From contig CANJIU010000005.1 in NCBI GenBank assembly GCA_947474365.1, positions 1-64,000 on the forward strand: a stretch of 64,000 nt of DNA, in the 5' to 3' direction. This stretch comes from Opitutia bacterium (GTDB taxonomy: Bacteria > Verrucomicrobiota > Verrucomicrobiia > Opitutales > Opitutaceae). Shown here in pieces: positions 1 through 64,000 of the stretch (position 1 is the first letter of the stretch; each line of letters opens with the position of its first letter). Both the position numbers and the translations under genes were made by a program. The notes under the pieces are model-generated. The model had not been told where the DNA came from. It did no database searches and was given only the letters and a program-made list of their open reading frames with translations.

Positions 1-1
1 C

Positions 2-142
2 GAACTCTCGGCGGCGCAGCAGAAAGCCGTGCGACTCTTCGAGCTGGACCGCTGGATGCCTTCACTTTCTTCAACTATGAATATGCCCTCATCAGCTCAG
101 AGGAGAACTGCACCTGTAAATGGTCAAAAGATGCGAAAGTAG
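2..142 (+). CDS. Possible C-terminal end of a gene entering from the left edge
   Basis: An open frame runs from the window edge to a TAG at 140-142. Its first twenty codons have strongly GC-rich third positions, as the real genes here do, and read like a helical, charged segment (key residues AAQQKAVRLFELDRW). The last twenty residues are low-complexity and less gene-like. I do not recognise the protein. It could be the tail of a real gene or chance; the other frames also stay open for a while. Bases 143-251 hold no gene that I can see. Confidence 0.25.
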   Translation, partial: ELSAAQQKAVRLFELDRWMPSLSSTMNMPSSAQRRTAPVNGQKMRK

Positions 143-251
143 GGCTAGTCCCTGCAACCCTTGGGTCGGTATCCAACGGCCCACGTCATTTCGGCGCGTA
201 ACAATACCGACCGATTGGCACGCCCTTTTCGCAGTGCGACGACTCTCCTGA

Positions 252-818
252 TTACTCGGAGATAGGGGAGGGACCGGTAGATGACCAAGTGGGTGGCCGC
301 CGGACGAGGGAGACGAAGAGCAGAAGGAGCACGGCAATTGTCGCGGCGACGAACGCCCCGGAGGAAGGCATGGCAAGCCACCTGAGCGACTCCTTCGCCA
401 AACCAGTGCTGCCGAGTACCGGGGCGCAGAAGCCGGCCCACATCCAGAAAATGGAGTAGCCCAATCCGCCCGCGCCAAGACCGACGCTGACGGCAATTGT
501 GACGAGGCGTGAAGGACCGATCAATCCGACCAACACGATCAACGCCAGTGCCGTAGTGCCCATGCCACCCGCGTGCAGGTGAGCGCGCTGCATGTACCCC
601 CACGACTTATCGAGCACCGCTTTGATCGCGGCATCGTCGCCTTTGTACACCGTGTCGCGCACGGAGGCGGCAGATGTTTTCAAGCGGCTTTTGATGGCGT
701 CCTCGTTGAGCCCGAAGACGATGCCGATTCCTTGGCCGAAGAGAATGGTGAGCACGGCAAGCACGAGTCCGAGCGAGGCGGTGCGTAGACTGGCGGTGAA
801 GGATTCGGAGGTCGTCAT
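252..818 (-). CDS. Four-segment integral membrane protein of unknown function
   Basis: The protein has 188 residues when started at ATG 818, which has a purine-rich stretch (CCTCC on the plus strand, at 826-830) a few bases upstream. An upstream in-frame start at 893 would add 25 residues that do not look like a signal. Four hydrophobic stretches are visible: about residues 12-36, 78-100, 105-130 and 160-180. Between the first two lies a soluble loop rich in Lys and Asp, followed by an HLHAGGMG motif. The layout suggests an inner-membrane protein with a periplasmic loop. I cannot name the family. It stands alone, divergent from the PEP-CTERM gene downstream. Confidence 0.75.
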   Translation of the reverse strand: MTTSESFTASLRTASLGLVLAVLTILFGQGIGIVFGLNEDAIKSRLKTSAASVRDTVYKGDDAAIKAVLDKSWGYMQRAHLHAGGMGTTALALIVLVGLIGPSRLVTIAVSVGLGAGGLGYSIFWMWAGFCAPVLGSTGLAKESLRWLAMPSSGAFVAATIAVLLLLFVSLVRRPPTWSSTGPSPISE

Positions 819-1272
819 ATTTATTGGAGGAAACTCGATCTGCAGGGAGATCGAATTTCGGAGGGATTTTGCAAGGTGGCCGGTGGAAACCAATTCGGCC
901 CCCGGTGGTCCCCCAAGCCCGCATGACCGATCTGCGTCTGTGCACGGAAGAGCCCGGTCAAGGAGAAGGATTTTGCCGTGGCACCGCGGGGCATTGGCCC
1001 ATCATGTTCTCCATCACCGCCAGCGTCTGTGCATCGTTTGGCCAACCTCACGCGCAAATTCTCGGTCGGCTAGTCGATTCGGTGACTTGCAGTAGGTGGA
1101 TGCCCCAATGGCGGCATGCCGCGCGCAGTGGTACTCTGCGGCGGGAAGAACTCGGTCCATTGGTTTCTATCCCCTGACCAGAGTCGAGGCGCGAGTGCGG
1201 TGTGCGAACCGTGTCCTTTAAAGTCGGGGGGGGAACGTCGGGTGGAGTGCGAGGGTACTTGAGGGTCGGGTC
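819..1272. other. Intergenic region without a recognisable gene
   Basis: About 450 bases separate the divergent membrane-protein gene and the PEP-CTERM gene. Short frames occur on both strands, but none has family-like sequence. The region presumably carries the promoters of both genes; no convincing -35/-10 pair stood out. Confidence 0.5.
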
Positions 1273-3378
1273 GTGGAACCTGCGACCGCCAGCCCGGCCC
1301 CTGCCGTCAGATCGTCGCCAGAGATGCGTATCATGATTCCACTAATTGAACGGAACGTCCGGCCGGCGCCTTACCGGCGCTGCGTCGGTGGCTTCTGCCT
1401 GGTGTTGATGGGTGTCACTCTGCTGGGCGCGCCGCTGGCGGCCCAGATCGCGCTCTACTGGGATATCAACGGCAGCGCAGCGGAGGCCGGTGGTGCGACG
1501 CCCAGTGGCACTTGGCGGACCAGCGGAACATCGAACACGAATTGGAGCACGAACGTGGGTGGCGACGTCGCCACCGCCAATTGGACGAATGGCAACATCG
1601 CGGTGTTCAGCGCCGGCACCGACGCCACCGGCAGCTACAGCGTCACGGTGGCCGGTGCTCCCACCGTCGACTCCATCGTGATCCAGCGGGGCGGCACCAT
1701 CACGTTTTCCAGCAGTGTACTGAACCTGACCGGCACGCTTCCGAGCATCGACGTCGCCACCGGCACGACCGCGGTGTTCGACACGCGGCTCTCCGGTGCC
1801 AATGGTCTGGTGAAGGCGGGCGGGGGGATCCTACAACTCAACAGCACCACCAACAACTACACCGGCGACACGGTCATCGACGCCGGCACGCTGATCCTTG
1901 GTCCAGGCAAAAACATCCTGCCCGGCACCACCGCGGTTACGGTAGGGGCGGGAGCGACCATGGAATTTTCCGCCGGAGGAAATACCTCCGCGATCGCTGC
2001 GCTCGGCGGCGCGGGTCACGTCAACATTCGCGACAATCAAATCAGGATCGGTGACGTCTCCTCCACTACATTTTCCGGAGTGATCTCCGATGGCGGTGGC
2101 GGCGGCACTCTGCGCAAGGACGGTTCCGGCACCCTTACCCTCGCGGGCGCCAGCACCTTTTCCGGAGCAACCTCGCTTAACGCCGGCACGCTTGTCGTGG
2201 CGAACAACACCGCCCTCGGCGCCGCGAGTGCCGGCAACGCCATTGCCAATGGCGCCGCACTGCATTTTTCGGGCGGCGTCGCGGTCAACGAAACCAACTT
2301 TACTCTCACTGGGGCGGGCGACGGCACCGGAGTGCTGCGAAACCTCGACGGTGCCAACTCCCTCACCGCCAGTCTCACCGCGAGCGGCGCCGCGATGACC
2401 GTCGGTTCGGATGCAGGCACGCTCACTCTCGCGGGCGACCTCAATCTCGGCGCGACCAATCTCACGATCGTTGGCGCCGGCTCGATCGTGCTGGGCGGAG
2501 TCGTCGGAGGCAGCGGGGCAACGCAACTCGTGAAGCAGGGAACGGGCACTTTGACTCTCGCGGGCAACTCGGCGAATACCTTCGGTGGCGCCGTCGCGAT
2601 CAACGATGGCACGCTCGCGTTGTCCAAGATGTCCGGCATCGACGCGTTCGCGTCGAACGTGATCACCATCGGCGACGGAACGGGAGCCGCCGGCTCGGCC
2701 GCGTTGACCCTGCTCGCCTACCAACAAGTCCCCGATACGGCCACGGTCACACTCCAATCCGACGGCGTATTCAACCTGAACAACTTCAGCGAAAAGATTG
2801 AGGCCATTGCCGGTGCCGGGCTCATCTCGCTTTCGACCAGTGGGTATCTGACGGTTGGCTCCCTCGGGACAAGTTCCACCTTTGGCGGCGCCGTTTCTGG
2901 ATCCGGTACGCTCGTGAAAGACGGCACCGGCACGCTGACGTTTACCAATTCCTTTTCGTTTGAAGGGGTGTTTGAGCTCCGCGGTGGCACGTTGGCACTC
3001 GGGTCCGGCACCCACTTGACCGTCGGCACCCTGCACATCACCGGCAGCACCATCCTCGATTTTGGCAACAGCACCGCGACCTTTCTAAATGCCGGCATTT
3101 TCACCATCGCTAGCGGGGTGACGCTCACGATTCAGAACTGGGCCGACGGGGTCGACTATTTCCACACGCAAAATTTCACCGGCGCCATCCTAGATGCGCG
3201 GGGTGTCGCACCCCAGAATCAGGTGACGTTTACGGGCTTTTCCAGCAACAGCACCGGCTGGCAGTCCTACGACCGGCAGGTGACGCCAACTCCTGAGCCA
3301 GCCACCTACGGTGCCCTCTTCCTGTCCGGCTGCCTTGCCCTCCTCGGCTACCGCCGCTTCCGCGCCCCTCGCCGCTGA
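1273..3378 (+). CDS. PEP-CTERM protein with autotransporter-associated beta-strand repeats
   Basis: This is a secreted surface or extracellular-matrix protein. After a hydrophobic signal segment (FCLVLMGVTLLGAPLAAQ) it is almost entirely beta-strand repeat rich in Gly, Thr, Ser and Ala. At least four autotransporter-associated repeats are visible, each with a core like KDGSGTLTLAG followed by a GTL strand. The C-terminus carries a PEP-CTERM sorting signal: TPEPATYG, a hydrophobic segment, then a basic tail (YRRFRAPRR). In this family the signal is recognised by an exosortase; no exosortase is seen in the window. The start is uncertain: GTG 1273, ATG 1324 and ATG 1333 are in frame, and the later two put the signal peptide nearer the N-terminus. 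Codon use matches its neighbours. Confidence 0.85.
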   Translation: MEPATASPAPAVRSSPEMRIMIPLIERNVRPAPYRRCVGGFCLVLMGVTLLGAPLAAQIALYWDINGSAAEAGGATPSGTWRTSGTSNTNWSTNVGGDVATANWTNGNIAVFSAGTDATGSYSVTVAGAPTVDSIVIQRGGTITFSSSVLNLTGTLPSIDVATGTTAVFDTRLSGANGLVKAGGGILQLNSTTNNYTGDTVIDAGTLILGPGKNILPGTTAVTVGAGATMEFSAGGNTSAIAALGGAGHVNIRDNQIRIGDVSSTTFSGVISDGGGGGTLRKDGSGTLTLAGASTFSGATSLNAGTLVVANNTALGAASAGNAIANGAALHFSGGVAVNETNFTLTGAGDGTGVLRNLDGANSLTASLTASGAAMTVGSDAGTLTLAGDLNLGATNLTIVGAGSIVLGGVVGGSGATQLVKQGTGTLTLAGNSANTFGGAVAINDGTLALSKMSGIDAFASNVITIGDGTGAAGSAALTLLAYQQVPDTATVTLQSDGVFNLNNFSEKIEAIAGAGLISLSTSGYLTVGSLGTSSTFGGAVSGSGTLVKDGTGTLTFTNSFSFEGVFELRGGTLALGSGTHLTVGTLHITGSTILDFGNSTATFLNAGIFTIASGVTLTIQNWADGVDYFHTQNFTGAILDARGVAPQNQVTFTGFSSNSTGWQSYDRQVTPTPEPATYGALFLSGCLALLGYRRFRAPRR

Positions 3379-4219
3379 TCATATTATTCGCGGCCCCGAC
3401 AGCCTTTCATCGACAATTCGGTTCGATGAGACCGCGCCCAACACCCTGAAATCACGCCGACCAATATCCTCGATTCTGCCTTCCGCCGCGTGGGGTGTCC
3501 TCCTTGTTTGGGCGAATGCTGCCTGCACAACGAGCGCACCTCCGGTCGCCCCACCTTCGACCGCAGCACTCTCGGCTGCGATGAGCGCGATGACGGCGAC
3601 GACGCACAACGGGGCAATACCCACCCACGTCGAGATTCTCGCCACATTTCTCGCGAACGACACCACGCAGAATAGCGCCATCGGCCTGAACGAATGGCGC
3701 ACCGCGTCACGCGCGTTGTTCGAGATCACGGACAAGAATCACGACGGCGTGATTGAACGCGCGGAGGTTGGGGACAACGCCCTGATGCGCGAGGTGTTTT
3801 CGAACCTCCCCCAGGGGCACGACGGCAAACTGACCAAGCAAGAATTTCTAGACTTGCGCGAGACCATCTTCCGCGCCGCCGACATCGATCACAACGGCTA
3901 CATCGCCTTCGTGGAATATGAAATCCTCGTGCTGCTCCGCCGCACTGGCTGGGTCGACCTTGACAAAGACGGTCGCATCGAAATGTCCGAGCTGCGCACC
4001 GTGCTGGAGCGGGCCTTCCAACTGCTCGACGCCAACCACGATGGTGCGCTGACCGGCAACGACATGGAGTTGCTCTCGCCGGAAAGTCTTGCCGCGATGG
4101 ACCCAAAGCACACCGGCCGCATCACACTCGAACAACTCATCAATGGCTACCGGTTTCTGCTGGGTGCCGACCAGGTCAACCGCAATGTCACGCCCCGTGG
4201 TTATCCGCTTCCGCCGTGA
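3311..4219 (+). CDS. EF-hand calcium-binding protein, probable lipoprotein
   Basis: Four EF-hand loops can be read, counted from ATG 3311: residues 141-152 (DKNHDGVIERAE), 191-202 (DIDHNGYIAFVE), 216-227 (DLDKDGRIEMSE) and 240-251 (DANHDGALTGND), each with Asp/Asn at positions 1, 3 and 5 and an acidic residue at or near position 12. A basic stretch KSRR, a hydrophobic run and the lipobox-like ANAAC lie around residues 47-72, so the true start is probably well downstream of 3311. The only ATG before that signal lies inside the preceding gene; CTG 3446 is an alternative. The gene overlaps or closely follows the PEP-CTERM gene, so the two are probably co-transcribed and both act outside the cytoplasm. 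Confidence 0.75.
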   Translation: MPSSCPAALPSSATAASAPLAADHIIRGPDSLSSTIRFDETAPNTLKSRRPISSILPSAAWGVLLVWANAACTTSAPPVAPPSTAALSAAMSAMTATTHNGAIPTHVEILATFLANDTTQNSAIGLNEWRTASRALFEITDKNHDGVIERAEVGDNALMREVFSNLPQGHDGKLTKQEFLDLRETIFRAADIDHNGYIAFVEYEILVLLRRTGWVDLDKDGRIEMSELRTVLERAFQLLDANHDGALTGNDMELLSPESLAAMDPKHTGRITLEQLINGYRFLLGADQVNRNVTPRGYPLPP

Positions 4220-4259
4220 GCCTGCCGGTGCCTCAGTTCCTCGCTCTCGCTCTGCCGGT

Positions 4260-4600
4260 GGAGTGGCTGAACTATTCTTAATTTGCGGTCGGTTCACTGG
4301 AGAGTCCGGATGACGGATCCACGGCCCCTGCCAGTCATCCGCATTCAACAGCCCCATGGTGAAACGCGCCGGGTTGCTCCAAAGTGATGGGTGGCCGTCC
4401 TTGTCATGAACGCGCACCTGCCAGAAACCCGACTGGTTGGAGACCAAGCGTGCGCCACCGTAGGGGACAAGGACCGACCGCGACGATTTCACCACGCCGC
4501 TGTCCCAGAGATCCGCACTCCCTGCGGCGAGATGTTCCGGACGGCTCGCGGCGCGGATCTGCCAGGCGGTTTGTTTTTGTCCGCGCACCGCAGGTACTTG
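4260..4600 (-). pseudogene. Remnant of an alpha-L-rhamnosidase (GH78) N-terminal region
   Basis: On the minus strand about 100 residues match the N-terminal domain of bacterial alpha-L-rhamnosidases: QTAWQIRAAS near 4570, then LWDSGVV, VPYGG, FWQVRVHDKDG, SLWSNPARFTMGLL and DWQGPWI near 4290. Family members have roughly 900-1100 residues; here there is no catalytic domain. After the WI motif the frame runs antisense into the EF-hand gene. The preceding N-terminus is also missing. I see this as a truncated gene remnant rather than a small functional protein. It fits the rhamnose-related enzymes further right. Confidence 0.7.
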
Positions 4601-5113
4601 TTTGCGACTAATAGGGTAGAGTAAACGGAGTTGGGGCGTTCCTCGTTCGAAAGTAAGTCTGCTGGTTCAGCCGAGGCAGGGTGCCTTTCCTGGCGAACGG
4701 AACGGCGAAGGTTCAAGCGGTGGGCTTTCACCCTCCGGCAAGACGGGATGCCGCGCTATTGGGAGACGTAGACGGGCTCGATTGGGACGTCGGCGGGGCC
4801 GTTGCTGGCGTTTTTCGCGCGATGTGAACTTCCGGACTGGTCGGGTAGAGCCGCAGATGGGCGGTCGGCGCGAAATTCCACCCTGCAGCGCTGCGGACCT
4901 CCGACTCCTCGGGGCGGCCCGAGCCCTCGAAATTGCTTGTCACTCGTTTTCCGCAACGCGTAATAGCGCCTCCTCGGTTCCGACCGACAGAGGTATTGGC
5001 CACGCGAAGCGTCACCACTTTCCCCTTGGAAAGCATCCGTTGACAGTTTCGAGTGGTGAAGACCGCTGCCGGGCGTGCCGAATCGACGCAGGTCGTTGTT
5101 CTAAATTGGAAAT
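4601..5113. other. Intergenic region, no gene seen
   Basis: Frames on both strands are short and low-complexity. Nothing resembles a protein family. The stretch lies between the rhamnosidase remnant and the tRNA and may contain further decayed sequence. Confidence 0.5.
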
Positions 5114-5188
<75 letters not shown>

Positions 5189-5376
5189 ATTTCAACGCCG
5201 CGGTGGACGGTCTGTGAAACCTTGAACCAACGACGGACCATTGTCGCTGCCAGGGTGCGCAAGGTGCCGTTCGCAGAGGGCAGGCGATTTTCGGGCCGAA
5301 GCGGGCGTTTTCGCGCGGGTGCGCGCGGCGTGCCGCCGGTGTCGACATTCTCGGATCGACCTGCCAGTCTTCCGCC

Positions 5377-6459
5377 ATGAAAACCCGTATCGGTATCCTC
5401 ACCGGAGGCGGGGACTGCCCTGGCCTCAACACGGTCATCCGGTCTGTCGTCAAATGCGCCACCAAGCGTGGCTGGGAAACACTCGGAATTCTCGGCGGTT
5501 TTGAAGGCTTGATCGAGCCGACGCGCTCCCGGGTGCTCGACTATCACGAGATGGACGGGCTCCTGTTTCTCGGCGGCACGATTTTGGGTGCGTCCAACAA
5601 GGGCCGCTTCTCGGCCAAGTCCGGCCACGGTGAATCCCGCGCCATCGATCCCGCGGTGCTGGCGGCGGCGCGCGCGGGTTTCGAATCGCTCGGTCTCCGG
5701 GCGCTGATTGTCGTCGGTGGCGACGGCTCGCTGTCGATTGCCCAGCAATGTTTCGAGGCGGGCATTCCCGTCGTCGGTGTGCCGAAGACAATCGACAACG
5801 ACATCTCGGGCACGGTGATCACGTTTGGCTTCGACAGTGCGGTCTCGTTTGCCACGGAGGCACTCGATCGACTGCGCACGACCGCGCAGAGTCACGAGCG
5901 GGTGATGGTCTGTGAGATGATGGGGCGCTATGCCGGCTGGATCGCGGCGCACGCCGGAATCGCGGGAGGCGCCGACGTGATTCTGATCCCCGAAGTACCG
6001 TTCAACCTGGATTCCGTGTGTCGCGTCGTCACCGACCGCGAAGCGCAGGGGAAGCATTTTACGCTCGTGGTGGTGGCCGAAGGCGCGCGCGAGGCGGGCC
6101 GCGACTTTGTCACGCTGGGTGAAACGGGTGCGATTCGGGAGGCCCGGCTGGGCGGAATCGGCGCGGCGGTGGCGGAGGCCATCGGCCGTCGCACCGGCAA
6201 GGAGACGCGGGTTTGCGTGTTGGGTCATCTCCAGCGCGGCGGCGCGCCGACGACGTTCGATCGGTTGCTTTGCACGCGGTTTGGCGCCAGCGCGGTCCGG
6301 CTTGTCGCGGCAGAACAATACGGCTTCATGGTGGCGCATCGTCCGCCCGACACCGAGGCGATACCGCTGACCGAGGCCATCGGTCACCTGCGCACCGTGC
6401 CGCTCGATGGTGACATCGTCCGCACTGCCCGTGATCTCGGCATCGGATTCGGGGACTGA
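5377..6459 (+). CDS. pfkA: 6-phosphofructokinase
   Basis: This is a cytoplasmic glycolytic enzyme that phosphorylates fructose 6-phosphate. The 360 residues show the family motifs in order: an N-terminal glycine-rich GGGDCPGLN (residues 10-18), GGDGS (114-118), PKTIDNDI (136-143, with the catalytic Asp of the TID motif), MMGRYAGWIA (181-190) and the IPE motif (204-206). Glycine in GGDGS is the ATP-type residue, since pyrophosphate enzymes usually have Asp there. The lysine of PKTIDND is more typical of pyrophosphate or mixed-clade enzymes. ATP use is therefore likely but not certain. It starts at ATG 5377 and stands alone after the tRNA. Confidence 0.93.
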   Translation: MKTRIGILTGGGDCPGLNTVIRSVVKCATKRGWETLGILGGFEGLIEPTRSRVLDYHEMDGLLFLGGTILGASNKGRFSAKSGHGESRAIDPAVLAAARAGFESLGLRALIVVGGDGSLSIAQQCFEAGIPVVGVPKTIDNDISGTVITFGFDSAVSFATEALDRLRTTAQSHERVMVCEMMGRYAGWIAAHAGIAGGADVILIPEVPFNLDSVCRVVTDREAQGKHFTLVVVAEGAREAGRDFVTLGETGAIREARLGGIGAAVAEAIGRRTGKETRVCVLGHLQRGGAPTTFDRLLCTRFGASAVRLVAAEQYGFMVAHRPPDTEAIPLTEAIGHLRTVPLDGDIVRTARDLGIGFGD

Positions 6460-6520
6460 AGCGAGGGCGGGGCTGTCGGGCGCCAAAGAAATTCTGACCG
6501 GGTATGCGACGGCAGCGAAA

Positions 6521-6606
6521 AGGTAGGGGCGGCGCTCCGAGCCGTCTGCAAGAACGGTGGGAGTACCGTAAGGAAAGCGGGCGCCTGCGGAGAGGCGTCC
6601 CTACCT
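6521..6606. repeat. Palindromic REP-like interspersed repeat
   Basis: The left arm at 6521-6539 (AGGTAGGGGCGGCGCTCCG) and the right arm at 6588-6606 are inverted copies matching at about 16 of 19 positions. They enclose some 48 bases that can fold further. The element fills the gap between two convergent genes. Its form is that of a repetitive extragenic palindrome or small MITE-like repeat; I cannot show other copies inside this window. Confidence 0.5.
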
Positions 6607-6627
6607 GCCGCTCCTTTCCGACGGCCG

Positions 6628-7761
6628 CTAACGCGGCGGGCTCTTGGTCGCGGCGAGCGACGTGACGTAGGCGGCGATGGCGACCATATCGTCACCGGTG
6701 AGGTTGACGACGACAGGCTGCATCAGCGCGGCCGATACGCCCTTCCGGGTTCCGCGCTGCATGTCGTAAATCTGCCGGACCAGATAGCTCGGCGAGCGGC
6801 CGGCGATGCCGGGCACGTCGGCCAGCCCCATCAAGTCCGGGCCGTGGCAGGTGCCGCACGCGACGGTCCGGCCGGGCACAATCTTGCCGTCGGCAACGCT
6901 CATGCCGCCGGTGGTGACGAGGTTTTCCCCTTTCTTGATGCTGCCGACCGGCACGTAGGCGACGAAGCCGACGCGGGGGTTGCGGAGCTTCTCGGTCTGC
7001 TCCTCGGTTTCCGGCATCTCGACGATCCGGCCGGCGATGGGTTCCGTTCCGGCGCCCTCAATCTCCTGATGCAGATTGCCGACGATGCGGGTCTTGGGCA
7101 CCTGTTCCGTCTCGACCACGCGTGTCCACGGGGTCCACGGCATCGCGCCGAAATATTCCGCCGCCTCCTTCATCTCCTCGGCGGTCATCCCCTTGGCGAG
7201 CGCGATCATTGTGGGGGTGTTGGGCTTTCGCGGATCGACGGTCGAGCGCAGTCCGTTGCGGAAATCCTCCAGTTGCCGGATGAAGTAGGCGACCGGCAGG
7301 CCCGACACGGGGGCGTTTTCCGGCCGTCCCTTGCCGGTGGGGAGGTGACACGACGCACAGCCGCGGGCGGCGTTGCCCAGGCTCGGGGAGCCGTGGGCGA
7401 TGACGTGGGTCATGCGCGGATGGTCGCCGGGAAACCAGTCGATCACGTTGCTGAGATCGCGGATGTCGACGAGCGAGTAGCCGGCGTCGCTGCCGGCGAC
7501 ATGACGGATCCGGGTCTGCTCGGCGGGATCTTCGTTCGGCCGCAGCTTCCGGCTCGGCAGACCCTGCGGTGTGGCCTTATCGCCCGGCGCCGGTGGAGTG
7601 AGAAACCCGTAGGCCCAGAGCGGTTCCGGGACGTCCGCAGCGGCGGCGTGCCCGATTCCGACCCTCAGGCCGGCGGCGCCCGCGACCAAGGCGATGAACG
7701 CCGTCACGATGCGGCGCGCAGGGTTGAGGGGCTGTTTGGCGGGCAACGTGGCAGGAGGCAT
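6628..7761 (-). CDS. Di-haem cytochrome c protein, exported
   Basis: The protein has 377 residues starting at ATG 7761, just before a basic N-terminus and a hydrophobic signal (IVTAFIALVAGAAGLRVGIGHAAA). Two CXXCH haem c sites are present, CASCHLP in the first half and CGTCHGPD in the second, each in a cytochrome c-like domain. A Met near the end of each domain could be the distal ligand. It is likely periplasmic and transfers electrons, as in gluconate- or alcohol-dehydrogenase-type cytochrome subunits, but no dehydrogenase sits beside it. A longer in-frame N-terminus exists but is Arg-rich and not signal-like. Confidence 0.88.
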   Translation of the reverse strand: MPPATLPAKQPLNPARRIVTAFIALVAGAAGLRVGIGHAAAADVPEPLWAYGFLTPPAPGDKATPQGLPSRKLRPNEDPAEQTRIRHVAGSDAGYSLVDIRDLSNVIDWFPGDHPRMTHVIAHGSPSLGNAARGCASCHLPTGKGRPENAPVSGLPVAYFIRQLEDFRNGLRSTVDPRKPNTPTMIALAKGMTAEEMKEAAEYFGAMPWTPWTRVVETEQVPKTRIVGNLHQEIEGAGTEPIAGRIVEMPETEEQTEKLRNPRVGFVAYVPVGSIKKGENLVTTGGMSVADGKIVPGRTVACGTCHGPDLMGLADVPGIAGRSPSYLVRQIYDMQRGTRKGVSAALMQPVVVNLTGDDMVAIAAYVTSLAATKSPPR

Positions 7762-7912
7762 GGCGCCTATTTCACGCGCATCCCGTGTGGCGAGGCGAGC
7801 ACTTCGGTGCACAAAAATCCAGTTTCCCTTGGCGGACCGCTCGCGATAGAGCTTGCGGGCCATTCCACGGGCCGACGCCCGTCGTCGCCCCATTCCTCGA
7901 AACCTACCTCGC

Positions 7913-9565
7913 ATGAAACGACTCGTTGCCCTCGCTCTGCTTTCTCTTGTCGCCACGGCAGTCGCAGCCGAGCTTCCGCCGCTCGACCTGGGCGGCGTGC
8001 GGGAGGAGCACCGCATGATTCCGATGCGCGACGGAACGCGGCTTTCGGCGTATGTTTATTTCCCGAAGGGCGACGGTCCCTGGCCGGTCATCTTCGAGCA
8101 GCGCTACGTCGTGATCACCGGAACCGCCTCACGCCGCGAACTCGCGGCGCTGGCGGCGCAGGGATATGTGGCGGCGCGGGTCAGCTTCCGGGGCGCCCAG
8201 CTTTCCGAGGGCGTCTGGCGCGGCTACCGCTCGCTCGGCTGGGGGACGGAAAAGGACGGCTACGATCTCGTCGAGTGGCTGGCGCGGCAGCCGTGGAGCA
8301 ACGGGCGCGTCGGGAGCTTTGGCGGATCGCAGGGAGGCTTTGCGCAGAACTTTCTCGCGGTCACGCAGCCGCCGCATCTGGTGTGTCAATACATGACCGA
8401 CACCGGTCTCAGCCTGTTTCAGGAAGGCTATCGCATCGGCGGTGCGGCGCGGCCGGAGAGGTTCAAGAAGATGGACGAGGTGGCGAGGAATCCGGCCGAC
8501 AACCGCGCGCTGCTGGCGGAGTGGTACGGGCATCCGGTTTACGACGACTACTGGCGCGACGAGGACTGTTCGCGGCATTTTCCGGAGATGAACGTGCCGT
8601 GTTTCACCATCGGCAGCTGGTACGACTACATGTCGGTCGGTTCGATTCAGAGCTACATCGGCCGGCAGCATCGGGCGGGCGCGGCGTCCCGCGGGCGACA
8701 GCAACTCGTGCTCGGACCGTGGCTCCACGGCGGGCTGCCAAAATCGAACAAGATCGGGGAATTGGTTTACCCCGACAACGCGCGGTTCGACACGCCGACG
8801 CACATGGTCCGCTGGTTCGATCACTTTCTCAAAGGCGTGGACAACGGGGTGGAACGCGAGCCGGCGGTCCGCTACTACGTGATGGGGGCGGTGGGCGAGC
8901 CGGGTGCACCGGGCAACGTGTGGCGTACCGCGCCGGACTGGCCGGTGCCGGCGGCCGAGACGCCTTACTATTTTCATGCCGGAGGAAAACTCGACCGGAC
9001 GCCACCGGTCGACGCGACGTCGGCGACGTCGTACCAGAGCGATCCGGCGCATCCCATGGCGCTGCCGTATTCGTCGTTTCCCGGGGCGCGCGACGCTCGG
9101 GCCTTCGAGGCGCAGAAGGACGTGGTTACCTTTACGACTGAGCCGCTCGCGTCGCCCGTCGAATGGACGGGCAAGGTGCGGGTCGAACTGCAGGTAGCGT
9201 CGTCGGCGCGGGACACGGACTTCATCGTCCGGCTGACGGATGTTTATCCCGATGGCCGGAGCATCCTCATCATGGACTATGTGCGCCGGGCGCGATTTCG
9301 CGACGGCTGGGAGCGGGAGGTGTTGCTGACGCCCGGGGAGATTTGCCCGGTGGCGTTTGACATTGGCTCGCTGAGCCAGGTCTTCAACCGTGGCCATCGG
9401 ATTCGGGTGACGGTAGCGAGCACGGGAGCGCCGTTTTACGAGCCGAATCCGCAGACGGGCGAGCCGATGAGCATCGACTTTCCGGCCAAAACGGTCGTCG
9501 CGACGAACACCCTGTTTCACGATCGGGTGCATGCATCGCGCTTGATTGCACCCGTGGTGAAATGA
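7913..9565 (+). CDS. CocE/NonD family serine hydrolase (X-Pro dipeptidyl-peptidase S15-like), secreted
   Basis: The 550-residue protein starts at ATG 7913 with a signal peptide ending near AVAAE. An alpha/beta-hydrolase core follows with the nucleophile elbow SFGGSQGGF (Ser139). The C-terminal third is the jelly-roll domain typical of CocE/NonD acylases and S15 peptidases (features such as SSARDTDFIVRLTDVYPDG and RGHRIRVTVASTGAPFYEPN). Family members cleave acyl-ester or amide bonds; the substrate cannot be read from sequence. The stop overlaps the next start by four bases (ATGA at 9562-9565), so it is probably translated together with the lyase-like gene. Confidence 0.9.
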   Translation: MKRLVALALLSLVATAVAAELPPLDLGGVREEHRMIPMRDGTRLSAYVYFPKGDGPWPVIFEQRYVVITGTASRRELAALAAQGYVAARVSFRGAQLSEGVWRGYRSLGWGTEKDGYDLVEWLARQPWSNGRVGSFGGSQGGFAQNFLAVTQPPHLVCQYMTDTGLSLFQEGYRIGGAARPERFKKMDEVARNPADNRALLAEWYGHPVYDDYWRDEDCSRHFPEMNVPCFTIGSWYDYMSVGSIQSYIGRQHRAGAASRGRQQLVLGPWLHGGLPKSNKIGELVYPDNARFDTPTHMVRWFDHFLKGVDNGVEREPAVRYYVMGAVGEPGAPGNVWRTAPDWPVPAAETPYYFHAGGKLDRTPPVDATSATSYQSDPAHPMALPYSSFPGARDARAFEAQKDVVTFTTEPLASPVEWTGKVRVELQVASSARDTDFIVRLTDVYPDGRSILIMDYVRRARFRDGWEREVLLTPGEICPVAFDIGSLSQVFNRGHRIRVTVASTGAPFYEPNPQTGEPMSIDFPAKTVVATNTLFHDRVHASRLIAPVVK

Positions 9566-11994
9566 GCCGAGTGTCCCGTGGCATGAAGACTTCACTCCTG
9601 GTTGCGGCCTGGCTGGTTCTTTTTGCCGTGGCGCGGGTGCGGGGCGCGGTGGCGGATGTGACGCTGTCGGTCGCGGAGCCCGCCGGGGTCGCGCGAATCG
9701 GATGGCCGGTGACGAGTGGCGTGCCGTTTGCGGCGGGGACGCTTTCGGATCCGAAGGATCTCACGCTCTGGAACGACGAGGGTGGGGCGGTGCCGCTTCA
9801 AACCGATGTCCTGACCCGCTGGCCGGACGGCTCGGTGCGCTGGCTGCTGGTTGATTTTCAAACAGACCTCACGGCGAAGCAGCGGCGGCGTTTCAGGCTG
9901 CGACCGACGAGTGGCGCGTCGGTCGCGCCGGCGGGGTCGCCCCTGCGCGTCTCGACCGACGCCGGACGCACGGTCATCGACACGGGGCCGCTGCGGATTG
10001 AATTGAATGCGGAGCACTTCGACCTGCTCGGGGCGGTGTGGCTTGACCGCAATCGCGACGGGAAGTTCACTCCTGATGAGCGGGTGACGCGCGGTGGTGG
10101 GCTGTTTGTGCGCGACCTGCAGGGCCGACGGTACGGATCGGGCGCGGCGCCGGCGGAATTTGTGGTCGAGGAGTCCGGGCCGCTGCGCGTGTGCGTGCGC
10201 GTGACGGGGCGGCATGCGGCGGCGGAGGGCTCGTTGTTCAGCTATGTCGTGCGGTTGCACGCGTACCGGGGACAGCCCTACGTGCGGGTGTTTCACACGT
10301 TTACCAACGACGCGCAGGAGGCGGTGATGACGGGAATCAAGGAATTGGGCGTGACGCTGAAGCTGGCACCCGAAGCCGGGGCGAGTCGCTCCGCGCTGGT
10401 CGGCGGACGACCCGCGGGGGATGGCGGCCTGTTTCAGCGTGACGAAAACCACTACACGGTGAGCGGGCAGGACGCAGGCGCGCGGGCTCCGGGCTGGGCG
10501 ATGGAGACGGGCGCGAGCGCTGGCTTCGCCCTGGGCGTGCGGGAATTCTGGCAGCAATGGCCGAAGTCGATCGACGTGCGCGACGGCGAGGTTGCGCTCG
10601 GGCTTTGTCCCGAACTTCCGGCGGGGCTCTATGACGGCAAGCCGCTGGTGGAGGAAAATAAACTCTACTACGCGCTGCGGCGCGGCGCGCACACGTTCAA
10701 GGTCGGCGTAGCCAAGACCCACGAGTTGTGGGCGCAGTTCTTTGCGGCGCCGGCGCATCCGGAGGCGATGGCGGATTTCTCCCGGGCGGCGGAGGAGTCG
10801 CTCCTCGCGACCTGCGAACCGGACTACGCGTGCGGCACGGGAGCGGCCGGGGTTTTTCCCCGGGCGGACGCGAAGCGCTTCTCCGGCTACGATTCCTGGT
10901 TTGAACGTGCCCTGGATGGCCACTTGAAGCGGCGCGATCAGGTGCGCGAGTACGGCATGCTCAATTACGGCGATTGGTACGGCGAACGGGAGGTCAATTG
11001 GGGCAACCTCGAGTATGACCTGCAGCGCGGGATGTTCATCCAGTACCTGCGCACTGGAGACCGGCGCTTCTTTCTGCGGGGCGCGCAGGCGGTGCGGCAT
11101 CATATCGACGTCGATGTCGTGCACGCCACGAATCCGCTCCTGAAAAACCCGTGGGGACTTCCGCCGAAGGTGGGGGAGATTTGGCTGCACAGCCTGAACC
11201 ACACCGGCGGTTATTATGCGAATGCGCCGCTTCCGGTCGACCGCACCTATCAGATGGGACACAGTTCCAATTACGGACACGTTTGGGTGTCGGGCGACCT
11301 CGACTATTATTGCCTCACGGGCGATCGCCGGGCCCGCGAGGTGGCGTTGCAGGTGGCGGACATGATGGCGTCGACGATGACCGCGAAGGTGGGCACGCAC
11401 ATCCGCACGCTGGGCTGGCCCACGATTTTGGTGCTGTCGGCCTACGAAGCGACCGGTGACAAGCGCTACCTGGAGGCGGCGACGCGAAACTGGCACGCGC
11501 TGCGGGAGGGGCTCGATCTGAAACGCGGCTGGGTGGTCAAACTCGCCGGTGATCATTGCCTCCACCCGGCCGGAAGCACGCTAAAGGAACGAGAGACGAT
11601 CTACCGCGATCAGCGTTGCGAGGGCAATGTGCCGTTCATGGAGGGCCTGACGCTCTGCGCCCTCGCGCGGTACCACCGGTTCACGGGAGACCCGGAAGTG
11701 CTCCGGGCCATCACCGTGGGTGTTGACCAGATGATTCGCGAATGCTGGCAGGACGACGTGAAGACGTTCCGCTACACGGCCTGCCCCCTGTCACAGAAAA
11801 CTTCCTACGGACTGTTCATGCTGTCGGCCGAGGCGATCGCCTACGAGGCCGCACTCACGGGCAACCGCGAGCATCGCCGCATCCTCCGGGAGGGATTCCG
11901 CTCCGCGATCGCGAAGAGCGGTGGCGACAGTTTTGGGAAGGGCCTCGCGCAGATGACGTTTTTCGCGCCGTTTGCGCTCGGAGAACTCGAGTAG
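9562..11994 (+). CDS. Exo-rhamnogalacturonan lyase-like protein (PL26/PcRGLX-type)
   Basis: This is a secreted protein of 810 residues, or 803 if started at ATG 9583 (MKTSLLVAAW), which places the signal peptide at the very N-terminus. The N-terminal domain starts with LSVAEPAGVARIGWPVTSG and contains WPDGSVRWLLVDF, typical of the PcRGLX family. The C-terminal half is an alpha/alpha-barrel-like region with NYGDWYGEREVNWGNLEYD, HSLNHTGGYY and GHSSNYGHVWVSGDLDYYC. Family members cleave rhamnogalacturonan I from the chain end by beta-elimination. Bacterial relatives are mostly uncharacterised, so the exact polymer is uncertain. It overlaps the hydrolase gene by 4 bases and opens the polysaccharide locus. 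Confidence 0.75.
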   Translation: MSRVSRGMKTSLLVAAWLVLFAVARVRGAVADVTLSVAEPAGVARIGWPVTSGVPFAAGTLSDPKDLTLWNDEGGAVPLQTDVLTRWPDGSVRWLLVDFQTDLTAKQRRRFRLRPTSGASVAPAGSPLRVSTDAGRTVIDTGPLRIELNAEHFDLLGAVWLDRNRDGKFTPDERVTRGGGLFVRDLQGRRYGSGAAPAEFVVEESGPLRVCVRVTGRHAAAEGSLFSYVVRLHAYRGQPYVRVFHTFTNDAQEAVMTGIKELGVTLKLAPEAGASRSALVGGRPAGDGGLFQRDENHYTVSGQDAGARAPGWAMETGASAGFALGVREFWQQWPKSIDVRDGEVALGLCPELPAGLYDGKPLVEENKLYYALRRGAHTFKVGVAKTHELWAQFFAAPAHPEAMADFSRAAEESLLATCEPDYACGTGAAGVFPRADAKRFSGYDSWFERALDGHLKRRDQVREYGMLNYGDWYGEREVNWGNLEYDLQRGMFIQYLRTGDRRFFLRGAQAVRHHIDVDVVHATNPLLKNPWGLPPKVGEIWLHSLNHTGGYYANAPLPVDRTYQMGHSSNYGHVWVSGDLDYYCLTGDRRAREVALQVADMMASTMTAKVGTHIRTLGWPTILVLSAYEATGDKRYLEAATRNWHALREGLDLKRGWVVKLAGDHCLHPAGSTLKERETIYRDQRCEGNVPFMEGLTLCALARYHRFTGDPEVLRAITVGVDQMIRECWQDDVKTFRYTACPLSQKTSYGLFMLSAEAIAYEAALTGNREHRRILREGFRSAIAKSGGDSFGKGLAQMTFFAPFALGELE

Positions 11995-12027
11995 GCGACC
12001 GGGTGGTCGACGTTCGCCTCCGGACGT

Positions 12028-13179
12028 TCAGACACGCAGGACGGGAGTCATTTCCGCCGCGAGCCGGTCGGAGATTTCGTTGAAACCGTCGGACGACGGA
12101 TGGAGCAGGTCGAAACAAAGCCCCGTCGTGCGGGTGAAGAGACGGCGGCCGTCGAGATGCCGGACGTGCGACAGTTTGAGCGCGGCGACGGCATCGCGCA
12201 CGACGGCGCGGAATTCCGCGCGCTTGGGATCGGCCTCGAGGTCCTTGCCGGAGGTGAAGATGTCGATGACGAAGATCGGGCGGGCGGGACGCACGGCGAC
12301 GATGGGGCGGAGGAACCGGTCCACCCGGCGGGCAAACTCGGCGGTCGAGATGGGGCGGAGCAGATTCACGCCCAATTCCAGCGTGGCGAAATCCCAGTCG
12401 GGACGGACCGCGATCCAGTCGGCCATTTCCGGTTCGAGGTAGGCGGCGGCGCCGAACCCGAGATTCAGAACGTCGGCGCCGAGAGCGCGTCCGACCTGGG
12501 CGGGATAGGTTTCTCCCGCACGCAGCGCATAAGAGCCGTGGGTGATGGATGACCCATAGGCCAGGTAGGTGCGTCGCGGAAGCTGGTCGGCGCGCGGTGG
12601 GGTGATTTCGCCCTCAAGGCGGAGAATCTGCGTCTCCGGCATGTAGGGAAGCGCGAGGCGCACGAGTGACGGATCGAACGCGTTGGCGTTCCCCGGAGGT
12701 GATTCCTCCCGAAGTTTGGCGAGGTTGGAGCGCGGCTTGATCACCAACGTCGTCCATTGCTCGCGGATTTCCTCACAGCGCATCAGGAATCCGCCCTGGT
12801 AAAGTTCGGCGAGCACGGGCCAGCCCTGGGCCTTGCCGCCCCGGTTCTCGACGTAACGAAGCGTGATTTTGGCCTCCGGCCCGGTGAGGTTGAAGCGCAG
12901 TTCGGCGCCGGCCGCCGCAAACGAGCGGGTCTTCCCCATCGCGTTCATCTTTTCCCAGACCTGCGTCGGGACGCGACAGAGCCGAAAACCCTCGCCACTT
13001 GGGAGCGGTTCGAGGCGCTCGACGTTGTGCAGATGGGCGTTCTGAAAAACGAGCGGAGCACGCGGGCGGGAGGGGGCTGGGGCGGCGGGCGGCGCGGCGA
13101 GTGCCCGCTGGGCTGCCGCCAGTCCGGCGCCGAGGAGCAGCGGCGCGCGGTGAAGAAACTCGCGGCGGTCGATTTTCAT
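12028..13179 (-). CDS. SGNH/GDSL-family esterase, exported
   Basis: The protein has 383 residues from ATG 13179. The N-terminus MKIDRREFLHR followed by a hydrophobic stretch looks like a Tat-type signal. A beta-sandwich-like N-terminal domain (about residues 40-195) precedes the SGNH hydrolase core: AYGSSITHG (nucleophile Ser211 by position), NLGFGA (block II Gly), LELGVNLL (block III Asn272) and DLLHPSSDG (catalytic Asp357 and His360). Such enzymes often remove acetyl groups from polysaccharides, which fits the neighbours, but the substrate is inferred. It is followed upstream by a sialidase-like gene on the same strand, 77 bases away, so the two may form an operon. Confidence 0.85.
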   Translation of the reverse strand: MKIDRREFLHRAPLLLGAGLAAAQRALAAPPAAPAPSRPRAPLVFQNAHLHNVERLEPLPSGEGFRLCRVPTQVWEKMNAMGKTRSFAAAGAELRFNLTGPEAKITLRYVENRGGKAQGWPVLAELYQGGFLMRCEEIREQWTTLVIKPRSNLAKLREESPPGNANAFDPSLVRLALPYMPETQILRLEGEITPPRADQLPRRTYLAYGSSITHGSYALRAGETYPAQVGRALGADVLNLGFGAAAYLEPEMADWIAVRPDWDFATLELGVNLLRPISTAEFARRVDRFLRPIVAVRPARPIFVIDIFTSGKDLEADPKRAEFRAVVRDAVAALKLSHVRHLDGRRLFTRTTGLCFDLLHPSSDGFNEISDRLAAEMTPVLRV

Positions 13180-13256
13180 CGTGAAGGGACGGAGAGGGAA
13201 GGGCGGGGAAGGACGGATCTCGGGCGGGCGTCGAGGAGAGGATCGTGGTTCGCTCG

Positions 13257-14339
13257 TCACCGCTGCATCACCCACGGCAGGTTGAAGCGCGCGATCTTCA
13301 GGTCGGCGGAAAACCCAACCGTATAGGCGGCGATGATCGTCTTGTTCCGCGTCACGCCGAGTTCCGAGTACCACGCTTTCGCGTCGATGACCTTGCGATC
13401 TGACCAGGTGCGGCCCTCGTCGAGGCTGTAGGTGATGTTGAGCGCACGATCCTTCATGTCGATCAGCCCGGACATCAGGAGGACGTTGGCGGTGCCGTCG
13501 CGTTTTGTCGAATACCGCGCGAGGCCGGGGTTCCGCCCGAGGGTGGTGAAGACGTTATGGTGGTCGCCCTGCTCGGCGAGGGTTTCTCCGGAATCGCCGT
13601 AGATGCGAAATGCGGTGGATTTGCGGGTGATGAGATAGACGGAATTGGCGGGAGTGCCATCGTCGTGGACGAGGGCGACGGCCTTGGTTTCCACGGTCTC
13701 GGTCTTGCCCGAGGTTCTCCAGGAGGCGCCGTGGTCGTCGCTGTAGAGGAGATTGCCGCGTCCGGGAATGACGAGCCGGCCGTCGGCGAATTGAAAACCG
13801 TGGCCACCGTTGCTCGGCTTGGACTCCGGGTGGCCGTCGTTCTTCACCAGCAACGGCTCGCTCCACGTGGCCCCTTCGTCGGTGCTCCGGCGCCCGTGCC
13901 AGACGAGTTGCTCCGGTTTCCACTTGGCTGGCCCGACGGTGTAGAAGGCCAGGAGAGTGTGCGGGCGGGTGGTGCGATCCTCGACAAGCATGCAGCTGTA
14001 TCCGATTTGGCCCGACTTTCCGGATTCGAAGAGCTTGACGGGCGGGCGCCAGGTGGAGCCCTGGTCGAGGCTGCGGGTGACGACGACGTCGGACGGATCG
14101 AAGTCGCCCTTGGTGATGCGGCTCTGAGCGATCAGCAGAACCGTGTCCGCCTCCGTCACCAGCACGCCGGGCAGGTGGACAAGACCGGTGAGAACCGGCT
14201 GGGAAAGGATTTCGAAAAACGGCGCGGCCGTCGCGGGAGGGGTGGGTGCGGCAACGCAGACCGTGGCGACGAAAATCAAGGTGGCCAGCGAGCGGGCTGC
14301 TGCGTCGCAACCGAGCCGGAAGAGTGGAAAAGAGTTCAA
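13257..14339 (-). CDS. Sialidase-like BNR-repeat protein, secreted
   Basis: The 360-residue protein has a signal peptide (ATLIFVATVCVAAPTPPATAA). Four Asp-box motifs mark a six-bladed sialidase propeller: SLDQGSTW, STDEGATW, SDDHGASW and SLDEGRTW. Bacterial members of this group include true exo-sialidases but also hydrolases for other sugars. I do not see an unambiguous arginine triad, so sialic acid as substrate is not established. The stop codon is TGA at 13257-13259. Confidence 0.82.
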   Translation of the reverse strand: MNSFPLFRLGCDAAARSLATLIFVATVCVAAPTPPATAAPFFEILSQPVLTGLVHLPGVLVTEADTVLLIAQSRITKGDFDPSDVVVTRSLDQGSTWRPPVKLFESGKSGQIGYSCMLVEDRTTRPHTLLAFYTVGPAKWKPEQLVWHGRRSTDEGATWSEPLLVKNDGHPESKPSNGGHGFQFADGRLVIPGRGNLLYSDDHGASWRTSGKTETVETKAVALVHDDGTPANSVYLITRKSTAFRIYGDSGETLAEQGDHHNVFTTLGRNPGLARYSTKRDGTANVLLMSGLIDMKDRALNITYSLDEGRTWSDRKVIDAKAWYSELGVTRNKTIIAAYTVGFSADLKIARFNLPWVMQR

Positions 14340-14475
14340 GGTGTGAATCAGGTCAGGCGGATGGGTTCTGAATGAGTCAGCCGGGCGTGGGTTCCGTGGG
14401 CCAATTCAATCCAGTGGCCCGTCGGACGGACCACTTGGGTGGTGGGCCGGCGTCCGACGCCCGGAGTTTATTCGG

Positions 14476-14649
14476 ATGCCGCGTCAACCTGCCGTGAACA
14501 GCGGTGGCGGGATGGTGCAGTGCGATAGTCGGTTTGCGTTTACTCCCGGTCGAACGCGGAAAATCACTGTCAATCCGGACGGAAGCGCCTATGCCGTTCG
14601 GATCATTGATCCGCGCCAGTTCATCCTGACCACCACCTTTGAGCTCTAA
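14476..14649 (+). pseudogene. C-terminal remnant of a TonB-dependent receptor
   Basis: A short frame reaching TAA at 14647-14649 ends with AVRIIDPRQFILTTTFEL, which has the form of the last beta-strand of TonB-dependent outer-membrane receptors (EPR-x-hydrophobic-x-TTTF with an aromatic or hydrophobic C-terminus). The preceding part TPGRTRKITVNPDG is compatible with the penultimate strand. Further upstream the frame stays open but no longer looks like a receptor. No plug or barrel sequence precedes it, so it would be a leftover of a much larger gene. The match is short and the call is tentative. Confidence 0.35.
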
Positions 14650-14662
14650 CATTTCGCCGTTC

Positions 14663-16120
14663 ATGGCCCGCACCGGGTCCGCGCTTCGCTGGTCGTTTGC
14701 CGTGCTTGTCTGCGGTGCATTCTGCTTCGCCGCCAATGTCGATTACTTTGCAGACAACGGTTACGGCAATACGCTGAGCACCGAGCAGCACCCGACCGGG
14801 GAGCACTTCAATGGCGTCACCTACGTCGCGTACCAGGGGCCGCACGAGGATCCCTATGTCGCCGCCTATGTTCACGCCACGGGCCGATGGATCGGGCCGG
14901 TGCATGCGGGCGTGAACACGATGGGAAAATCTCCGGATCAAATCGACAAGGGAGAACTCGACAACCACGGGAAACCCGCGTTGGTCGTCGATCGGCAGGG
15001 GTACCTCCACCTCGTCTTTGGTTCGCATGGGGGCGACCCGAAACACGGCAAGAATCCCCTCGGGGAGTTCTACATGGGGGAGAAGGGCAAGATGACCCAC
15101 GTTGTTTCGGAAAAGCCCGGTGATATCTCCGCGTGGCGGACGTTGGACAACCTCCCGGCGTTCGGCACGTACAACCAGTGGGTGAAACTCGCCAACGGCG
15201 ACTTGTATCTGTTTTACCGGCACGGCGGCCACCGCAGCGACTGGGTTTACCAGAAGTCGGTGGACGACGGTCGGACGTTTTCCGCGCCGGTCTCCGTCCT
15301 TAAGCACAAGGTCAGCGCGAGGTCGCCCACGGACGATGACGCGTGGTATGCCTGGTTCGAAAATGGCAAGGGCGACACGATCACCGCCTCGTACATCTAT
15401 CACCCCTGTGGCCGACCGACGCATTCGGGTCAGCGCGAGAACACCTATTACATGCTGATGGATTGCCGCGACGGCTCATGGACCAATGTCCAGGGCCAGC
15501 ATCTGACGCTGCCGGTGACCAAGGAACTGGCCGACAAGGCGACCTTGATTGAGTCCACCGGGAAGGATCGGCCATCGCATGGCACCTGCCATGTCGACGC
15601 CGACGGGCGGCCGCATCTCTGTTTTCCGTTTGGCGCAAACGTGCGCTATTATCGTTGGGACGGAAAAGCCTGGCAGAAACCGGTGATGGTTGCGGCGGGA
15701 CTTGGGCGAGTGAATGACGGTGACTTCGTGGTCGATTCGCCGACGACGGTCCGGATGATATTAGGGCTGGCCAATTCCGGCCTCGACGAGGTCGGCTGGT
15801 GGAAGACGACCGACGGCGGACTCAATTGGGTGAAGGGCCCGGTCCTCATCTCCTCGCCGTCGATGGGATTTCAGACTTCGGTAATCATCCGGAATGCCCA
15901 TCCCGATGCCCAGATGTTGCTGGCCGCCGTGTTGGCGAATGAGGAACACCTGTATCGCCGGATGTATCTGGTCGGCGAACACGGCCCACTTGGCCGGCCG
16001 GAGGCGGAGGCGAGCCACCTCGGTGATCGTTTGGATCAACTCAAGCTCCTGCCCAAGGGGACACCCAAGGCGGAAGCGAAGCGGAAGAAGAAAGCCAGTC
16101 AGATCGGGGAGGAGCCGTGA
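14663..16120 (+). CDS. BNR_4-type repeat protein, possible polysaccharide lyase
   Basis: The 485-residue secreted protein starts at ATG 14663 and has a signal peptide (WSFAVLVCGAFCFAAN). It shows the pattern of the BNR_4 repeat family: VAYQGPHEDPYVAAY, DNHGKPALVVDRQGYLHLVFG with SHGG, a YHPCG segment, NTYYMLMD and GTCHVDADGRPHLCF. Proteins of this seven-bladed propeller type include ulvan lyases (PL24/PL25) in which His and Tyr residues act in beta-elimination. The conserved His and Tyr positions here are compatible, but I cannot assign a lyase subfamily. The C-terminus is a Lys-rich tail. The sulfatase gene follows on the same strand about 100 bases later. Confidence 0.65.
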   Translation: MARTGSALRWSFAVLVCGAFCFAANVDYFADNGYGNTLSTEQHPTGEHFNGVTYVAYQGPHEDPYVAAYVHATGRWIGPVHAGVNTMGKSPDQIDKGELDNHGKPALVVDRQGYLHLVFGSHGGDPKHGKNPLGEFYMGEKGKMTHVVSEKPGDISAWRTLDNLPAFGTYNQWVKLANGDLYLFYRHGGHRSDWVYQKSVDDGRTFSAPVSVLKHKVSARSPTDDDAWYAWFENGKGDTITASYIYHPCGRPTHSGQRENTYYMLMDCRDGSWTNVQGQHLTLPVTKELADKATLIESTGKDRPSHGTCHVDADGRPHLCFPFGANVRYYRWDGKAWQKPVMVAAGLGRVNDGDFVVDSPTTVRMILGLANSGLDEVGWWKTTDGGLNWVKGPVLISSPSMGFQTSVIIRNAHPDAQMLLAAVLANEEHLYRRMYLVGEHGPLGRPEAEASHLGDRLDQLKLLPKGTPKAEAKRKKKASQIGEEP

Positions 16121-16226
16121 CCTGGCTCCCCGCGAAAGACGCTTCGTTGGCCGGGTGGTCGAGGCTTTAGGGTTCCTCGCCTGACCTTGCTCCTGGCGCC
16201 GGGCCTGATTGGCTCTTCGTACCTCC

Positions 16227-17654
16227 ATGCGACATTTCCTCCGCCCGCTCATCGCCCTGGCTGCCGTGGTGACGATCGCCTCTGCGGCGCCGCCCAACAT
16301 TGTCTTTATCATGACCGACCAGCAGTCGGCCGATGCGTTGAGCTGTCGGATGGGTGATCGTTATCTCAAAACTCCGGCGCTCGACAGCTTGGCGGCGCGC
16401 GGGACTTTTTTCTCGCGGGCCTATACGCCCAATCCGCTGTGCATGCCGGCGCGCAATTCGATTTTCACCGGACGTTATCCGCACGAGACCGGCGTCACCG
16501 ACAACTCGAAGGCGTCGCTCGATCCCTCCGAGTTTGTCACGATGGGAACGTATTTCCGCCGGGCGGGATACCAGACCGCGTATTTTGGGAAGTGGCATCT
16601 TGCGTACGACGAGGCCGCTCCGAAAGCCCATGGATTCGACATGCTCGAGTCGGGCCATCTCGACGCCGAAAACGCCGCGCACGCCGCAAAATTTCTATCC
16701 GGAAAGCACGCGAAGCCGTTCCTGCTCGTCGTGAGTTTTCTCAATCCGCACAACGTCTGCCAGCTCGCGCGCGACCAGTCCTTGAACAACGGCCCGATCG
16801 GCGAACCGCCGCCCGTCGCCCAGCGCCCACCGGCTCCGGCGAACCTGGCGCCGCCGCGCAACGAGCCCGACACGATGACGCGCATCCGCGCCGGCTACCA
16901 CGCCAACCCGGCGTTTCCAGTCGGGAATTTTTCTCCCGAGCGGTGGCAGACGCTCCGGTGGGGATACTACCGTCTGATCGAAAAGGTCGACGCCGAGATT
17001 GGGAAGGTCCTCGCCGCGATTCGCGCCGCCGGGTTGGAGGAAAACACCCTCATCGTTTTTACCACCGACCACGGTGAGTGTGCGGGTGCGCACGGCTTCA
17101 ATCAGAAGACGGTGTTTTACGAGGAGTCCGCACGGGTGCCGCTGATCGTCAGCGCGCCGGGACAGAAAGTCGGCCGGGTGTCCGACAAGTTCGTCAACAC
17201 CGGCGCCGACATTCTGCCGACGATGTTCGACTTCACTGGCGTGCCGCAGCCCGCAAAGCTGACCGGAAGCAGCCTCCGCCCGCTCACGACGGGGCAGTCC
17301 GTCGCCGGTTGGCGCGACCACGTTGTGGTGCAGAACAACATGTCGCAGACGTTCGCCGTTGACGGCAATGTGCCGACGACCGAGGGCCGCATGATTCGCA
17401 CGGACCGTTTCAAGTACTGCGTCTACGCCCACGGCGAACACCGTGAGTCACTCGTGGACTTGAAGAATGATCCGGGCGAGATGACCAACCTTGCCCGTGA
17501 GCCAGCACATCGGGAAACGCTGCTCGCGATGCGCGAACGCTTGCGAAAATGGGGTGTCGAGCACCACGACCCGTTGATTGCCGAGATGCTGGCGGACGAC
17601 GTGAAGCCTCGACCGTTTGCGATTTTGAAGACCCCGAAAAACCAGAAGGGGTAA
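16227..17654 (+). CDS. Cys-type sulfatase (family S1), secreted
   Basis: The 475-residue protein starts at ATG 16227, directly before the signal peptide (FLRPLIALAAVVTIASA). The core motifs are PNIVFIMTDQQ (metal ligand Asp31), LCMPARNSIFTGRYPHETG (Cys72 in C-X-P-X-R, the residue turned into formylglycine, with Arg76), GKWHL, and FTTDHGE (metal-binding Asp and His). It should release sulfate from a carbohydrate or aryl ester in the periplasm or outside the cell. Maturation could be done by the radical SAM maturase encoded at 22202-23476. It follows the BNR_4 gene closely on the same strand. Confidence 0.92.
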   Translation: MRHFLRPLIALAAVVTIASAAPPNIVFIMTDQQSADALSCRMGDRYLKTPALDSLAARGTFFSRAYTPNPLCMPARNSIFTGRYPHETGVTDNSKASLDPSEFVTMGTYFRRAGYQTAYFGKWHLAYDEAAPKAHGFDMLESGHLDAENAAHAAKFLSGKHAKPFLLVVSFLNPHNVCQLARDQSLNNGPIGEPPPVAQRPPAPANLAPPRNEPDTMTRIRAGYHANPAFPVGNFSPERWQTLRWGYYRLIEKVDAEIGKVLAAIRAAGLEENTLIVFTTDHGECAGAHGFNQKTVFYEESARVPLIVSAPGQKVGRVSDKFVNTGADILPTMFDFTGVPQPAKLTGSSLRPLTTGQSVAGWRDHVVVQNNMSQTFAVDGNVPTTEGRMIRTDRFKYCVYAHGEHRESLVDLKNDPGEMTNLAREPAHRETLLAMRERLRKWGVEHHDPLIAEMLADDVKPRPFAILKTPKNQKG

Positions 17655-17678
17655 CCGGGGCGGAATCTTCAGGACGAC

Positions 17679-18866
17679 CTACTTGCCCGTTTCGTTCCAG
17701 AGGATTCGCAGATTCTTGGTGGCGCGGCCGGCGAGTACGAGATCGACGCGGCCGTCGCCGTTGAGATCGGCGCCCTTCATGTCCTCGATCGCCACCTCGG
17801 GTCCGGAGAGGTCGGTCTTGCGCCATTGCTTGCCGTCATTGTCCAGCGGAGTGAAGAGCCGTGCGCCCGGGGCGCCTTTCGGATTCATCGCGCGCCAGCC
17901 GACGGCAATCTGATCGCTGCCGACGTGGAGAAAATCGGCGACGACGACGGCGTGGCCGTCCTTAAGTGTGTCGTCGAGCACGAGCCGGGGCCAGAGGCTG
18001 CGCGTGTTGGCCGGATCGGTGTAAACCGCGCTGACGCCGCCGTGCATAGGCTCGATCGTCGCAAGGAAACGGGTGCCGCCGGGAAGTTTGCCGTCGCGGA
18101 CCTCGCCGGTCCATTGGTCGGAGATCTGGCGCTTCTTCCACGCGCCGCTGCTGCGGCCAAACCAAAAGATGCCCTCCTTGGAGCCGGTGATGAGTTCGTG
18201 CTCGGGATCGTTGTCCCAGTTGATCGGCTGGAAATTATGACTGGCGTGGGTGAAGTCACTGACGAGCGAGAGCGTCCACGGATCGCGCGGATTTGCCGGC
18301 ATGGTGTACGCGTAGACCTTGGAGCCTTCGCCGGCGTTGTTCTTGTTGCCGCGGCCGTGGAGCGGTTTGACGATGAGTTCCCAGGCTCCTTTCGGTGACA
18401 TCACCCAGTGCATGCGATGAACGGTCGGTTCGTGGTGCAGGCGGACGGCTTCCCACTTTTGGGTGCGATCTTTGGGTGCGATGAGGTAGAACACCGCCCC
18501 ACTCTTGGCGGTGTCGGTGGTCTCGCTCGGATTCCAGCCGGCGCCAACGGCGATCTCGCACTTGCCGTCGCCGTCAATGTCCTGGGCCGCGACGCAGACG
18601 TTGTCCTCCGGGGTGAGGTTTTCGGCGATGATATGTTTCTTCCAGGTGGGATTCTGGTACCACTGGATGGTGTTCTTGTCGGCGAGGATGATGTCCGGCC
18701 GCTTGTCGCCGTCGACGTCGGCGATCGCGATGCCGTAGCCAATGTTCACGGTCGTATCGATGTCCTGAACACGGAACTTGGGCTGCGGCGGTTCGGCGGC
18801 GGCGCAGTGGGCGGTGAGGGCCGCAAGAGTGGCGAGTGCGGAACAACGTGGGAGGCTCAATTTCAT
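17679..18866 (-). CDS. FG-GAP/VCBS repeat protein, secreted
   Basis: The protein has 395 residues starting at ATG 18866 with a signal peptide (LATLAALTAHCAAAE). It is a beta-propeller built of FG-GAP/VCBS-like repeats with calcium-binding loops: DVDGDKRPDIILAD, DIDGDGKCEIAVGAG and, near the end, DLNGDGRVDLVLAG. Many secreted proteins of this type occur beside glycan-degrading enzymes, where they may bind ligands. No catalytic motif is evident. It ends 24 bases from the convergent sulfatase gene and lies downstream of a sialidase-like gene on the same strand. Confidence 0.83.
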   Translation of the reverse strand: MKLSLPRCSALATLAALTAHCAAAEPPQPKFRVQDIDTTVNIGYGIAIADVDGDKRPDIILADKNTIQWYQNPTWKKHIIAENLTPEDNVCVAAQDIDGDGKCEIAVGAGWNPSETTDTAKSGAVFYLIAPKDRTQKWEAVRLHHEPTVHRMHWVMSPKGAWELIVKPLHGRGNKNNAGEGSKVYAYTMPANPRDPWTLSLVSDFTHASHNFQPINWDNDPEHELITGSKEGIFWFGRSSGAWKKRQISDQWTGEVRDGKLPGGTRFLATIEPMHGGVSAVYTDPANTRSLWPRLVLDDTLKDGHAVVVADFLHVGSDQIAVGWRAMNPKGAPGARLFTPLDNDGKQWRKTDLSGPEVAIEDMKGADLNGDGRVDLVLAGRATKNLRILWNETGK

Positions 18867-19003
18867 GGGGAGGGGGAAGTGGGTCGGAATCCGAACGGTG
18901 GAGCCGCTGCGAAGCAACGTTTTGCTGCGGGCCCCGGATTCGAGCGCGGACGGAGGTGCGTCGTTGCGGCCCGCACGTCGGTTCCGCCTTGCGCGCCGCG
19001 TTG

Positions 19004-20278
19004 CTATTGCCGGAGCCAGCTGAGGTTGAAGCGAATAAACCCGACCTCCGCATCGGGCAGTTCCGGTTTCCGCATCCGGTAGAGGAGACCGACCACGCCG
19101 TCGGGAAGCACGACAAGGTCGGAGTAACTGGCGCCGCCCGGATGCACGAGTTTGTGCGCCCACGTCTGGCCCGCGTCGCCGCTCGAACTGATCACGAGTT
19201 TCTTGCGATCCACCGGCTCCTCGCACCGGCTCAGGAGCAGGACCTGCTGGGCGCCGTCGTGGACCACGTTGAGGCCACAGTCTACGCCGCGATACGTGGG
19301 CATCGCGCTGTCGTAACCCGGCATGCTCCACTCCAGCCCCTGTTGCATTCCGATGATCACACCGCGGCGTGACGACGGGCCGTTGCCGGTGCGGGCATTG
19401 AGATACAGCCGACCGTCGTCGAGTTCGACGATCCGCGATTCCGTCGCGTTTAATTCCGTCCCGAACGCCGGACCCGCGTGCCATACCTTTCCGCCGTCGT
19501 CGCTGTAGAGGAGGGACAATCCGTATCGTCGGCTCTTTTCCGGGATGCCCTTGCCCTCCCGATTGACCAACGCGGTGCGGTTCCAGAATTGCATGAGCAA
19601 CCGACCGCTCCGCAATTGCAGCCCGTGACCCGGCCCCGGCATGTGAAACGCGCGGCCAAGATGATCGCAGGGGAAACCGTGCTCGTCCTTCACCCAGTCG
19701 CCCGTCGCGTCCCGGTTCGCGGTGGCGTCGGCCTTTGTGTTGAGCAGGTCGGTCACTTCGACGCGCGCGGACCAGGTGACACCCTCGTCGTCGCTGGTGC
19801 GGTAAAAGTTGCGGGTGTAGCGTTGGGTGTTCTTTCCGCCCACCGCGCCCTCGTTCAGCACATAAAAGATGAAAACCCGGCCGGACTTCCGGTCGGTGAC
19901 CGCGGCCGGATTTGCCCAACACTCACGTTTTCCGTCCTGGCCGTGGGCTTTCCAGTATTCTCCGTCGGCTTTTTCGACGAGGATGTTGTCCGACCAGGTG
20001 CGTCCTCCGTCGTGGCTCCGCTTCAAGGCGAGGTGATGGGGCTCCGTATCCGGCGGGTCCTGGCTCGGCAAGCGCGCCTCCGCAAACGCGAGCACGGTTC
20101 CGCGTGGCGTAACCGTGAGCCCGTAGACAAAATACGAGCCGATCGCCTGCTCGTGCTTTTTCCAGACGACCAACTCCTCGAACAATGGCGGAGCGACATC
20201 GGCGGCCGGCAGGCCGCGTGAGAACAGGGCGGAAACGACAAGGACGACGCGGAAACGCTGAAGGAGGAGGAGAATCAT
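19004..20278 (-). CDS. Sialidase-like BNR-repeat protein (second copy), secreted
   Basis: The 424-residue protein starts at ATG 20278 with a signal peptide (VVLVVSALFSRGLPAADV). Four Asp-box-like motifs are visible: SHDGGRTW, SDDEGVTW, SDDGGKVW and SGDAGQTW. It belongs to the same broad sialidase superfamily as the protein at 13257-14339 but differs clearly in sequence and has an additional insertion (RDATGDWVKDEHGFPCDHLG). The end (EVGFIRFNLSWLRQ) matches the C-terminal pattern of the other copy (ARFNLPW). The sugar it acts on is unknown. It sits in a same-strand series with the FG-GAP gene and the DUF1961 gene. Confidence 0.85.
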   Translation of the reverse strand: MILLLLQRFRVVLVVSALFSRGLPAADVAPPLFEELVVWKKHEQAIGSYFVYGLTVTPRGTVLAFAEARLPSQDPPDTEPHHLALKRSHDGGRTWSDNILVEKADGEYWKAHGQDGKRECWANPAAVTDRKSGRVFIFYVLNEGAVGGKNTQRYTRNFYRTSDDEGVTWSARVEVTDLLNTKADATANRDATGDWVKDEHGFPCDHLGRAFHMPGPGHGLQLRSGRLLMQFWNRTALVNREGKGIPEKSRRYGLSLLYSDDGGKVWHAGPAFGTELNATESRIVELDDGRLYLNARTGNGPSSRRGVIIGMQQGLEWSMPGYDSAMPTYRGVDCGLNVVHDGAQQVLLLSRCEEPVDRKKLVISSSGDAGQTWAHKLVHPGGASYSDLVVLPDGVVGLLYRMRKPELPDAEVGFIRFNLSWLRQ

Positions 20279-20301
20279 CGAAGGGTCGACACGTGCGGAC
20301 G

Positions 20302-22200
20302 TCAGTCGCTCAAGAGGGCGCCCGCGATGCCGCGCTCGCCGGCGACCGAGTAGAGGAGATAGGTCTTGCTGCCATCGCGAAAAATATAGGGATCGCGCAG
20401 TTCCCGAAACAGCGGACGTGGCATCTTCTGCATTCCCTGGTTCGTCGCCGCCTCAAGCGGCATGTTACCGCCTTCATAGTCCATCGTCGGCAGCAGGACG
20501 GATACGGGAGGAGAGAGGCGCCACGAAGTCCAGTCCCCCGTCAATTTGGCCTGCGCGCACATGAGGTGCTCGGGTAAATCACCGCCGCGGCTGAAAAACA
20601 CCGTCAGGACGTCGCCGTCGATCTTGAGGCCCGAGTGCCGGATTTCTCCAGGCAGGCTGTCCGTCTCGCCGCTTTCCCGTTTCAGGGCGTTTCGGGTGCC
20701 GATGGTGGGGAGCCCGGTGCCACGGGTCTTGTTGCCCACGGCCTCCGAAAAGGCGGGATTGCCGGCCTCGAAGTCCGTCAGTCCGTCACGCGAGCGCGTG
20801 AGTGCGCCGACGCGGTCGAGCGCAAAGTAATAACCGTCACGGCGAAAAACCCGGAAATAGGGTTCGCCGATCGGCTTCGTCCCGATGGGACGGAAGCTGA
20901 TGCCGTCCGCCGAAAGGGCGATGCCCGAGCGATGGCCCCAGACCTGGGACGGTGGCAGCGAGAGGTGAAAATACATCCGGATTTCCCGTCGCTCGTCGTC
21001 GACGTGGACGTCGGGCGACGCGATGTGTTTGCCCTCGATTTCGGGTGCGCTCGCGGGTTGTGCCGCCCGTACGGCTGCCACGACGGTGTCGAGTCGCAGC
21101 GTGCCGGGTTCGTAGATTTTCCAGGGACCTTCGATCTGATTTGCGTAGGCCAAGCGGATGTACGCGCCTTTGTGGTCGGCGAAGTAGAGATAATATTTTC
21201 CGAGCGGATTCGGTAGCCAGGCGGGCACCTGGATCAGCGATGGGTAGCAGATGTTGGTGCCATCGCGCCCGGCGAGCATCTCGGGACGAATGAGCGGGTT
21301 CTCCTTGAAGCGCGCGACGGCGGGCGGGTGGGGCGGGGGAGAGGAAGCGTTCGGTCGGGTGGCGGCCGCGGCAGCTGCGTCCGGTTTGAGCCGGAAAATC
21401 TTCAGATGATCATATTCGCAGCGCACCGTGTGCCCCATCTGGCGCAAAGCGATCCAACCGGAATGGTTCCAGACCGGGCCGTGGGTCTTGCCGTCGTCAT
21501 CGAACGCGACCGCGATGACATCGTCCACCATCAGTCGAATCGTTCCACCCCGCTTGTAGAGCCGGATGGTTTGAAACGTATCGGCGGGGGCGCTGGCGAT
21601 CAGATCGGTGCCGGTGGCCACGAGGTGAAAGCCAGCATTCTTGCGTACATTGGCGGTCCCGCGATTGCCGGCCCAATACGAGATGTGATAATTGCTCAGG
21701 TCGCCGCTATGGTACTCGCGAAACACACCTGAGCGCGGTTTCAGCGTAGGATCGAACACGCTTTCGCCGCGCGCGCCGCGGGCGTTGAAAAATACGATGT
21801 TCAAGCCTTCCTGGCGGTTTTGCGGCCGGACCGTGAACTCGAGCAGGAAATCTGCCGGCGCCTCGGTTTTCAACCAACACACGAGGTGATTTTCTTTGTC
21901 CGCGTTTTCGAGCACGAGTTTGCCGTGCTCGATTGCCAGGCGTTTGCCACCCTCCAACTTCCAGTTTTCCAACTCTGCGGTATTGTCGAACGTGGTCTGA
22001 TAAACGGGTTTCGCCCAATCCACGTTTGTCGGAATGAATCGTTTTCCGACGTCGGCGTGCGGCGGAGGCTCGGGTTGGTCGGCCGAAAACGAAACCGGAG
22101 GAGAAAGCATCAGTGCCGCCAGGAGGATCAACTGGACGGGGCGCCAGAAGGCTTCGCACCGTTCGAAGAAAAAACGCTCCAATCGAACGTGGGCTGACAT
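20302..22200 (-). CDS. DUF1961-like domain fused to a GH43-like five-bladed propeller
   Basis: The 632-residue secreted protein starts at ATG 22200 and has a hydrophobic N-terminal segment (LILLAALMLSPPVSFSA). Residues about 60-275 resemble a DUF1961 jelly-roll (VYQTTFDNTAELENW, EYHSGDLSNYHISYWAGNRG, GWIALRQMGHTVRCEYDHL). After a Pro-rich linker (about 275-295), residues 300-632 look like a GH43/GH117-type propeller (NICYPSLIQVP, YYLYFADHKGAYIRLAY, RDPYIFRDGSKTYLLYSVAGE). It is likely to bind and hydrolyse a glycan. The gene ends 23 bases before the sialidase-like gene and starts just after the maturase gene's stop, so the three are probably one transcript. Confidence 0.72.
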   Translation of the reverse strand: MSAHVRLERFFFERCEAFWRPVQLILLAALMLSPPVSFSADQPEPPPHADVGKRFIPTNVDWAKPVYQTTFDNTAELENWKLEGGKRLAIEHGKLVLENADKENHLVCWLKTEAPADFLLEFTVRPQNRQEGLNIVFFNARGARGESVFDPTLKPRSGVFREYHSGDLSNYHISYWAGNRGTANVRKNAGFHLVATGTDLIASAPADTFQTIRLYKRGGTIRLMVDDVIAVAFDDDGKTHGPVWNHSGWIALRQMGHTVRCEYDHLKIFRLKPDAAAAAATRPNASSPPPHPPAVARFKENPLIRPEMLAGRDGTNICYPSLIQVPAWLPNPLGKYYLYFADHKGAYIRLAYANQIEGPWKIYEPGTLRLDTVVAAVRAAQPASAPEIEGKHIASPDVHVDDERREIRMYFHLSLPPSQVWGHRSGIALSADGISFRPIGTKPIGEPYFRVFRRDGYYFALDRVGALTRSRDGLTDFEAGNPAFSEAVGNKTRGTGLPTIGTRNALKRESGETDSLPGEIRHSGLKIDGDVLTVFFSRGGDLPEHLMCAQAKLTGDWTSWRLSPPVSVLLPTMDYEGGNMPLEAATNQGMQKMPRPLFRELRDPYIFRDGSKTYLLYSVAGERGIAGALLSD

Positions 22201-22201
22201 T

Positions 22202-23476
22202 CTACTTAATTTGTTTCCGCAGCCATGCCGACCGCGGCATCTGTATAATGGTCGCCGGGGCCTGACGGGTGGCGATCAAGGCCGCCATGGTGCGCATGGG
22301 TGAATCGATGTGAGTGAAAAACTTTTTGTAGCCGGCGCACAGGTAATTGAGGCCAGGCTCGCCATCCGGGGTACGGAGGAAGCGATGCTTGGGGCACTCG
22401 CCGTGACAGGCGAATTTCACCGGGCACTCACGGCAGTACCGCGGCAAAGTGGCGGACTTGGCCAATCCGAAGGCGCGTTGCGCTGGGGAATCGACCATCG
22501 TCGCCAGCGATTGGTTCATCAGATTGCCGAGGTGGTAGCGGGGATAGACGTAGTGGTCGCAGCTGTAGATGTCGCCGTTGTGCTCGACGGCGAGTGCGGT
22601 TCCGCAGTTTTCGGAGAACACACAGACGCCGGCTGGGTTTCCGGTCCAGTTGGCCAGGGCCGCGTCAAATTGCTGGATGAAGATCTTTCCTACATCACGT
22701 TGCACCCATTCGTCGAAAATTCGCCGGAGGAACTCGCCGAACTCCGCGGGGCGCACGCTCCACGGCGTCACCTGCGTGTCGAGTGCCCCTGGGTCATCGT
22801 GCTCGGGCGGCGCCGCCAGCCAGAGGTCCTTGTCGCTCGGATTGGGCGCGTTGCGCTCCACGATCGGGATGAACTGGATGTAGCCCGAACCGACCTCGCG
22901 GAGAAACCGGTAGACCTCGAGTGGTTGGACGGAGTTTTTCCGATGAACGGTCGTGAGGGTGTTGAATTCCACCCCGTGCTTTTTCAGCACCTGCAGGCCT
23001 GCCATCACGCGGTCGAAGGTCGGGCGGCCGCCCTTGTCGACGCGATAGGCATCGTGCAGATGTTTCGGGCCGTCGATGCTGAGGCCAACCAGGAAGCGCT
23101 GCTCGCGGAGGAACTCGCCCCATTCGTCATCCAGCAGGACGCCGTTGGTTTGAAACGCGTTTTCGATGGTCTTGCCCTGGGCATGGCGTGCCTGCAGCGC
23201 CACGGCCTCGCGGAAGAAACCCACGCCGAGGAGCGTAGGTTCTCCGCCCTGCCAGGCGAAGCTGACCGTAGAACTTGGTTGGGCGGCGATGTAATCGCGG
23301 ATGTAGGCTTCAAGCACGTCGGGTTTCATCCGCATGCTGGCGGGCTCGCCGTAGAGCCGCTCCTTTTCGAGATAGAAGCAGTAGCTGCAGTCGAGGTTGC
23401 ATTTCGACCCGATGGGCTTGGTCATCAGGTGGAAGGGCCGCTGCGCCACCTCGTGGGGACTGCTGGGAAAACTCAC
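22202..23476 (-). CDS. Anaerobic sulfatase-maturating enzyme (radical SAM, SPASM)
   Basis: This cytoplasmic enzyme converts the active-site Cys or Ser of sulfatases to formylglycine. The radical SAM motif CNLDCSYC lies at residues 26-33 when started at GTG 23476, a start that gives the 17-residue lead-in seen in known maturases; ATG 23425 is the first ATG. Further signatures are WQGGEPTLLG, QTNGVLLDDEWGEF, SIDGPKHLHDAYR and FIQQFDAALANWTG. The SPASM cysteines are in CVFSENCG, SCDHYVYP, CRECPVKFACHGECPKHRF and NYLCAGY. The frame continues far upstream without a stop but antisense to the next gene, which is not coding. It supports the Cys-type sulfatase of this locus. Confidence 0.92.
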   Translation of the reverse strand: MSFPSSPHEVAQRPFHLMTKPIGSKCNLDCSYCFYLEKERLYGEPASMRMKPDVLEAYIRDYIAAQPSSTVSFAWQGGEPTLLGVGFFREAVALQARHAQGKTIENAFQTNGVLLDDEWGEFLREQRFLVGLSIDGPKHLHDAYRVDKGGRPTFDRVMAGLQVLKKHGVEFNTLTTVHRKNSVQPLEVYRFLREVGSGYIQFIPIVERNAPNPSDKDLWLAAPPEHDDPGALDTQVTPWSVRPAEFGEFLRRIFDEWVQRDVGKIFIQQFDAALANWTGNPAGVCVFSENCGTALAVEHNGDIYSCDHYVYPRYHLGNLMNQSLATMVDSPAQRAFGLAKSATLPRYCRECPVKFACHGECPKHRFLRTPDGEPGLNYLCAGYKKFFTHIDSPMRTMAALIATRQAPATIIQMPRSAWLRKQIK

Positions 23477-23626
23477 GGGGAAAAATTGCCCGACGGTTCC
23501 GTGGCCGTCGAGCTTCGCGTACGACTCCTTCCCGGTGGGCGCCAGCCTCGTGGTGAACGAATTCACCGTGCTCGGGGTTGATCTTCCGCCGAATGCGCTG
23601 CCATCCTGCCCGTCCGTCACCCGCAC

Positions 23627-26077
23627 ATGATTCACCGTCGTCCCCTGACTTTTGCATTTTGGTTCGTGCTGGCCGCTGCCGCGTGGGCCGCGGAGCCGGA
23701 AGCGAAGCATTTTGAAATCAGCGGGATTTATCCGCATCTCGGGTATTTTAACCAGGAAGCGGAGTGCGGGACCGGGGCGGTGGTGCCGTGGGCGGAACGG
23801 CTGTGGGTTGTCACCTATGCGCCGCACAAGCCGAAAGGGTCCACCGACAAGCTCTACGAAATCACGTCCGACCTGCAGCAAATCATCCGTCCGGAGAGCA
23901 TCGGCGGCACGCCGGCCAACCGGTTCATCCACCGCGAATCGCAGCAACTCTTCATCGGTCCGTATGTCATCGATGCGCAGCGGCACGTGCGGGCGATATC
24001 GTACGAGCAGATGTACGGCCGGCACACGGGCACCGCACGCCATTTGTTCGACCCGGCCAAGAAGGTCTATTACGCGACGATGGAAGAGGGTTTTTACGAG
24101 GTCGATGTGCGCACGCTCGCTATCACCGAACTCTTCCGCGACGAGCAGTTGAAGGGTGGCCACAAGGCCGCGCTGCCCGGCTATCATGGCAAAGGATTTT
24201 TCTCCGGGCAGGGACAGGTCGTGTACGCGAACAACGGCGAGCACGGCAAGGACGCGCTCAGCAAGCCGGAGATTCCCAGCGGCGTGCTGGCGGCGTGGGA
24301 TGGCCGGAGCGACGCGTGGTCGGTTGTGCGACGCAACCAATTCACTGAGGTCACGGGGCCCGGAGGGATCTATGGCAACGAACACCCGGCAACCGATCCG
24401 ATTTGGTCCATTGGCTGGGATTTCCGATCGCTCATCCTGATGGTGCTCGATGGAGGCAAGTGGCACTCGTACCGGCTCCCTAAATCGAGTCACTCCTACG
24501 ATGGCGCCCACGGTTGGAACACGGAGTGGCCGCGCATCCGCGAGATCGGGGAAAAAGACCTGTTGATGACGATGCACGGGGCCTTCTGGCGTTTTCCGCC
24601 AGATTTCTCCCCGGCGAAATCTTCGGGTGTGGCGCCGCGCTCGAATTACCTGAAGGTCGTCGGTGACTTTACGCGCTGGGGCGACCGGCTCGTGATGGGA
24701 TGCGACGACACGGCCCAGAGCGAATTCCTCAACAAGCGGCGCGCAAAAGGAAAGCTGGCGGCGCCCGGGCAATCGCAGTCCAACCTTTGGTTCATCGAGC
24801 CGGCCCGGCTCGATCGCATCGGCCCGGCGATTGGTCGGGGCGCGGTATGGAGCGATGATCCGGTGAAACAGGGCGTGGCGTCCGAGTCGTTTCTTTTTTC
24901 CGGCTTCGACCAGCGGGTGCTTCACCTTGCACACGACGGAAGTTCGGCCGTCACGTTCACGCTCGAGGTCGACCGGCTGGGCAACAATCAGTGGGCCGAA
25001 CTGCGGCGCGTGGAGGTGCCGGCGACCGGGTACGCGTGGACCGCATTTTCGGAAAAGGAAAAGGGCGCCTGGGTGCGGGTGAAGGCGTCGCGGGACTGTG
25101 CGAAGGCGACGGCGTTCTTTTCGATGCGGAACCTCGACCGCCGGCCGGCGCGCGCCGAGCCGCGTTTTGACGGGTTGATCGAGCAGGATGCGAAGCGTGC
25201 GAACGGGGGCTTGTTGCACGCGCGGGGCGAGGGCAAGAAGACCCTGGGCTTCGCGGCAACGCGGGTGGTCGACGGTAAGACGGAGCCGGCGGCGTTCTAC
25301 GAAATGGGACCCGATATGGTCTTGCGGCGACGCGAGGATGCGGCCGCGGTGACGTGGATGGAGGCCAACGTGGCGATTCCCCGTGATGCGGTGACGATCG
25401 ACGCCGCATCGGTCGTGTACACGGACGAACAAGGAAAGCATTTTCGCCTGCCGAAGGGCCGGAGTGATTTTGTGGCGGACGGGCCGTTCGGGGCGGAGCG
25501 GACGGTTCGCGAAGTCGCGACCGAGCGCGATGTGCTCAATTGCGCCGGCACCTTTTTTGAGTTGCCGGCGGAGAACGCGGGAGGGATTGGAAAGGTTCGG
25601 CCGATCGCGACGCACAACCGGCGCATCCACGACTATGCCAGCTGGCGCGGGATGCTCGTGATGTCGGGCGTGGCGGCGGATGCGCCGACCTACAACCGGC
25701 ACGTCATCCGTTCCGACGACGGTCGCGTGGCAGTGTGGGTGGGAGCGATCGACGATTTGTGGACGTTGGGGCGTCCGGTGGGCGAGGGTGGCCCGTGGAA
25801 GGACACGACGGTGAAGGCCGGCGATCCGTCCGATCCCTATTTGATGACGGCGTACGAGAAGAAGAAGCTGACGCTTTCGCACGGCTCGGCGCAACCGGTG
25901 CGAATCACGGTGCAGGTTGACCTCACGGGCACCGGGCATTGGGTGAGCTATAAGTCCTTTGAGGTGCCGGCCGGAAAGGAATCGGTTCACGTCTTCCCGG
26001 ATGGTTATCAAGCTTACTGGTTACGCGTCACCGCCGACGTTGCCACGACGGCTACCGCGTGGCTTACCTACGAATGA
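23627..26077 (+). CDS. Large secreted protein of unknown function, beta-propeller-like
   Basis: The 816-residue protein starts at ATG 23627 with a signal peptide (FAFWFVLAAAAWAAE). The sequence is rich in beta-strand and aromatic residues. Two segments resemble each other: residues about 430-500 (SFLFSGFDQRVLHLAHDGS, FTLEVDRLGNNQWAELRRVEVP) and the C-terminal part (MTAYEKKKLTLSHGS, ITVQVDLTGTGHWVSYKSFEVP), which points to a duplicated domain. I do not recognise the family and see no catalytic signature. It diverges from the maturase gene with about 150 bases between and leads, with a 46-base gap, into the FAD-oxidoreductase gene. Confidence 0.85.
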   Translation: MIHRRPLTFAFWFVLAAAAWAAEPEAKHFEISGIYPHLGYFNQEAECGTGAVVPWAERLWVVTYAPHKPKGSTDKLYEITSDLQQIIRPESIGGTPANRFIHRESQQLFIGPYVIDAQRHVRAISYEQMYGRHTGTARHLFDPAKKVYYATMEEGFYEVDVRTLAITELFRDEQLKGGHKAALPGYHGKGFFSGQGQVVYANNGEHGKDALSKPEIPSGVLAAWDGRSDAWSVVRRNQFTEVTGPGGIYGNEHPATDPIWSIGWDFRSLILMVLDGGKWHSYRLPKSSHSYDGAHGWNTEWPRIREIGEKDLLMTMHGAFWRFPPDFSPAKSSGVAPRSNYLKVVGDFTRWGDRLVMGCDDTAQSEFLNKRRAKGKLAAPGQSQSNLWFIEPARLDRIGPAIGRGAVWSDDPVKQGVASESFLFSGFDQRVLHLAHDGSSAVTFTLEVDRLGNNQWAELRRVEVPATGYAWTAFSEKEKGAWVRVKASRDCAKATAFFSMRNLDRRPARAEPRFDGLIEQDAKRANGGLLHARGEGKKTLGFAATRVVDGKTEPAAFYEMGPDMVLRRREDAAAVTWMEANVAIPRDAVTIDAASVVYTDEQGKHFRLPKGRSDFVADGPFGAERTVREVATERDVLNCAGTFFELPAENAGGIGKVRPIATHNRRIHDYASWRGMLVMSGVAADAPTYNRHVIRSDDGRVAVWVGAIDDLWTLGRPVGEGGPWKDTTVKAGDPSDPYLMTAYEKKKLTLSHGSAQPVRITVQVDLTGTGHWVSYKSFEVPAGKESVHVFPDGYQAYWLRVTADVATTATAWLTYE

Positions 26078-26123
26078 AGTCGTCCGCTTTCCAAGCTCCA
26101 CCAGTCCCCATTTCCAACATCCC

Positions 26124-28409
26124 ATGAAACGCCTCCTGCCACTCGTTGCGCTCATTCTCGTCTGCTCCGTCTCAAAAGCGGCCGACCGGCTTCTGGTTGA
26201 AGCCGAGGCCTTCCAGTCGCATGGCGGCTGGTCGCTCGACACCCAGTTCATCGATCTGATGGGCTCACCGTACCTGCTCGCCCACGGTCTCGGAGCGCCG
26301 GTGAAGGATGCCACCACGACGGTGGCGTTTCCGAAGAATGGAAAATATCGCGTGTGGGTTCGCACCAAGGATTGGGTCGCGCATTGGCAGGCGACCGGAG
26401 CGCCCGGGCGATTCCAAGTGCTCGTCGCCGGCCGGCCGCTGACGGAGACGTTTGGCGCCAAGGGCGCGCAGTGGGGCTGGCAGGATGGCGGCACAGTTGA
26501 GATTGCCGGCAACTCGGTGGCGCTCGCGCTACACGATTTGACGGGCTTCGACGGCCGCTGCGATGCGCTCTATTTCACCTCCGACCTCCAGGAGACGCCG
26601 CCGAACGATTCCGCGCCGCTCTCCGCCTGGCGCAAGACAACGCTGGGTCTCCCAGCACAGCCGGAAGACATGGGAGAGTTTGATTTGGTGGTCGTCGGCG
26701 GCGGTTACGGCGGGCTTGGCAGCGCGATCTCCGCTGCCCGCATGGGACTTAAGGTTGCCCTCATTCAGAACCGGCCGGTTCTGGGCGGAAACGGGAGCTC
26801 CGAAGTACGGGTCTGGGCGATGGGGCTCGTCCGCCGTGGCAAGTACCCGCACATCGGTGAGATGATCGAGGAGTTTGCCGACAAGGCGAAGAACTCACCC
26901 GGGACGTACGAGGAGTTTGGTGACGCGCAGAAGGAGGCGATTGTGCGCGCCGAGAAGAACATCTCCCTCTTCCTCAACGAGCACGTCTTCGCGTCTGAAA
27001 CCAAGGACAGCCGTATCCTCTCTGTTACCTCGCTCAACACCACAAACAGCCGCCAGAAGAAGTACCGCGGCAAGCTGTTCTCCGACTGCACCGGCCACGG
27101 CAATCTGGCTCACCTTTCCGGCGCGAAGTACGAGATCGAGTTCAAGGATCTCATGGGCATGAGCAACATGTGGGTCTGGAGCAACGCGGACGCGCCAAAG
27201 ACGTTTCCCGAGACGCCGTGGGCGCTCGATCTGAAGATGGACGACTTTCCCTATCCAAAGATGGGCAAGGCTGACATGGAGAAAAAGGGCAAGGGCGAGT
27301 GGTTTTGGGAAAGCGGCTTCAACAAGCACCCGATCAATGATCTCGAGCTGATTCGCGACTGGAACCTGCGTGCGGTGTTCGGAGCGTTCAACGCGATGAA
27401 AAATCGAGACGGCAAGGCCGAGCACCCCAACGCGAAGCTCGACTGGGTCGCCTACGTCGGCGGTACGCGCGAGTCGCGCCGCATTGTGGGCGATGTGATG
27501 CTCACCCATGAGGACGTGGTCACGAAACGGGAGTTTCCCGATGGCTGCGTGCCGAGCACCTGGAGCATCGATCTGCATTTCGCGAAGGACGAGTACGCGA
27601 AAAAATTCCCGAACAATCCCTTCATCTCGGTGGCGAAACACGATCAGCGCATTGACCGGCAATTCGGCTATCCGATTCCGTACCGCTGCCTCTATTCGGC
27701 GAACATTTCGAACATGTTTATGGCGGGTCGCGACATTAGCGTGACCGATGAGGCGCTTGGTACCGTGCGGGTGATGAAGACCATCGGCATGATGGGCGAA
27801 GTCGTGGGCAAGGCGGCGTCCATCGCAATCAAGCACAATGGCACGCCTCGCGACGTTTATACGCTCTACTGGTCGGAACTCGACGCCCTGCTCAAACTCC
27901 CCGGGCGGGCGCGTCGCGGGCTCGACGGCACGTTTGACATCAGTGGTCCGGCGCCGGCTCCGGTGGACGACACGGGCGGTCGCGGTGGCGGCGTGAGCCT
28001 TGCGAGCCTCAAGGGAGTGGTGATCGACAACAAGGCCGCGAAACTCACCGGCAACTGGTCCAGCGGTGCGTCGCTGGCGCACGTCGGATCGGATTACCAA
28101 TACGGCCGGGGCCCGGGCACAAAGGCCGTTTTCGAATTCTCCGTGCCGACGGATGGGAAGTACGAGGTGCGCTTTTCGACGGCACCCCACGAAAACCGCG
28201 CCAGCAACACCGCCTACACGGTGCGAAGTGCGGACGGAGAAAAGAAGGGCACGGTGAACCAGAAGAAGCCCGCGACCATTGCGAATCAGTGGGTATCTCT
28301 CGGCGTTTTCCGTTTCGCCGCCACGTCGCCGGGCGCCGTTGAGGTGAATGCTGAGGGTGCCGATGGCAACGTCCACATTGACGCTGTGAACGTCGTGCCG
28401 GTCCCGTGA
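26124..28409 (+). CDS. FAD-dependent oxidoreductase with carbohydrate-binding-like N-terminus and golvesin-like C-terminus, secreted
   Basis: The 761-residue protein starts at ATG 26124 with a signal peptide (LLPLVALILVCSVSKAA). Residues about 22-155 look like a beta-sandwich sugar-binding domain (LLVEAEAFQSHGGWSLDTQF, YRVWVRTKDWV). A FAD_oxidored-type core begins with the nucleotide-binding GGGYGGLGSA (G192-x-G194-x-x-G197), followed by VLGGNGSSEVRVWAMG and the distal NMFMAGRDISVTDEALG. The last 120 residues resemble the golvesin/xanthan-lyase-associated domain (FEFSVPTDGKYEVRF, HIDAVNVVPVP). The substrate is unknown; location and modules suggest oxidation of sugars or oligosaccharides outside the cytoplasm. 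Confidence 0.83.
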   Translation: MKRLLPLVALILVCSVSKAADRLLVEAEAFQSHGGWSLDTQFIDLMGSPYLLAHGLGAPVKDATTTVAFPKNGKYRVWVRTKDWVAHWQATGAPGRFQVLVAGRPLTETFGAKGAQWGWQDGGTVEIAGNSVALALHDLTGFDGRCDALYFTSDLQETPPNDSAPLSAWRKTTLGLPAQPEDMGEFDLVVVGGGYGGLGSAISAARMGLKVALIQNRPVLGGNGSSEVRVWAMGLVRRGKYPHIGEMIEEFADKAKNSPGTYEEFGDAQKEAIVRAEKNISLFLNEHVFASETKDSRILSVTSLNTTNSRQKKYRGKLFSDCTGHGNLAHLSGAKYEIEFKDLMGMSNMWVWSNADAPKTFPETPWALDLKMDDFPYPKMGKADMEKKGKGEWFWESGFNKHPINDLELIRDWNLRAVFGAFNAMKNRDGKAEHPNAKLDWVAYVGGTRESRRIVGDVMLTHEDVVTKREFPDGCVPSTWSIDLHFAKDEYAKKFPNNPFISVAKHDQRIDRQFGYPIPYRCLYSANISNMFMAGRDISVTDEALGTVRVMKTIGMMGEVVGKAASIAIKHNGTPRDVYTLYWSELDALLKLPGRARRGLDGTFDISGPAPAPVDDTGGRGGGVSLASLKGVVIDNKAAKLTGNWSSGASLAHVGSDYQYGRGPGTKAVFEFSVPTDGKYEVRFSTAPHENRASNTAYTVRSADGEKKGTVNQKKPATIANQWVSLGVFRFAATSPGAVEVNAEGADGNVHIDAVNVVPVP

Positions 28410-28428
28410 ACCGGCTGCGAGTTTAGAC

Positions 28429-29043
28429 TTACCGCACGTCGAGCGCCCACGTGCGCGAAGCACGCTCCGCGACGAGCGTGACCGTGTAGTGTCCGGCCTT
28501 GAGCGCTCCTGCCGGGATGGTGATCAGCACCGCGGCCTGCCGGCTGCGGGTGAGCAAATCCGCCGCGATCCGCTCAAAGGTCGGTGCAAGCACCAGTTGA
28601 TCGCCGCGAACGTAAAGGTCCGCGCCACCGAGTTGCTGCTTGTCGTCGGGGAGGGCGCACGCGAGTTGGATGACGTACGGTTGGAGCGTGCTGACGGAGG
28701 GAGCCGCGGACACCGTCGTGATTTCGGTCGGCAGCAGCAGCGGTTCCACGAGGGTGGAGCGCAAGTCAGTCGGGATGCCGCCGGCGGCCGCGGAAATGGC
28801 GGCGCCTCCGTTGATCCGGCCGCCATCGGCCGGACGCTGGGCGATGATGGGTATGCGTTGATAGCCGGCGGAGAGCAGACGCGAGACGTTGACCCGGTTT
28901 TTCATGTCCTCGTACGGCTGAAACGCCGGTCCGGGCTTGCGGTAGCGGAGCGTCAGAAACGTGTAGGGTACGATGAGCAGCAGGATCGCGAGAACGATCC
29001 ACTTCATCGGCCAGGGCTGACGTTGAGGAGAAGCGGCGGACAT
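28429..29043 (-). CDS. Membrane-anchored protein of unknown function
   Basis: The 204-residue protein has one transmembrane segment near its N-terminus (MKWIVLAILLLIVPYTFLTL, from residue 13) followed by a soluble, probably periplasmic domain. ATG 29043 is the longest start, and an in-frame Met 12 codons later gives a tighter signal anchor. The C-terminal part (AGHYTVTLVAERASRTWALDV) looks like beta-strands. I recognise no family. It diverges from proS with about 80 bases between the starts. Confidence 0.75.
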   Translation of the reverse strand: MSAASPQRQPWPMKWIVLAILLLIVPYTFLTLRYRKPGPAFQPYEDMKNRVNVSRLLSAGYQRIPIIAQRPADGGRINGGAAISAAAGGIPTDLRSTLVEPLLLPTEITTVSAAPSVSTLQPYVIQLACALPDDKQQLGGADLYVRGDQLVLAPTFERIAADLLTRSRQAAVLITIPAGALKAGHYTVTLVAERASRTWALDVR

Positions 29044-29126
29044 GGGGAGCGATTCATCGGGCCGGACGGGGCCGCTCGCAAATAAAATTGCTCCGGCCGG
29101 CCGGGGCTGTTTCGTTGCCCGACTTC

Positions 29127-30899
29127 ATGAAACTCTGGTCCCAGTTTTTTATCCCGACGTTGAAAGAGAGCCCGGCTGACGCGGAGATCGCTTCGCACAA
29201 GCTCCTCGTGCGGGCGGGTCTCGTCCGCAAACTGGGCGGCGGCCTCTATACCTACATGCCCCTCGGGCTGCGGGTGATTCAAAAGATCACCCAGATTTGC
29301 CGGGAGGAACTCGACCAGGCCGGGGCGATCGAGCTGTGGATGCCGCATGTGCATCCGGTGGAATTGTGGCAGCAGGGGCCGCGGTGGGCTGCAGCGCGGG
29401 AAATCATGTTCCGGGCGGACAGCGCGGGTGATGGCAAACGGCCGTCCCGCGAGCCGGAATTTGTGCTGGGGCCGACGCACGAGGAGGTGATCACGCCGCT
29501 CGTGAAGGCGGAGATTTCCAGCTATCGGGACCTGCCGAAGAATTTTTACCAAATCGCCACGAAGTTCCGGAACGAAATCCGGCCGCGCTTCGGCCTGATG
29601 CGCGCGCGTGAGTTCATCATGATGGACGCCTATTCGTTCGACACGACCGACGAGGGTGCCGTGAAGAGCTACCACGCGATGAAGGCCGCGTATGAGAGCT
29701 TTTTCAAGCGGGTCGGCGCACAGGCGATTGCCGTGGAAGCCGACACTGGCGTGATGGGCGGGAGTTTCTCCCATGAGTTCATGGTCCCAGCGGAGATCGG
29801 GGACGACGACGTGATTTACAACGAGGTGAGCGGTTATGCCGCCAATCGGGAGAAGGCGACCAGCGCGCTCGTGCCCGCGGACCTCAAGGATGCGCCGCCG
29901 GAAGGTGCGGTGGAGGAGTTCGCGACGCCGGGTGTAGTGACGATCGCGGCGCTGGAGGCGTCGCCTTACTCGGTGGCGGCGGACCGGCAGTACAAGACCC
30001 TCGTCTTCATCGGCGACGGAAAGCCGTTCCTGGTGATTCTCCGAGGCTGTGACGAACTTGAGGAGGCGAAGCTCGGATCGCTTGGGTTCACGCTCTTCCG
30101 GGCGGCAACTCCGGAGGAAATTGAGCCGGTGATGGGGGCCAAGCCGGGCAGCCTCGGCGCGGTGCGCGGTTCGATCAAGGACCCGGCGGCGCTGGCGGGG
30201 ATTTTTGCGGATCACGCTATCCGGCTGATCGGCAACGGCACGACCGGGGCCAACAAGGACGGTTTCCATGTGCGCAACGTGAACGTCGTGCGGGATCTCG
30301 CGGTGACGAAATTCGGCGACTTTCGCCGGGTGCGGCCCGGCGAGCCTGATCCGAAGTCCGGCCAGCCGCTGCAGGTGCGCCGTGGCATCGAGGTCGGTCA
30401 CATTTTCAAACTCGGCACGAAATATTCTGAGAAATTCGGGGCGGTTTTCACCGACGACAAGAAGGAGTCCCACCTGATGGTGATGGGCTGCTACGGCATT
30501 GGCATCTCCCGGACGATGCAGGCGGTCATCGAGCAGAGCCACGACGCCGACGGAATCGTGTGGCCGTGGAACTGCGCGCCGTTTCACGTCCTGATTTGTG
30601 TCCTTGATCCGCAAATGCCCGAAGCGATGGATCTGGCGAAAAAACTTGCCGCCGCCGCCGAAGGTGCTGGCGCTGAAGTGCTCGTCGATGACCGGGCGGA
30701 ACGTCCCGGGGTGAAGTTCAAGGATGCCGATCTGATCGGTATTCCGTTGCGGCTCACGATTGGCGGCAAGGGTCTCAAGGAAGGCATCATCGAACTCAAA
30801 TGGCGGACGCAAAAGGAAGTCGCCAAGGTGCCGATCGCCGAGGCGGAAGCGCGGGTCGCGACGGCGGTCACCGAGGCTGCCGCGCGTGCGCGGAGCTGA
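29127..30899 (+). CDS. proS: Prolyl-tRNA synthetase (bacterial type)
   Basis: This cytoplasmic class II enzyme charges tRNA-Pro. The 590 residues from ATG 29127 show MKLWSQFFIPTLKESPADAE, THEE (117-120), motif 2 FRNEIRPRFG (147-156) with MDAYSFD, and motif 3 GCYGIGISRTMQAVIEQ. Between motifs 2 and 3 lies the YbaK-like editing insertion typical of bacterial ProS (about residues 225-385). The anticodon-binding domain follows (HVLICVLDPQ, VLVDDRAERPGVKFKDADLIGIP). A start at 29088 would add 13 residues; the ATG chosen matches the normal family N-terminus. Confidence 0.97.
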   Translation: MKLWSQFFIPTLKESPADAEIASHKLLVRAGLVRKLGGGLYTYMPLGLRVIQKITQICREELDQAGAIELWMPHVHPVELWQQGPRWAAAREIMFRADSAGDGKRPSREPEFVLGPTHEEVITPLVKAEISSYRDLPKNFYQIATKFRNEIRPRFGLMRAREFIMMDAYSFDTTDEGAVKSYHAMKAAYESFFKRVGAQAIAVEADTGVMGGSFSHEFMVPAEIGDDDVIYNEVSGYAANREKATSALVPADLKDAPPEGAVEEFATPGVVTIAALEASPYSVAADRQYKTLVFIGDGKPFLVILRGCDELEEAKLGSLGFTLFRAATPEEIEPVMGAKPGSLGAVRGSIKDPAALAGIFADHAIRLIGNGTTGANKDGFHVRNVNVVRDLAVTKFGDFRRVRPGEPDPKSGQPLQVRRGIEVGHIFKLGTKYSEKFGAVFTDDKKESHLMVMGCYGIGISRTMQAVIEQSHDADGIVWPWNCAPFHVLICVLDPQMPEAMDLAKKLAAAAEGAGAEVLVDDRAERPGVKFKDADLIGIPLRLTIGGKGLKEGIIELKWRTQKEVAKVPIAEAEARVATAVTEAAARARS

Positions 30900-30924
30900 G
30901 GGCGTTCGTCCGGAGCGCTCCCCG

Positions 30925-32721
30925 TCAGCGTCGCTGACTCCGCTCGATCTCATCGATCGCGCGGAGGTTGCGCAGGGCGAATTCGTTTCCTGGCTCAATC
31001 CACAGTGTCCGCTCGAAATATCGACGTGATTCGGCGAGCTGGCCCTTGTTGCCGAGAATCAATCCGGCGTTCGCCCAGTCCATCGCGGTCCAGGCATCCG
31101 CTCGAATGGCGGCCTGGTAGTGTGTGAGCGCGTCGTCGACCCGGTTCAACTTGAGGTAGCCCTGCGCGAGCTCGCGGTGAATTCCGGCGGCAGTGGGATT
31201 GAGGCGCAACGCCTCCTGATAATAGCGCAGGCCGCGTTCGACGTCGCCCCGCAGCGACCAGAACGAGCCGAGATTGACAAGCAGCGACTCGTTGCGCGGC
31301 TCGTAGCGGACGTTTTGCTCCAGAATGGCCTGGACTTCGTCGAAACGCTGGTGGCGCATCGCAATCATCGCGAGTTGCGTGTTGGCATTGACGTAGTCGG
31401 GCTGGCGCGCCGTCACTTTTTTCAGTTCAGCCACGACATCATCCTCGGGGCGCCCCGCGGCGGCATAGGCCATGGCGAGGAGATAACGGATCGCCGGATT
31501 GTCTTCACCGCCGGCGATACTGCGCTGGTAGAGTTGCACGCTGTTTTGCCAGGTGAGGACCTGCCGTTGGGTGAAAAACAAGCAGGCGGCGAGGACAGCG
31601 ACGGCGGCGGTGGCGAGGGGACGGCGTAGACGGGGGAGCCGTTCAACCAGTTCCGCGCCGCCGCACGCGACGATGGTGAAGATTCCGAGCAGCGGCACAT
31701 AGGTGTAGCGATCGGCCATCGACTGGGCGCCGACTTGGATTATCCCGATGACCGGGACGAGCGTGCCGAGAAACCACAGCCACCCAAAGGATAGCCACGG
31801 GCGGGCGGCACGTTGGCGCCAGGCGACAAAACTAACGAGGCCCAGGAGGAGCAGCGATCCTCCCACGAACCAGACGGGCCAATATCCTGGGTGCCAGTAG
31901 AGCGGAGAAAACGAGTCCGGCCAAAACGTCTTGCCGAGGTAGCGCGCGTAGGCGACGGCGGCGTTGCCGAGTCGGGCTCCGAGCGGAATCCGCGCCGCGT
32001 AATTGGCGGCGCCGGCGCCATGTTGCACGGCATAGGTGATGACGCTGTGGAGCAGCACCACGGCGAAGAGCGGGATTTTTTCTCGGAAGAGCGACCACCA
32101 GTCCTTTTTTGCACGCCGGCCGAGCGGCCACGCGTCGAGCAGCAGCAGCGTCGCGGGAAAGGTGACCGCCATCGGCTTGAAGAGTAGGGCCGTCGCAAGG
32201 CAAAGCGCCACGAACAGATAGCGGCCGAGGGTCCGACGCTCGGCCCAGCGCAGATAGGCGGCGATGCCTAGCAGCCAAAACAGGGTGCAGAGGAGATCTT
32301 TTCGGCTGGAGATCCACGCCACCGATTCGACGTGCAACGGGTGAAGAGCAAAAAGCGCCGCCACCATCGCGGAACTCCAGACGTTTCTGGTCAGCCGGTT
32401 CCAGACCAAGAGCACCAGCGTGGAGTTCAGGAGATGCCAGCCCAGGTTTTCCCAGTGCATCGGCCCGGGATTTACCCCGAAAATCTCGCAGTCGATCATG
32501 TGCGAAATCGAGGTCAGGGGATGCCAGTTGGCCGTGTGAATCGAGGTGACTGCCCAGACCAGCGCCGCCCGGCGGACGCCCTGGTTCACCATCGGCGCAA
32601 ACTCGACGTAGGCGTCGTCGTCGAGATTGACGAAACCCAACTGGCCAACGTGCCGGTAGGCAACGAGCGTGGTCAGCAGCAGAAGTCCGGTGGCCCAAAC
32701 GAGCGGCGAAAGGCGGCGCAT
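30925..32721 (-). CDS. TMTC-like O-mannosyltransferase-type membrane protein with TPR repeats
   Basis: The 598-residue protein has a multi-pass N-terminal region of about ten hydrophobic segments (residues 7-410) with FVNLDDDAYV, where the Asp residues after the first segment match the acidic loop of GT-C glycosyltransferases, and NWHPLTSISHM and HPLHVESVAWISSRKD as in DUF1736/TMTC proteins. The C-terminal 190 residues are TPR repeats (PDYVNANTQLAMIAMRHQRF, YYQEALRLNPTAAGIHRELA). By analogy it transfers a sugar from a lipid carrier to exported proteins, with the TPR part binding protein. It diverges from a GT2 gene, which would fit lipid-linked sugar supply, but this is inference. Confidence 0.8.
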   Translation of the reverse strand: MRRLSPLVWATGLLLLTTLVAYRHVGQLGFVNLDDDAYVEFAPMVNQGVRRAALVWAVTSIHTANWHPLTSISHMIDCEIFGVNPGPMHWENLGWHLLNSTLVLLVWNRLTRNVWSSAMVAALFALHPLHVESVAWISSRKDLLCTLFWLLGIAAYLRWAERRTLGRYLFVALCLATALLFKPMAVTFPATLLLLDAWPLGRRAKKDWWSLFREKIPLFAVVLLHSVITYAVQHGAGAANYAARIPLGARLGNAAVAYARYLGKTFWPDSFSPLYWHPGYWPVWFVGGSLLLLGLVSFVAWRQRAARPWLSFGWLWFLGTLVPVIGIIQVGAQSMADRYTYVPLLGIFTIVACGGAELVERLPRLRRPLATAAVAVLAACLFFTQRQVLTWQNSVQLYQRSIAGGEDNPAIRYLLAMAYAAAGRPEDDVVAELKKVTARQPDYVNANTQLAMIAMRHQRFDEVQAILEQNVRYEPRNESLLVNLGSFWSLRGDVERGLRYYQEALRLNPTAAGIHRELAQGYLKLNRVDDALTHYQAAIRADAWTAMDWANAGLILGNKGQLAESRRYFERTLWIEPGNEFALRNLRAIDEIERSQRR

Positions 32722-32914
32722 GGCGTCAACGCAGCGTCGTCACCCCGGGGTGGGTGCCATCGGAAGGGTGGAAAATCAATTTGCGTGCCGCTCGGCGTCC
32801 GCGGTTTCCTTGGGCGATGGACAACATCGTTCAGGCAATTTCAACGGGAGCCGGCGGGGAGCAAGGAAATCCTGTTGGTCCGACGGCGCCGCAGGCGTGG
32901 GAGCGCGCCGCCCC

Positions 32915-33670
32915 ATGATCAACGGCAAGAAAATTGCCGTCGTTTTTCCCGCCTACAACGCGGAAAAGACGCTGACGCAGACCTATCGCGAGGTGATGGA
33001 GCAGGGCGTCGTCGACTATATCGCGCTGGTGGATGACCACAGCCGCGATGGAACGGTCGCGCTGGCCCGAACCCTCCCGGGCATCCACGTGATCGAGCAC
33101 GATCGGAACCGCGGTTACGGCGGAAATCAGAAGACGTGTTACCGCGCCGCGCTGGCCGCCGGGGCGGATGTCGTCGTGATGGTTCATCCCGACTATCAGT
33201 ACACGCCACGGTTGATCACTGCGCTGGCGAGCATCATCGCGTACGATGTATACGCCTGTTCGCTCGGTTCACGCATCTTGGGCGGCAATGCGTTCAGCGG
33301 CGGCATGCCGTGGTGGCGCTACGTGAGCAACCGTGCGCTGACGCTGTTTCAAAACGTGGTGCTCAACGCCAAGCTTTCCGAGTATCACACCGGCTACCGG
33401 GCATTCTCCCGGAAAATTCTGGAGGAGGCGCCGCTCGGCGATTTTGACGACGACTTCATCTTCGACAACCAGATGCTCGTTTGGATCCTCGGCCGTGGCT
33501 ATGGAATTGGAGAGGTGACGTGCCCGACGAAGTATTTTGCGGAGGCGAGTTCGATCAGCTTTTCCCGCTCCTTAAAATACGGAGTCGGCTGTCTGCAGGT
33601 GGCGCTTTCGTACCGGTTCAACTCGGGGGCGGCGACCCGGCGCATCAAGCGGGCGGGGGAGACGCCGTGA
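32915..33670 (+). CDS. Family 2 glycosyltransferase
   Basis: The 251-residue protein starts at ATG 32915. The GT-A fold signatures are IAVVFPAYNAEKTL, VDDHSRDGT and NRGYGGNQKT with VVMVHPDYQYTP (the Asp-containing acceptor and metal site). There is no transmembrane segment at the C-terminus, unlike many dolichol-phosphate mannosyltransferases of this group. It may make a lipid-linked or polysaccharide sugar. Its stop overlaps the start of the methyltransferase gene (GTGA at 33667-33670), so the two should be translationally coupled. Confidence 0.9.
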   Translation: MINGKKIAVVFPAYNAEKTLTQTYREVMEQGVVDYIALVDDHSRDGTVALARTLPGIHVIEHDRNRGYGGNQKTCYRAALAAGADVVVMVHPDYQYTPRLITALASIIAYDVYACSLGSRILGGNAFSGGMPWWRYVSNRALTLFQNVVLNAKLSEYHTGYRAFSRKILEEAPLGDFDDDFIFDNQMLVWILGRGYGIGEVTCPTKYFAEASSISFSRSLKYGVGCLQVALSYRFNSGAATRRIKRAGETP

Positions 33671-34599
33671 CACCACCGTCGGCCGGTGGCCGAGTGGCGT
33701 TTCGCGCGGCGGACTACCTAACCGGTGAGGTCTTCTCCGTCGCTCCGACCGAGGCGGGGTGGTGGGCCACCCAGCCAATCCCGGACGATATTGGCCGGCA
33801 CTATCCAGTGGCATACTACGGAGAAAAGCCCCGACGTTATCCGGCCCTTGTCGAGGTCCTGCAATCGTTGCTGTACCGTTGGCGTGCGCGCTGGGTGAAC
33901 CGGTACGCGGGCGGGGTCGGGCGGGTGTTGGACGTGGGCTGCGGCCCGGGGCATTTGCTCGCCCGTTTTCGTGACCTCGGCTGGATCGCGACTGGCACTG
34001 AAGCAACTCCGGCGTCGGCGGAAATTCCGCGCCGGCGTTATGGACTCGACGTGAAATCAGGCGAATTGTGCGGCCTGGGCTTCGCGACCGGTTCCTTCGA
34101 TGCCGTGATCAGTTGGCACACGCTGGAGCACATGCGTGATCCTTCGGAGGTGCTCGATGAAGCCTCCCGGCTGCTGAGGAGGGGAGGGCTTTTCCTGGTC
34201 TCGGTGCCGAACTTTTCGTCTCCGGAGGCGATGGCGAAACCATCCGCGTGGTTCCATCTGGATGTCCCGCGGCACCTGGCTCATTTCCCGGCGGACGTGC
34301 TGCGGGAGCATTTGCGCCGCCGAGGCTTTTCCGTTGAGAAGGAGAGCTTTCTCGCGCCGGAGTACGATGCGTTCAGTCTGGCGCAGACTTGGCAGAACCG
34401 TCTCGGTCTGCCGCATAACCTGCTCTACCTGATCCTGAAGTCGGCGACGAGAAATGCGGCGGCGCCTTCTTCCGGCCCGCAACGAGTGGCCGCCGTGGGT
34501 TTGGCCGTTCTGATGATTCCGCTCGCGGCCGTGACGACGCTTTGGCGGGCTTGGTGCGGGCGCGGGGCGGTCATTGTGATCCTGGCGCGGAAGTTGTAG
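33667..34599 (+). CDS. Class I SAM-dependent methyltransferase
   Basis: The protein has 310 residues when started at GTG 33667, which overlaps the glycosyltransferase stop. Motif I is VLDVGCGPGHLLARF, later followed by FDAVISWHTLEHMRDP and LLRRGGLFLVSVPNF, the pattern of Methyltransf_23-type enzymes. A hydrophobic segment near the C-terminus (VAAVGLAVLMIPLAAVTTLW) suggests membrane attachment. The coupling to a glycosyltransferase suggests modification of a surface glycan or lipid precursor; the acceptor is unknown. ClpS follows 17 bases later. Confidence 0.88.
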   Translation: MTPPSAGGRVAFRAADYLTGEVFSVAPTEAGWWATQPIPDDIGRHYPVAYYGEKPRRYPALVEVLQSLLYRWRARWVNRYAGGVGRVLDVGCGPGHLLARFRDLGWIATGTEATPASAEIPRRRYGLDVKSGELCGLGFATGSFDAVISWHTLEHMRDPSEVLDEASRLLRRGGLFLVSVPNFSSPEAMAKPSAWFHLDVPRHLAHFPADVLREHLRRRGFSVEKESFLAPEYDAFSLAQTWQNRLGLPHNLLYLILKSATRNAAAPSSGPQRVAAVGLAVLMIPLAAVTTLWRAWCGRGAVIVILARKL

Positions 34600-34616
34600 G
34601 TGGCCGAGAAAGAGTC

Positions 34617-34964
34617 ATGTGCAGGGTTGCAGACCGCGGCGACAGCGGTTTACTGGCCCAAAATTTGAGACCGACAAGTTCCAACACCCTTCCGAAGGAG
34701 GACACCCGCACCGCTCTCGCGCTGGAAGGCGTGTGGCGTGTCGTGGTGCTCAACGACCCGGTAAATCTCATGTCGTACGTGGTGCTCGTCTTCAAAAAAG
34801 TCTTCGGTTTCGACGAGCAGACGGCGCGGCGCAAGATGCTCGAGGTACACGAGCAGGGAAGGTCCATCGTCTGGAGTGGTTTGCGGGAAAAGGCGGAGGC
34901 TTACGTTTTCACCCTGCAGCAATGGCACCTCACGGCCATCCTCGAATCCGATGAAGCGCATTGA
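34617..34964 (+). CDS. clpS: ATP-dependent Clp protease adaptor ClpS
   Basis: The 115-residue protein starts at ATG 34617 preceded by the purine-rich GAGAAAGAG. The core matches ClpS: WRVVVLNDPVNLMSYVVLVFKKVFGF with the LNDP substrate-pocket segment, MLEVHEQGRSIVWSG (the conserved V-H motif), and a terminal EAYVFTLQQWHLTAILE. It delivers N-degron substrates to the ClpAP protease in the cytoplasm. The N-terminus carries about 30 extra residues, which vary in the family. No clpA lies nearby. The next gene overlaps its 3' end by 14 bases. Confidence 0.95.
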   Translation: MCRVADRGDSGLLAQNLRPTSSNTLPKEDTRTALALEGVWRVVVLNDPVNLMSYVVLVFKKVFGFDEQTARRKMLEVHEQGRSIVWSGLREKAEAYVFTLQQWHLTAILESDEAH

Positions 34965-35412
34965 GGTGAAACTGGCCCTGCCGGTCGTCGCCCCGCTCCT
35001 TGATGTCATCAAGGAACTGGCCGACAATCTGAGCAAGCATCTCGCGGCGCCCATCGCGCTAAGAGATCTCGAGGCTGATTTTCACTCGGCGTGGGTGGAC
35101 GAACTCCTTGCGGCGCAAACGACGGAGGTGCAGGTGCTGCTGGGGCTCTTCGACGAAGATTTCTTTCGGGAGGGCGTGGTGGCGTTCGATGAGGACAACG
35201 CCGAAGTCATCGTACGCGCGTGCGCCGCGGTGCGGTTGCGACTGCGGGAAAAATACCTCGCGCCACTTGGGGATGAGACGCTCGAGGGCGGGGATGTCGA
35301 TCTGATGACCTTGGCCGAGCCGTTGCGCCGGGCGTTCATGTGCTACCTGTTTCTGGCGACGATCCAGGAATTGATTATCCAACACCTGGACGAGAGTATT
35401 TTGGGGTCGTGA
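34951..35412 (+). CDS. Helical protein of unknown function downstream of clpS
   Basis: The 153-residue protein starts at ATG 34951, 14 bases inside the end of clpS, implying co-translation. It is acidic and predicted helical, with no signal peptide or membrane segment. Sequence features include LLAAQTTEVQVLLGLFDEDF and LRRAFMCYLFLATIQELI. It resembles in size and context the DUF2017-type proteins that accompany clpS in other bacteria, but I cannot show that it is one. A function linked to N-degron proteolysis is only a guess from context. Confidence 0.8.
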   Translation: MKRIEVKLALPVVAPLLDVIKELADNLSKHLAAPIALRDLEADFHSAWVDELLAAQTTEVQVLLGLFDEDFFREGVVAFDEDNAEVIVRACAAVRLRLREKYLAPLGDETLEGGDVDLMTLAEPLRRAFMCYLFLATIQELIIQHLDESILGS

Positions 35413-35454
35413 AAATCTGGATTCGCGTTTGACGGACGCGCGCGGGGACCTACG

Positions 35455-35592
35455 GTGGCCCCTGACACCCTGCAGTGTTCGAGGTGCTTTCAATAACTGC
35501 TCTTTGCCTTAGGAAAATCACGGGAGCCAAATCCGTCGTGGAACATGTCAGGCCGTAAACCGGAAGACAGACGCTGCGGCGGAGGCGCCCAC
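35455..35592 (+). ncRNA. Candidate structured RNA (6S-like) in an intergenic region
   Basis: About 250 bases lie between two plus-strand genes. CTGCAGTGT at 35470-35478 can pair along nine positions, counting G-U, with ACGCTGCGG at 35571-35579. Outside this, GTGG at 35455-35458 pairs with CCAC at 35589-35592. The stem encloses about 92 bases with unpaired A/T-rich parts, the outline of a 6S RNA (long closing stem and central bubble). The 3' CTGCGGCGG is also found near the 3' end of E. coli 6S RNA. Strand is assumed from the flanking genes. This is a structural guess only. Confidence 0.3.
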
Positions 35593-35665
35593 TTTAACTA
35601 AAAAAGGTCTTGAGCCTTTGGGCATACGGCACAGGCGGGGCTGTCATTTCTTTCCAGTTCCATCC

Positions 35666-36004
35666 ATGAGTCCCACGTTCTACCACATCCTCCACGTCAG
35701 CTCCCTCATCGTGTTGCTTGGCTACACGTTTTACGCGTTCGCGGCTCCGGCCGAAAGCCGGAAAAAGGTCCTGATGATCACAGGGATAATGAGTCTGCTC
35801 ATGCTCGTGAGCGGTATCGGGCTGCTGCACAAGCTGCAGCTGGGCTTTCCGGGCTGGGCGATCGTGAAGCTGGTGTGCTGGCTGGGATTGTCGGCGGTCG
35901 CGGGAATCGCGTACAAGCGCCGGGCACAGGCGGATACCATCATGATCGGCGCCCTGGTCCTCGCGATCGTCGCGGTGACGATGGTCTACCTGAAGCCGTT
36001 TTGA
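35666..36004 (+). CDS. Small four-segment membrane protein
   Basis: The 112-residue protein starts at ATG 35666. Four hydrophobic segments (about residues 6-27, 36-54, 62-80 and 90-110) span almost the whole protein, with short loops such as APAESRKK and KRRAQADT. It resembles small SirB-like or invasion-associated membrane proteins in layout, but no motif identifies it. The polymerase gene starts 16 bases after its stop, suggesting a shared transcript. Confidence 0.75.
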   Translation: MSPTFYHILHVSSLIVLLGYTFYAFAAPAESRKKVLMITGIMSLLMLVSGIGLLHKLQLGFPGWAIVKLVCWLGLSAVAGIAYKRRAQADTIMIGALVLAIVAVTMVYLKPF

Positions 36005-36020
36005 TCCGAGTCATCGCGTC

Positions 36021-38210
36021 ATGACCGGTTCGCTCTGCGGGGTGTGGGTGGATGAAACGGGCCGGGTTTTTACCACGATTGCCACTCCCGAAGGCGGCCG
36101 TGAGGAACGCATTGATGGTCTCCGCCCGTTCGCCTGGCTGAACGACACGCCCCCGGAGGCCAACCTCCACGGACTGACGTTGGAGCGATTGCAGGGGCAG
36201 GGGGCCTTCGACCGGCTCGTCCATGCGGACAACCTCGGGCATTTTGAAACGTTCACCAAGGAGGCGCGGCAGACGTCGATTGGAATCGACGTGATCCGTC
36301 CGCTGGAGAGCCAGTTCCTGCTGCAACACCGCCAGCGCCTCTACCGGGATCTATCCTTCGGCCAGGTGCGGCGCTGCCAGCTCGATATCGAGACTGCTTC
36401 GTCCGATGGTGGATTTCCCGATGCGGCGCGGCCGGACGATCGCGTGCTCGCGATTGGCCTGCGGGCTGGCGGAAAGAACCACCTGCTCGTACTCGAGGCG
36501 ACGACGGCACCGGCCGAAAAGGCGCTGTTGCTCGAGTTCAACCGCGTGCTTGGCGAGATCGATCCCGACGTGATCGAAGGCCATAACATCTTCAAATTCG
36601 ACCTCGACTACCTGCGACAGCGCTGCCGCCTGCACAAGGTTCCCTGCGCCTGGGGTCGGTACGGGCAGAAGGCAACGTTTCGGAATTCGCGGTTGAAGGT
36701 GGCCGAGCGCTGGATCGATTTTCCGCGCTGCGATCTGCCCGGGCGCGCGGTGGTCGACACCTACCTTCTCGTGCAACTCTACGACATCACGACGCGGGAA
36801 CTGACCTCGTACGGATTGAAGGACGTGGCGGTCTATTTCGGGATTACGGACGAGGACAGTGCGGAGCGGACCTACATCGCGGGAAACAAAATTCAGGAAG
36901 TTTTCTCCCAGGATCGGGCGCGCTTTTGCGCGTATCTCGAGGACGACCTGCGCGAGACGCACGGGCTCGCGGACCAGTTGTTGCCGACCTATTTCGAGCA
37001 GGTGCGGACGTTTCCCACGATGCTGCAGGAAGCGACGCTGCGCGGAGCCACGTCGAAAATCGATTTGTTGTTTCAGGAGGAATATTACCACGCACGCCAG
37101 GCGTGTCCCGTGCCGCCCGAGGTGCAACCATTCGAGGGGGGCTACACCCGAAGTTTTCAGGAAGGCGTCTTTCGGCACGTGCTGCACTTCGACGTGGCGT
37201 CGCTCTATCCGAGCCTGCTGATGCAGATCGCGCGCAATCCGAAGAACGACACGCTCGGTGTTTTCGTCCCGCTCCTCCGGCAATTGCGCGAGTATCGGCT
37301 GAAATACAAGGTGCTTGCCCGCACCGCGCCGACCGAGGCGGAGCGGGCCGAGGCGCAGGCGCGGCAGGCCAATTTCAAGATCCTCATCAACTCCTTCTAT
37401 GGCTACCTCGGATTCTCTGGAGCGCGATTTGGCGATGGCGAACTTGCGGCCGAGGTCACTCGCCGGGGTCGCGAGCTCTTGCAGGCATTGATCGACGAGT
37501 TTTCCCGGCATGGTTGCACCCTGCTGGAGGCGGACACTGACGGCATCTACCTCGCCTCGGAGAAATACTTTGAGAAACCCGAGGCGCTGCTGGCACTGGT
37601 CACGCCCATTCTGCCCCTGGGGATCGAGCTCGAGTATGATGGCCGCTATGCCGCGATGTTTTGTTACAAGGCGAAAAACTACGCGCTTTACGACGGGAAG
37701 AAAATCACGCTGCGCGGCAGCGCACTGCGCTCGCGGGGAATCGAGCCGTTCCTGAAGAAGCTTTCGACTCAATTGATCCGCTACCTGCTCGGCGCGGCGA
37801 AGGAATCCCCGGTTGTCATGGTCGAGGATTACCGCCGACGGCTTCCTGCCCGCGAGGTGCCGGTGGCGGAGTTGGCGAAGAGCGAGACGCTCAATCAAAA
37901 CCCCGAGGCCTACGAGCGGCTGATTGCCGAGGGCGGCAAGCCGCGCCGCGCCTCGGCCGAGGTTGCCCTGCAATTGTCGCCCCGGCCGCGGATGGGCGAG
38001 CGGGTGAGTTACTACATCACGGCAAAGACCAAGGGGAAGACGAGTGACTGGCAACGGGCCCGGGCGCTGTCGCTCCATGATTTTGCCAGCGCTCCGTATG
38101 ACCCGGAGTACTACATCGACAAGCTCGACGACTGGCTGGAGCGCTATGGGAGCTTTCTGGGGGTGAAACCGCTGCCCCCGGCGACCAATCAGGGCGAACT
38201 GGCTTTCTGA
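36021..38210 (+). CDS. DNA polymerase family B (Pol II-like) with proofreading exonuclease
   Basis: The 729-residue protein has all three exonuclease motifs: DIET (Asp122, Glu124), NIFKFDLDYL (Asn189 to Asp194) and the Y-x3-D type motif YLEDD near residue 305. The polymerase motifs are DVASLYPSLL (391-400, motif A), KILINSFYGYLG (453-464, motif B) and EADTDGIYL (503-511, motif C, catalytic Asp pair). The usual motif A DFASLYPS is changed to DVASLYPS. All catalytic acids are present, so it should be active in DNA synthesis with 3'-5' proofreading, perhaps in repair or bypass as for Pol II. It is slightly shorter than E. coli Pol II (783). It follows the small membrane-protein gene by 16 bases. 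Confidence 0.93.
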   Translation: MTGSLCGVWVDETGRVFTTIATPEGGREERIDGLRPFAWLNDTPPEANLHGLTLERLQGQGAFDRLVHADNLGHFETFTKEARQTSIGIDVIRPLESQFLLQHRQRLYRDLSFGQVRRCQLDIETASSDGGFPDAARPDDRVLAIGLRAGGKNHLLVLEATTAPAEKALLLEFNRVLGEIDPDVIEGHNIFKFDLDYLRQRCRLHKVPCAWGRYGQKATFRNSRLKVAERWIDFPRCDLPGRAVVDTYLLVQLYDITTRELTSYGLKDVAVYFGITDEDSAERTYIAGNKIQEVFSQDRARFCAYLEDDLRETHGLADQLLPTYFEQVRTFPTMLQEATLRGATSKIDLLFQEEYYHARQACPVPPEVQPFEGGYTRSFQEGVFRHVLHFDVASLYPSLLMQIARNPKNDTLGVFVPLLRQLREYRLKYKVLARTAPTEAERAEAQARQANFKILINSFYGYLGFSGARFGDGELAAEVTRRGRELLQALIDEFSRHGCTLLEADTDGIYLASEKYFEKPEALLALVTPILPLGIELEYDGRYAAMFCYKAKNYALYDGKKITLRGSALRSRGIEPFLKKLSTQLIRYLLGAAKESPVVMVEDYRRRLPAREVPVAELAKSETLNQNPEAYERLIAEGGKPRRASAEVALQLSPRPRMGERVSYYITAKTKGKTSDWQRARALSLHDFASAPYDPEYYIDKLDDWLERYGSFLGVKPLPPATNQGELAF

Positions 38211-38273
38211 GAATGGGGGGGGGGCGCCGCTTTTCGTTGTGCGATCCTGCTCCGCGTCTTTTTATCTCCGCCC

Positions 38274-38765
38274 ATGAGGATGCTTTCCTGTTTGTTTGCT
38301 TTGTCTGCCTTGCTTCCCCGCGTGATGGCCGCGGACGGGGCGGCGCCGTCGCAGGAAGACCGCGCCGCGGTGGTGAAAGTGGTGCAACAATTCTTCGACG
38401 CCTTGAATGCCAAGGATGGCGCCGGCCTAAAGGCGACGTGCCAGCCCGGCGCGCAATTCACCTCGGGCCGTCCTTCCGCCGAAGGTTATGCCGTGCGCCA
38501 ACGCCCGGTCGAAACCGACGTCGCGCGCTTCGCCGAGGTGAAGGATACCTATCTGGAGCGGATTTGGTCGCCGACCGTGCATATCGACGGCCGAATCGCC
38601 GTTGTCTGGACGCGGTATGATTTTTACCTCAGTGAGAAGTTCTCCCACAACGGGACCGACTGTTTCACGCTGATCAAGACCGACCAGGGTTGGAAAATTG
38701 TCTGTGGCGCCTATTCGGTAGAGCCCGGAACGAAGACCGAAAACCCCGCCGGCCCACCGCGGTGA
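38274..38765 (+). CDS. SnoaL/NTF2-like protein, secreted
   Basis: The 163-residue protein starts at ATG 38274 with a signal peptide (MLSCLFALSALLPRVMAAD). The rest has the NTF2-like pattern: a helical start (VVKVVQQFFDALNAKDGAGL), then strands ending in FTLIKTDQGWKIVCGAYSVEP, as in DUF4440 or lumazine-binding-like proteins. No catalytic residues can be assigned. The stop overlaps the GTG start of the next gene. Confidence 0.8.
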   Translation: MRMLSCLFALSALLPRVMAADGAAPSQEDRAAVVKVVQQFFDALNAKDGAGLKATCQPGAQFTSGRPSAEGYAVRQRPVETDVARFAEVKDTYLERIWSPTVHIDGRIAVVWTRYDFYLSEKFSHNGTDCFTLIKTDQGWKIVCGAYSVEPGTKTENPAGPPR

Positions 38766-39475
38766 ACACCGATTATACGCTTGCCCCCGGCTACCCGCGC
38801 GTCCGCCGCGTGACGAGCTTTGAAGCACTGGTGGCGACGCCGTTGTCCGACGGTGTCAATGCGCTGTGCTGGGAGCGGACGGTGGCGGGGGATTTCGGCG
38901 AGGTCGTCGGAATGCTCGGCGCTGGCGAGGGCATCGTGACGCTCGACGAGGCCAGGCTGCGTGCGCTTCCTCTGAGTGCGGCTGGCCGCGTGGCGGTCGA
39001 CGTCATGCTTGCGGACCTGCAGCTGCTGCGGGAGCGGGACCTCGATCCGGCGCTCAATTGCATCCACGGCTACCCGCGGGATGAGGATGCCGGCCCGGTA
39101 GCCACGGATGTATTTTCTCTGCACGCGGACAGCGCGCCGGTGGCCGCCGATACCTGGCTTTGCACTTATTTCGGTCCGCCGAGCGAAGCCGTGCGCAATG
39201 AGGATGCGTGGCCGCGGGTCGAAATTCCGGAGACCAGAGCCGAACTCTTGAAGCAGTTCGGGGGCTCGGACGACGTGGAGTTCGAAACCTATTTGAGCGA
39301 GAACTGTTACGATCTCCACTACGTTGCGGCGCCTCAGGCGCGGCCGTTTTCGTTTGGCGTGGGCAACCTGTGGCGCATCGCCGTCAAGTATCCCGGCTCT
39401 CCCGTCCCGCCGTGCATCCACCGCGCGCCCGCCACGTCTCCCGGACAGCCGCCGCGGTTACTGTTGATCAGCTGA
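38762..39475 (+). CDS. DUF1826-like protein
   Basis: The 237-residue protein starts at GTG 38762, overlapping the previous stop (GTGA). The C-terminal two thirds match what I recall of DUF1826: TDVFSLHADSAPVAADTWLC, TYFGPPSEAVRNEDA, then FSFGVGNLWRIAVKYPGSPVPPCIHRAP. Conserved His, Cys and Asp residues suggest a metal-binding cytoplasmic protein, but the function of the family is unknown to me. There is no signal peptide. Confidence 0.75.
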   Translation: MNTDYTLAPGYPRVRRVTSFEALVATPLSDGVNALCWERTVAGDFGEVVGMLGAGEGIVTLDEARLRALPLSAAGRVAVDVMLADLQLLRERDLDPALNCIHGYPRDEDAGPVATDVFSLHADSAPVAADTWLCTYFGPPSEAVRNEDAWPRVEIPETRAELLKQFGGSDDVEFETYLSENCYDLHYVAAPQARPFSFGVGNLWRIAVKYPGSPVPPCIHRAPATSPGQPPRLLLIS

Positions 39476-39496
39476 CGAAATCGCCGGGGGCGGGCG

Positions 39497-39973
39497 TCAC
39501 GGACGCGGCGCCTCGGCAATCATGGCCTCCGTCTCAGGATCGAGCGGTTCGTCCTCAAGGTTTGCCCGCAAGACGGGAATGCTCGGTGCATACGGGGGCA
39601 AGTCGTCGTTCGGAAACTGCCGCTGGGCGCGCAAGGTGAGGCGAAGGGCGTTGAGGAAGCTGGCGCGGCGCATCGCGTCGTTGCCGAGTTTGGCGTAGAT
39701 CTGTCCGGCCTCGGCGTTGAGCGCGGCGTAGAGCAGGACTTTGTTGCGTCCGATGATGGGATCGGAGTCCGCGATCAACATCGCGTAGTGCTGGTCGGGC
39801 GTGAATTGAAACAGCTGATCCGCTTCAAGGGAGAAGAGGCGTTCGCAGGCCTGTACCACGGTGCGCAGGGCTTCCCCCGAGTCGCCGGCGCGGCGTTTGA
39901 GCATGACCCGCGCGAGGAGGCGTCCCACTTCGTCGATGATGCGGAGCAGGTAGTCGCGGCGGGAGGTAATCAT
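39497..39973 (-). CDS. Helical protein of unknown function (DUF6483-like)
   Basis: The 158-residue protein starts at ATG 39973 and is predicted largely helical with TPR-like character (NAEAGQIYAKLGNDAMRRASFLNALRLTLRAQ). The first residues MITSRRDYLLRIIDEVGRLL are similar in style to DUF6483 proteins. It has no signal peptide. It is transcribed after the molybdenum hydroxylase genes but is separated from them by a strong terminator at 39978-40008. Confidence 0.7.
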   Translation of the reverse strand: MITSRRDYLLRIIDEVGRLLARVMLKRRAGDSGEALRTVVQACERLFSLEADQLFQFTPDQHYAMLIADSDPIIGRNKVLLYAALNAEAGQIYAKLGNDAMRRASFLNALRLTLRAQRQFPNDDLPPYAPSIPVLRANLEDEPLDPETEAMIAEAPRP

Positions 39974-39977
39974 GGTG

Positions 39978-40008
39978 AAAAAAAAGGGCGGGGCTTTTGG
40001 CCCCGCCC
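39978..40008 (-). terminator. Rho-independent terminator after the iorAB-type genes
   Basis: The arms GGGCGGGGC (39986-39994) and GCCCCGCCC (40000-40008) form a nine-pair hairpin with a five-base loop. On the minus strand it is followed by a run of eight T. It lies 31 bases after the stop of the large subunit gene. Confidence 0.85.
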
Positions 40009-40038
40009 GAGCTGGAGTGAGTTGCGAATCGACCGCGG

Positions 40039-42276
40039 TTACGACCAGCGCAGATCGGTCCGGGACAGTGGCATCTGGCGGACGCGCTTGCCAGTGGCGG
40101 CAAAGATCGCGTTGCAGATTGCCGGAGCCACGGGTGGAAGAGCCGGCTCACCGAGTCCGGTGGTTGGATAGGTGGTCTTGAGGAAGTGCGTCTCGATTTT
40201 CAACGGAGCATCCGTGATGCGAATCAGCGGATAGTCCGTGAAGTTGCTCTGCACGGCACGACCGCGCTCGATGGTCAACTCCTGGGTCATGAGCACGCCG
40301 AGGCCGTCGATCACCGAGCCTTCGACCTGGTTTTCCGCCCCGCTCAGGTTGACCACCTGGGCGCCGATGTCAGCGCCGGTGACGAAGCGATCCACCTTGA
40401 GTTGGCCGTCCTTGGTCACGGTAACCTCGGCGACCTGGGCAAAGTAGCCGCGGTGGCTGAAGTGAAACGCGATTCCCGCACCCGAGCCCTTGGGGAACTT
40501 TTTCTTGCCCCAGCCGGCCTTTTCCGCGGCGAACTTGAGGACGTTCCGCATGCGCGAAACGCTGTAGCCTCCGCCCTGTTTGCCCTTGGCGGCGCCGCCG
40601 CCTCCGCCGCCCGCGGGCATCTCGTCCTTGTCACCCAGCAATTCGAGCCGAAGCTCCAGGGGATCGCGTCCGCCGGCGTGCGCCAGTTCGTCGATGAAAC
40701 TGTGGATGACCCAGGCAAACACGCAGCTGCCTGGGGCCCGCCACGGGCCCATCGGCCAGCCGGTTTCGAACATCGTTTGTTCGGCCTGGTAGTTGGCGAT
40801 CCACCGGCCGGGGAATTCGTCGCCGCTCAGGGCCCCGCCGCTGCCGGGATTGCCGCCTTCTCCAAAGGTGAAGAAATGATTCTTCCAGGCGACGACTTTG
40901 CCCTTCGCGTCCACGCCACCCTTGAGGAAGTGAATGCCGCCGGGGCGATATTGGTCGTGGCGGAGGTCATCCTCGCGGGCCCAGGTGAGTTTCACGGGGG
41001 CGTTGACCTTTTGGGCGATCGCGGCGGCTTCGATGAGATAGTCCGCCCCGATGCGGCGGCCGAAGCCACCACCGGCACGATTGATGTGGAGTTTGATTTT
41101 CTCCGGCGGAATGCCGAGCACACGGTTCACCATGCCCGTGCCGATCGACGGGATTTGGGTGGGGGACCAGATCTCCATGACGCCGTCCTTCCAGTGCGCC
41201 GTCGTATTCTGGGGTTCGAGGTTGGCGTGGGAGATGAACGGATAGACGTATTCCGCCTGCACCGTCTTGGCGGCGTTCGCGAGGGCCGCGTCGGCATCGC
41301 CGTCCTTGCGCAGGACCTTTGCGCCGGGCTTCGCCGCTTTCGCCTTCGCCTCGGCCAGGAAACCTTCCCAGCTTTCGGTGGCGACCTTGCCTTCGTCCCA
41401 GGTGATCTTGAGTTGCTTCCGCGCGCTGAACGCGGCCCAGGTCGAATCGGCGATGATGGCCACGCCGGGCACGAGTTCCTTCACCTTGCCGTTGCCCTCG
41501 AGGATAAAGGCATCCTTCACGCCAGGCAGCGTTTTGATTTGATCCAGATTGGCACTCACGACCTTCCCTCCGAAGGCGGGGCATTTTTCGTAGACCGCGT
41601 ACACCATTCCGGGGAGTTTTACGTCGATGCCGAACAGCGACTTCCCGGTGACAATCTTGGGACTGTCGAACTGCGCCACGCGTTTGCCGAGGAGCTTGAA
41701 GTCCTTCGGCTGTTTCAGCGTCACCGCGTCTTTTTCCGGCACAGGCAACGTCGAGGCCTTGGCAACCAGTTGGCCGTACTTGAGCGACTTGCCGGAGCTG
41801 TGGATGACGGTGGCGTTTTCCGCGCGGCACTCGGTGGCAGGTACACCCCACGTTTGGGCGGCGGCCTGGACCAGCATCGTGCGCACGGTGGCGCCGACGA
41901 GGTGGAAGTTGTCGTAATTGGACGGCGTGGACTGGCTGCCGCCGGCGCTCTGGCCACCGTATTTCTTTTCGTCGTAATCACCCTGTTCGATCGTGATCTC
42001 CTTCCACGGCACCTCGAGCTGTTCCGCGATGATCATCGGCAGCGAGGTTTTCACGCCCTGACCCATCTCGGGCTGCTTCGAAACGATCGTGACGGCGCCC
42101 GAAGGCGAGATGCGGACAAAGGCGTTGGGAGCAAAGTCGCCCGCGGCTTTTTCCGCGGCCGCGGCGTCACCACCGGAACGGATGTAGAACGCGAGGGCGA
42201 ATCCGCCGCCGGCGAGGCCGGTCAGTTTCAGAAAGTCGCGTCGATTGACGGGAGCGGAGAGAGTGGGGGTGCTCAT
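40039..42276 (-). CDS. Molybdopterin-binding large subunit of a molybdenum hydroxylase (IorB/CoxL type)
   Basis: The 745-residue protein starts at ATG 42276, inside the last bases of the small-subunit gene (ATGA overlap). A Tat-type N-terminus is visible: [20 protein letters not shown]. The body is that of isoquinoline 1-oxidoreductase beta-like proteins: [55 protein letters not shown], and the final [20 protein letters not shown], where Gly-Glu is the catalytic glutamate region. It should oxidise an aldehyde or N-heterocycle in the periplasm using molybdopterin cytosine dinucleotide, passing electrons to the 2Fe-2S subunit. The substrate is unknown. Confidence 0.93.
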
Positions 42277-42758
42277 TGGGCCGCCTCCTTTCCGCCCGAC
42301 GTGATACCGGCGGCGCGCTTGATGCCGGCGCGAATCCGCATGTACGTGCCGCAACGGCAGAGGTTGCCCGCCATGGCGCCGTCGATGTCCTCGTCGTTGG
42401 GCTTGGGATTGTCCTTCAGCAGGGCCGCTGCGGTCATGATCTGGCCGGCCTGGCAGTAGCCGCATTGCGCCACATCGAGATCGCACCACGCCTGCTGAAG
42501 TGGATGCAGGTGCTTCGCGTCCGAGGCGAGACCCTCGATTGTCGTGATCTTCATGCGACCGACGGTCGAGACGGGCGTCATGCACGCGCGGGTGGGGACG
42601 CCATTGAGGTGAATCGTGCAGGCGCCGCATTGCCCGACGCCGCAGCCGTATTTGGTTCCAACCAGTTCGAGGTGATCACGGAGCACCCAGAGCATGGGCG
42701 TCTCCGGCGCCACGTCCACAGTGCGGGACTGGCCGTTTACGTTGAGGGTGTATTTCAT
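42273..42758 (-). CDS. 2Fe-2S small subunit of a molybdenum hydroxylase (IorA type)
   Basis: The 161-residue protein starts at ATG 42758. It carries the plant-type 2Fe-2S motif [15 protein letters not shown] with the fourth Cys at RACMTP, and the second cluster in [10 protein letters not shown] and NLCRCGTY. It accepts electrons from the molybdenum subunit. It lacks its own signal, so the pair is likely co-exported through the Tat signal of the large subunit. Its end overlaps that gene by four bases. Confidence 0.95.
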
Positions 42759-43177
42759 GGTCGCAGAGACGAAACGAGGTGGGACTACCTGGGTTGACGA
42801 TTCGCAGGGTTGGATGAACTCAACAAAAGGGAAAAAATAGGCCGCGGCCGAGGGCGCAGGCGAGCGCAGGAGGCGGGCGGAGGGTATGAAGGGTCGACGA
42901 AAGTGACTCGGCTTAATTCAGCGGCAACGTTCCCAATGGCAAGCGCGCGTTTATCGTATCTCGCCGTTTCTTCCGGGCGTCGATCGGCTTGGTGCACCGT
43001 TCGACTCGCCGCCTGCCAGACTTTGAGTCGTAAGGAGAGCTTTTTCACGATCCAGTGCGCTGAGGTCATCCGCGGCGATTCAATGAATCTGAAAATCGAA
43101 GTGCCGCCGGTCGAATCGGGGGGATGTCAATCGGCGATGCCACGCCGAACCCGGCACCGTTACTTGTCGGTAGCGCG
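42759..43177. other. Intergenic region, no gene seen
   Basis: About 420 bases upstream of the molybdenum hydroxylase operon hold only low-complexity frames. The promoter of that operon should lie here. Toward the right it meets the terminator of the small EF-hand gene. Confidence 0.5.
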
Positions 43178-43178
43178 G

Positions 43179-43214
43179 AAAAAAATAACGGCAGCCTTGT
43201 GGGCTGCCGTTATT
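43179..43214 (-). terminator. Rho-independent terminator after the small EF-hand gene
   Basis: The arms AATAACGGCAGCC (43184-43196) and GGCTGCCGTTATT (43202-43214) form a 13-pair hairpin with a five-base loop. On the minus strand it is followed by a T run. It lies 19 bases after the stop at 43234. Confidence 0.9.
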
Positions 43215-43233
43215 CAGGGGGCTTTCTTCCGGA

Positions 43234-43530
43234 TCAGTTTGCCTCTTTCTTTTTCTTGCCGCCCTTTTTCTCGCCTTCGCCGGCGGCGAACTCTTCGCGG
43301 CTCAGGGAGCCGTCCTTGTTCTTGTCCAACTCGGCGAACTTGGCGGCGGCCGCCTTTTCGTCCATTTTGCCCTTCACGGCAGCGACGTACTCGGCCTGGG
43401 AGACCTTGCCGTCGCCGTTTGTGTCGGCGGCCATGAACGGACCCTTCTTCTTGGCTTCGTCCGCGGCGTTCAACGCCAACGGGAGACTGAGCAATGCGGC
43501 TGTAACCGCGATTAGGATATGTTTTTGCAT
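43234..43530 (-). CDS. Small secreted EF-hand protein
   Basis: The 98-residue protein starts at ATG 43530 with a signal peptide (ILIAVTAALLSLPLALNAADE). Two calcium-binding loops follow: DTNGDGKVSQAE and DKNKDGSLSREE, then a Lys- and Gly-rich tail (KKGGKKKKEAN). It probably binds calcium in the periplasm. It has a clear terminator downstream and a possible promoter upstream, so it is a single-gene unit. Confidence 0.88.
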   Translation of the reverse strand: MQKHILIAVTAALLSLPLALNAADEAKKKGPFMAADTNGDGKVSQAEYVAAVKGKMDEKAAAAKFAELDKNKDGSLSREEFAAGEGEKKGGKKKKEAN

Positions 43531-43578
43531 AGGTTGATGGAGACAACCGTTCGGACGCATCCCGTTCCTCGCGTATTC

Positions 43579-43607
43579 AATCTAGGTTGACAATTCTCAT
43601 AAGCCAA
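43579..43607 (-). promoter_or_regulatory. Possible sigma-70 promoter for the small EF-hand gene
   Basis: On the minus strand TTGGCT (43602-43607) and TAGATT (43579-43584) lie 17 bases apart in an AT-rich island about 50 bases before the start codon. Each matches the consensus at four of six positions. This is weak evidence in a high-GC genome. Confidence 0.3.
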
Positions 43608-43724
43608 TAATAGCAAGTGATATCCATCTTAAGAACGCGGCGTTAAAGAAGGGGAATCACCGGTCGTCACGATCGTTTCCAATAACTGGTCGGCAGGAAT
43701 CCCGTGCGGCACTTGATGGCGGGC

Positions 43725-44072
43725 TTATTCCTTGGGTGCGGACGACTGAATCACGAGGAGCGTCAACGCTTCCGGCGCTCGCACCGCATGCGGCACGCTC
43801 GGGGGTAGGTGCAGGAGTGTGCCCCGCGTGAGAAGTTCGACACGTCCGTCGACGCTGAACTCGCAACTGCCGGTGATGACTTGGACCAGCACGCGGGCCG
43901 TGCTCGTGTGTTCGGAAAGTTCCTGCCCAGGGGCGAACTTGAACAGCGTGATGCGCAAACCCGGCGCGGTGAGCACGGATTGGCTGACGATGCCGTGGTC
44001 GACTTGGTCAATTGGAATTTCCAGCGGACACGAGCCAGGTGAGTCGGGAGTGAGCAGCGCGGAGTTTTTCAT
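43725..44072 (-). CDS. Cupin-domain protein
   Basis: The 115-residue protein starts at ATG 44072, or at GTG 44117, which overlaps the stop of the preceding gene. The cupin pattern is readable: ITLFKFAPGQELSEHTST (motif 1, His), then GSCEFSVDGRVELLTRGTLLHLPPSVPHAVRA (motif 2, His). It may bind a metal or act as a small sensor. It is the last gene of the respiratory cluster; a role there is only suggested by position. Confidence 0.85.
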   Translation of the reverse strand: MKNSALLTPDSPGSCPLEIPIDQVDHGIVSQSVLTAPGLRITLFKFAPGQELSEHTSTARVLVQVITGSCEFSVDGRVELLTRGTLLHLPPSVPHAVRAPEALTLLVIQSSAPKE

Positions 44073-44113
44073 GAAAAGGAAAGGTCGTTGCTGTAAGCGC
44101 CGATGCAGGACGC

Positions 44114-46246
44114 TCACGGATTGTATTCGAAGCCGCCGTTCCCGTCGAGCGAGAGCACCGAGAGTCGTCGGGGTCGTGCGTCAATCTCGGCTGTCCATGT
44201 CCGCCGGGGAGCAGCCGGATCAGGATGTGTGGCGACAACGACTGTGATGCGATGGGGACCCGGCGTGAGCGGAATACGGAGTTCCCCCACCGAGGCGCCG
44301 TCAGATGTGAATCCCTTCGGACGGAAATGATGGATCTGCGACCGGCCATCCACGTCGATTTGCACGACGACGGGCGAACGCTCGCGCCGCGTGGGTTGTG
44401 TGGTGCGCATATGGATGGGCCGCGGATCGTTCCCGGGGGCAAACGCGGCGACGGCCTCACCGGACACCCAGTCGCCGTGGGTGCGGAAGGTGAACACGAA
44501 TTCTCCGTCGCCAGGCGCGGGGTTGCGGAAGGGCGCATTTGCGCCCCCCAGGAGAATTGTCAGAGCGATCGTCGTTACGCTGAGCATCGCGATCCACGAC
44601 GCGAAGGGAGACCGGGCGGTCGGGATCGCGACGGTGGGCGACTTGAGCAGTCCGAGTGCGGCGGCAGAAAGGAGCTGCGGACGGAGAGGGTCGAAAAAGG
44701 CGTGGGCGACCTTGCGCGGGTCCGCGCGATTGGGGCGAAATTCCGGTTCGCGCGTGCCCGCGATCCGGGCCGACAGCCACCGGTTGCCCTCCTTGCAAAA
44801 CGCCTCGCTCGAACCGCAACCGACGACAAGCACGGCGGTCGCCCCCTTGGTGATGACACGCTCGATCAGCTTGGGCTCAATCCAGCCCGCGCAGGGAATG
44901 GGCCGCACCGTGAAGCCGGGCAACCGCCGCGCCCACGCGACGTGGTCGAAGAGTTCCCAACCGCCCTCTGACTGAACGCAGACAAAGGCGAGGGCGGGGG
45001 CTTCGCCGCGGGCGACTTCGGCGACGACGTAGCGCTCCAGTTCTCGCACGACTTGCTGTGCGTCGAACCACCCGAGACCGATGCCTTGCGTATCGCAGGC
45101 GCCCGCACACACACCGCAGCCGATGCAGCGGTCGGGATCGATCTGCGCCTGGGAGGGGAAGGGTTTTCCGTCGGTGCGTGGGACCATCGTGATCGCCCCG
45201 AACGGGCAGTCGTGAGAGCACAGCGTGCAGGAAAAGCAGCGCGACACGTTGACCGCGGCCTGGAAAACCGGGCGCGCCCGGCGGCGCCCCAGCCACCACG
45301 GTACGGTCGTCAGCCCGATCGCTGTGAACACGGTGGTGATCCAAATCCCGCCCCCGGAGAGACGCCCGGTGATCGCGAGTGGCCAGAGAAACCACCAGTC
45401 CATCGAAAACCGATTCGGCTTCACCGCGAGTTCGGCGATGGCGGCGTTGGTGGCGGGAAACACCAGCGACGCGATGATGACGGTGGCGGTGAGCCACGCC
45501 GTTAGGCGCCAGTCGGGCAGCAGCGTGCTGCGACTCTGGCGCGCGAGGTGAAGGCACAGTCCGCCGGCGATGCCCAGCGGCAACGCCATGTGGAGAAAGA
45601 ACACGACGAAAAACAGCAGTGACGGCACGGTGCGGTCGGAGGTGAAGAGCCGCAGCATCGGTTCACCAAACACGGGGAGCACGTCGATCGCGCGGATCGT
45701 GTCGAGTGCGAGCAATTGGGCCCGGACGTCCCAGACCAGCCAATAGCCGCTCCATCCGATGAACCACACCAGCGCGAGCAACGCGATGCCGCTCACCCAC
45801 GCGAGCCATCGGGCGTCGGCGAATTTTCGCGCGAGCAGCGTGCGCAGGCCGTGCGCCAGCACGAGCAGCATCACTAGATCGGAGGAGTAACGGTGAACGC
45901 TGCGGACGAGTCCGCCAAAGGACCTCGGCCCGAGCCCCGCCAGCGACGTCCAGGCCGATTGCACGCTCGCCGAATACCACAGGAGCATCAGCACGCCGGA
46001 GACGGTGGCGAGGATCAGCATGGCGTTGGCCGCGGCGCCGAGGTGGGCGAGGGGATTGACGCTACGCGGCAGCCAGCGCTCCAGCAGCAGGTCCAGGACG
46101 GCAACCAACCGGTCTCCCGCCGCCAGCCACCGGGCCGCGCGCGTGGGCGGCGGCGGCGGTCGCGCCCCCGGGGCGTCGCCTACCGGCCCCATGGCATCCG
46201 CGAGTGTCTCGCAATCCACGTCAGGATGCTGGTGCGGCGTCGGCAT
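44114..46246 (-). CDS. Fusion: di-haem cytochrome b, two 4Fe-4S clusters and an MvhD-like domain
   Basis: The 710-residue protein combines three electron-transfer modules. Residues 60-320 are a cytochrome b N-terminal-type membrane domain with two His pairs, H118/H132 and H219/H233, each 14 apart, for two haems. Residues 337-384 hold two ferredoxin motifs, CFSCTLCSHDCP and CIGCGVCAGACD. Residues 415-500 resemble the MvhD/FlpD 2Fe-2S subunit (FVCVQ, PCAGWIEPKLIERVITKGAT, VVGCGSSEAFCKEGN; Cys423, 452, 477, 484). One more membrane segment (about 548-565) and a beta-rich domain end the protein. It probably moves electrons between quinone and a soluble or membrane partner. The cluster around it encodes an oxygen-reductase-like complex. 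The fusion is unusual and its direction of electron flow is unknown. Confidence 0.85.
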   Translation of the reverse strand: MPTPHQHPDVDCETLADAMGPVGDAPGARPPPPPTRAARWLAAGDRLVAVLDLLLERWLPRSVNPLAHLGAAANAMLILATVSGVLMLLWYSASVQSAWTSLAGLGPRSFGGLVRSVHRYSSDLVMLLVLAHGLRTLLARKFADARWLAWVSGIALLALVWFIGWSGYWLVWDVRAQLLALDTIRAIDVLPVFGEPMLRLFTSDRTVPSLLFFVVFFLHMALPLGIAGGLCLHLARQSRSTLLPDWRLTAWLTATVIIASLVFPATNAAIAELAVKPNRFSMDWWFLWPLAITGRLSGGGIWITTVFTAIGLTTVPWWLGRRRARPVFQAAVNVSRCFSCTLCSHDCPFGAITMVPRTDGKPFPSQAQIDPDRCIGCGVCAGACDTQGIGLGWFDAQQVVRELERYVVAEVARGEAPALAFVCVQSEGGWELFDHVAWARRLPGFTVRPIPCAGWIEPKLIERVITKGATAVLVVGCGSSEAFCKEGNRWLSARIAGTREPEFRPNRADPRKVAHAFFDPLRPQLLSAAALGLLKSPTVAIPTARSPFASWIAMLSVTTIALTILLGGANAPFRNPAPGDGEFVFTFRTHGDWVSGEAVAAFAPGNDPRPIHMRTTQPTRRERSPVVVQIDVDGRSQIHHFRPKGFTSDGASVGELRIPLTPGPHRITVVVATHPDPAAPRRTWTAEIDARPRRLSVLSLDGNGGFEYNP

Positions 46247-47243
46247 GGGCTTCGCGAAGGAGGGCGCGGAGGCCGTCGCGCAGCCACGCGCGATGGCGCG
46301 GATCGAGCGTGAAGCGGTAGGCGATGTGGTTGGCTCGATCGACGAGAAGGAAAAGGTTGGCGTGGTCGATCACGCCAGTCTGCGGATTGCGGGTGGCGGA
46401 AAACTGCAGCCGCGTGAGGGCGTCGTGCATCGCGGCCGGCTCCCGCGCGTTGACGTAACGGAACTCCGGATGCGCTAGGCCGCGCGCACCGGCGACCGCG
46501 TCCATCAGCCCGGCGGTCTCGTATTCGGGATTGAGCGAGAGCGCCACGACACTCAGGCCGTCGCGCTCGACAGCCGGCAATTCGTCGAGAATTTTCCTCA
46601 GCTCGAGAAAGATCTCCGGACAGGCGGTCGTACAGGTGGCATAAACCCCGGTGACGAGCATCACGCGGCCCCGGAGGTCGGCGAATTGGAACGGCGCCCC
46701 TTTTTGGTCCAGCAGCGGCAAGTCAGGTAGCGCGAGGCTGACGCGGATACGTGCGCCGGGGAAGGGCGGCAGGATCTGGGCTCGGACGACATCGTTGCGG
46801 GCGTAGTATACCAGGCCTCCGGCGGCACCGGCCACCACCGCGAGTCCCAGTGCCGCCGCGCCGGTGTGGGCGCGCCAGAGCGACGGCGACCGCAGGCGGA
46901 CGAGGGTGTCGCGCCAGAGCAGCGCGGCGACGCCGACGACAAAAAGCGGTTCGGCCATCATGACCGAGACGGCGAGCCACGAGACGCCGCCGGTGCGCGG
47001 ATCGCCGCGGTAGCACCAAAATTGGAAATCCCGGACGAATTCCCCGAGCCAGCCACCCTCGGTCGGCCCGAAGATCGTCAGCAGCAGAAATCCCTCGTAG
47101 CCCGCGAGAGCCGTGAACAGAAACACGAGCAGGCACGGACCCGTGAGCCAGCGGGCGGACGCCGATTGCTCTGGTTCTTGGGGTGCGGTGGGTGGCGCCG
47201 CAGGGTGGCCCGGGGTGAGGAGCAGCGTTCCCGGATCGGTCAT
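46221..47243 (-). CDS. SCO1/SenC-family protein with an N-terminal membrane domain
   Basis: The 340-residue protein has three hydrophobic segments (about residues 33-58, 86-108 and 126-147), then a thioredoxin-fold SCO domain: PDLPLLDQKGAPFQFADLRG, VYATCTTACP (copper-binding CxxxC) and IDHANLFLLVD (ligand His). SCO proteins deliver copper to the CuA site of subunit II. The longer membrane part is unlike typical SCO proteins with one anchor. The gene overlaps the cytochrome b fusion by 26 bases and starts 22 bases after the stop of the subunit I gene, so all belong to one operon. Confidence 0.9.
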   Translation of the reverse strand: MTDPGTLLLTPGHPAAPPTAPQEPEQSASARWLTGPCLLVFLFTALAGYEGFLLLTIFGPTEGGWLGEFVRDFQFWCYRGDPRTGGVSWLAVSVMMAEPLFVVGVAALLWRDTLVRLRSPSLWRAHTGAAALGLAVVAGAAGGLVYYARNDVVRAQILPPFPGARIRVSLALPDLPLLDQKGAPFQFADLRGRVMLVTGVYATCTTACPEIFLELRKILDELPAVERDGLSVVALSLNPEYETAGLMDAVAGARGLAHPEFRYVNAREPAAMHDALTRLQFSATRNPQTGVIDHANLFLLVDRANHIAYRFTLDPRHRAWLRDGLRALLREAHADAAPAS

Positions 47244-47264
47244 GGTGTTGCGAGGCTTTGACGC

Positions 47265-48968
47265 TCAGCGCACGGGCCAGACATCGGCCAGCGCCTTCCA
47301 GTTGGCGAAGTAGTATACGGCGAAACACGCGAGGAAGACGAGCGTGAGGACCATCGTGCCCTTCGTGGCGTAGTGGTCGTTGGCCAGCGAACCCGGTTTG
47401 CTCCCGGCGAGCGCCGCGGGAACGCCCCAGTCGGCCATCGCGCGTCCTTCGATCTTGTCGCCGAAGAACAACGTGCCCACGCACAAGAGCGCGAAGACCA
47501 GCAAGCCGATGAAGGCGAGCACGCCGCCGATGCCGAGCAAGCCGAGCCAGAGGTGGGCGGCGGGTCCGTACACGCCCTGGGCGTCAATGTCCCAGCTGCG
47601 GCGCGACACGCCCATCGAACCCGCGAATGACATGCCGAACGAGACCAGGACGATGCCGATGCCAAACAGCCAGGGTTGGACGCGCGCGACACCGCGGAAG
47701 ATGAAGTCGCGTTGAAAAATCAGCGGGATGACATAGAAGGCGAGTCCCATGAAGGCGAGGGTGGTGCCGCCGACGACGGTCACGTGGAAATGCCCGGGGA
47801 TGCGCAGGGTGTTATGTGCGATGATGTTGATCTGCTGCGTGCCGAGGGTGACGCCGGTGATGCCGCCGAGGAAACCGAAGATGACCACGGAAAGCGCCGT
47901 GGCGGAAAACGCCGGATTCTTCCATGGGAGCGCGGTCACCCAGCCGAAGATGCCGCCAGTGTAACCTTTTTCGCGCATCGCGATCTCGACGCCCGCCGGC
48001 ACGGTGAAACCGTGAACCATCGATGCGAGCACCGCGAGGTACATGGCGTAGGAGGTGTTCCAGATCTTCCAGGTTGCGCCCACGCCCGGGTCGACGAGCA
48101 GATGGTGGGCGGAGGCGAGGTTGATGAAGAGAATGTAGAGGACGAACGCCGTGCGGCACACCGCCTCGTTGATCGGCCGGGATCCGAGGATGACATGCGT
48201 CAGCAGATACCAGACGGACACCATCGCGCAGACGTTGACCTGCTGGGACTGGTGGCCGAGGCCCCACCAGATGAGGCGATACCAGGCCGGGTCGGGCTGC
48301 GGCGTCCAGCCCATCGAGTAGGTGAACGTCGGGATCATCACGATTGCGCCGTGCAGCAGGGTGACGACCGCGATGATGGCCGCGGCGGTGGCGCCGAACG
48401 TCACGATCGGCACCGAGCCCTCATAGGCGCGATCGCGTTTGGCGACATAGAGCGTCGCGAAAAAATTGAAGACGCCGGTGAGCGTGCCCACGGCGACGAG
48501 GATGATGCCGAGGTAGAACAGCGGGTGGGCGAGCAGCGGCAGATAGGACGTCATCATCACGTCGGCGCTGCCGGCCACGATGATATAGTCGACCATCACG
48601 GCGCCGACGATCATCATCAGGAACGAAGCCCATGCGACTTTGCGCGAATAGAGCCGGGCGTTGAGCGGCGTCGTGCACGCGAAGTAGAGAATCGCGACCT
48701 CAAAAAACAGGATCCACAGGATCAGCATGTTAATGCCGTGGAAAGTCAGGATGCGGTAGAACCAGTCGACCGGAAGAAGGTGGACGGTCTGCCAGCGCGT
48801 GAGCGCCAACAGGAGCGCGGCGATCCCGCCCAGCAGGAGGAAGACGATTCCACAGACGGCGTTGAGCTTGATGAAGCGTTGGGCGTCGAGGCAGACGCCG
48901 AGACCGGTGGTGCCACAGATCCGTCCGGGCGTGCCGGGGGCGGCGAGGGAATGAGAAGGGTTGGACAT
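47265..48968 (-). CDS. Haem-copper oxidase subunit I, catalytic
   Basis: The 567-residue, twelve-or-more-segment protein has the full set of ligands: H77 (low-spin haem), H239 in WWGLGHQSQQV and the pair H288/H289 in SAHHLL (CuB), and H393/H395 in PGHFHVTVVGG (high-spin and low-spin haem). The position four residues after H239, where oxidases of types A and B have the cross-linked Tyr, is Gln243. Tyr278 in the next helix, ten residues before H288, could take that role as in cbb3 enzymes; this is inference. It reduces oxygen at the cytoplasmic membrane. It follows the CuA subunit gene by 11 bases. Confidence 0.93.
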   Translation of the reverse strand: MSNPSHSLAAPGTPGRICGTTGLGVCLDAQRFIKLNAVCGIVFLLLGGIAALLLALTRWQTVHLLPVDWFYRILTFHGINMLILWILFFEVAILYFACTTPLNARLYSRKVAWASFLMMIVGAVMVDYIIVAGSADVMMTSYLPLLAHPLFYLGIILVAVGTLTGVFNFFATLYVAKRDRAYEGSVPIVTFGATAAAIIAVVTLLHGAIVMIPTFTYSMGWTPQPDPAWYRLIWWGLGHQSQQVNVCAMVSVWYLLTHVILGSRPINEAVCRTAFVLYILFINLASAHHLLVDPGVGATWKIWNTSYAMYLAVLASMVHGFTVPAGVEIAMREKGYTGGIFGWVTALPWKNPAFSATALSVVIFGFLGGITGVTLGTQQINIIAHNTLRIPGHFHVTVVGGTTLAFMGLAFYVIPLIFQRDFIFRGVARVQPWLFGIGIVLVSFGMSFAGSMGVSRRSWDIDAQGVYGPAAHLWLGLLGIGGVLAFIGLLVFALLCVGTLFFGDKIEGRAMADWGVPAALAGSKPGSLANDHYATKGTMVLTLVFLACFAVYYFANWKALADVWPVR

Positions 48969-48979
48969 GGCCGTGGCGT

Positions 48980-49534
48980 TTATTCGACGAAGATTTTTCC
49001 GGACATGGCGTGATGGCCGATGCCGCAGAATTCATTGCAGACGATGGTGAATTCGCCCTTGGAGGTCGGGGTGAGTGTGAGCACGTGATCGTACCCGGGG
49101 AGCACCTGGAAATTCATGTTCAACGGCTGCAGGGAGAAACCGTGTTGCAGGTCGAGCGAGGAGAGGTGCAGTCGGTAAGTCTCACCCAGGCGGAGACGAA
49201 GGGCGGGGTACCACTGCCACATCCGGCCCATCAGGTAGGCGTCACCGCCGGCCGGAGGTTCGACGAGGGGCTCTTCCTGCATGAGGGGATTGGCGGTGCC
49301 CGTGGGCTTGTACGTGCCGACGCGGTTGGCGGCCACGAACTTCTCGGTGCGGGCGAGAAAATCGAGAGGCTTGACCGTGTAGGCTTCGCCGGTGCTGTTT
49401 TGCTTCCCGCGAAAATGCCAGTACGGCATCATCAGCGACATGACGAAGCACCAGAGGATGGCGCAGCCGAGCCAGATTTTTTCGTGGCCGGCCGGACGAT
49501 GAAACCACGGGGTGGTAAGTGGACGCAGGCTCAT
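48980..49534 (-). CDS. Cytochrome c oxidase subunit II (CuA)
   Basis: The 184-residue protein has one membrane segment (KIWLGCAILWCFVMSLMM) and a cupredoxin domain. The CuA ligands are complete: His in SLDLQHGFS and C-N-E-F-C-x3-H-x2-M in CNEFCGIGHHAM. It takes electrons from cytochrome c, so the complex is a cytochrome c-type rather than a quinol oxidase. The extra segment between membrane helix and cupredoxin part (about 50 residues) is unlike canonical subunits. The small membrane-protein gene lies 12 bases upstream. Confidence 0.94.
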   Translation of the reverse strand: MSLRPLTTPWFHRPAGHEKIWLGCAILWCFVMSLMMPYWHFRGKQNSTGEAYTVKPLDFLARTEKFVAANRVGTYKPTGTANPLMQEEPLVEPPAGGDAYLMGRMWQWYPALRLRLGETYRLHLSSLDLQHGFSLQPLNMNFQVLPGYDHVLTLTPTSKGEFTIVCNEFCGIGHHAMSGKIFVE

Positions 49535-49546
49535 GGGGTGAGGTGT

Positions 49547-49696
49547 TCAGGGCAGCAGGGCCGGTTTGGTGAGCACGAGTTCGACCCAACCCCACGCGGT
49601 GTAGGAGAGGAGGGGGATGACGACGCCGAGGACGAGGAGCAGCCAGGGGTTGTCGAGGACCCGCTGCCACGGGTGCTTGTTAGGTTCGTTGTTCAT
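49547..49696 (-). CDS. Small single-segment membrane protein of the oxidase cluster
   Basis: The 49-residue protein MNNEPNKHPWQRVLDNP... starts at ATG 49696, overlapping the end of the upstream oxidase-like gene, and has one transmembrane segment (LLLVLGVVIPLLSYTAWGW). Small one-helix subunits are common in B-type and cbb3-type oxidases. Tight spacing on both sides supports it being translated. The larger in-frame start at 49798 lies inside another gene and is not likely. Confidence 0.75.
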   Translation of the reverse strand: MNNEPNKHPWQRVLDNPWLLLVLGVVIPLLSYTAWGWVELVLTKPALLP

Positions 49697-51116
49697 GGAG
49701 AAGGTGTGAAGTCCGGGCTTCGGCGTGGCGCCACTGGCCGACGCGGCGCAGCATAACCGCGAGGAAAAATATGCCGCCAGCCACGGCGACGAGGCCACCG
49801 AGGCCCATGATGCTCAGCCCCAGATATTCCCCCAGAGAGCGGACGTGTTGTTCCACGCCGTACTGCTTGCGACCAAGGCCGAACGCGCCGGCCAACGCGA
49901 AGCCCAGGCCGAAGACCGCCTGGCCGCCGCCGAAGAGGATTAGTTGCAGCCGGGCGTGGGGCGCCGGCGCGACATCCGATCCAGCGGGCGCCACGCTCGT
50001 GCAAAAATCGTACGCCGCGGCCATCAGCGCGATCGTGACGGCGCCGATGGCGCAGTGATAATGCCCGGGCACCAGCGTGCTGGAGCCTCGGATCAGGGAA
50101 CCGAGTAAAAATCCCAGCACGGTCAACGCGACGCTGCCGGCGAAGCCGACGAAACGATGATCGCGCCAGTTCAGTTGCGCGCGGCGGCGCCAGACGTGGA
50201 CCCCGGCGGTGGCCACGACCACGAGCACGACGGGAAACAGCGTCCAGCGCATCAGATGCGTCGCCATCGAGAAATAGTTCGTCGTCGTGGTTCCGGCGAA
50301 GGCCAGCGGTGGCATGGTCACTTGCGGCAGCACCAGCGCGGTGAGGAGCGCGGCAGTCGCGTTGGGCGACAACACCGATTCTCCAGTCCAACGCCGGAGG
50401 AGGTGCAGCCACAGCGCCAGCATCGCCGCGACGTTGGCCGCCTGCAGCACGTGACCGCCGCCCCAGAACACCAGCTCATAAAAAACCGCGGGTGCCGCGT
50501 CCGGCGTGGTGCGCCAGGCGCCGAGGAATGTCACAATCGCCAGGACGTTGGCCGCCGCCGCCGCGCGCAGGGCGAACACGACTTCGCCGGACAACGCCTT
50601 TTCGTCGGTGCGGGCCGGCGTGCCGAGTGCGACCGCGAAAAAGAGCCCGGTGCCGGCAAACCAGCCGACGAGTCCGAGAAAAAACACGGGGTGATCGATG
50701 ACCGGCACGTAGTTCGAGAGCACGGGCTGCGCGCCGGGCATCACTGCTCCCACGACCATCGCGCCGACGCCGGCGGCGGCCAGGGCAAACGCGGTGGTTG
50801 TCACGCCGCGCGACAGGCGCGAGCCGAGCGCGAGGGCGAGAAAGGCGAGCGTCCCGGCCTGAAACCACACGACGATCGCGAGGTCGACGTGAACGACGAG
50901 TGCGCGTTTGAAGAACAAGGGATCCGTGAACAGCCAGTCGAGGAACGGCAGCCGGCCGATGACGAGGAGGAGCGAAAGCAACCCGGCGAGCACGAGGCTG
51001 CCGATGGCGAAAAGGAACCAGCCGCGCGCGCCGTACGTGGTGTCGCTCGCCGCCTCAACGGGGCGTATCTCTGGAAAGTCCCCGATCGTCGGGGCGATCA
51101 TGGTGGGTGGTGGCAT
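49680..51116 (-). CDS. Haem-copper-oxidase-like subunit I lacking the CuB histidine pair
   Basis: The protein has 478 residues from ATG 51116 (ATG 51101 is also possible) and about twelve membrane segments. It keeps the haem ligands of subunit I: H76 in VVHVDLAIVVWFQ and the pair H352/H354 in PGHYHCAIGAV. H222 in FWGGGHVLQAANVA matches the first CuB ligand. The neighbouring helix, where catalytic subunits have His-His, reads QVTMPPLAFAG, with Pro269/Pro270 at the aligned place. A CuB site is therefore unlikely, and oxygen or NO reduction by this chain is doubtful. It is the first gene of the cluster and may serve as a haem-only partner of the complete subunit I. Confidence 0.82.
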   Translation of the reverse strand: MPPPTMIAPTIGDFPEIRPVEAASDTTYGARGWFLFAIGSLVLAGLLSLLLVIGRLPFLDWLFTDPLFFKRALVVHVDLAIVVWFQAGTLAFLALALGSRLSRGVTTTAFALAAAGVGAMVVGAVMPGAQPVLSNYVPVIDHPVFFLGLVGWFAGTGLFFAVALGTPARTDEKALSGEVVFALRAAAAANVLAIVTFLGAWRTTPDAAPAVFYELVFWGGGHVLQAANVAAMLALWLHLLRRWTGESVLSPNATAALLTALVLPQVTMPPLAFAGTTTTNYFSMATHLMRWTLFPVVLVVVATAGVHVWRRRAQLNWRDHRFVGFAGSVALTVLGFLLGSLIRGSSTLVPGHYHCAIGAVTIALMAAAYDFCTSVAPAGSDVAPAPHARLQLILFGGGQAVFGLGFALAGAFGLGRKQYGVEQHVRSLGEYLGLSIMGLGGLVAVAGGIFFLAVMLRRVGQWRHAEARTSHLLHEQRT

Positions 51117-51828
51117 GCACCGTTGTAGTGCATGGGAGCGCTGCGGTCCTTGATCGCCGTCAAGGTTTTGCATCGTCGTCGCGCGCCGGCCTCGCGGGCG
51201 GTCGCAATGGCCCCGCGTTTTGGCGGTTCGGGGCGCGGTCATCTCGGCAACGGATCGCTCCGAATGTTTTTGGTGGGCCATCGTTACTGCGGTGCGGTTC
51301 GTCGCCGCAGTTCGGTGACGAGATCGAGCTTCCCGGCGGCCTGTCCGCCGGTCGGCTCCTGCCTACATCTACTCCCCCTTGGGCCCAGCTCGACGCAGGG
51401 GCCAACGCCGCCACTCGAGGCGGGGTTCGTCCCACCCGGCGGCCGAACTGCTCCCCTTGGTGGGAGCCGTCGCATTCGCCCCTCGGGTGTTCCCGGGAAA
51501 GCCTGGCCGAGAAGGATGCGAGAAGGATCCGTATAGGTTCCGAGAAGGATCTGAGAAGGATCCGAGAAGGATCCTGAGGAAAACCCCCTGCGTGGCCCCG
51601 GTGATCAGTCCCCATCCGCGGGTGCGCAAGGGCCCATCGCTGCGCCGCCGCCCTGGCACGGTAAGACCGAAGGGTCTGCAGCAAGGCAGCTGCCTGGCAG
51701 TTGCCCGTCGTCCTCCGTGTCGGTCTTGTCCTCTATTTCTGCGGCGTCCTGCCTGGAGCGGCGACGCCCCCGTCGCCGACATCGGATTCGGAAGAGCACG
51801 GCGAAAAAGCCGCCGACGGGTCATGCCG
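51117..51828. other. Intergenic region with short tandem repeats, no gene seen
   Basis: About 700 bases between the oxidase cluster and the integrase remnant. It contains the 11-base tandem repeats described separately and a hairpin GGCGACG-GGGG-CGTCGCC near 51772-51790. Open frames on both strands are artefacts of high GC. The oxidase promoter should lie near 51120-51300. Confidence 0.45.
51509..51574. repeat. Tandem 11-base repeats
   Basis: Six head-to-tail units of 11 bases: GAGAAGGATGC, GAGAAGGATCC, GTATAGGTTCC (degenerate), GAGAAGGATCT, GAGAAGGATCC and GAGAAGGATCC. The unit does not fit a codon period. Such iterons can bind a protein or arise by slippage. Confidence 0.85.
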
Positions 51829-52647
51829 CTATCCGAAGCGTCGATAGGCGCGACGCAGATGGCCGAAAACACTCTCGACCAGCTCCGCCATCAGCCGCGA
51901 CGTGCCGTCCAGCTGTCGTAAAAGCCGCTAGCATTCGTCGCGGCTTAGGACCACGGGCATTCTTCGTTTCGGTCGCGCCCGCCGAAAATCAATGGGCCCG
52001 GGTTCCCGGTGCAGTCCCTCTTTCAGAAAAAACACCAGCGCATTCAACGCCTGCTTTTGCGTTGATGGACTCGCACGTTTCTCCACCGCCAGCGCCGTGA
52101 GGAACGCCACCACATCTGTCCCGTCCGCCGCATAAGGACTCCGCGGCTTTACGAAGGCCGCGAACTTGGCCGCCCATTCCCGATCGGTCGTTTCGGTTCG
52201 CCAGGGGAACCCCCGGCCGCGGCTCGCCTTGATGAGGTCGCGCTCCCAATCCGCCCCGCCGAGGTCGGTCCGCGCCGGCGGAGGCGTCCCGTGGCCCACC
52301 CCGCGGCGATTCCGCCCGGACCGCCACAGCCAGCGGAGGGCATCGCGCGCGAGTGTCGCGCCCCGAGGTTCGCGCGCGAGATAGTTTCGCACCGCGCTGA
52401 CAGACGGGACCGCCTGTCGCGGCCGGCAATGCGCCTCAAACCAGGCGATTTCGCGCGCGTAATCCGCCCGCACCGTCTGGTCGATCCGGGCGGTCGCGAG
52501 CGCCCCGCCACAGTTGGCGAACAAGAGGGAGGTGTTTTCCCTGGGAGTGCAGTCGCCGCCGAAAGCCACACTCGGAGTAACGCTTTCAGCGGGAGCCCGC
52601 ACGATTCTCTCGGCGACCCAAATTGCGGTAGGATTTGTTTGGTGCAA
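51829..52647 (-). pseudogene. intI: Broken integron integrase (tyrosine recombinase), N-terminal part
   Basis: On the minus strand the region near 52200-51930 matches the N-terminal half of integron integrases: a SAM-like core-binding domain with DGTDVVAFLTALAVEKRAS, STQKQALNALVFFLKEGL, then RRMPVVLSRDEC. A TAG at 51928-51930 interrupts this; immediately after it the same frame continues with RLLRQLDGTSRLMAELV, the expected next family segment. The next codon in intact relatives would typically be CAG, so a single C-to-T change explains the stop. The catalytic domain with the Arg-His-Arg-Tyr residues is absent, and a second stop follows at 51829. An N-terminal extension of about 130 residues precedes the core. 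The gene is not functional. It is divergent from the cassette genes, as intI normally is. Confidence 0.82.
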
Positions 52648-52761
52648 CGTGGATGACGTTCTGCTACCGCACTCTCCGTGTCTGCCCCCGTTCCGCCACC
52701 GCCCAAGCTCCGTCCCCGCCGCCTCCTGCGAAAGCCAGACTGAGTAAGGGATAATTACACT

Positions 52762-52768
52762 GTTGGGC
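52762..52768 (+). other. attI-like core site
   Basis: GTTGGGC fits the recombination core GTTRRRY. It stands between the 5' end of the integrase remnant and the first cassette gene, whose ATG is 10 bases later. This is the expected position of the attI insertion point. The seven-base core alone is not decisive. Confidence 0.5.
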
Positions 52769-52778
52769 CAAGAATCGA

Positions 52779-53204
52779 ATGACTAAGTTGATCCCACGAT
52801 ATTCGAACCTAGTTTTCCTGGCGTGTGCCAGTTTCCTGATCGCTGGCTGTGAGAAAGCCGAGAAGGCCTTCCAGAATCGGAATGATTCGTCTGATCGCAG
52901 CTTCATCCGCAACAATCTGGCCCAGCTTTCAGAAGCTGGCCGAGTTTATACTTTTGATCACAACGTAAGCGTCGTCCGTTTTGACGACGTCGTGGGACCG
53001 CAGAAATTCGTCAAGAAAATCGTTCCGGTCGACGGAGAGGACTATCGCCAGTTCGACTACTCTCCAAATACCAATAGTTGGACCATCATCACAAAGCGCG
53101 GCGTCACGGTAACATTCGAACGGCCTCAAAGGCCCAACCAGCCGGCACAGCCAACGACCACGGCTGTCCCGTCTCCTGCTGCGCAGGAGCCGCGCCAGCC
53201 GTAG
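52779..53204 (+). CDS. Integron cassette gene 1: lipoprotein of unknown function
   Basis: The 141-residue protein starts at ATG 52779 and has a lipoprotein signal (LVFLACASFLIAGCEKAE, lipobox Cys24). The mature part has no recognisable family; a beta-rich middle (YTFDHNVSVVRFDD, YSPNTNSWTIITKRGVTVTFE) is followed by a Pro- and Gln-rich tail that overlaps the attC site. Base composition is visibly lower in GC than the surrounding chromosome, consistent with transfer. The cassette begins at the core GTTGGGC and ends in attC. Confidence 0.78.
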   Translation: MTKLIPRYSNLVFLACASFLIAGCEKAEKAFQNRNDSSDRSFIRNNLAQLSEAGRVYTFDHNVSVVRFDDVVGPQKFVKKIVPVDGEDYRQFDYSPNTNSWTIITKRGVTVTFERPQRPNQPAQPTTTAVPSPAAQEPRQP

Positions 53205-53230
53205 TCGTGGCTGACCTCCAAACGTTGGGC
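53132..53230 (+). repeat. Integron attC site (59-base element type)
   Basis: The outer boxes are GCCCAAC (53132-53138) and GTTGGGC (53224-53230), exact inverted copies that fit RYYYAAC and GTTRRRY. Inside, CAGCCAACGACCACGGCTG and the inverse of CAGCCGTAGTCGTGGCTG pair along their length with one unpaired base, as in the L boxes of attC with an extrahelical base. In the centre CTCCTG and CAGGAG form the terminal hairpin. The 99-base imperfect palindrome overlaps the 3' end of the first cassette gene, as is usual. Confidence 0.85.
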
Positions 53231-53283
53231 AAAGTAACGCCATGTCGTTCAAAAGCGTCGCAATGTTGAGACGGGGCGAAAAC

Positions 53284-53718
53284 ATGAGACTCACGCTGAT
53301 ATTCTTGTTGCTCGCGTCGTACACGCTCGCTGCACCTAAAGCGACGGTCGGTGCTGCCGAAGCTTTCAGTAAGGCCGTCGAGGTGGGGTTGCCGAAAGTA
53401 GCGGTCGATAAAGAAGGCCGAGACCGATTAGTCGTTATGCGTATAGAGATGGAGAAGATCCGGCGCGTCGAAGCTAGTGTCGAAGCGAAATGGAGTTTCT
53501 CGCGACGAGCCAGTACGAGCAACGACATCGTCGAGGCCAACCGACTTTCTACCCTTAGTGGTCTACGAACGTTGGCTGAGAGCTCCCGTTTACTCGTGGC
53601 TCGAAGCCGCGAAGTGGTGACGGAATCGAAGCGAGAGCAGATAGAAGCGTTGTTCACCTCATTAAACCGTGCGGTGGATGAGTATGAGGCGGAGCTTCAC
53701 AGCGGTCGGTACCCGTAA
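53284..53718 (+). CDS. Integron cassette gene 2: secreted protein of unknown function
   Basis: The 144-residue protein starts at ATG 53284 just before a signal peptide (MRLTLIFLLLASYTLAAPK); ATG 53242 is an alternative 12 bases after the attC core. The mature part is predicted helical with Arg- and Glu-rich segments (EMEKIRRVEASVEAKW, REVVTESKREQIEALF), possibly coiled-coil. No family is recognised. Codon use is less GC-biased than in neighbours. A core-like GCCCAAC at 53722-53728 follows the stop, but no matching right-hand box is seen. Confidence 0.75.
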   Translation: MRLTLIFLLLASYTLAAPKATVGAAEAFSKAVEVGLPKVAVDKEGRDRLVVMRIEMEKIRRVEASVEAKWSFSRRASTSNDIVEANRLSTLSGLRTLAESSRLLVARSREVVTESKREQIEALFTSLNRAVDEYEAELHSGRYP

Positions 53719-53733
53719 AGAGCCCAACATAAC

Positions 53734-53958
53734 ATGAGAACTACATTCACGGCTGTGATCGCGATGCTCACGGTACTGATCTGCGGCTGTGCTTCGGGAG
53801 ATCCTAGTAGGCGAAGTGACTTCTCGGCTGGGAAGCCTCCGTCACAAGATAGAGCGACAAAGGTGGACACGCGTGCTCGCCAGCTCGAAAGAGGAGGAAT
53901 GTCGCATGACGAGGCCACGGCACGCGCCGCTATCGAATACGCGAAGGGCGTGAAGTGA
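53734..53958 (+). CDS. Integron cassette-like gene 3: small lipoprotein
   Basis: The 74-residue protein has a lipoprotein signal (TAVIAMLTVLICGCASGD, lipobox Cys19). The mature part is short, with a helical end (RARQLERGGMSHDEATARAAIEYAKG). It starts six bases after the core-like GCCCAAC and is followed by GCTCAAC (53970-53976), which fits RYYYAAC. Complete attC sites are not visible on either side, so it may be a captured and then immobilised cassette. Confidence 0.65.
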   Translation: MRTTFTAVIAMLTVLICGCASGDPSRRSDFSAGKPPSQDRATKVDTRARQLERGGMSHDEATARAAIEYAKGVK

Positions 53959-54070
53959 AAAAGGAAGAAGCTCAACCATGGATCTGATCTTCAGGGGGGA
54001 GGAGACGGATGTCACGGGTGACTCAGCGCGGGGGGTTCAGGGATTCGTCGGGCGTGGTCGTCAGGATCGC

Positions 54071-56017
54071 CTACAGCCCGATCTCGCGCAGCGCTTGCAG
54101 CACCGTGCCCTCGTCGGGTTCGAAGCCGAAAAGCAGTTCCCCTATCAGTGCGGCCTCGATGCGCGCGCGTCGTTCGCCGATGGTCGCCTTCAACCGCTCT
54201 TCCACCAGAAACGCCGCCACTGCACGATGCACGTACGCTGCGCCGAGGCTCGCCGGATTGGCCACCATTCGGCGCAGGCTGGCGGAACCCAGCGCAATGT
54301 TCGACAGCGGGTGGGCGGATGAGCGGGCGCGTTCGTAGGTCATCGGTACGTTGAGCCAGACAGTGCGCTCCGTGCCGTTTTCTTTCAGCGTCACCGCCAC
54401 GGTCGGTGTGGCACTCCAGCGGTCGTAATGCGTGGTGACGCCATCCGTGCCCGTCGCGAGGACCTGCGTAGGTGCGGGTTTCTGCGCCGGATTTTTGCGC
54501 TCCGCTTCCAGTTTTCTTTTCTCGGCGTAGAGCGGATGATTGAAATCAGGCGACTGTTGGACCTCCACCACGTCCTTATAAGTGGGTACATCGACCCAGC
54601 CCGTGAATACTTGGTCTCCCTGCCTCGTGCCCGGCCCGTTTTCGTTGATGCTCCTTGTGCGGTAAGTGGCCTTTCGCTCCGTCGCGACGAGCACGCGCTT
54701 TTTCGAGCGGGTTTCGACGACCGGACGGACGGCGGCGATCTTCTTGTCGAGCTCGGCGAGCTTCTTGTCGAGTTCGGCGATCGTCGCTTTGAGTGCGGCG
54801 TCGCGTTCGGCCACCTCGCGCTCGTAGTTGCGATTCACGGCGGGCACGCGCTGCGTGACGGCGCGCGTGCGTCCGGCGACGATTTCGGGCGCGCGCTTCG
54901 AGCCGGGAGCGTGGATGGTCAGCAGAACCGCGGTTGGGTCGCGCCGATAAAACGTGTTGAGCGACTTGAGATCGGAACTGGCGAGCCGCTCGGGCGGTAT
55001 GTTCAACAGCGGCACGAACCGGCGGGCGAGAAGTTCGGCGGGGTGTCGCAGCACCGGCGACCATGGCGGAATTGCAGGGCCGCTGGCCGAAAGATCGCCG
55101 TCGCTCGCGACGAGCATGAGCCAGGGCAGACTGATGAGCGCACCTTGACGCCAGGACAGCCAGTCGAGTTCATCGGTTCGCACGGTTTCCCTTTCTTCGA
55201 CGCGCCGACCACTCCACCACCACTCGCGGTCCATCGCCAAACGGAGCAGGAAAACCGTGCCGAACCGCCCGGCTTTGCGGGCGGGCTCGACGAACGACAA
55301 AAGGTGCGGTTGCAGATCGCGCGCAGGGAGCGCGCGCGCGCGGTCGGTGCGGGCCATTTCCTCGGCCGCGCGCCGCACCCGCATCCAACCCGCCAGATGT
55401 GCAATCAACGCGGCCGGATCGCCTTCGTTGATCGCTGCCGTCACACCTGCCATCGCGGCAGCGTGGGCTGACGGCTCCTGCTCCAGATTCGTCAGGGGAA
55501 GACGGTATTCGGGCCGGTCGAGAATCGCCCGCACTTCCGGCGTGCGCACCAGTGACGGCGACCCGAGGCGGGGCGGCGCAACCGGACCGCCTGGAGCGCC
55601 GACGGTCGAGGAAGGTTCGTTGCTGGCGCCACTCGCCGAGCGCAGACCGCCCGACTCCGCTCGCCGACGCAGCGCGGCAATCTCGTCGTTCGGCCGGCCG
55701 CCATTTTGGCGTTGGAGCTCGTCGGCGAGATCGCTGAGCGCGAATACGGACCCGAGATCGGAGGCGGCGCGGAGCGCCTTGAGCGGTGTGGTTTCTGCCT
55801 CGCCTTGTGCAGGCGGAAGTTGCTCGACCACGGCGTGCCAAAACGCCGCAGCGCCCGCATGTCGCCGCGCGCCCGAGCCGAATTCGTAGGCCACTTCGAG
55901 ATCCATCGCGGCACCGGTCGAACCCCTGACGAAAGCGAGTCGCGCCTTGTCGAGGTCGAGTTGGTCGTCCGTTTGGGGGTCAGGCAGGGGATTGTTGCTC
56001 GCTCGCCACCGACTCAT
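54071..56017 (-). CDS. Large protein of unknown function with a coiled-coil segment
   Basis: The 648-residue protein starts at ATG 56017, nine bases after the stop of the preceding gene. Residues about 25-125 have Sel1/TPR-like helical repeats (ARLAFVRGSTGAAMDLEVAYEFG). Residues 398-432 form a charged heptad-like coil (EREVAERDAALKATIAEL, DKKLAELDKKIAAV). The C-terminal part is beta-rich, then helical. It has no signal peptide. I do not recognise a family. Gene order suggests that it works with the two genes upstream. Confidence 0.78.
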   Translation of the reverse strand: MSRWRASNNPLPDPQTDDQLDLDKARLAFVRGSTGAAMDLEVAYEFGSGARRHAGAAAFWHAVVEQLPPAQGEAETTPLKALRAASDLGSVFALSDLADELQRQNGGRPNDEIAALRRRAESGGLRSASGASNEPSSTVGAPGGPVAPPRLGSPSLVRTPEVRAILDRPEYRLPLTNLEQEPSAHAAAMAGVTAAINEGDPAALIAHLAGWMRVRRAAEEMARTDRARALPARDLQPHLLSFVEPARKAGRFGTVFLLRLAMDREWWWSGRRVEERETVRTDELDWLSWRQGALISLPWLMLVASDGDLSASGPAIPPWSPVLRHPAELLARRFVPLLNIPPERLASSDLKSLNTFYRRDPTAVLLTIHAPGSKRAPEIVAGRTRAVTQRVPAVNRNYEREVAERDAALKATIAELDKKLAELDKKIAAVRPVVETRSKKRVLVATERKATYRTRSINENGPGTRQGDQVFTGWVDVPTYKDVVEVQQSPDFNHPLYAEKRKLEAERKNPAQKPAPTQVLATGTDGVTTHYDRWSATPTVAVTLKENGTERTVWLNVPMTYERARSSAHPLSNIALGSASLRRMVANPASLGAAYVHRAVAAFLVEERLKATIGERRARIEAALIGELLFGFEPDEGTVLQALREIGL

Positions 56018-56026
56018 ATCAACCGC

Positions 56027-57310
56027 CTACACTGTGGCACCGATCGATTTGCGAACTGTCTGGTCAGCGAGATCCGACAATGTCACCTTCTGGGGCGACG
56101 AAAGTCTGGCCACGTTGAATTTATGCGCGGCCGCAAAGCGCTCTCCCGTTAACGCCATTTGGAACTCATAGTAGTCCGACGCACCACCATGGCGGCGGAG
56201 AAATTCGAGCACAGCCGTCGCTACCGCATCGGCTGCGCGTTTGTTCGACAATCGATCGAGTGTTTTAATCAAGGCCTCCGCCGGTTCTTTGACCGCGTCG
56301 TAGTTCGGCGAGGTCAGCAGTGCGCTTTCGAGTTGGACGAGCGCCGCGAGGGCCGTCTGCTCAATCGTCGCGGCGTCAGGCGCTAATTTTGTCGGAGACG
56401 GTGGAATCGGCGGAGCTGCCGTCGCCGCCACGGCCGGAGGGGGCGCAGGTGAGACGGCGAGGCCGCGCCATTTGAGGTAGCTCGCGGAGGCGGTGAAACC
56501 GAGCGCCGCGGCTTTTTCGAGCCAGGCGCGGGCTTCGCCCGGAGGGATCGGGGACGTGTCATCGGGGAGAAGTTTTACGGCCAGCTTCACCATCCCCCAC
56601 GAGCTACCCGCCTCCGCCGCCGCCCGGAAGGAGTCAAGAGAATCCTTTGGTTGGCCCCCAATTTTCAACGCCTGCGCTCGGTCGATGCGGGATCCAAGGG
56701 CTCCCCAAAAATACACGAGATCCCCATCCACGGGCGTGTCCAAGCCGAGCCCGCTCGCGATCCCTAGATCGAAGATGGCCCCGTAGTTGCCCTGCATCAC
56801 GGCGCGAACTCGCACACTGCGCAGATCGAGGTTCTCAGTGGCAAGTTTTGGGCCGCGTCTGCCCCGGGGCGCCGTTGCCCAAGTCGCGGTGCGCTTGGCC
56901 CAGTCGTCTGGCGCGCGGGCGGTCAGCTTGGCGATGGCTTGGCGGAGCGCGAGAAGCTCCTGCTGGTTGGCGGAAAGCACGGAGGGGAGGCTGGCGGCGT
57001 AGTGCTCGGGGGCGTGTTCTACCAAGGCAACGAAGGCCTCCAAACCGCCGTGTTTGTTGACGAAATCAGCGATGCCTGAGGCGAGGTTCGAGGCGATCGG
57101 TGCCGGCAGCTCACGTGCAAAAACGCCCATCAGCTCACCCGCCGGTTCGCCGCAGGATGCCAAATTTTCCAGTGCCCGAAATTTGGTCTCAAACGTCTCG
57201 ACCGCTGCGAGCACCCGCTCAGTGCGCGCCGTGTCGGCCTGACCGAACGCAGTCGCCACCGTCGCCAATAAGAATCCAAACCGGGTGAAAAGTGGGGGGA
57301 AATATCTCAT
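56027..57310 (-). CDS. Secreted protein of unknown function with Sel1-like segments
   Basis: The 427-residue protein has a signal peptide (YFPPLFTRFGFLLATVATAFG). Helical repeats like SLDSFRAAAEAGSSWGMVKLA and ARAWLEKAAALGFTASASYL resemble Sel1 repeats. A Pro-rich linker (about residues 290-315) separates them from a second helical region. The start overlaps the stop of the gene upstream (ATGA at 57307-57310). The substrate or partner is unknown. Confidence 0.8.
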   Translation of the reverse strand: MRYFPPLFTRFGFLLATVATAFGQADTARTERVLAAVETFETKFRALENLASCGEPAGELMGVFARELPAPIASNLASGIADFVNKHGGLEAFVALVEHAPEHYAASLPSVLSANQQELLALRQAIAKLTARAPDDWAKRTATWATAPRGRRGPKLATENLDLRSVRVRAVMQGNYGAIFDLGIASGLGLDTPVDGDLVYFWGALGSRIDRAQALKIGGQPKDSLDSFRAAAEAGSSWGMVKLAVKLLPDDTSPIPPGEARAWLEKAAALGFTASASYLKWRGLAVSPAPPPAVAATAAPPIPPSPTKLAPDAATIEQTALAALVQLESALLTSPNYDAVKEPAEALIKTLDRLSNKRAADAVATAVLEFLRRHGGASDYYEFQMALTGERFAAAHKFNVARLSSPQKVTLSDLADQTVRKSIGATV

Positions 57311-57894
57311 GAGGGAGAAGCGTTTCCGGACTCGGCCAGCGGTAGCAGATTCGATGGAATCTCACCCGGTGGGTAGCTCCGCGGCTTGTTGCGGGCGAGC
57401 CAGCGGAAAGCACTTGGCGCGAAGATCGCGAGGAGTGCAATTTTTAGGACGATCAGCCAGGCGAGGCCGTTGAAGATCAGGAACAGCGCCGCGATTAACA
57501 CCATGAACCCAACAAAAATCATCGCGCCCCAGTTCATGGCGTACGCGGCGCCAGTCGCGCCGGCGGTGAAACGACACCCCGGCGCGTGCTGTGCCAGCGC
57601 GCCGTGCAGCGCCCGCACGAACGCGACATACTCCGGGCTCGTATCGGCGAAATCGTAGACGCCGCGGCAGGTGCGGTTGAAAAATTCGTGCGTCTGACCG
57701 CTGCGCCACGCGAGCCGACAGCGAAACCGATTGGGTTCGGGCCGGGTCGGTGCAAAAGTAAGCCGTACCTCTTTAACGTTGGCCAAAGTCAGCTCCGGCG
57801 GCGCGGGTGTCCCATCGTCGAATCGAAGGGTCGCGCCCTCTAGCACCCAGACTTTCGCCGGGGAAAACGCATCGTTTCGGGTCGCGTAACGCAT
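57307..57894 (-). CDS. Membrane protein of unknown function
   Basis: The 195-residue protein starts at ATG 57894 (an upstream start at 57966 would add an Arg- and Ser-rich stretch). The N-terminal 130 residues are soluble, beta-rich and resemble a PH-like domain (VWVLEGATLRFDDG, LANVKEVRLTFAP, CRLAWRSGQTHEFFNRTCRG). Two transmembrane segments follow (GAMIFVGFMVLIAALFLIF and LAWLIVLKIALLAIFAP). It is translated together with the next gene through an ATGA overlap. Confidence 0.75.
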   Translation of the reverse strand: MRYATRNDAFSPAKVWVLEGATLRFDDGTPAPPELTLANVKEVRLTFAPTRPEPNRFRCRLAWRSGQTHEFFNRTCRGVYDFADTSPEYVAFVRALHGALAQHAPGCRFTAGATGAAYAMNWGAMIFVGFMVLIAALFLIFNGLAWLIVLKIALLAIFAPSAFRWLARNKPRSYPPGEIPSNLLPLAESGNASPS

Positions 57895-58095
57895 TTGACG
57901 GCGATTCGTGACTAATTTGCTGCGAGAACGCGACCGAGATTTGCCAAGGAATCGGTGGAAGCCCAAGACTGGCCCTGCCGGGCGGTTCCCCGCGATCGCG
58001 CATCACCTGCAGATGGGAACACCGAGCAGCCTGCCCGATCGATCGAAAGCGAAACGGTCATGACGACCACGGAGCCGCGGGCAGAGCGGTGCGGC

Positions 58096-59483
58096 TCAAG
58101 GCTTCGTCGCGGCACCGGTCAACTCCGAGCGGGCCTTGGCGAGCTTGTCGGAGTATTCCTTGAGATCGTCCGACGTCGGGTCGAACTCGCGCAGAAGGGA
58201 AACCGCCTTTTCCAAGTCGGCGCAACGGGCCTCCCGTTGGGCTTGATCCTGCGGCTCGAGAAAGGCGCGGGCCAAACCACGGCTGTAGAAATAGACCGCC
58301 ACTCGCGGATCAAGTTCGATGGCCTTGGTCTGGTCGTCGACGTTGCCCTGGTCGTCGTCGAGCCAGCCCCGGGCACCCCCCCGTCGCCAATAGTAAAGGG
58401 CACAGCGGGGATTGAGGCGAATCGCCTCGTCATAGTCGGCCCGGGCGCCGGCATAGTCCTTCTTCTCCAGTTTCGCGCGTCCTTTTTTGAACTGAGCGTA
58501 GGCCTCGGGATGATCCCGCGCCTCCACGTTGTACGGAAGTTCGTCGCGGGCCTCGACCAGGCGTTTCCGATACTCCGCGGCATCTGGGAGCTTGTTCTTT
58601 TCCGCGAGCGCCGCGGCCTTCTCGTAGTCGGCGAGGCGGATTTCCCATTCGTCATACCAGCTGACGGCCATGCCATGCTCGTAGTAGTACTCGGCTCGGT
58701 CGGGGTTCAGCCGAATCGCGGCGGCCTCGTCTTCTGCCCACCGCGGCGTTCCTCCAGTCGCCGCTTGCATTGGGCGCGCTCGTGGAAGCTGGGAGCCCAT
58801 TTCGGATCGAGGGCAATCGCCTTGGTGAAATCCTCGATGGCGCCGGTGAGACCTCGGTAGGTGTCCTTGTCCTGCTTGGCGCGCCCGCTTTTGAAATAGT
58901 CATGCGCCTCGGGGTGATCCCGGGCTTCGACATTGTAGGTCAGAGCCTCCTGAGCCTCCCGCAGTCGGGTCTGGTAGTCGGCTTTGTCGCTCACGTTTCT
59001 TTCCATCGCAAGCTGCAGCGCCGTCTCGAAGTCGGCCACCTGGCCCTCGTAGTCTTTCAGCCAACTCCGGGCGTTGCCCCGGCCCCAGTAGAGTTGCGGG
59101 CGGGTCCTGGGATCGATCGCGATTGCGGCATTCTCATCCGCCAGCCACGCTTGGTACTCCTTCAGGTTGTAGCGGCAGAGTCCACGTTGGTGATACGAGT
59201 CGACCTTGTCCGCGGGCTTTTTCGCCCGTTCGATGGCCTTGGTAAGATAGTCGGCCGCGGTGCGGTAATTGCGGGCCTCGTAAAGCTCCATCGCGTAAAG
59301 ATAGAACGCGGTGCTGTCGGCCGTGGCCGGAGGTTCCGCCCGCGACGCCGGGACCGCCATCGTCAGGACTGCCACGAACATCAGGAGCTGCGCACTCCAT
59401 GTGCGCGTCCGGCAAACGCGGCGGCGTGGCCGGGCCAAGAAAGCGGACGGTAGCGTGTGGGGCGAATCGGAGCGAGCCGTCAT
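58096..59483 (-). pseudogene. TPR protein split by a frameshift
   Basis: Two overlapping minus-strand frames belong to one protein. The first (ATG 59483) has a signal-like segment (LLMFVAVLTMAVPASRAEP) and TPR repeats up to SFHERAQCKRRLEE; the second continues from AEDEAAAIRLNPDRAEYYYEHG to the stop at 58096. The break lies near 58731-58750. The halves carry a repeated block, EALTYNVEARDHPEAHDYF and DELPYNVEARDHPEAYAQF, which shows that they are one tandem-repeat protein of about 450 residues. The cause may be a real mutation or an assembly error. Expression of each part cannot be excluded. Confidence 0.7.
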
Positions 59484-59494
59484 GATGGCACCGT

Positions 59495-62453
59495 TTAGTT
59501 GTCCCAGAAATGATCGAAAAGCTCGCGGTCACCCCGATATTCCCAGGACCAGGTCACCTCGTCCCACGTGGTGGTGGTGCGCGGCACCCCCCGATAGCCT
59601 CGGGTGGTCACGTAGTCCCCCTTGTCGTAGAAGCTCCGGTCTCCGTTGGGATCGCGCTCCCAGACCTGCTCCTCCGACTCCCTCCTGCGCTCCGTGACGT
59701 GCCGGACCTGTCTCCAGGCTGCACTGATCCGCTGGATTCTCTGTTGCTGCGCCGGCGGAAGCCAGGAAAACGCGCGTTGGTCGAGTTGCGCGTTACGATC
59801 GGCAATGATCGCCTTCATGAACTGTATCACCTGCGGCTGGAGCAAGGTGGCGACCATTCCCAATGGGGCATCCGGCGGCGGATGCGGCAGGCCCGACTGA
59901 TACATCCGCCCCAAAATCGCGAGTTTCGTCGGGTCGTCCTTCGCCCGGGACCACGTTTGGTTCAACGTATCCACGACCTCCTTGGTGGGGGCCAGGCCGG
60001 CCTCGGCCATGCGTTGGAGGATTTGCAATTTACTCCTATCGTCCTCGACGTGCGCCAACGCGTGATACAGCCACTGCGGGCCGTGTTCCTCGTAGTCCTC
60101 CGCCAGGTGCGGGTACTTGAGCATCCAATCGCCGAGCGTATATTCCATGCCGCCGAGGTACACCGGTCCCGGCAGGCGGTAGCTCCGATTGACGGCGATG
60201 CGGAGCTTCTCGATGGCCTCCTTGTGCCAGCCCACCTCATAGCGCTCCTTGGCTGCTTCGAAGGCCTTGATCAGATCCTGATCCAGATAACGGAGGATGT
60301 CCTTGAGATACTTGGCGATTTCTTCCGGCAGGCCTGGCTTGGCGAGCAGGCGCTGGCAGCGCGCTAGGGACTGTTCCCAATGCCCGGTCATCTGCTCCGC
60401 CCAGGCCCAGCGGACTTCCATGGCGTCATCCACCGGTCCCACCTTGGCGAATTCCTCGATTGCGGTGAGGATCGCGGGCCAGTTGGCCGGTTTTTCGGCG
60501 AAGAGCTGGTCCACCGCCTGCCGTGCCGCCGTGCCGGCTTCCACCGCCTTGGCCCGCAGGTTGGCTTTCATCTCGGAATTGAGTGCACTCTCTGCGGCGA
60601 GGGTGAAAAACTCGGCCGCGCTGCCCTTTTTGCCCTTGGACCAATTTTCCATGGCGCGAGAGGAATAAAGGCCCGCCTGGCTGTCGGCATAGCAGGCAAA
60701 CGTGGGCGCCAGCTTCGCCATCGACCGGTACGCGGCGGCGATGGCTTCATAATCGGTTTTGCCGAGCACGGCCGTCAGCGCTTTAACGGCCGCCTGATAT
60801 TCGGGCTGAGCCGCGACGATTTTTTCCCGCCGCTGCCGCAGACGCGCCAACACCACGGCCGAAGGAGAATGCTTCTCCAGCTTGGCGAGGGCCTCGTCAA
60901 AGATCGCGAGGTCGGCTGCGCACAAGACATTATGGTAGAGGATTTCGGTCTGAAATTCCGTCTTCAGCCCCAGTTCGATCACCTGGTTGAGCCGATCGGT
61001 ATAGAGACGCATGTAGGCCCCTTCATTGCTGGAAACAAGGGCGCAGGCATCGAGCCTCACGTGATGCGCCGCCGCATTTTTCGGTGAATCCTTCAATATT
61101 CCCTCCACCAATTCCTCGGCCCGCGCGATAAACTTCGCCTGCAGACTGGCCGGGATTACATTTTCGGCGAGGGCGAGCCAGATTCGGGCGGTGAGTGCCA
61201 TCGTGCCCGGATCGGAGTGAGTGCGGATCACGCAGGCAAAGGAGCGGCCGGGCAGGTCCACCTTCATCGAGTATTCGGCCAGGGCGTTCCACGCGGCGGG
61301 TGATTCGGGTTCACGCCGTAAAGCCTCCAGGAGAGGCGGCAGCCGCGTTTTCTCGGCCTCACGCGAGGACTTGATTGAGGCTGCCAGCGTCGCCGGGTTT
61401 TGGCCCTCGATGTTTGTGTTTCCCGGCGCGGCCGCCTCCAGATCGCGCAGCAGCTGTTCGGCGCGCGTGAGATCGCCGGCGCGGGCCCGGTTCAGCGCGT
61501 ACCGGTGCAGATAGAGCGGGCTCTTCGGCTCGTCCTTCAGCAGCACCGCGAATTCCCTTCCGCCGCTGTCCAGCAGGTTGAAATTGGTGCACGCCCGGGC
61601 CAGGCCGAAGCGAATCCGCCGGTCCTCCGGATGGTCCTTCAGGCGCCGCCGGGCGAGCTTGATGGCCCGGGGCCATTCACGTCGTTCCAGCGCCTGCCCG
61701 ATTTTTTCCGCAAGTTCGGTTTCCTTGACGTCGCTCACGTCATAACTCTCAAGGATCTTCTCCAGTTCTGCCTCGTGTTCGCTGCAGGAAATCTGGGTGG
61801 CGAAGGTGGTCACCGCATCGCGGTAGTGGTCCAGGGTGGGCGCGTGTCCGGGCAGGGCAAGCGTCGCCACCCGCCAGGCTTCGATCGCATCGAGAGGCCG
61901 GTGGTCACGCTCCGCCCATTCCGCCATGCCCCGGGCCATCAGGTAGTCGTCCGCCGGGGGGATCGGGCAACACGTCCAGCAGCAACCGCAGGAACGTTTC
62001 GTGATCCCCCGACGGGTCGCGCAGTATCAGGAGGACTTGGACGCGATTCGCGATGGGCTCATCGTCGACCTTCGCTGGCATGAGCTTGCGCGCGCCGGCG
62101 AGATCGCCCTTTTCCATCAGCAGGAAAGCCCGGAGGGCGTCCGGGGCCGGCGAGCCGGGGGCCTGTTTCGCCATCGCGGCGAGATCCGCCTCCGCGAGAT
62201 CGGGCCGGTTCATGACCCAAAAGGTGAGGACGCGCTGTGCGAGCAGCCGCTGCCGCACTTCCAGATTATTTTCACCGGACGCTGCGACCGCCGCGGTGTA
62301 TTTGGCCGTGGCCATGGTCATCTGTCCGGCGGCGAGCAGGGTCGCGCTTTCACGCACGAGGTCCGCTGACGTCACGGGTGCGGGCGCGGCGGCCCTCCCC
62401 GGCGAGGCGGCTGCCAAGACGAGCAGCAGACAGAGGCGCGGGATTCCAACCAT
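59495..62453 (-). pseudogene. Large TPR-type secreted protein split by a frameshift
   Basis: The N-terminal part starts at ATG 62453 with a signal peptide (IPRLCLLLVLAAASPGRAAA) and helical repeats, and runs into a G6 run at 61956-61961 (C6 in the coding sense). After removing one base there, translation continues through DDYLMARGMAEWAERDHRPL into an 814-residue TPR-like chain that ends at 59495. The full protein would have about 980 residues. The later part has TPR-like repeats (RRLKDHPEDRRIRFGLARA) and a Trp/Tyr-rich C-terminus (TTTTWDEVTWSWEYRGDREL). It may be a homopolymer sequencing error or phase variation. It is followed 12 bases later by the other frameshifted TPR gene. Confidence 0.68.
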
Positions 62454-62605
62454 GGATTCGGTCTGCCTGAAATCATGGCCGGCAGGCAACGCTACAATTG
62501 CCGCCGGCGTACGCGTTGTTGCGTAAAGGGGCCGGCTATTCGTGTGGTTCGCGCTGAAGCCGGCAAAACGTGCCGGAGCCGGAAACCGTGCGCCTCCCGC
62601 TCGAG

Positions 62606-63181
62606 TCAGCTCGCGAGGTGCTTTTCGATGCGGCGATCCGGGATCAGCCAGATGACCGCCACGATGCTATAGATGGCGAAGGCGATGATCGGATGGACGA
62701 AGGCAAGGGCGATGCCGACGGCGTAGATCACCAGCGAGATCGTGCCCTTGCGATCGGAGCCGATGGCCTTCGCCAGCGTCGATTCTGGTCCGTGCCCGGC
62801 GAGGAGCACTCGGACCAAGATGTAATAGGCCGCGCCCGCCATGATCAGGATCAGGCCGTAAACGGCGACGGGCCATTTCGCGAAATGATTCTCGCCCATC
62901 CAGCCGCTCGCGAACGGCAGCAGCGAGAGCCAGAACAACAGATGCAGGTTGGCCCACAACACGGCGCCGTTCACGTGCTTCACCGCTTGGAACAGGTGGT
63001 GGTGGTTGTTCCAGTAAATTCCCACGTAGATGAAGCTGAGCACGTACCCGCCGAAGATGGGGAGAATCGCCTGCAGCGCGCCGAGGTCGCTGCTGTGGGG
63101 AACCTTCATCTCCAGCACCATGATGGTGATGATGATTGCCAGGACGCCGTCACTAAATGCTTCGAGTCTGCCTTTGTGCAT
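62606..63181 (-). CDS. TMEM175-family potassium channel-like protein
   Basis: The 191-residue protein starts at ATG 63181. The first helix carries the family signature RLEAFSDGVLAIIITIMVLEMKVP (FSDG). Six hydrophobic segments follow in total, as in bacterial TMEM175 proteins, including IYWNNHHHLFQAVKHVNG between the second and third. It probably conducts potassium across the inner membrane as an oligomer. It lies between the TPR genes and a ferredoxin-oxidoreductase gene, with no obvious partner. Confidence 0.9.
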   Translation of the reverse strand: MHKGRLEAFSDGVLAIIITIMVLEMKVPHSSDLGALQAILPIFGGYVLSFIYVGIYWNNHHHLFQAVKHVNGAVLWANLHLLFWLSLLPFASGWMGENHFAKWPVAVYGLILIMAGAAYYILVRVLLAGHGPESTLAKAIGSDRKGTISLVIYAVGIALAFVHPIIAFAIYSIVAVIWLIPDRRIEKHLAS

Positions 63182-63258
63182 GTGGGTGGGTAGGGGCGAA
63201 AACTGAAAGGAATTCGGCGACGTGCGCAACGGATTCCTCCGTCTGCCGGGTCTGGAAA

Positions 63259-63290
63259 TAAAAAGGCCCGCGTCACGGGGACGCGGGCCT
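63259..63290 (-). terminator. Rho-independent terminator after the oxidoreductase beta subunit gene
   Basis: The arms AGGCCCGCGTC (63264-63274) and GACGCGGGCCT (63280-63290) form an 11-pair hairpin with a five-base loop. On the minus strand it is followed by a T-rich tract. It lies 26 bases after the stop at 63317. Confidence 0.9.
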
Positions 63291-63316
63291 GAAGAAGGCG
63301 CGTGGACGTTCGGACC

Positions 63317-64000
63317 TCAGCGCATCCGTGCAAAGGTGGACTGCAGCACGGCGAGATCGGATGCGTTCTTCGTCCGCTCCTTCGCCTTGACCACGAGTTC
63401 CGCCTCAAGGGCGTTCTTGGTCTTGCGGGTCTTGTTTTCGTAGAACACGCCGAACGAACCGGGCCAGGCCTGCTGGGCGAGCTTGAAGGCCGCGACCTCG
63501 TCGGACGTGTCGTGACGGTTGGCGTCCTCGGGCGAGCCATCGTTCTTCTTTTCGTCGATGAGGGTCCAAGTGCCGCCCTTGCGCGGAATCGAGGAGTCGA
63601 AGGCGCCCTCGTAGAACTCGACGCACTCCGAAAGAATCTCGACGACCGAAAAGCCGTCGTGCTTCGCGGCCCGGTGCATCATTTCGACCATGTGATTGAC
63701 CTGCGTCGCATGGCTGCGGGCGACAAACGTCGCGCCACTGTTCAGCAACGTGCGCATCGGGTTGATCGGCTGGTCGATCGCGCCGGTGGGATCGGTCTTG
63801 GTCTTGAAGCCAATCGGCGAGGTCGGCGAGGTCTGCTTCTTCGTCAGGCCGTACACCGAGTTGTCCATGATGACGTAGGTCATCCGCACGTTTTTGCGCG
63901 CGGTGTGGACGAGGTGGTTGCCGCCGATGGAGAAACCGTCGCCGTCACCGCCAAAGGCGAAGACGTGCAGGTCGTCGCCGCCCAGGCTGATGCCGGCGGC
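63317..64000 (-). CDS. 2-oxoacid:ferredoxin oxidoreductase beta subunit, 5' end outside the window
   Basis: The gene runs off the right edge; about 227 residues are visible. The thiamine pyrophosphate-binding motif GGDGDGFSIGGNH is followed by MTYVIMDNSVYGLTKKQTSP, where the Asn and Gly complete the TPP/Mg site, and DQPINPMRTLLNSGATFVAR. The C-terminus is typical of beta subunits of 2-oxoglutarate or pyruvate:ferredoxin oxidoreductases (KorB/PorB type). It couples oxidative decarboxylation to ferredoxin reduction. The alpha subunit would be expected beyond the window. Its substrate cannot be told from this part. It has its own terminator. Confidence 0.92.
   Translation of the reverse strand, partial: AAGISLGGDDLHVFAFGGDGDGFSIGGNHLVHTARKNVRMTYVIMDNSVYGLTKKQTSPTSPIGFKTKTDPTGAIDQPINPMRTLLNSGATFVARSHATQVNHMVEMMHRAAKHDGFSVVEILSECVEFYEGAFDSSIPRKGGTWTLIDEKKNDGSPEDANRHDTSDEVAAFKLAQQAWPGSFGVFYENKTRKTKNALEAELVVKAKERTKNASDLAVLQSTFARMR

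Follow-up and report, generated by a model that had tools for sequence, protein, structure and literature searches.

A conserved gene cluster of an Opitutia bacterium probably encodes an eNOR-type nitric oxide reductase together with a CuB-less subunit I paralogue

The respiratory gene cluster on the minus strand of the window (the whole stretch of 64,000 nucleotides analysed here) is most probably an eNOR-type nitric oxide reductase cluster; for this assignment of identity and function, made from sequence, we estimate a probability of roughly 0.8. We read the cluster as a whole as the NO-to-N2O operon of a partial denitrifier. The catalytic subunit I, termed eNorB, has Gln where oxygen reductases have their active-site Tyr, and its gene stands in a fixed unit of six genes that also encodes a second subunit I-type chain lacking part of the CuB site.

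Gene organization of the cluster

The seven ORFs proposed in the first-pass annotation were confirmed at 51116-43725, all on the minus strand and in the proposed order with overlaps or short gaps. The one-helix gene overlaps the gene for the CuB-less chain by 17 bp, the cytochrome b/Fe-S gene overlaps the SCO gene by 26 bp, and elsewhere among the first six genes 11-21 bp separate neighbours. Homologues beginning MPPP... placed the start of the first gene at 51116. Pfam families were assigned as COX1 (two proteins), COX2, SCO1, Cytochrome_B with two Fer4 and FlpD, and Cupin_2; the 49-aa one-helix protein was without a Pfam family.

Assignment of the complete subunit I to the eNOR class

The catalytic eNorB (567 aa; 47265-48968, minus strand) is recognised by its invariant ligands and Q243. 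As anticipated from its description as a complete subunit I, every haem and CuB ligand is present: H77, H239, H288, H289, H393 and H395 are invariant in all 89 homologues. These six His, together with a CuA (cupredoxin) subunit II encoded directly upstream, are features of an eNOR. The active-site Tyr position (H239+4) is occupied by Q243 in 89/89 homologues, and the motif reads GHQSQQ, alongside a CuA subunit. Gln at this position sets eNOR apart from the oxygen reductases, which have Tyr, and from other NORs (PMC8756737, Table A4), and a relationship of eNOR to the B family has been stated (PMC11388526). An oxygen reductase was thus rejected because eNorB has Gln at the Tyr position, and bNOR, sNOR and gNOR were rejected as well, having Asn, Asn and Asp, respectively, at that position (PMC8756737, Table A4). 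The features of A-family enzymes (HPEVY) or cbb3 enzymes (CcoN with CcoO/CcoP, without CuA) were not found in the cluster, and the caa3 and cbb3 enzymes of this genome are encoded elsewhere. The oxygen-reductase-like enzyme of no recognised type that had initially been suggested therefore turns out to bear the signature of a recognised class.

It is very unlikely that the cluster instead encodes a B-family oxygen reductase, working as a terminal oxidase at low O2 and not as an NO reductase. Such an enzyme would fit the closest solved structures to eNorB, which are B-family ba3 oxidases, the combination of a CuA subunit with a IIa-like helix as in ba3 oxidases, and the automatic annotation of homologues as cbb3- or ba3-type oxidases. 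However, the cross-linked active-site Tyr of oxygen reductases is replaced in all the homologues of eNorB, while a haloarchaeal B-family homologue (L119) retrieved in the same search still keeps it, and both the co-occurrence with nirK and the common regulation described below indicate NO. The homologues from Thermus, Thermomicrobium and Defluviimonas in that search have QQ. In the phylogenetic tree, all the Gln-bearing sequences, including those of Thermus and Thermomicrobium, fall on one side of a branch with a support of only 78, in a set of sequences that contained no biochemically proven eNOR, so that a common clade with recognised eNORs is tentative. To our knowledge, a single eNOR has been purified, that of Rhodothermus marinus.

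The core trio and the conserved six-gene unit

The eNorB alignment, used for scanning, yielded 80 named loci, which do not form a random eNOR sample because all of them rank as the nearest relatives of the query. The order CuB-less chain, one-helix protein, CuA subunit, eNorB, SCO and cytochrome b/Fe-S fusion was complete in 61 of the 80 loci, in seven named phyla: Verrucomicrobiota (35), Myxococcota (13), Spirochaetota (3), Pseudomonadota (3), Planctomycetota (3), Balneolota (1) and Calditrichota (1), with two loci unassigned. Many of the other 19 loci are interrupted by contig ends. Nitrospirota, an eighth phylum, deviate from this order in that the CuB-less gene follows eNorB. Pelagicoccus sp. 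SDUM812005 (L063) is an example of a cultivated carrier. The genome search for the same gene order, which had been proposed as a check, thus found the order of six genes intact in most loci.

The CuA-bearing subunit II (184 aa; 48980-49534, minus strand; COX2) retains the CuA ligands H131, C166, E168, C170, H174 and M177 in 88/88 homologues. Its E18 is also invariant (88/88) and stands in an 'HEK.W' context, which we take to resemble the ba3 stretch holding Glu15. The one-helix subunit (49 aa; 49547-49696, minus strand), with one hydrophobic segment, occupies the position of subunit IIa (CbaD). In nearly all of the 80 loci the gene of a homologue immediately precedes the CuA gene, as it does in the eNORs of Thermus, Thermomicrobium and Defluviimonas. 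The resulting trio of one-helix, CuA and subunit I genes matches the gene order IIa-II-I of the B-family ba3 oxidases (cbaD-cbaB-cbaA; PMC3128077). The initial view that the cluster corresponds to no standard operon therefore holds for the unusual set as a whole but not for its middle trio.

There are also eNORs that lack the CuB-less chain, SCO or the cytochrome b protein. In Thermus thermophilus, whose relative of eNorB is among those with the GHxxQQ motif and lies near a nitrite reductase gene, and in Thermomicrobium, where a haem o synthase gene is close by, the trio is not accompanied by CuB-less, SCO or cytochrome b genes; in Defluviimonas it is found together with genes for SCO, a haem o synthase and a cytochrome b. 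Separate occurrence in other genomes, which the first-pass annotation had named as evidence against a joint system, was thus observed for the trio only (Thermus and Thermomicrobium) and not for the other genes.

SCO, the cytochrome b/Fe-S fusion and the cupin

The membrane-anchored SCO copper chaperone (340 aa; 46221-47243, minus strand; SCO1-SenC) has three hydrophobic segments at its N-terminus, in agreement with the multi-segment SCO described earlier. Its Cu site is conserved, with C204 and C208 in 83/83 and H294 in 82/83 homologues. A further Cys, C77, located in the N-terminal membrane-anchored part and outside the CxxxC...H site, is invariant (83/83).

The next protein (710 aa; 44114-46246, minus strand) combines, according to Pfam and its model (pLDDT 89.7), a cytochrome b6-like domain, two [4Fe-4S] clusters, an FlpD-like part, a transmembrane segment and a C-terminal beta domain. 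Four His and eight Cys are invariant (81/81), and three additional Cys in the FlpD-like part are found in about 75-80% of the homologues. The best PDB matches were cytochrome b/b6 folds, with good coverage of that part only. The C-terminal beta domain gave no Pfam match, and an identity with FixG_C was rejected on this ground. Hydrophobic segments and the model suggest that the Fe-S domains face the inside, with the C-terminal beta domain on the outer side. H612-M613-R614 and H665 are conserved in this predicted outer domain and could bind metal.

The cupin (115 aa from ATG, with an alternative GTG start at 44117; 43725-44072, minus strand; Cupin_2) had been counted as a member of the cluster. 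Its gene was found in only 13 of the 80 loci, all from Opitutaceae and near relatives, and at times on the opposite strand, which rules it out as a core member. It is probably a lineage-restricted neighbour outside the system.

The CuB-less chain

The first gene of the cluster (49680-51116, minus strand) encodes a subunit I paralogue of 478 aa, as judged by its COX1 Pfam match, ligand conservation and fold. Its AlphaFold2 model (pLDDT 91.8) matches the fold of cytochrome oxidase subunits I with Z scores of 27-30, so that a subunit-I fold and the haem-ligand His are both present. H76 in helix II, H222 in helix VI, and H352 and H354 in helix X are invariant in 72/72 homologues and also in alignment A2. 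Both CuB His of helix VII are absent (72/72), and the three CuB His of a catalytic chain are thus incomplete. The label CuB-less is accurate for the loss of these two His, but the helix VI CuB His and all the haem ligands have been retained. An Arg-Lys pair aligns with R456/R457 of eNorB. The chain most likely binds two haems and no CuB and would serve eNorB as a partner without catalytic activity, in a structural role or as an electron relay; to this last step, the least certain of our reading, we give somewhat less than even odds.

Phylogenetically, the CuB-less chain forms a single clade (SH-aLRT 100), the exact attachment of which is unsure because its stem is very long. The eNorB sequences of the cluster-bearing genomes form a clade as well (93), and the sampled eNORs outside it are without the CuB-less chain. 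Inside this eNorB clade, some Pedosphaera-like Verrucomicrobiota and Bacteroidota lack the CuB-less chain anywhere in their genomes, which suggests that the chain was gained once and later lost in some lineages.

Strong matches to the CuB-less chain were found in five of 288 Verrucomicrobiota genomes (including that of the window), all with eNOR. The chain was also found in 34 of 282 Myxococcota genomes; eNorB was confirmed in 31 of these, and in the remaining three (G490, G666 and G506) the locus runs into contig edges. The Myxococcota genomes G560, G568, G653 and G558 contain the full cluster and not the CuB-less gene alone. No genome among the 288 Verrucomicrobiota and 282 Myxococcota carries the CuB-less chain without eNOR where contigs permit the test. 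Together with the order intact in 61/80 loci, this bears out the earlier proposal of an unusual combination of genes with a functional link. In the Planctomycetota isolate FR_29 (L124 8651-11187), the CuB-less gene is located apart from eNOR and adjoins genes for a cytochrome c and for a precorrin-2 dehydrogenase-like protein.

Alternatively, the CuB-less chain could act as an assembly or insertion factor of eNOR, for haem or copper loading, and not as a subunit of the mature enzyme. Pairwise distances of the CuB-less chain correlate most with those of SCO (r = 0.76) and the cytochrome b/Fe-S fusion (0.64) and less with those of eNorB (0.41), and this stronger tracking would also fit a role in assembly; the correlations are positive for all pairs and hence not decisive as a means to pick a partner. 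That some eNORs do without the chain, and that its evolution is faster than that of eNorB (mean identity 0.42 vs 0.69), points the same way. On the other hand, the three haem-ligand His and the helix VI His are invariant across at least eight phyla, and for this reason a standing cofactor role is suggested, and the CuB-less gene adjoins the IIa, CuA and eNorB genes in nearly all loci carrying it. We consider a factor of this kind rather unlikely.

Denitrification context and the FNR/DNR-type box

The genome itself encodes a NirK (on C2) that carries a c-type haem domain at its C-terminus, and neither NosZ nor a qNOR domain was found in it. Other COX1 matches in the genome are one caa3, one cbb3 and one ligand-poor relative; no second NOR was recognised there, with cNOR excluded by the COX1 search. 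NirK scored above the cut-off in eight of nine examined eNOR genomes of the phylum, compared with six of 12 relatives without eNOR, and in 20 loci a close NirK is encoded no more than about 10 kb from the cluster.

An FNR/DNR-type palindrome, TTGACGGCGATCAA (14 bp; 51150-51163, minus strand), begins 47 bp upstream of the first ATG and, at 51163-51150, is the sole TTGAYNNNNRTCAA match in the 64-kb window (0.08 expected). Among 71 homologous upstream regions, which are not 71 independent events because many are related, TTGATNNNNATCAA occurred exactly in nine and with at most one mismatch in 30, against an expectation of 0.23 and 1.18, respectively, from 8,467 control windows. The upstream regions of Myxococcota are largely without the box. 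In the genome of the window, the same kind of box begins 64 bp upstream of nirK, and a gene for a regulator of the CRP/FNR family lies about 2 kb downstream of nirK.

Two further genes were noted. Immediately before nirK, and preceded by an FNR-type box of its own, lies a gene with a YwiC-like start (L137 6692-7489); a YwiC-like gene is also found near the Thermus eNOR (L118). The fifth COX1-family protein of the genome (L004, G000:C105:20028-21161) apparently lacks the GHxH haem-ligand motif; its gene adjoins cytochrome c and alternative-complex-III-like genes, and it is possibly another non-catalytic relative of subunit I.

Proposed electron path

NO reduction, the electron and proton paths, the roles of the cytochrome b/Fe-S and CuB-less proteins and any supercomplex are described here as we infer them. 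Electrons would enter at CuA and pass via the low-spin haem to the haem/CuB site of eNorB, where two NO would be reduced to N2O, with proton uptake perhaps via a ba3-like K path. NO would be supplied by the NirK of the same genome, whose gene has the same FNR/DNR-type box, and N2O would be the end product because no NosZ was found. SCO would load CuA. The cytochrome b/Fe-S fusion would move electrons between the cytoplasmic and the outer side; by analogy with NosR and CcoG, its task could be that of an electron donor module or of a reductase in copper loading.

No conserved gene for a cytochrome c donor was found in cis beside the cluster; one was seen only next to the displaced CuB-less gene of the Planctomycetota isolate. 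The absence of such a gene would favour a quinol-driven NO reductase (supercomplex), in which a module of the CuB-less chain and the cytochrome b/Fe-S protein oxidises quinol and passes the electrons straight to CuA. So would the two bis-His haem sites of the cytochrome b domain, the gene of which lies next to the CuA genes, and eNorB has been called quinol-dependent (PMC13274419). However, no quinone site could be assigned, the cluster holds no Rieske or subunit IV partner for the cytochrome b part, and the neighbourhood of the Thermus eNOR is without both proteins; we consider such a module unlikely. Equally doubtful is a hetero-complex in which eNORs of this subclade would pair the active chain with a CuB-less chain bearing two haems, the latter relaying electrons with the cytochrome b/Fe-S protein into CuA; the second haem of the CuB-less chain would then possibly be held from both sides by H352 and H222. 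If true, the enzyme would be an NO reductase supercomplex driven by quinol or ferredoxin, and we know of no NOR that resembles one.

Implications of the six-gene unit

The enzyme class eNOR is already known, though little studied. For the haem-retaining CuB-less partner and the fixed six-gene unit, no description was found in the open literature, a search outside which the main eNOR paper fell, and their newness is accordingly provisional. The cluster of six genes provides an easily recognised marker for one eNOR subclade present in at least eight phyla. Because eNORs are commonly annotated as oxygen reductases, the ability to produce N2O, a greenhouse gas, is missed in many genomes. The cluster also raises the question of why an NO reductase would retain, over long evolution, a paralogue that has kept its haem sites and lacks CuB.

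Comparison with known systems

The eNOR class is the subject of Hemp & Gennis 2008 and of Murali et al. 2024, the main eNOR paper. For the CuB-less chain, a parallel exists in the CydAA' form of cytochrome bd (Murali et al. 2021), in which a paralogue of the catalytic subunit that has lost part of the cofactor ligands is said to pair with the catalytic subunit; this is an analogy only, the protein family being unrelated. CcoG and NosR are membrane proteins with a cytoplasmic [4Fe-4S] domain that serve a copper respiratory enzyme. Compared with these, again by analogy only, the fusion protein described here has as its membrane part a cytochrome b6 domain, which contains two haem sites.

Among the NO reductases, the bNOR (CuANOR) of Bacillus is likewise a CuA-containing B-type enzyme, but it has Asn in the active site (PMC8756737, Table A4) instead of Gln. 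With the ba3 operon (cbaD-cbaB-cbaA; PMC3128077), the cluster shares the order IIa-II-I, and the nearest solved relatives of eNorB are ba3 enzymes; the cluster differs in the exchange of Tyr for Gln and in the added genes for the CuB-less chain, SCO and the cytochrome b/Fe-S protein. The closest likeness is with eNOR (PMC8756737, PMC4653789), comprising Gln for Tyr, all the haem and CuB His, a CuA subunit encoded immediately upstream and the link to NirK. Relative to the eNOR loci of Thermus and Thermomicrobium, the cluster described here additionally encodes a CuB-less chain that retains its haem ligands and a cytochrome b/[4Fe-4S]/FlpD fusion.

Follow-up and report, generated by a model that had tools for sequence, protein, structure and literature searches.

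The locus described here is best read as the dead relic of a formerly working chromosomal integron, a reading to which we assign a probability of about 0.93. It lies in the window, the 64,000-nucleotide stretch of DNA that was analyzed as a whole (G000:C5:1-64000), which belongs to a 10.3 Mb genome assembled as 275 contigs with 97.6% completeness and 7.4% contamination. By its gene content, this genome may be one of the Opitutaceae. The first-pass annotation, made from the sequence alone, had proposed a relic chromosomal integron, and this proposal is now supported by an integrase profile, an attC model, and an attI consensus derived from relatives. Neither of the two outcomes that the first-pass annotation had named as refuting it, an integrase profile pointing to a different recombinase family and a background attC score, was obtained. 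Caveats of the reading include that the locus holds one complete attC only and that the scars after its second and third genes are single 7-base boxes. The coordinates of all features are collected in Table 1.

On the minus strand, a fragment spanning 51928-52647 carries a stop codon and lacks a catalytic domain, as had been described at first pass; its probable start is the GTG at 52567-52569, which aligns to the Met of relatives. The fragment matches the integron-integrase model TIGR02249 with E 7e-17 (model positions 11-106 of 315, falling under the whole-protein cut-off because the gene is truncated) and the SAM-like domain PF13495 with E 1.3e-16, whereas an Xer-type model reaches E 0.017 only. 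The proteins closest to it are complete integron integrases. The same genus contains intact relatives, which score far above the curated TIGR02249 cut-off, and the nearest of these, in genome G016, is 75% identical across 107 aa of the integrase and lies above the family cut-off. The fragment thus derives from an intI-family tyrosine recombinase, and a working catalytic domain is absent from it.

Beside intI lies an attI site. We derived an attI consensus by aligning the stretch from intI to the first cassette across relatives, in which the core AATAACACTGTTNGGC is almost invariant; with at most one mismatch, it is present in nearly all relatives that have both an extra-domain integrase (see below) and upstream sequence, and it is absent from the other relatives. 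The core in the window, AATTACACTGTTGGGC, is the sole match to the pattern AATNACACTGTTNGGC in the entire 10.3 Mb genome, and with up to two mismatches allowed, 0.01 matches would be expected in the window by chance. The GTTGGGC that had been noticed 10 bases before the first gene is the crossover box of this site (52762-52768, ahead of the ATG at 52779) and closes its core.

The attC site of the locus has both paired boxes and a conserved fold. Using a covariance model built from 18 attCs of relatives, from which the attC of the window was excluded, cmsearch scored the palindrome at 85.6 bits (E 3e-20). In known integrons, IntI recombines the bottom strand of attC, and the bottom-strand DNA fold of this site has an energy of -40.1 kcal/mol (z -7.8), with 0 of 200 shuffles equally good. 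Rfam, searched in gathering and E-value modes, returned no attC family match, and a search of the array with the covariance model, even with filters off, found no second attC. The first-pass annotation had recognized this palindrome as attC-like and had placed it at the end of the gene series; it is a true attC, but it closes the first cassette, with the stop codon of gene 1 (TAG, 53202-53204) inside it. A quite different account of the locus would be a fragment of another tyrosine recombinase that happens to sit beside a chance palindrome or a terminator, and it can draw on the survival of N-terminal domains alone and on the Pfam SAM-like domain being common to many recombinases. The gap between the TIGR02249 and Xer scores, the attC E-value, and the match to the attI consensus all speak against such an account, which the profile and attC tests refute and to which we give practically no weight.

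The three small plus-strand genes have a G+C content of 0.54, 0.55, and 0.58 (genes 1 to 3), compared with 0.63-0.67 in their neighbors, and lipoprotein or signal-peptide-like N termini judged by eye, in agreement with the low-GC, secreted-type genes originally reported. Profile searches gave no family match for the genes of cassettes 2 and 3. Of 250 genomes, 188 contain the family of cassette gene 1, in most cases at a distance from attCs; a significant attC was absent from all 29 of the loci inspected for its relatives, and we therefore ruled out a cassette-specific family. After gene 2, the sequence reads TAA-AGA-GCCCAAC and continues directly into the leader and ATG of gene 3; the same stop-GA-box context stands ahead of attC in relatives. 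Lone RYYYAAC boxes are all that follows genes 2 and 3, and we infer from these that both genes have lost their attCs past the first box, a loss that would leave them locked in place. The scar of cassette 3 is the weaker of the two and is a probable cropped attC.

Table 1. Features of the integron locus, with the two further attC sites of the source genome.
Feature	Location	Strand	Basis or context
Genome-wide repeat adjoining the broken end of intI	51389..51882	.	45 places in its own genome
Truncated integron-integrase gene; extra and usual core-binding domains, no catalytic domain	51880..52569	-	Profiles and homology
In-frame nonsense codon TAG in intI	51928..51930 (+ strand CTA)	-	Intact aligned relatives read through
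attI core AATTACACTGTTGGGC	52753..52768	+	Differs at one base from AATAACACTGTTNGGC, the consensus of intact relatives
Gene of cassette 1 (141 aa), predicted to encode a lipoprotein; family widespread in these bacteria	52779..53204	+	
Complete attC of cassette 1, GCCCAAC ... GTTGGGC	53132..53230	+	Covariance model and fold
Gene of cassette 2 (158 aa) with a signal-peptide-like N terminus	53242..53718	+	
Leftover first box GCCCAAC of cropped cassette 2 attC	53722..53728	+	Sequence context
Gene of cassette 3 (74 aa), predicted to encode a lipoprotein	53734..53958	+	
Leftover first box GCTCAAC of probable cropped cassette 3 attC	53970..53976	+	Sequence; end of the relic
Solo attC	G000:C8:138888-138984	-	Located after a cassette gene 1 relative
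Solo attC	G000:C18:11667-11760	+	attC model

Nucleotide homology of intI to its intact relatives stops at 51879-51881, just past the residues MAEL, which precede the catalytic arginine region of the integrase; all catalytic residues have therefore been lost, and it is this loss, together with the nonsense codon, that leads us to call the locus a relic rather than a working integron. At the deletion junction (about 51880), intI is joined to an intergenic repeat whose mosaic copies recur across the genome (among others on contigs C9, C44, C8, C40, and C82), the copies compared being 78-96% identical. We considered an IS element at the broken end; the sequence at the junction is this repeat, whether or not it is mobile. 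The repeat has a core, CTGGAGCGGCGACGCCCCCGTCGCCG, at 51753-51778, and an 11-base tandem repeat, CCGAGAAGGAT, is present in several degenerate copies at 51507-51583 of the window. Beyond the repeat, heme-copper oxidase-like genes occupy 47265-51281 on the minus strand, including at 49680-51281 a divergent second subunit-I-like protein with approximately 50%-identical relatives in six same-genus genomes. No live syntenic copy of the locus was found among the genomes compared; in relatives, the flanking genes are not beside integrons, and we rejected the use of flanking genes to locate such a copy, the relatives being too distant.

The position of the junction exactly at a genome-wide repeat, in a genome assembled in so many contigs, raises the question of whether the contig was mis-joined at that repeat and the real integron is intact. 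We consider such an assembly artifact quite improbable: the C-terminal half of the integrase was not found on any other contig, most repeat copies should be separable at the identities given above, and the fragment carries two independent lesions, namely the TAG upstream of the junction and a Y-to-D substitution where seven intact relatives show no variation. This substitution is the only one among 28 such invariant residues. Codon-position differences between the fragment and G016 are 0.25, 0.18, and 0.52 for the first, second, and third positions, respectively. From these figures, the intI fragment retains the footprint of purifying selection and was under selection until recently, which places the death of the integrase late.

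The history that we propose for the relic would run as follows. In an active phase, IntI would have recombined attC with attI, linking circular cassettes, as they arrived, by their folded attC hairpins to the GTTGGGC at attI, with every new insertion shoving the older cassettes rightward; later, the catalytic half of the integrase would have disappeared, as would the attCs of cassettes 2 and 3 past the first box. Cassette 1 still has both sites required for it to leave, and no complete integron integrase, the presence of which had been raised at first pass as a point to check, was found elsewhere in the source genome in a search at 97.6% completeness. The fragmented and partly contaminated assembly means that an integrase may nonetheless have gone unassembled.

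Such an integrase, or one arriving by transfer, might act in trans and still move cassette 1, so that the array would not be fixed. The attI and attC of cassette 1 do look functional, and relatives commonly have attI-headed arrays that lack an integrase gene and whose attCs are of the same type as those of the integrase-bearing array in the genome concerned. We nevertheless regard continued mobility as unlikely, given the absence of a complete intI at this level of completeness and the paucity of other sites: the 10.3 Mb hold only three attCs and one attI, and the two further solo attCs score far lower than that of the relic (55.8 bits on C8 and 50.8 bits on C18). The C8 site is flanked on either side by GTTGGGC, like a single cassette outside attI. 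Pairwise similarity among the three attCs is 0.70-0.74 (0.74 and 0.70 for the attC of the window against the other two), compared with averages of 0.47-0.64 against attCs of other genomes, although the best single match of the window attC in other genomes reaches 0.81. This likeness is in line with the idea that a single former integrase placed all three sites.

In terms of known systems, the relic resembles the sedentary chromosomal integrons of Xanthomonas, in which intI genes inactivated by deletion or stop are common (PMC12444791), in having attI, cassettes, attC, a broken intI, and fixed cassettes; it differs in belonging to another bacterial family, in the extra N-terminal core-binding domain of its lineage, and in an array reduced to one intact attC. 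CALINs, which are clusters of attCs lacking an integron-integrase and thought to be degraded integrons (IntegronFinder 2.0, PMC9024848), likewise have no functional integrase. Unlike a CALIN, which requires two or more attCs and the absence of an integrase gene, however, the relic keeps attI and the 5' part of intI, and its single attC lies under the default of two (PMC9024848). It is also the opposite of an In0, which has a complete intI and no attC, in that a truncated intI is accompanied by one attC. The closest intact counterpart is the integron on contig C85 of G016, which has the same integrase domain order, an attI reading AATAACACTGATCGGC, and an attC immediately after attI; its integrase, in contrast, is full-length, with a 487-aa open frame that includes the catalytic domain, and the contig ends within the array.

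In this lineage, integrase open frames measure approximately 450-500 residues (656-673 in two cases), and a conserved domain of about 75 residues precedes the usual SAM-like domain. The relic has this extra N-terminal domain as well, at about 52312-52530 on the minus strand (extra-domain HMM, E 5e-13). Profile comparison of the extra domain with the SAM-like domain (hhalign) gave a probability of 85%. The extra domain of the Verrucomicrobia integrase L116 was modeled with AlphaFold2 (pLDDT 82.8, alignment of three sequences). The top 24 structural matches of the model are without exception tyrosine-recombinase chains, aligned at or near the core-binding domain and led by XerD 1a0p (Z 8.0, rmsd 2.7, 74 residues) and VchIntIA, PDB 2a3v (76 residues aligned by VIA-align, Z 8.0, rmsd 3.0); beyond these 24, Z falls to 4.2. 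Foldseek E-values for the model are weak and helical bundles readily give middling Z, so the sequence profile and the predicted fold need to be read jointly. Taken together, they indicate that the extra domain resembles a second, tandem core-binding domain, where VchIntIA has one. Integron integrases have been described as simple recombinases, with one core-binding and one catalytic domain and no further N-terminal domain (PMC8138268), an architecture from which both the lineage and the relic depart. The passages of open-access literature that were covered contain no description of a tandem core-binding domain in IntI. By eye, short ..ACT(S)AGT.. palindromes were noticed about 5-40 bases upstream of attI in relatives (L062-L073, L222-L271); their arms vary between genomes yet often remain palindromic, and a similar palindrome lies near the start of intI. 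They are possible accessory binding sites, and the second core-binding domain may perhaps read such sites near attI.

Of 252 genomes of the family, 71 contain the exact attI core, at 128 places in all; a reversed control pattern had no match in the genomes listed. We read 65 distinct sites, of which 3 had too little upstream sequence and 62 could be classified by what lies alongside: an intact integrase at 11 sites (including two, in G006 and G008, that had first been listed as remnants solely on account of a long linker), a clear integrase remnant at 4, an integrase that runs off the end of the stretch at 1, and a small, conserved divergent gene at 12. The other 34 have neither an integrase nor the small gene, although 2 of them show by eye a very short integrase-like N terminus. 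Recognized integrase sequence is thus absent alongside 46 of 62 sites, many of which head attC arrays. At 10 of 12 sites, the distance from the attI core to the start of the small gene is 89-91 bases. The gene encodes a product of about 70 aa (M-G-R..ARFRISIKDHQ..IKVELIE...; for example L231, L236, L257, L259, L273, L274, and L287) that matches no Pfam family, and an independent search with this protein found an attI-like core alongside 17 of 24 matches. Assemblies of one or two contigs argue that the orphan sites are real: in G029, attI is followed by at least 7 attCs with no integrase match at E 1e-60, and G030 and G031 each have one integrase-bearing attI and two orphan attIs. Arrays headed by an integrase-less attI are present in relatives, with several such sites per genome (for example L300 in G029, L309 in G228, L298/L299 in G031, and L252-L262 in G019), and G019 has 15 attI cores. 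Upstream modules of 200-300 bp are repeated between attI copies.

In G228, attC similarity between the integrase-bearing and orphan arrays averages 0.72, against 0.73 and 0.72 within the arrays and 0.54-0.59 against the other genomes compared; the attCs of G031 show much the same pattern. This likeness suggests action in trans; it could also stem from homologous recombination between the arrays or from integrase genes having been lost in the past. Integrase-less attI sites are not described in the open-access passages covered. The extra domain, the orphan attIs, and the small gene can be read from the sequences directly, and from them we infer a lineage with tandem core-binding integrases, a conserved attI, and dispersed integrase-less arrays served in trans by a single integrase, its second domain perhaps reading accessory sites; we would put this composite picture at even odds.

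The dead integron is of a known kind and, as such, ordinary, as inactivated intI genes are well documented. Its lineage is a variant that, within the open-access literature, is new: the surviving parts of the relic point to an unusual group with an extra integrase domain and many attI sites far from integrase genes. With two core-binding domains in tandem, these integrases also prompt the question of whether integron recombination involves accessory binding sites. Because attI conservation in this family is high enough for detection by a pattern search, integrase-less attC clusters can be sorted into those headed by attI and those that are not, which makes both the origin of such clusters and the question of one integrase serving several arrays in trans directly testable.
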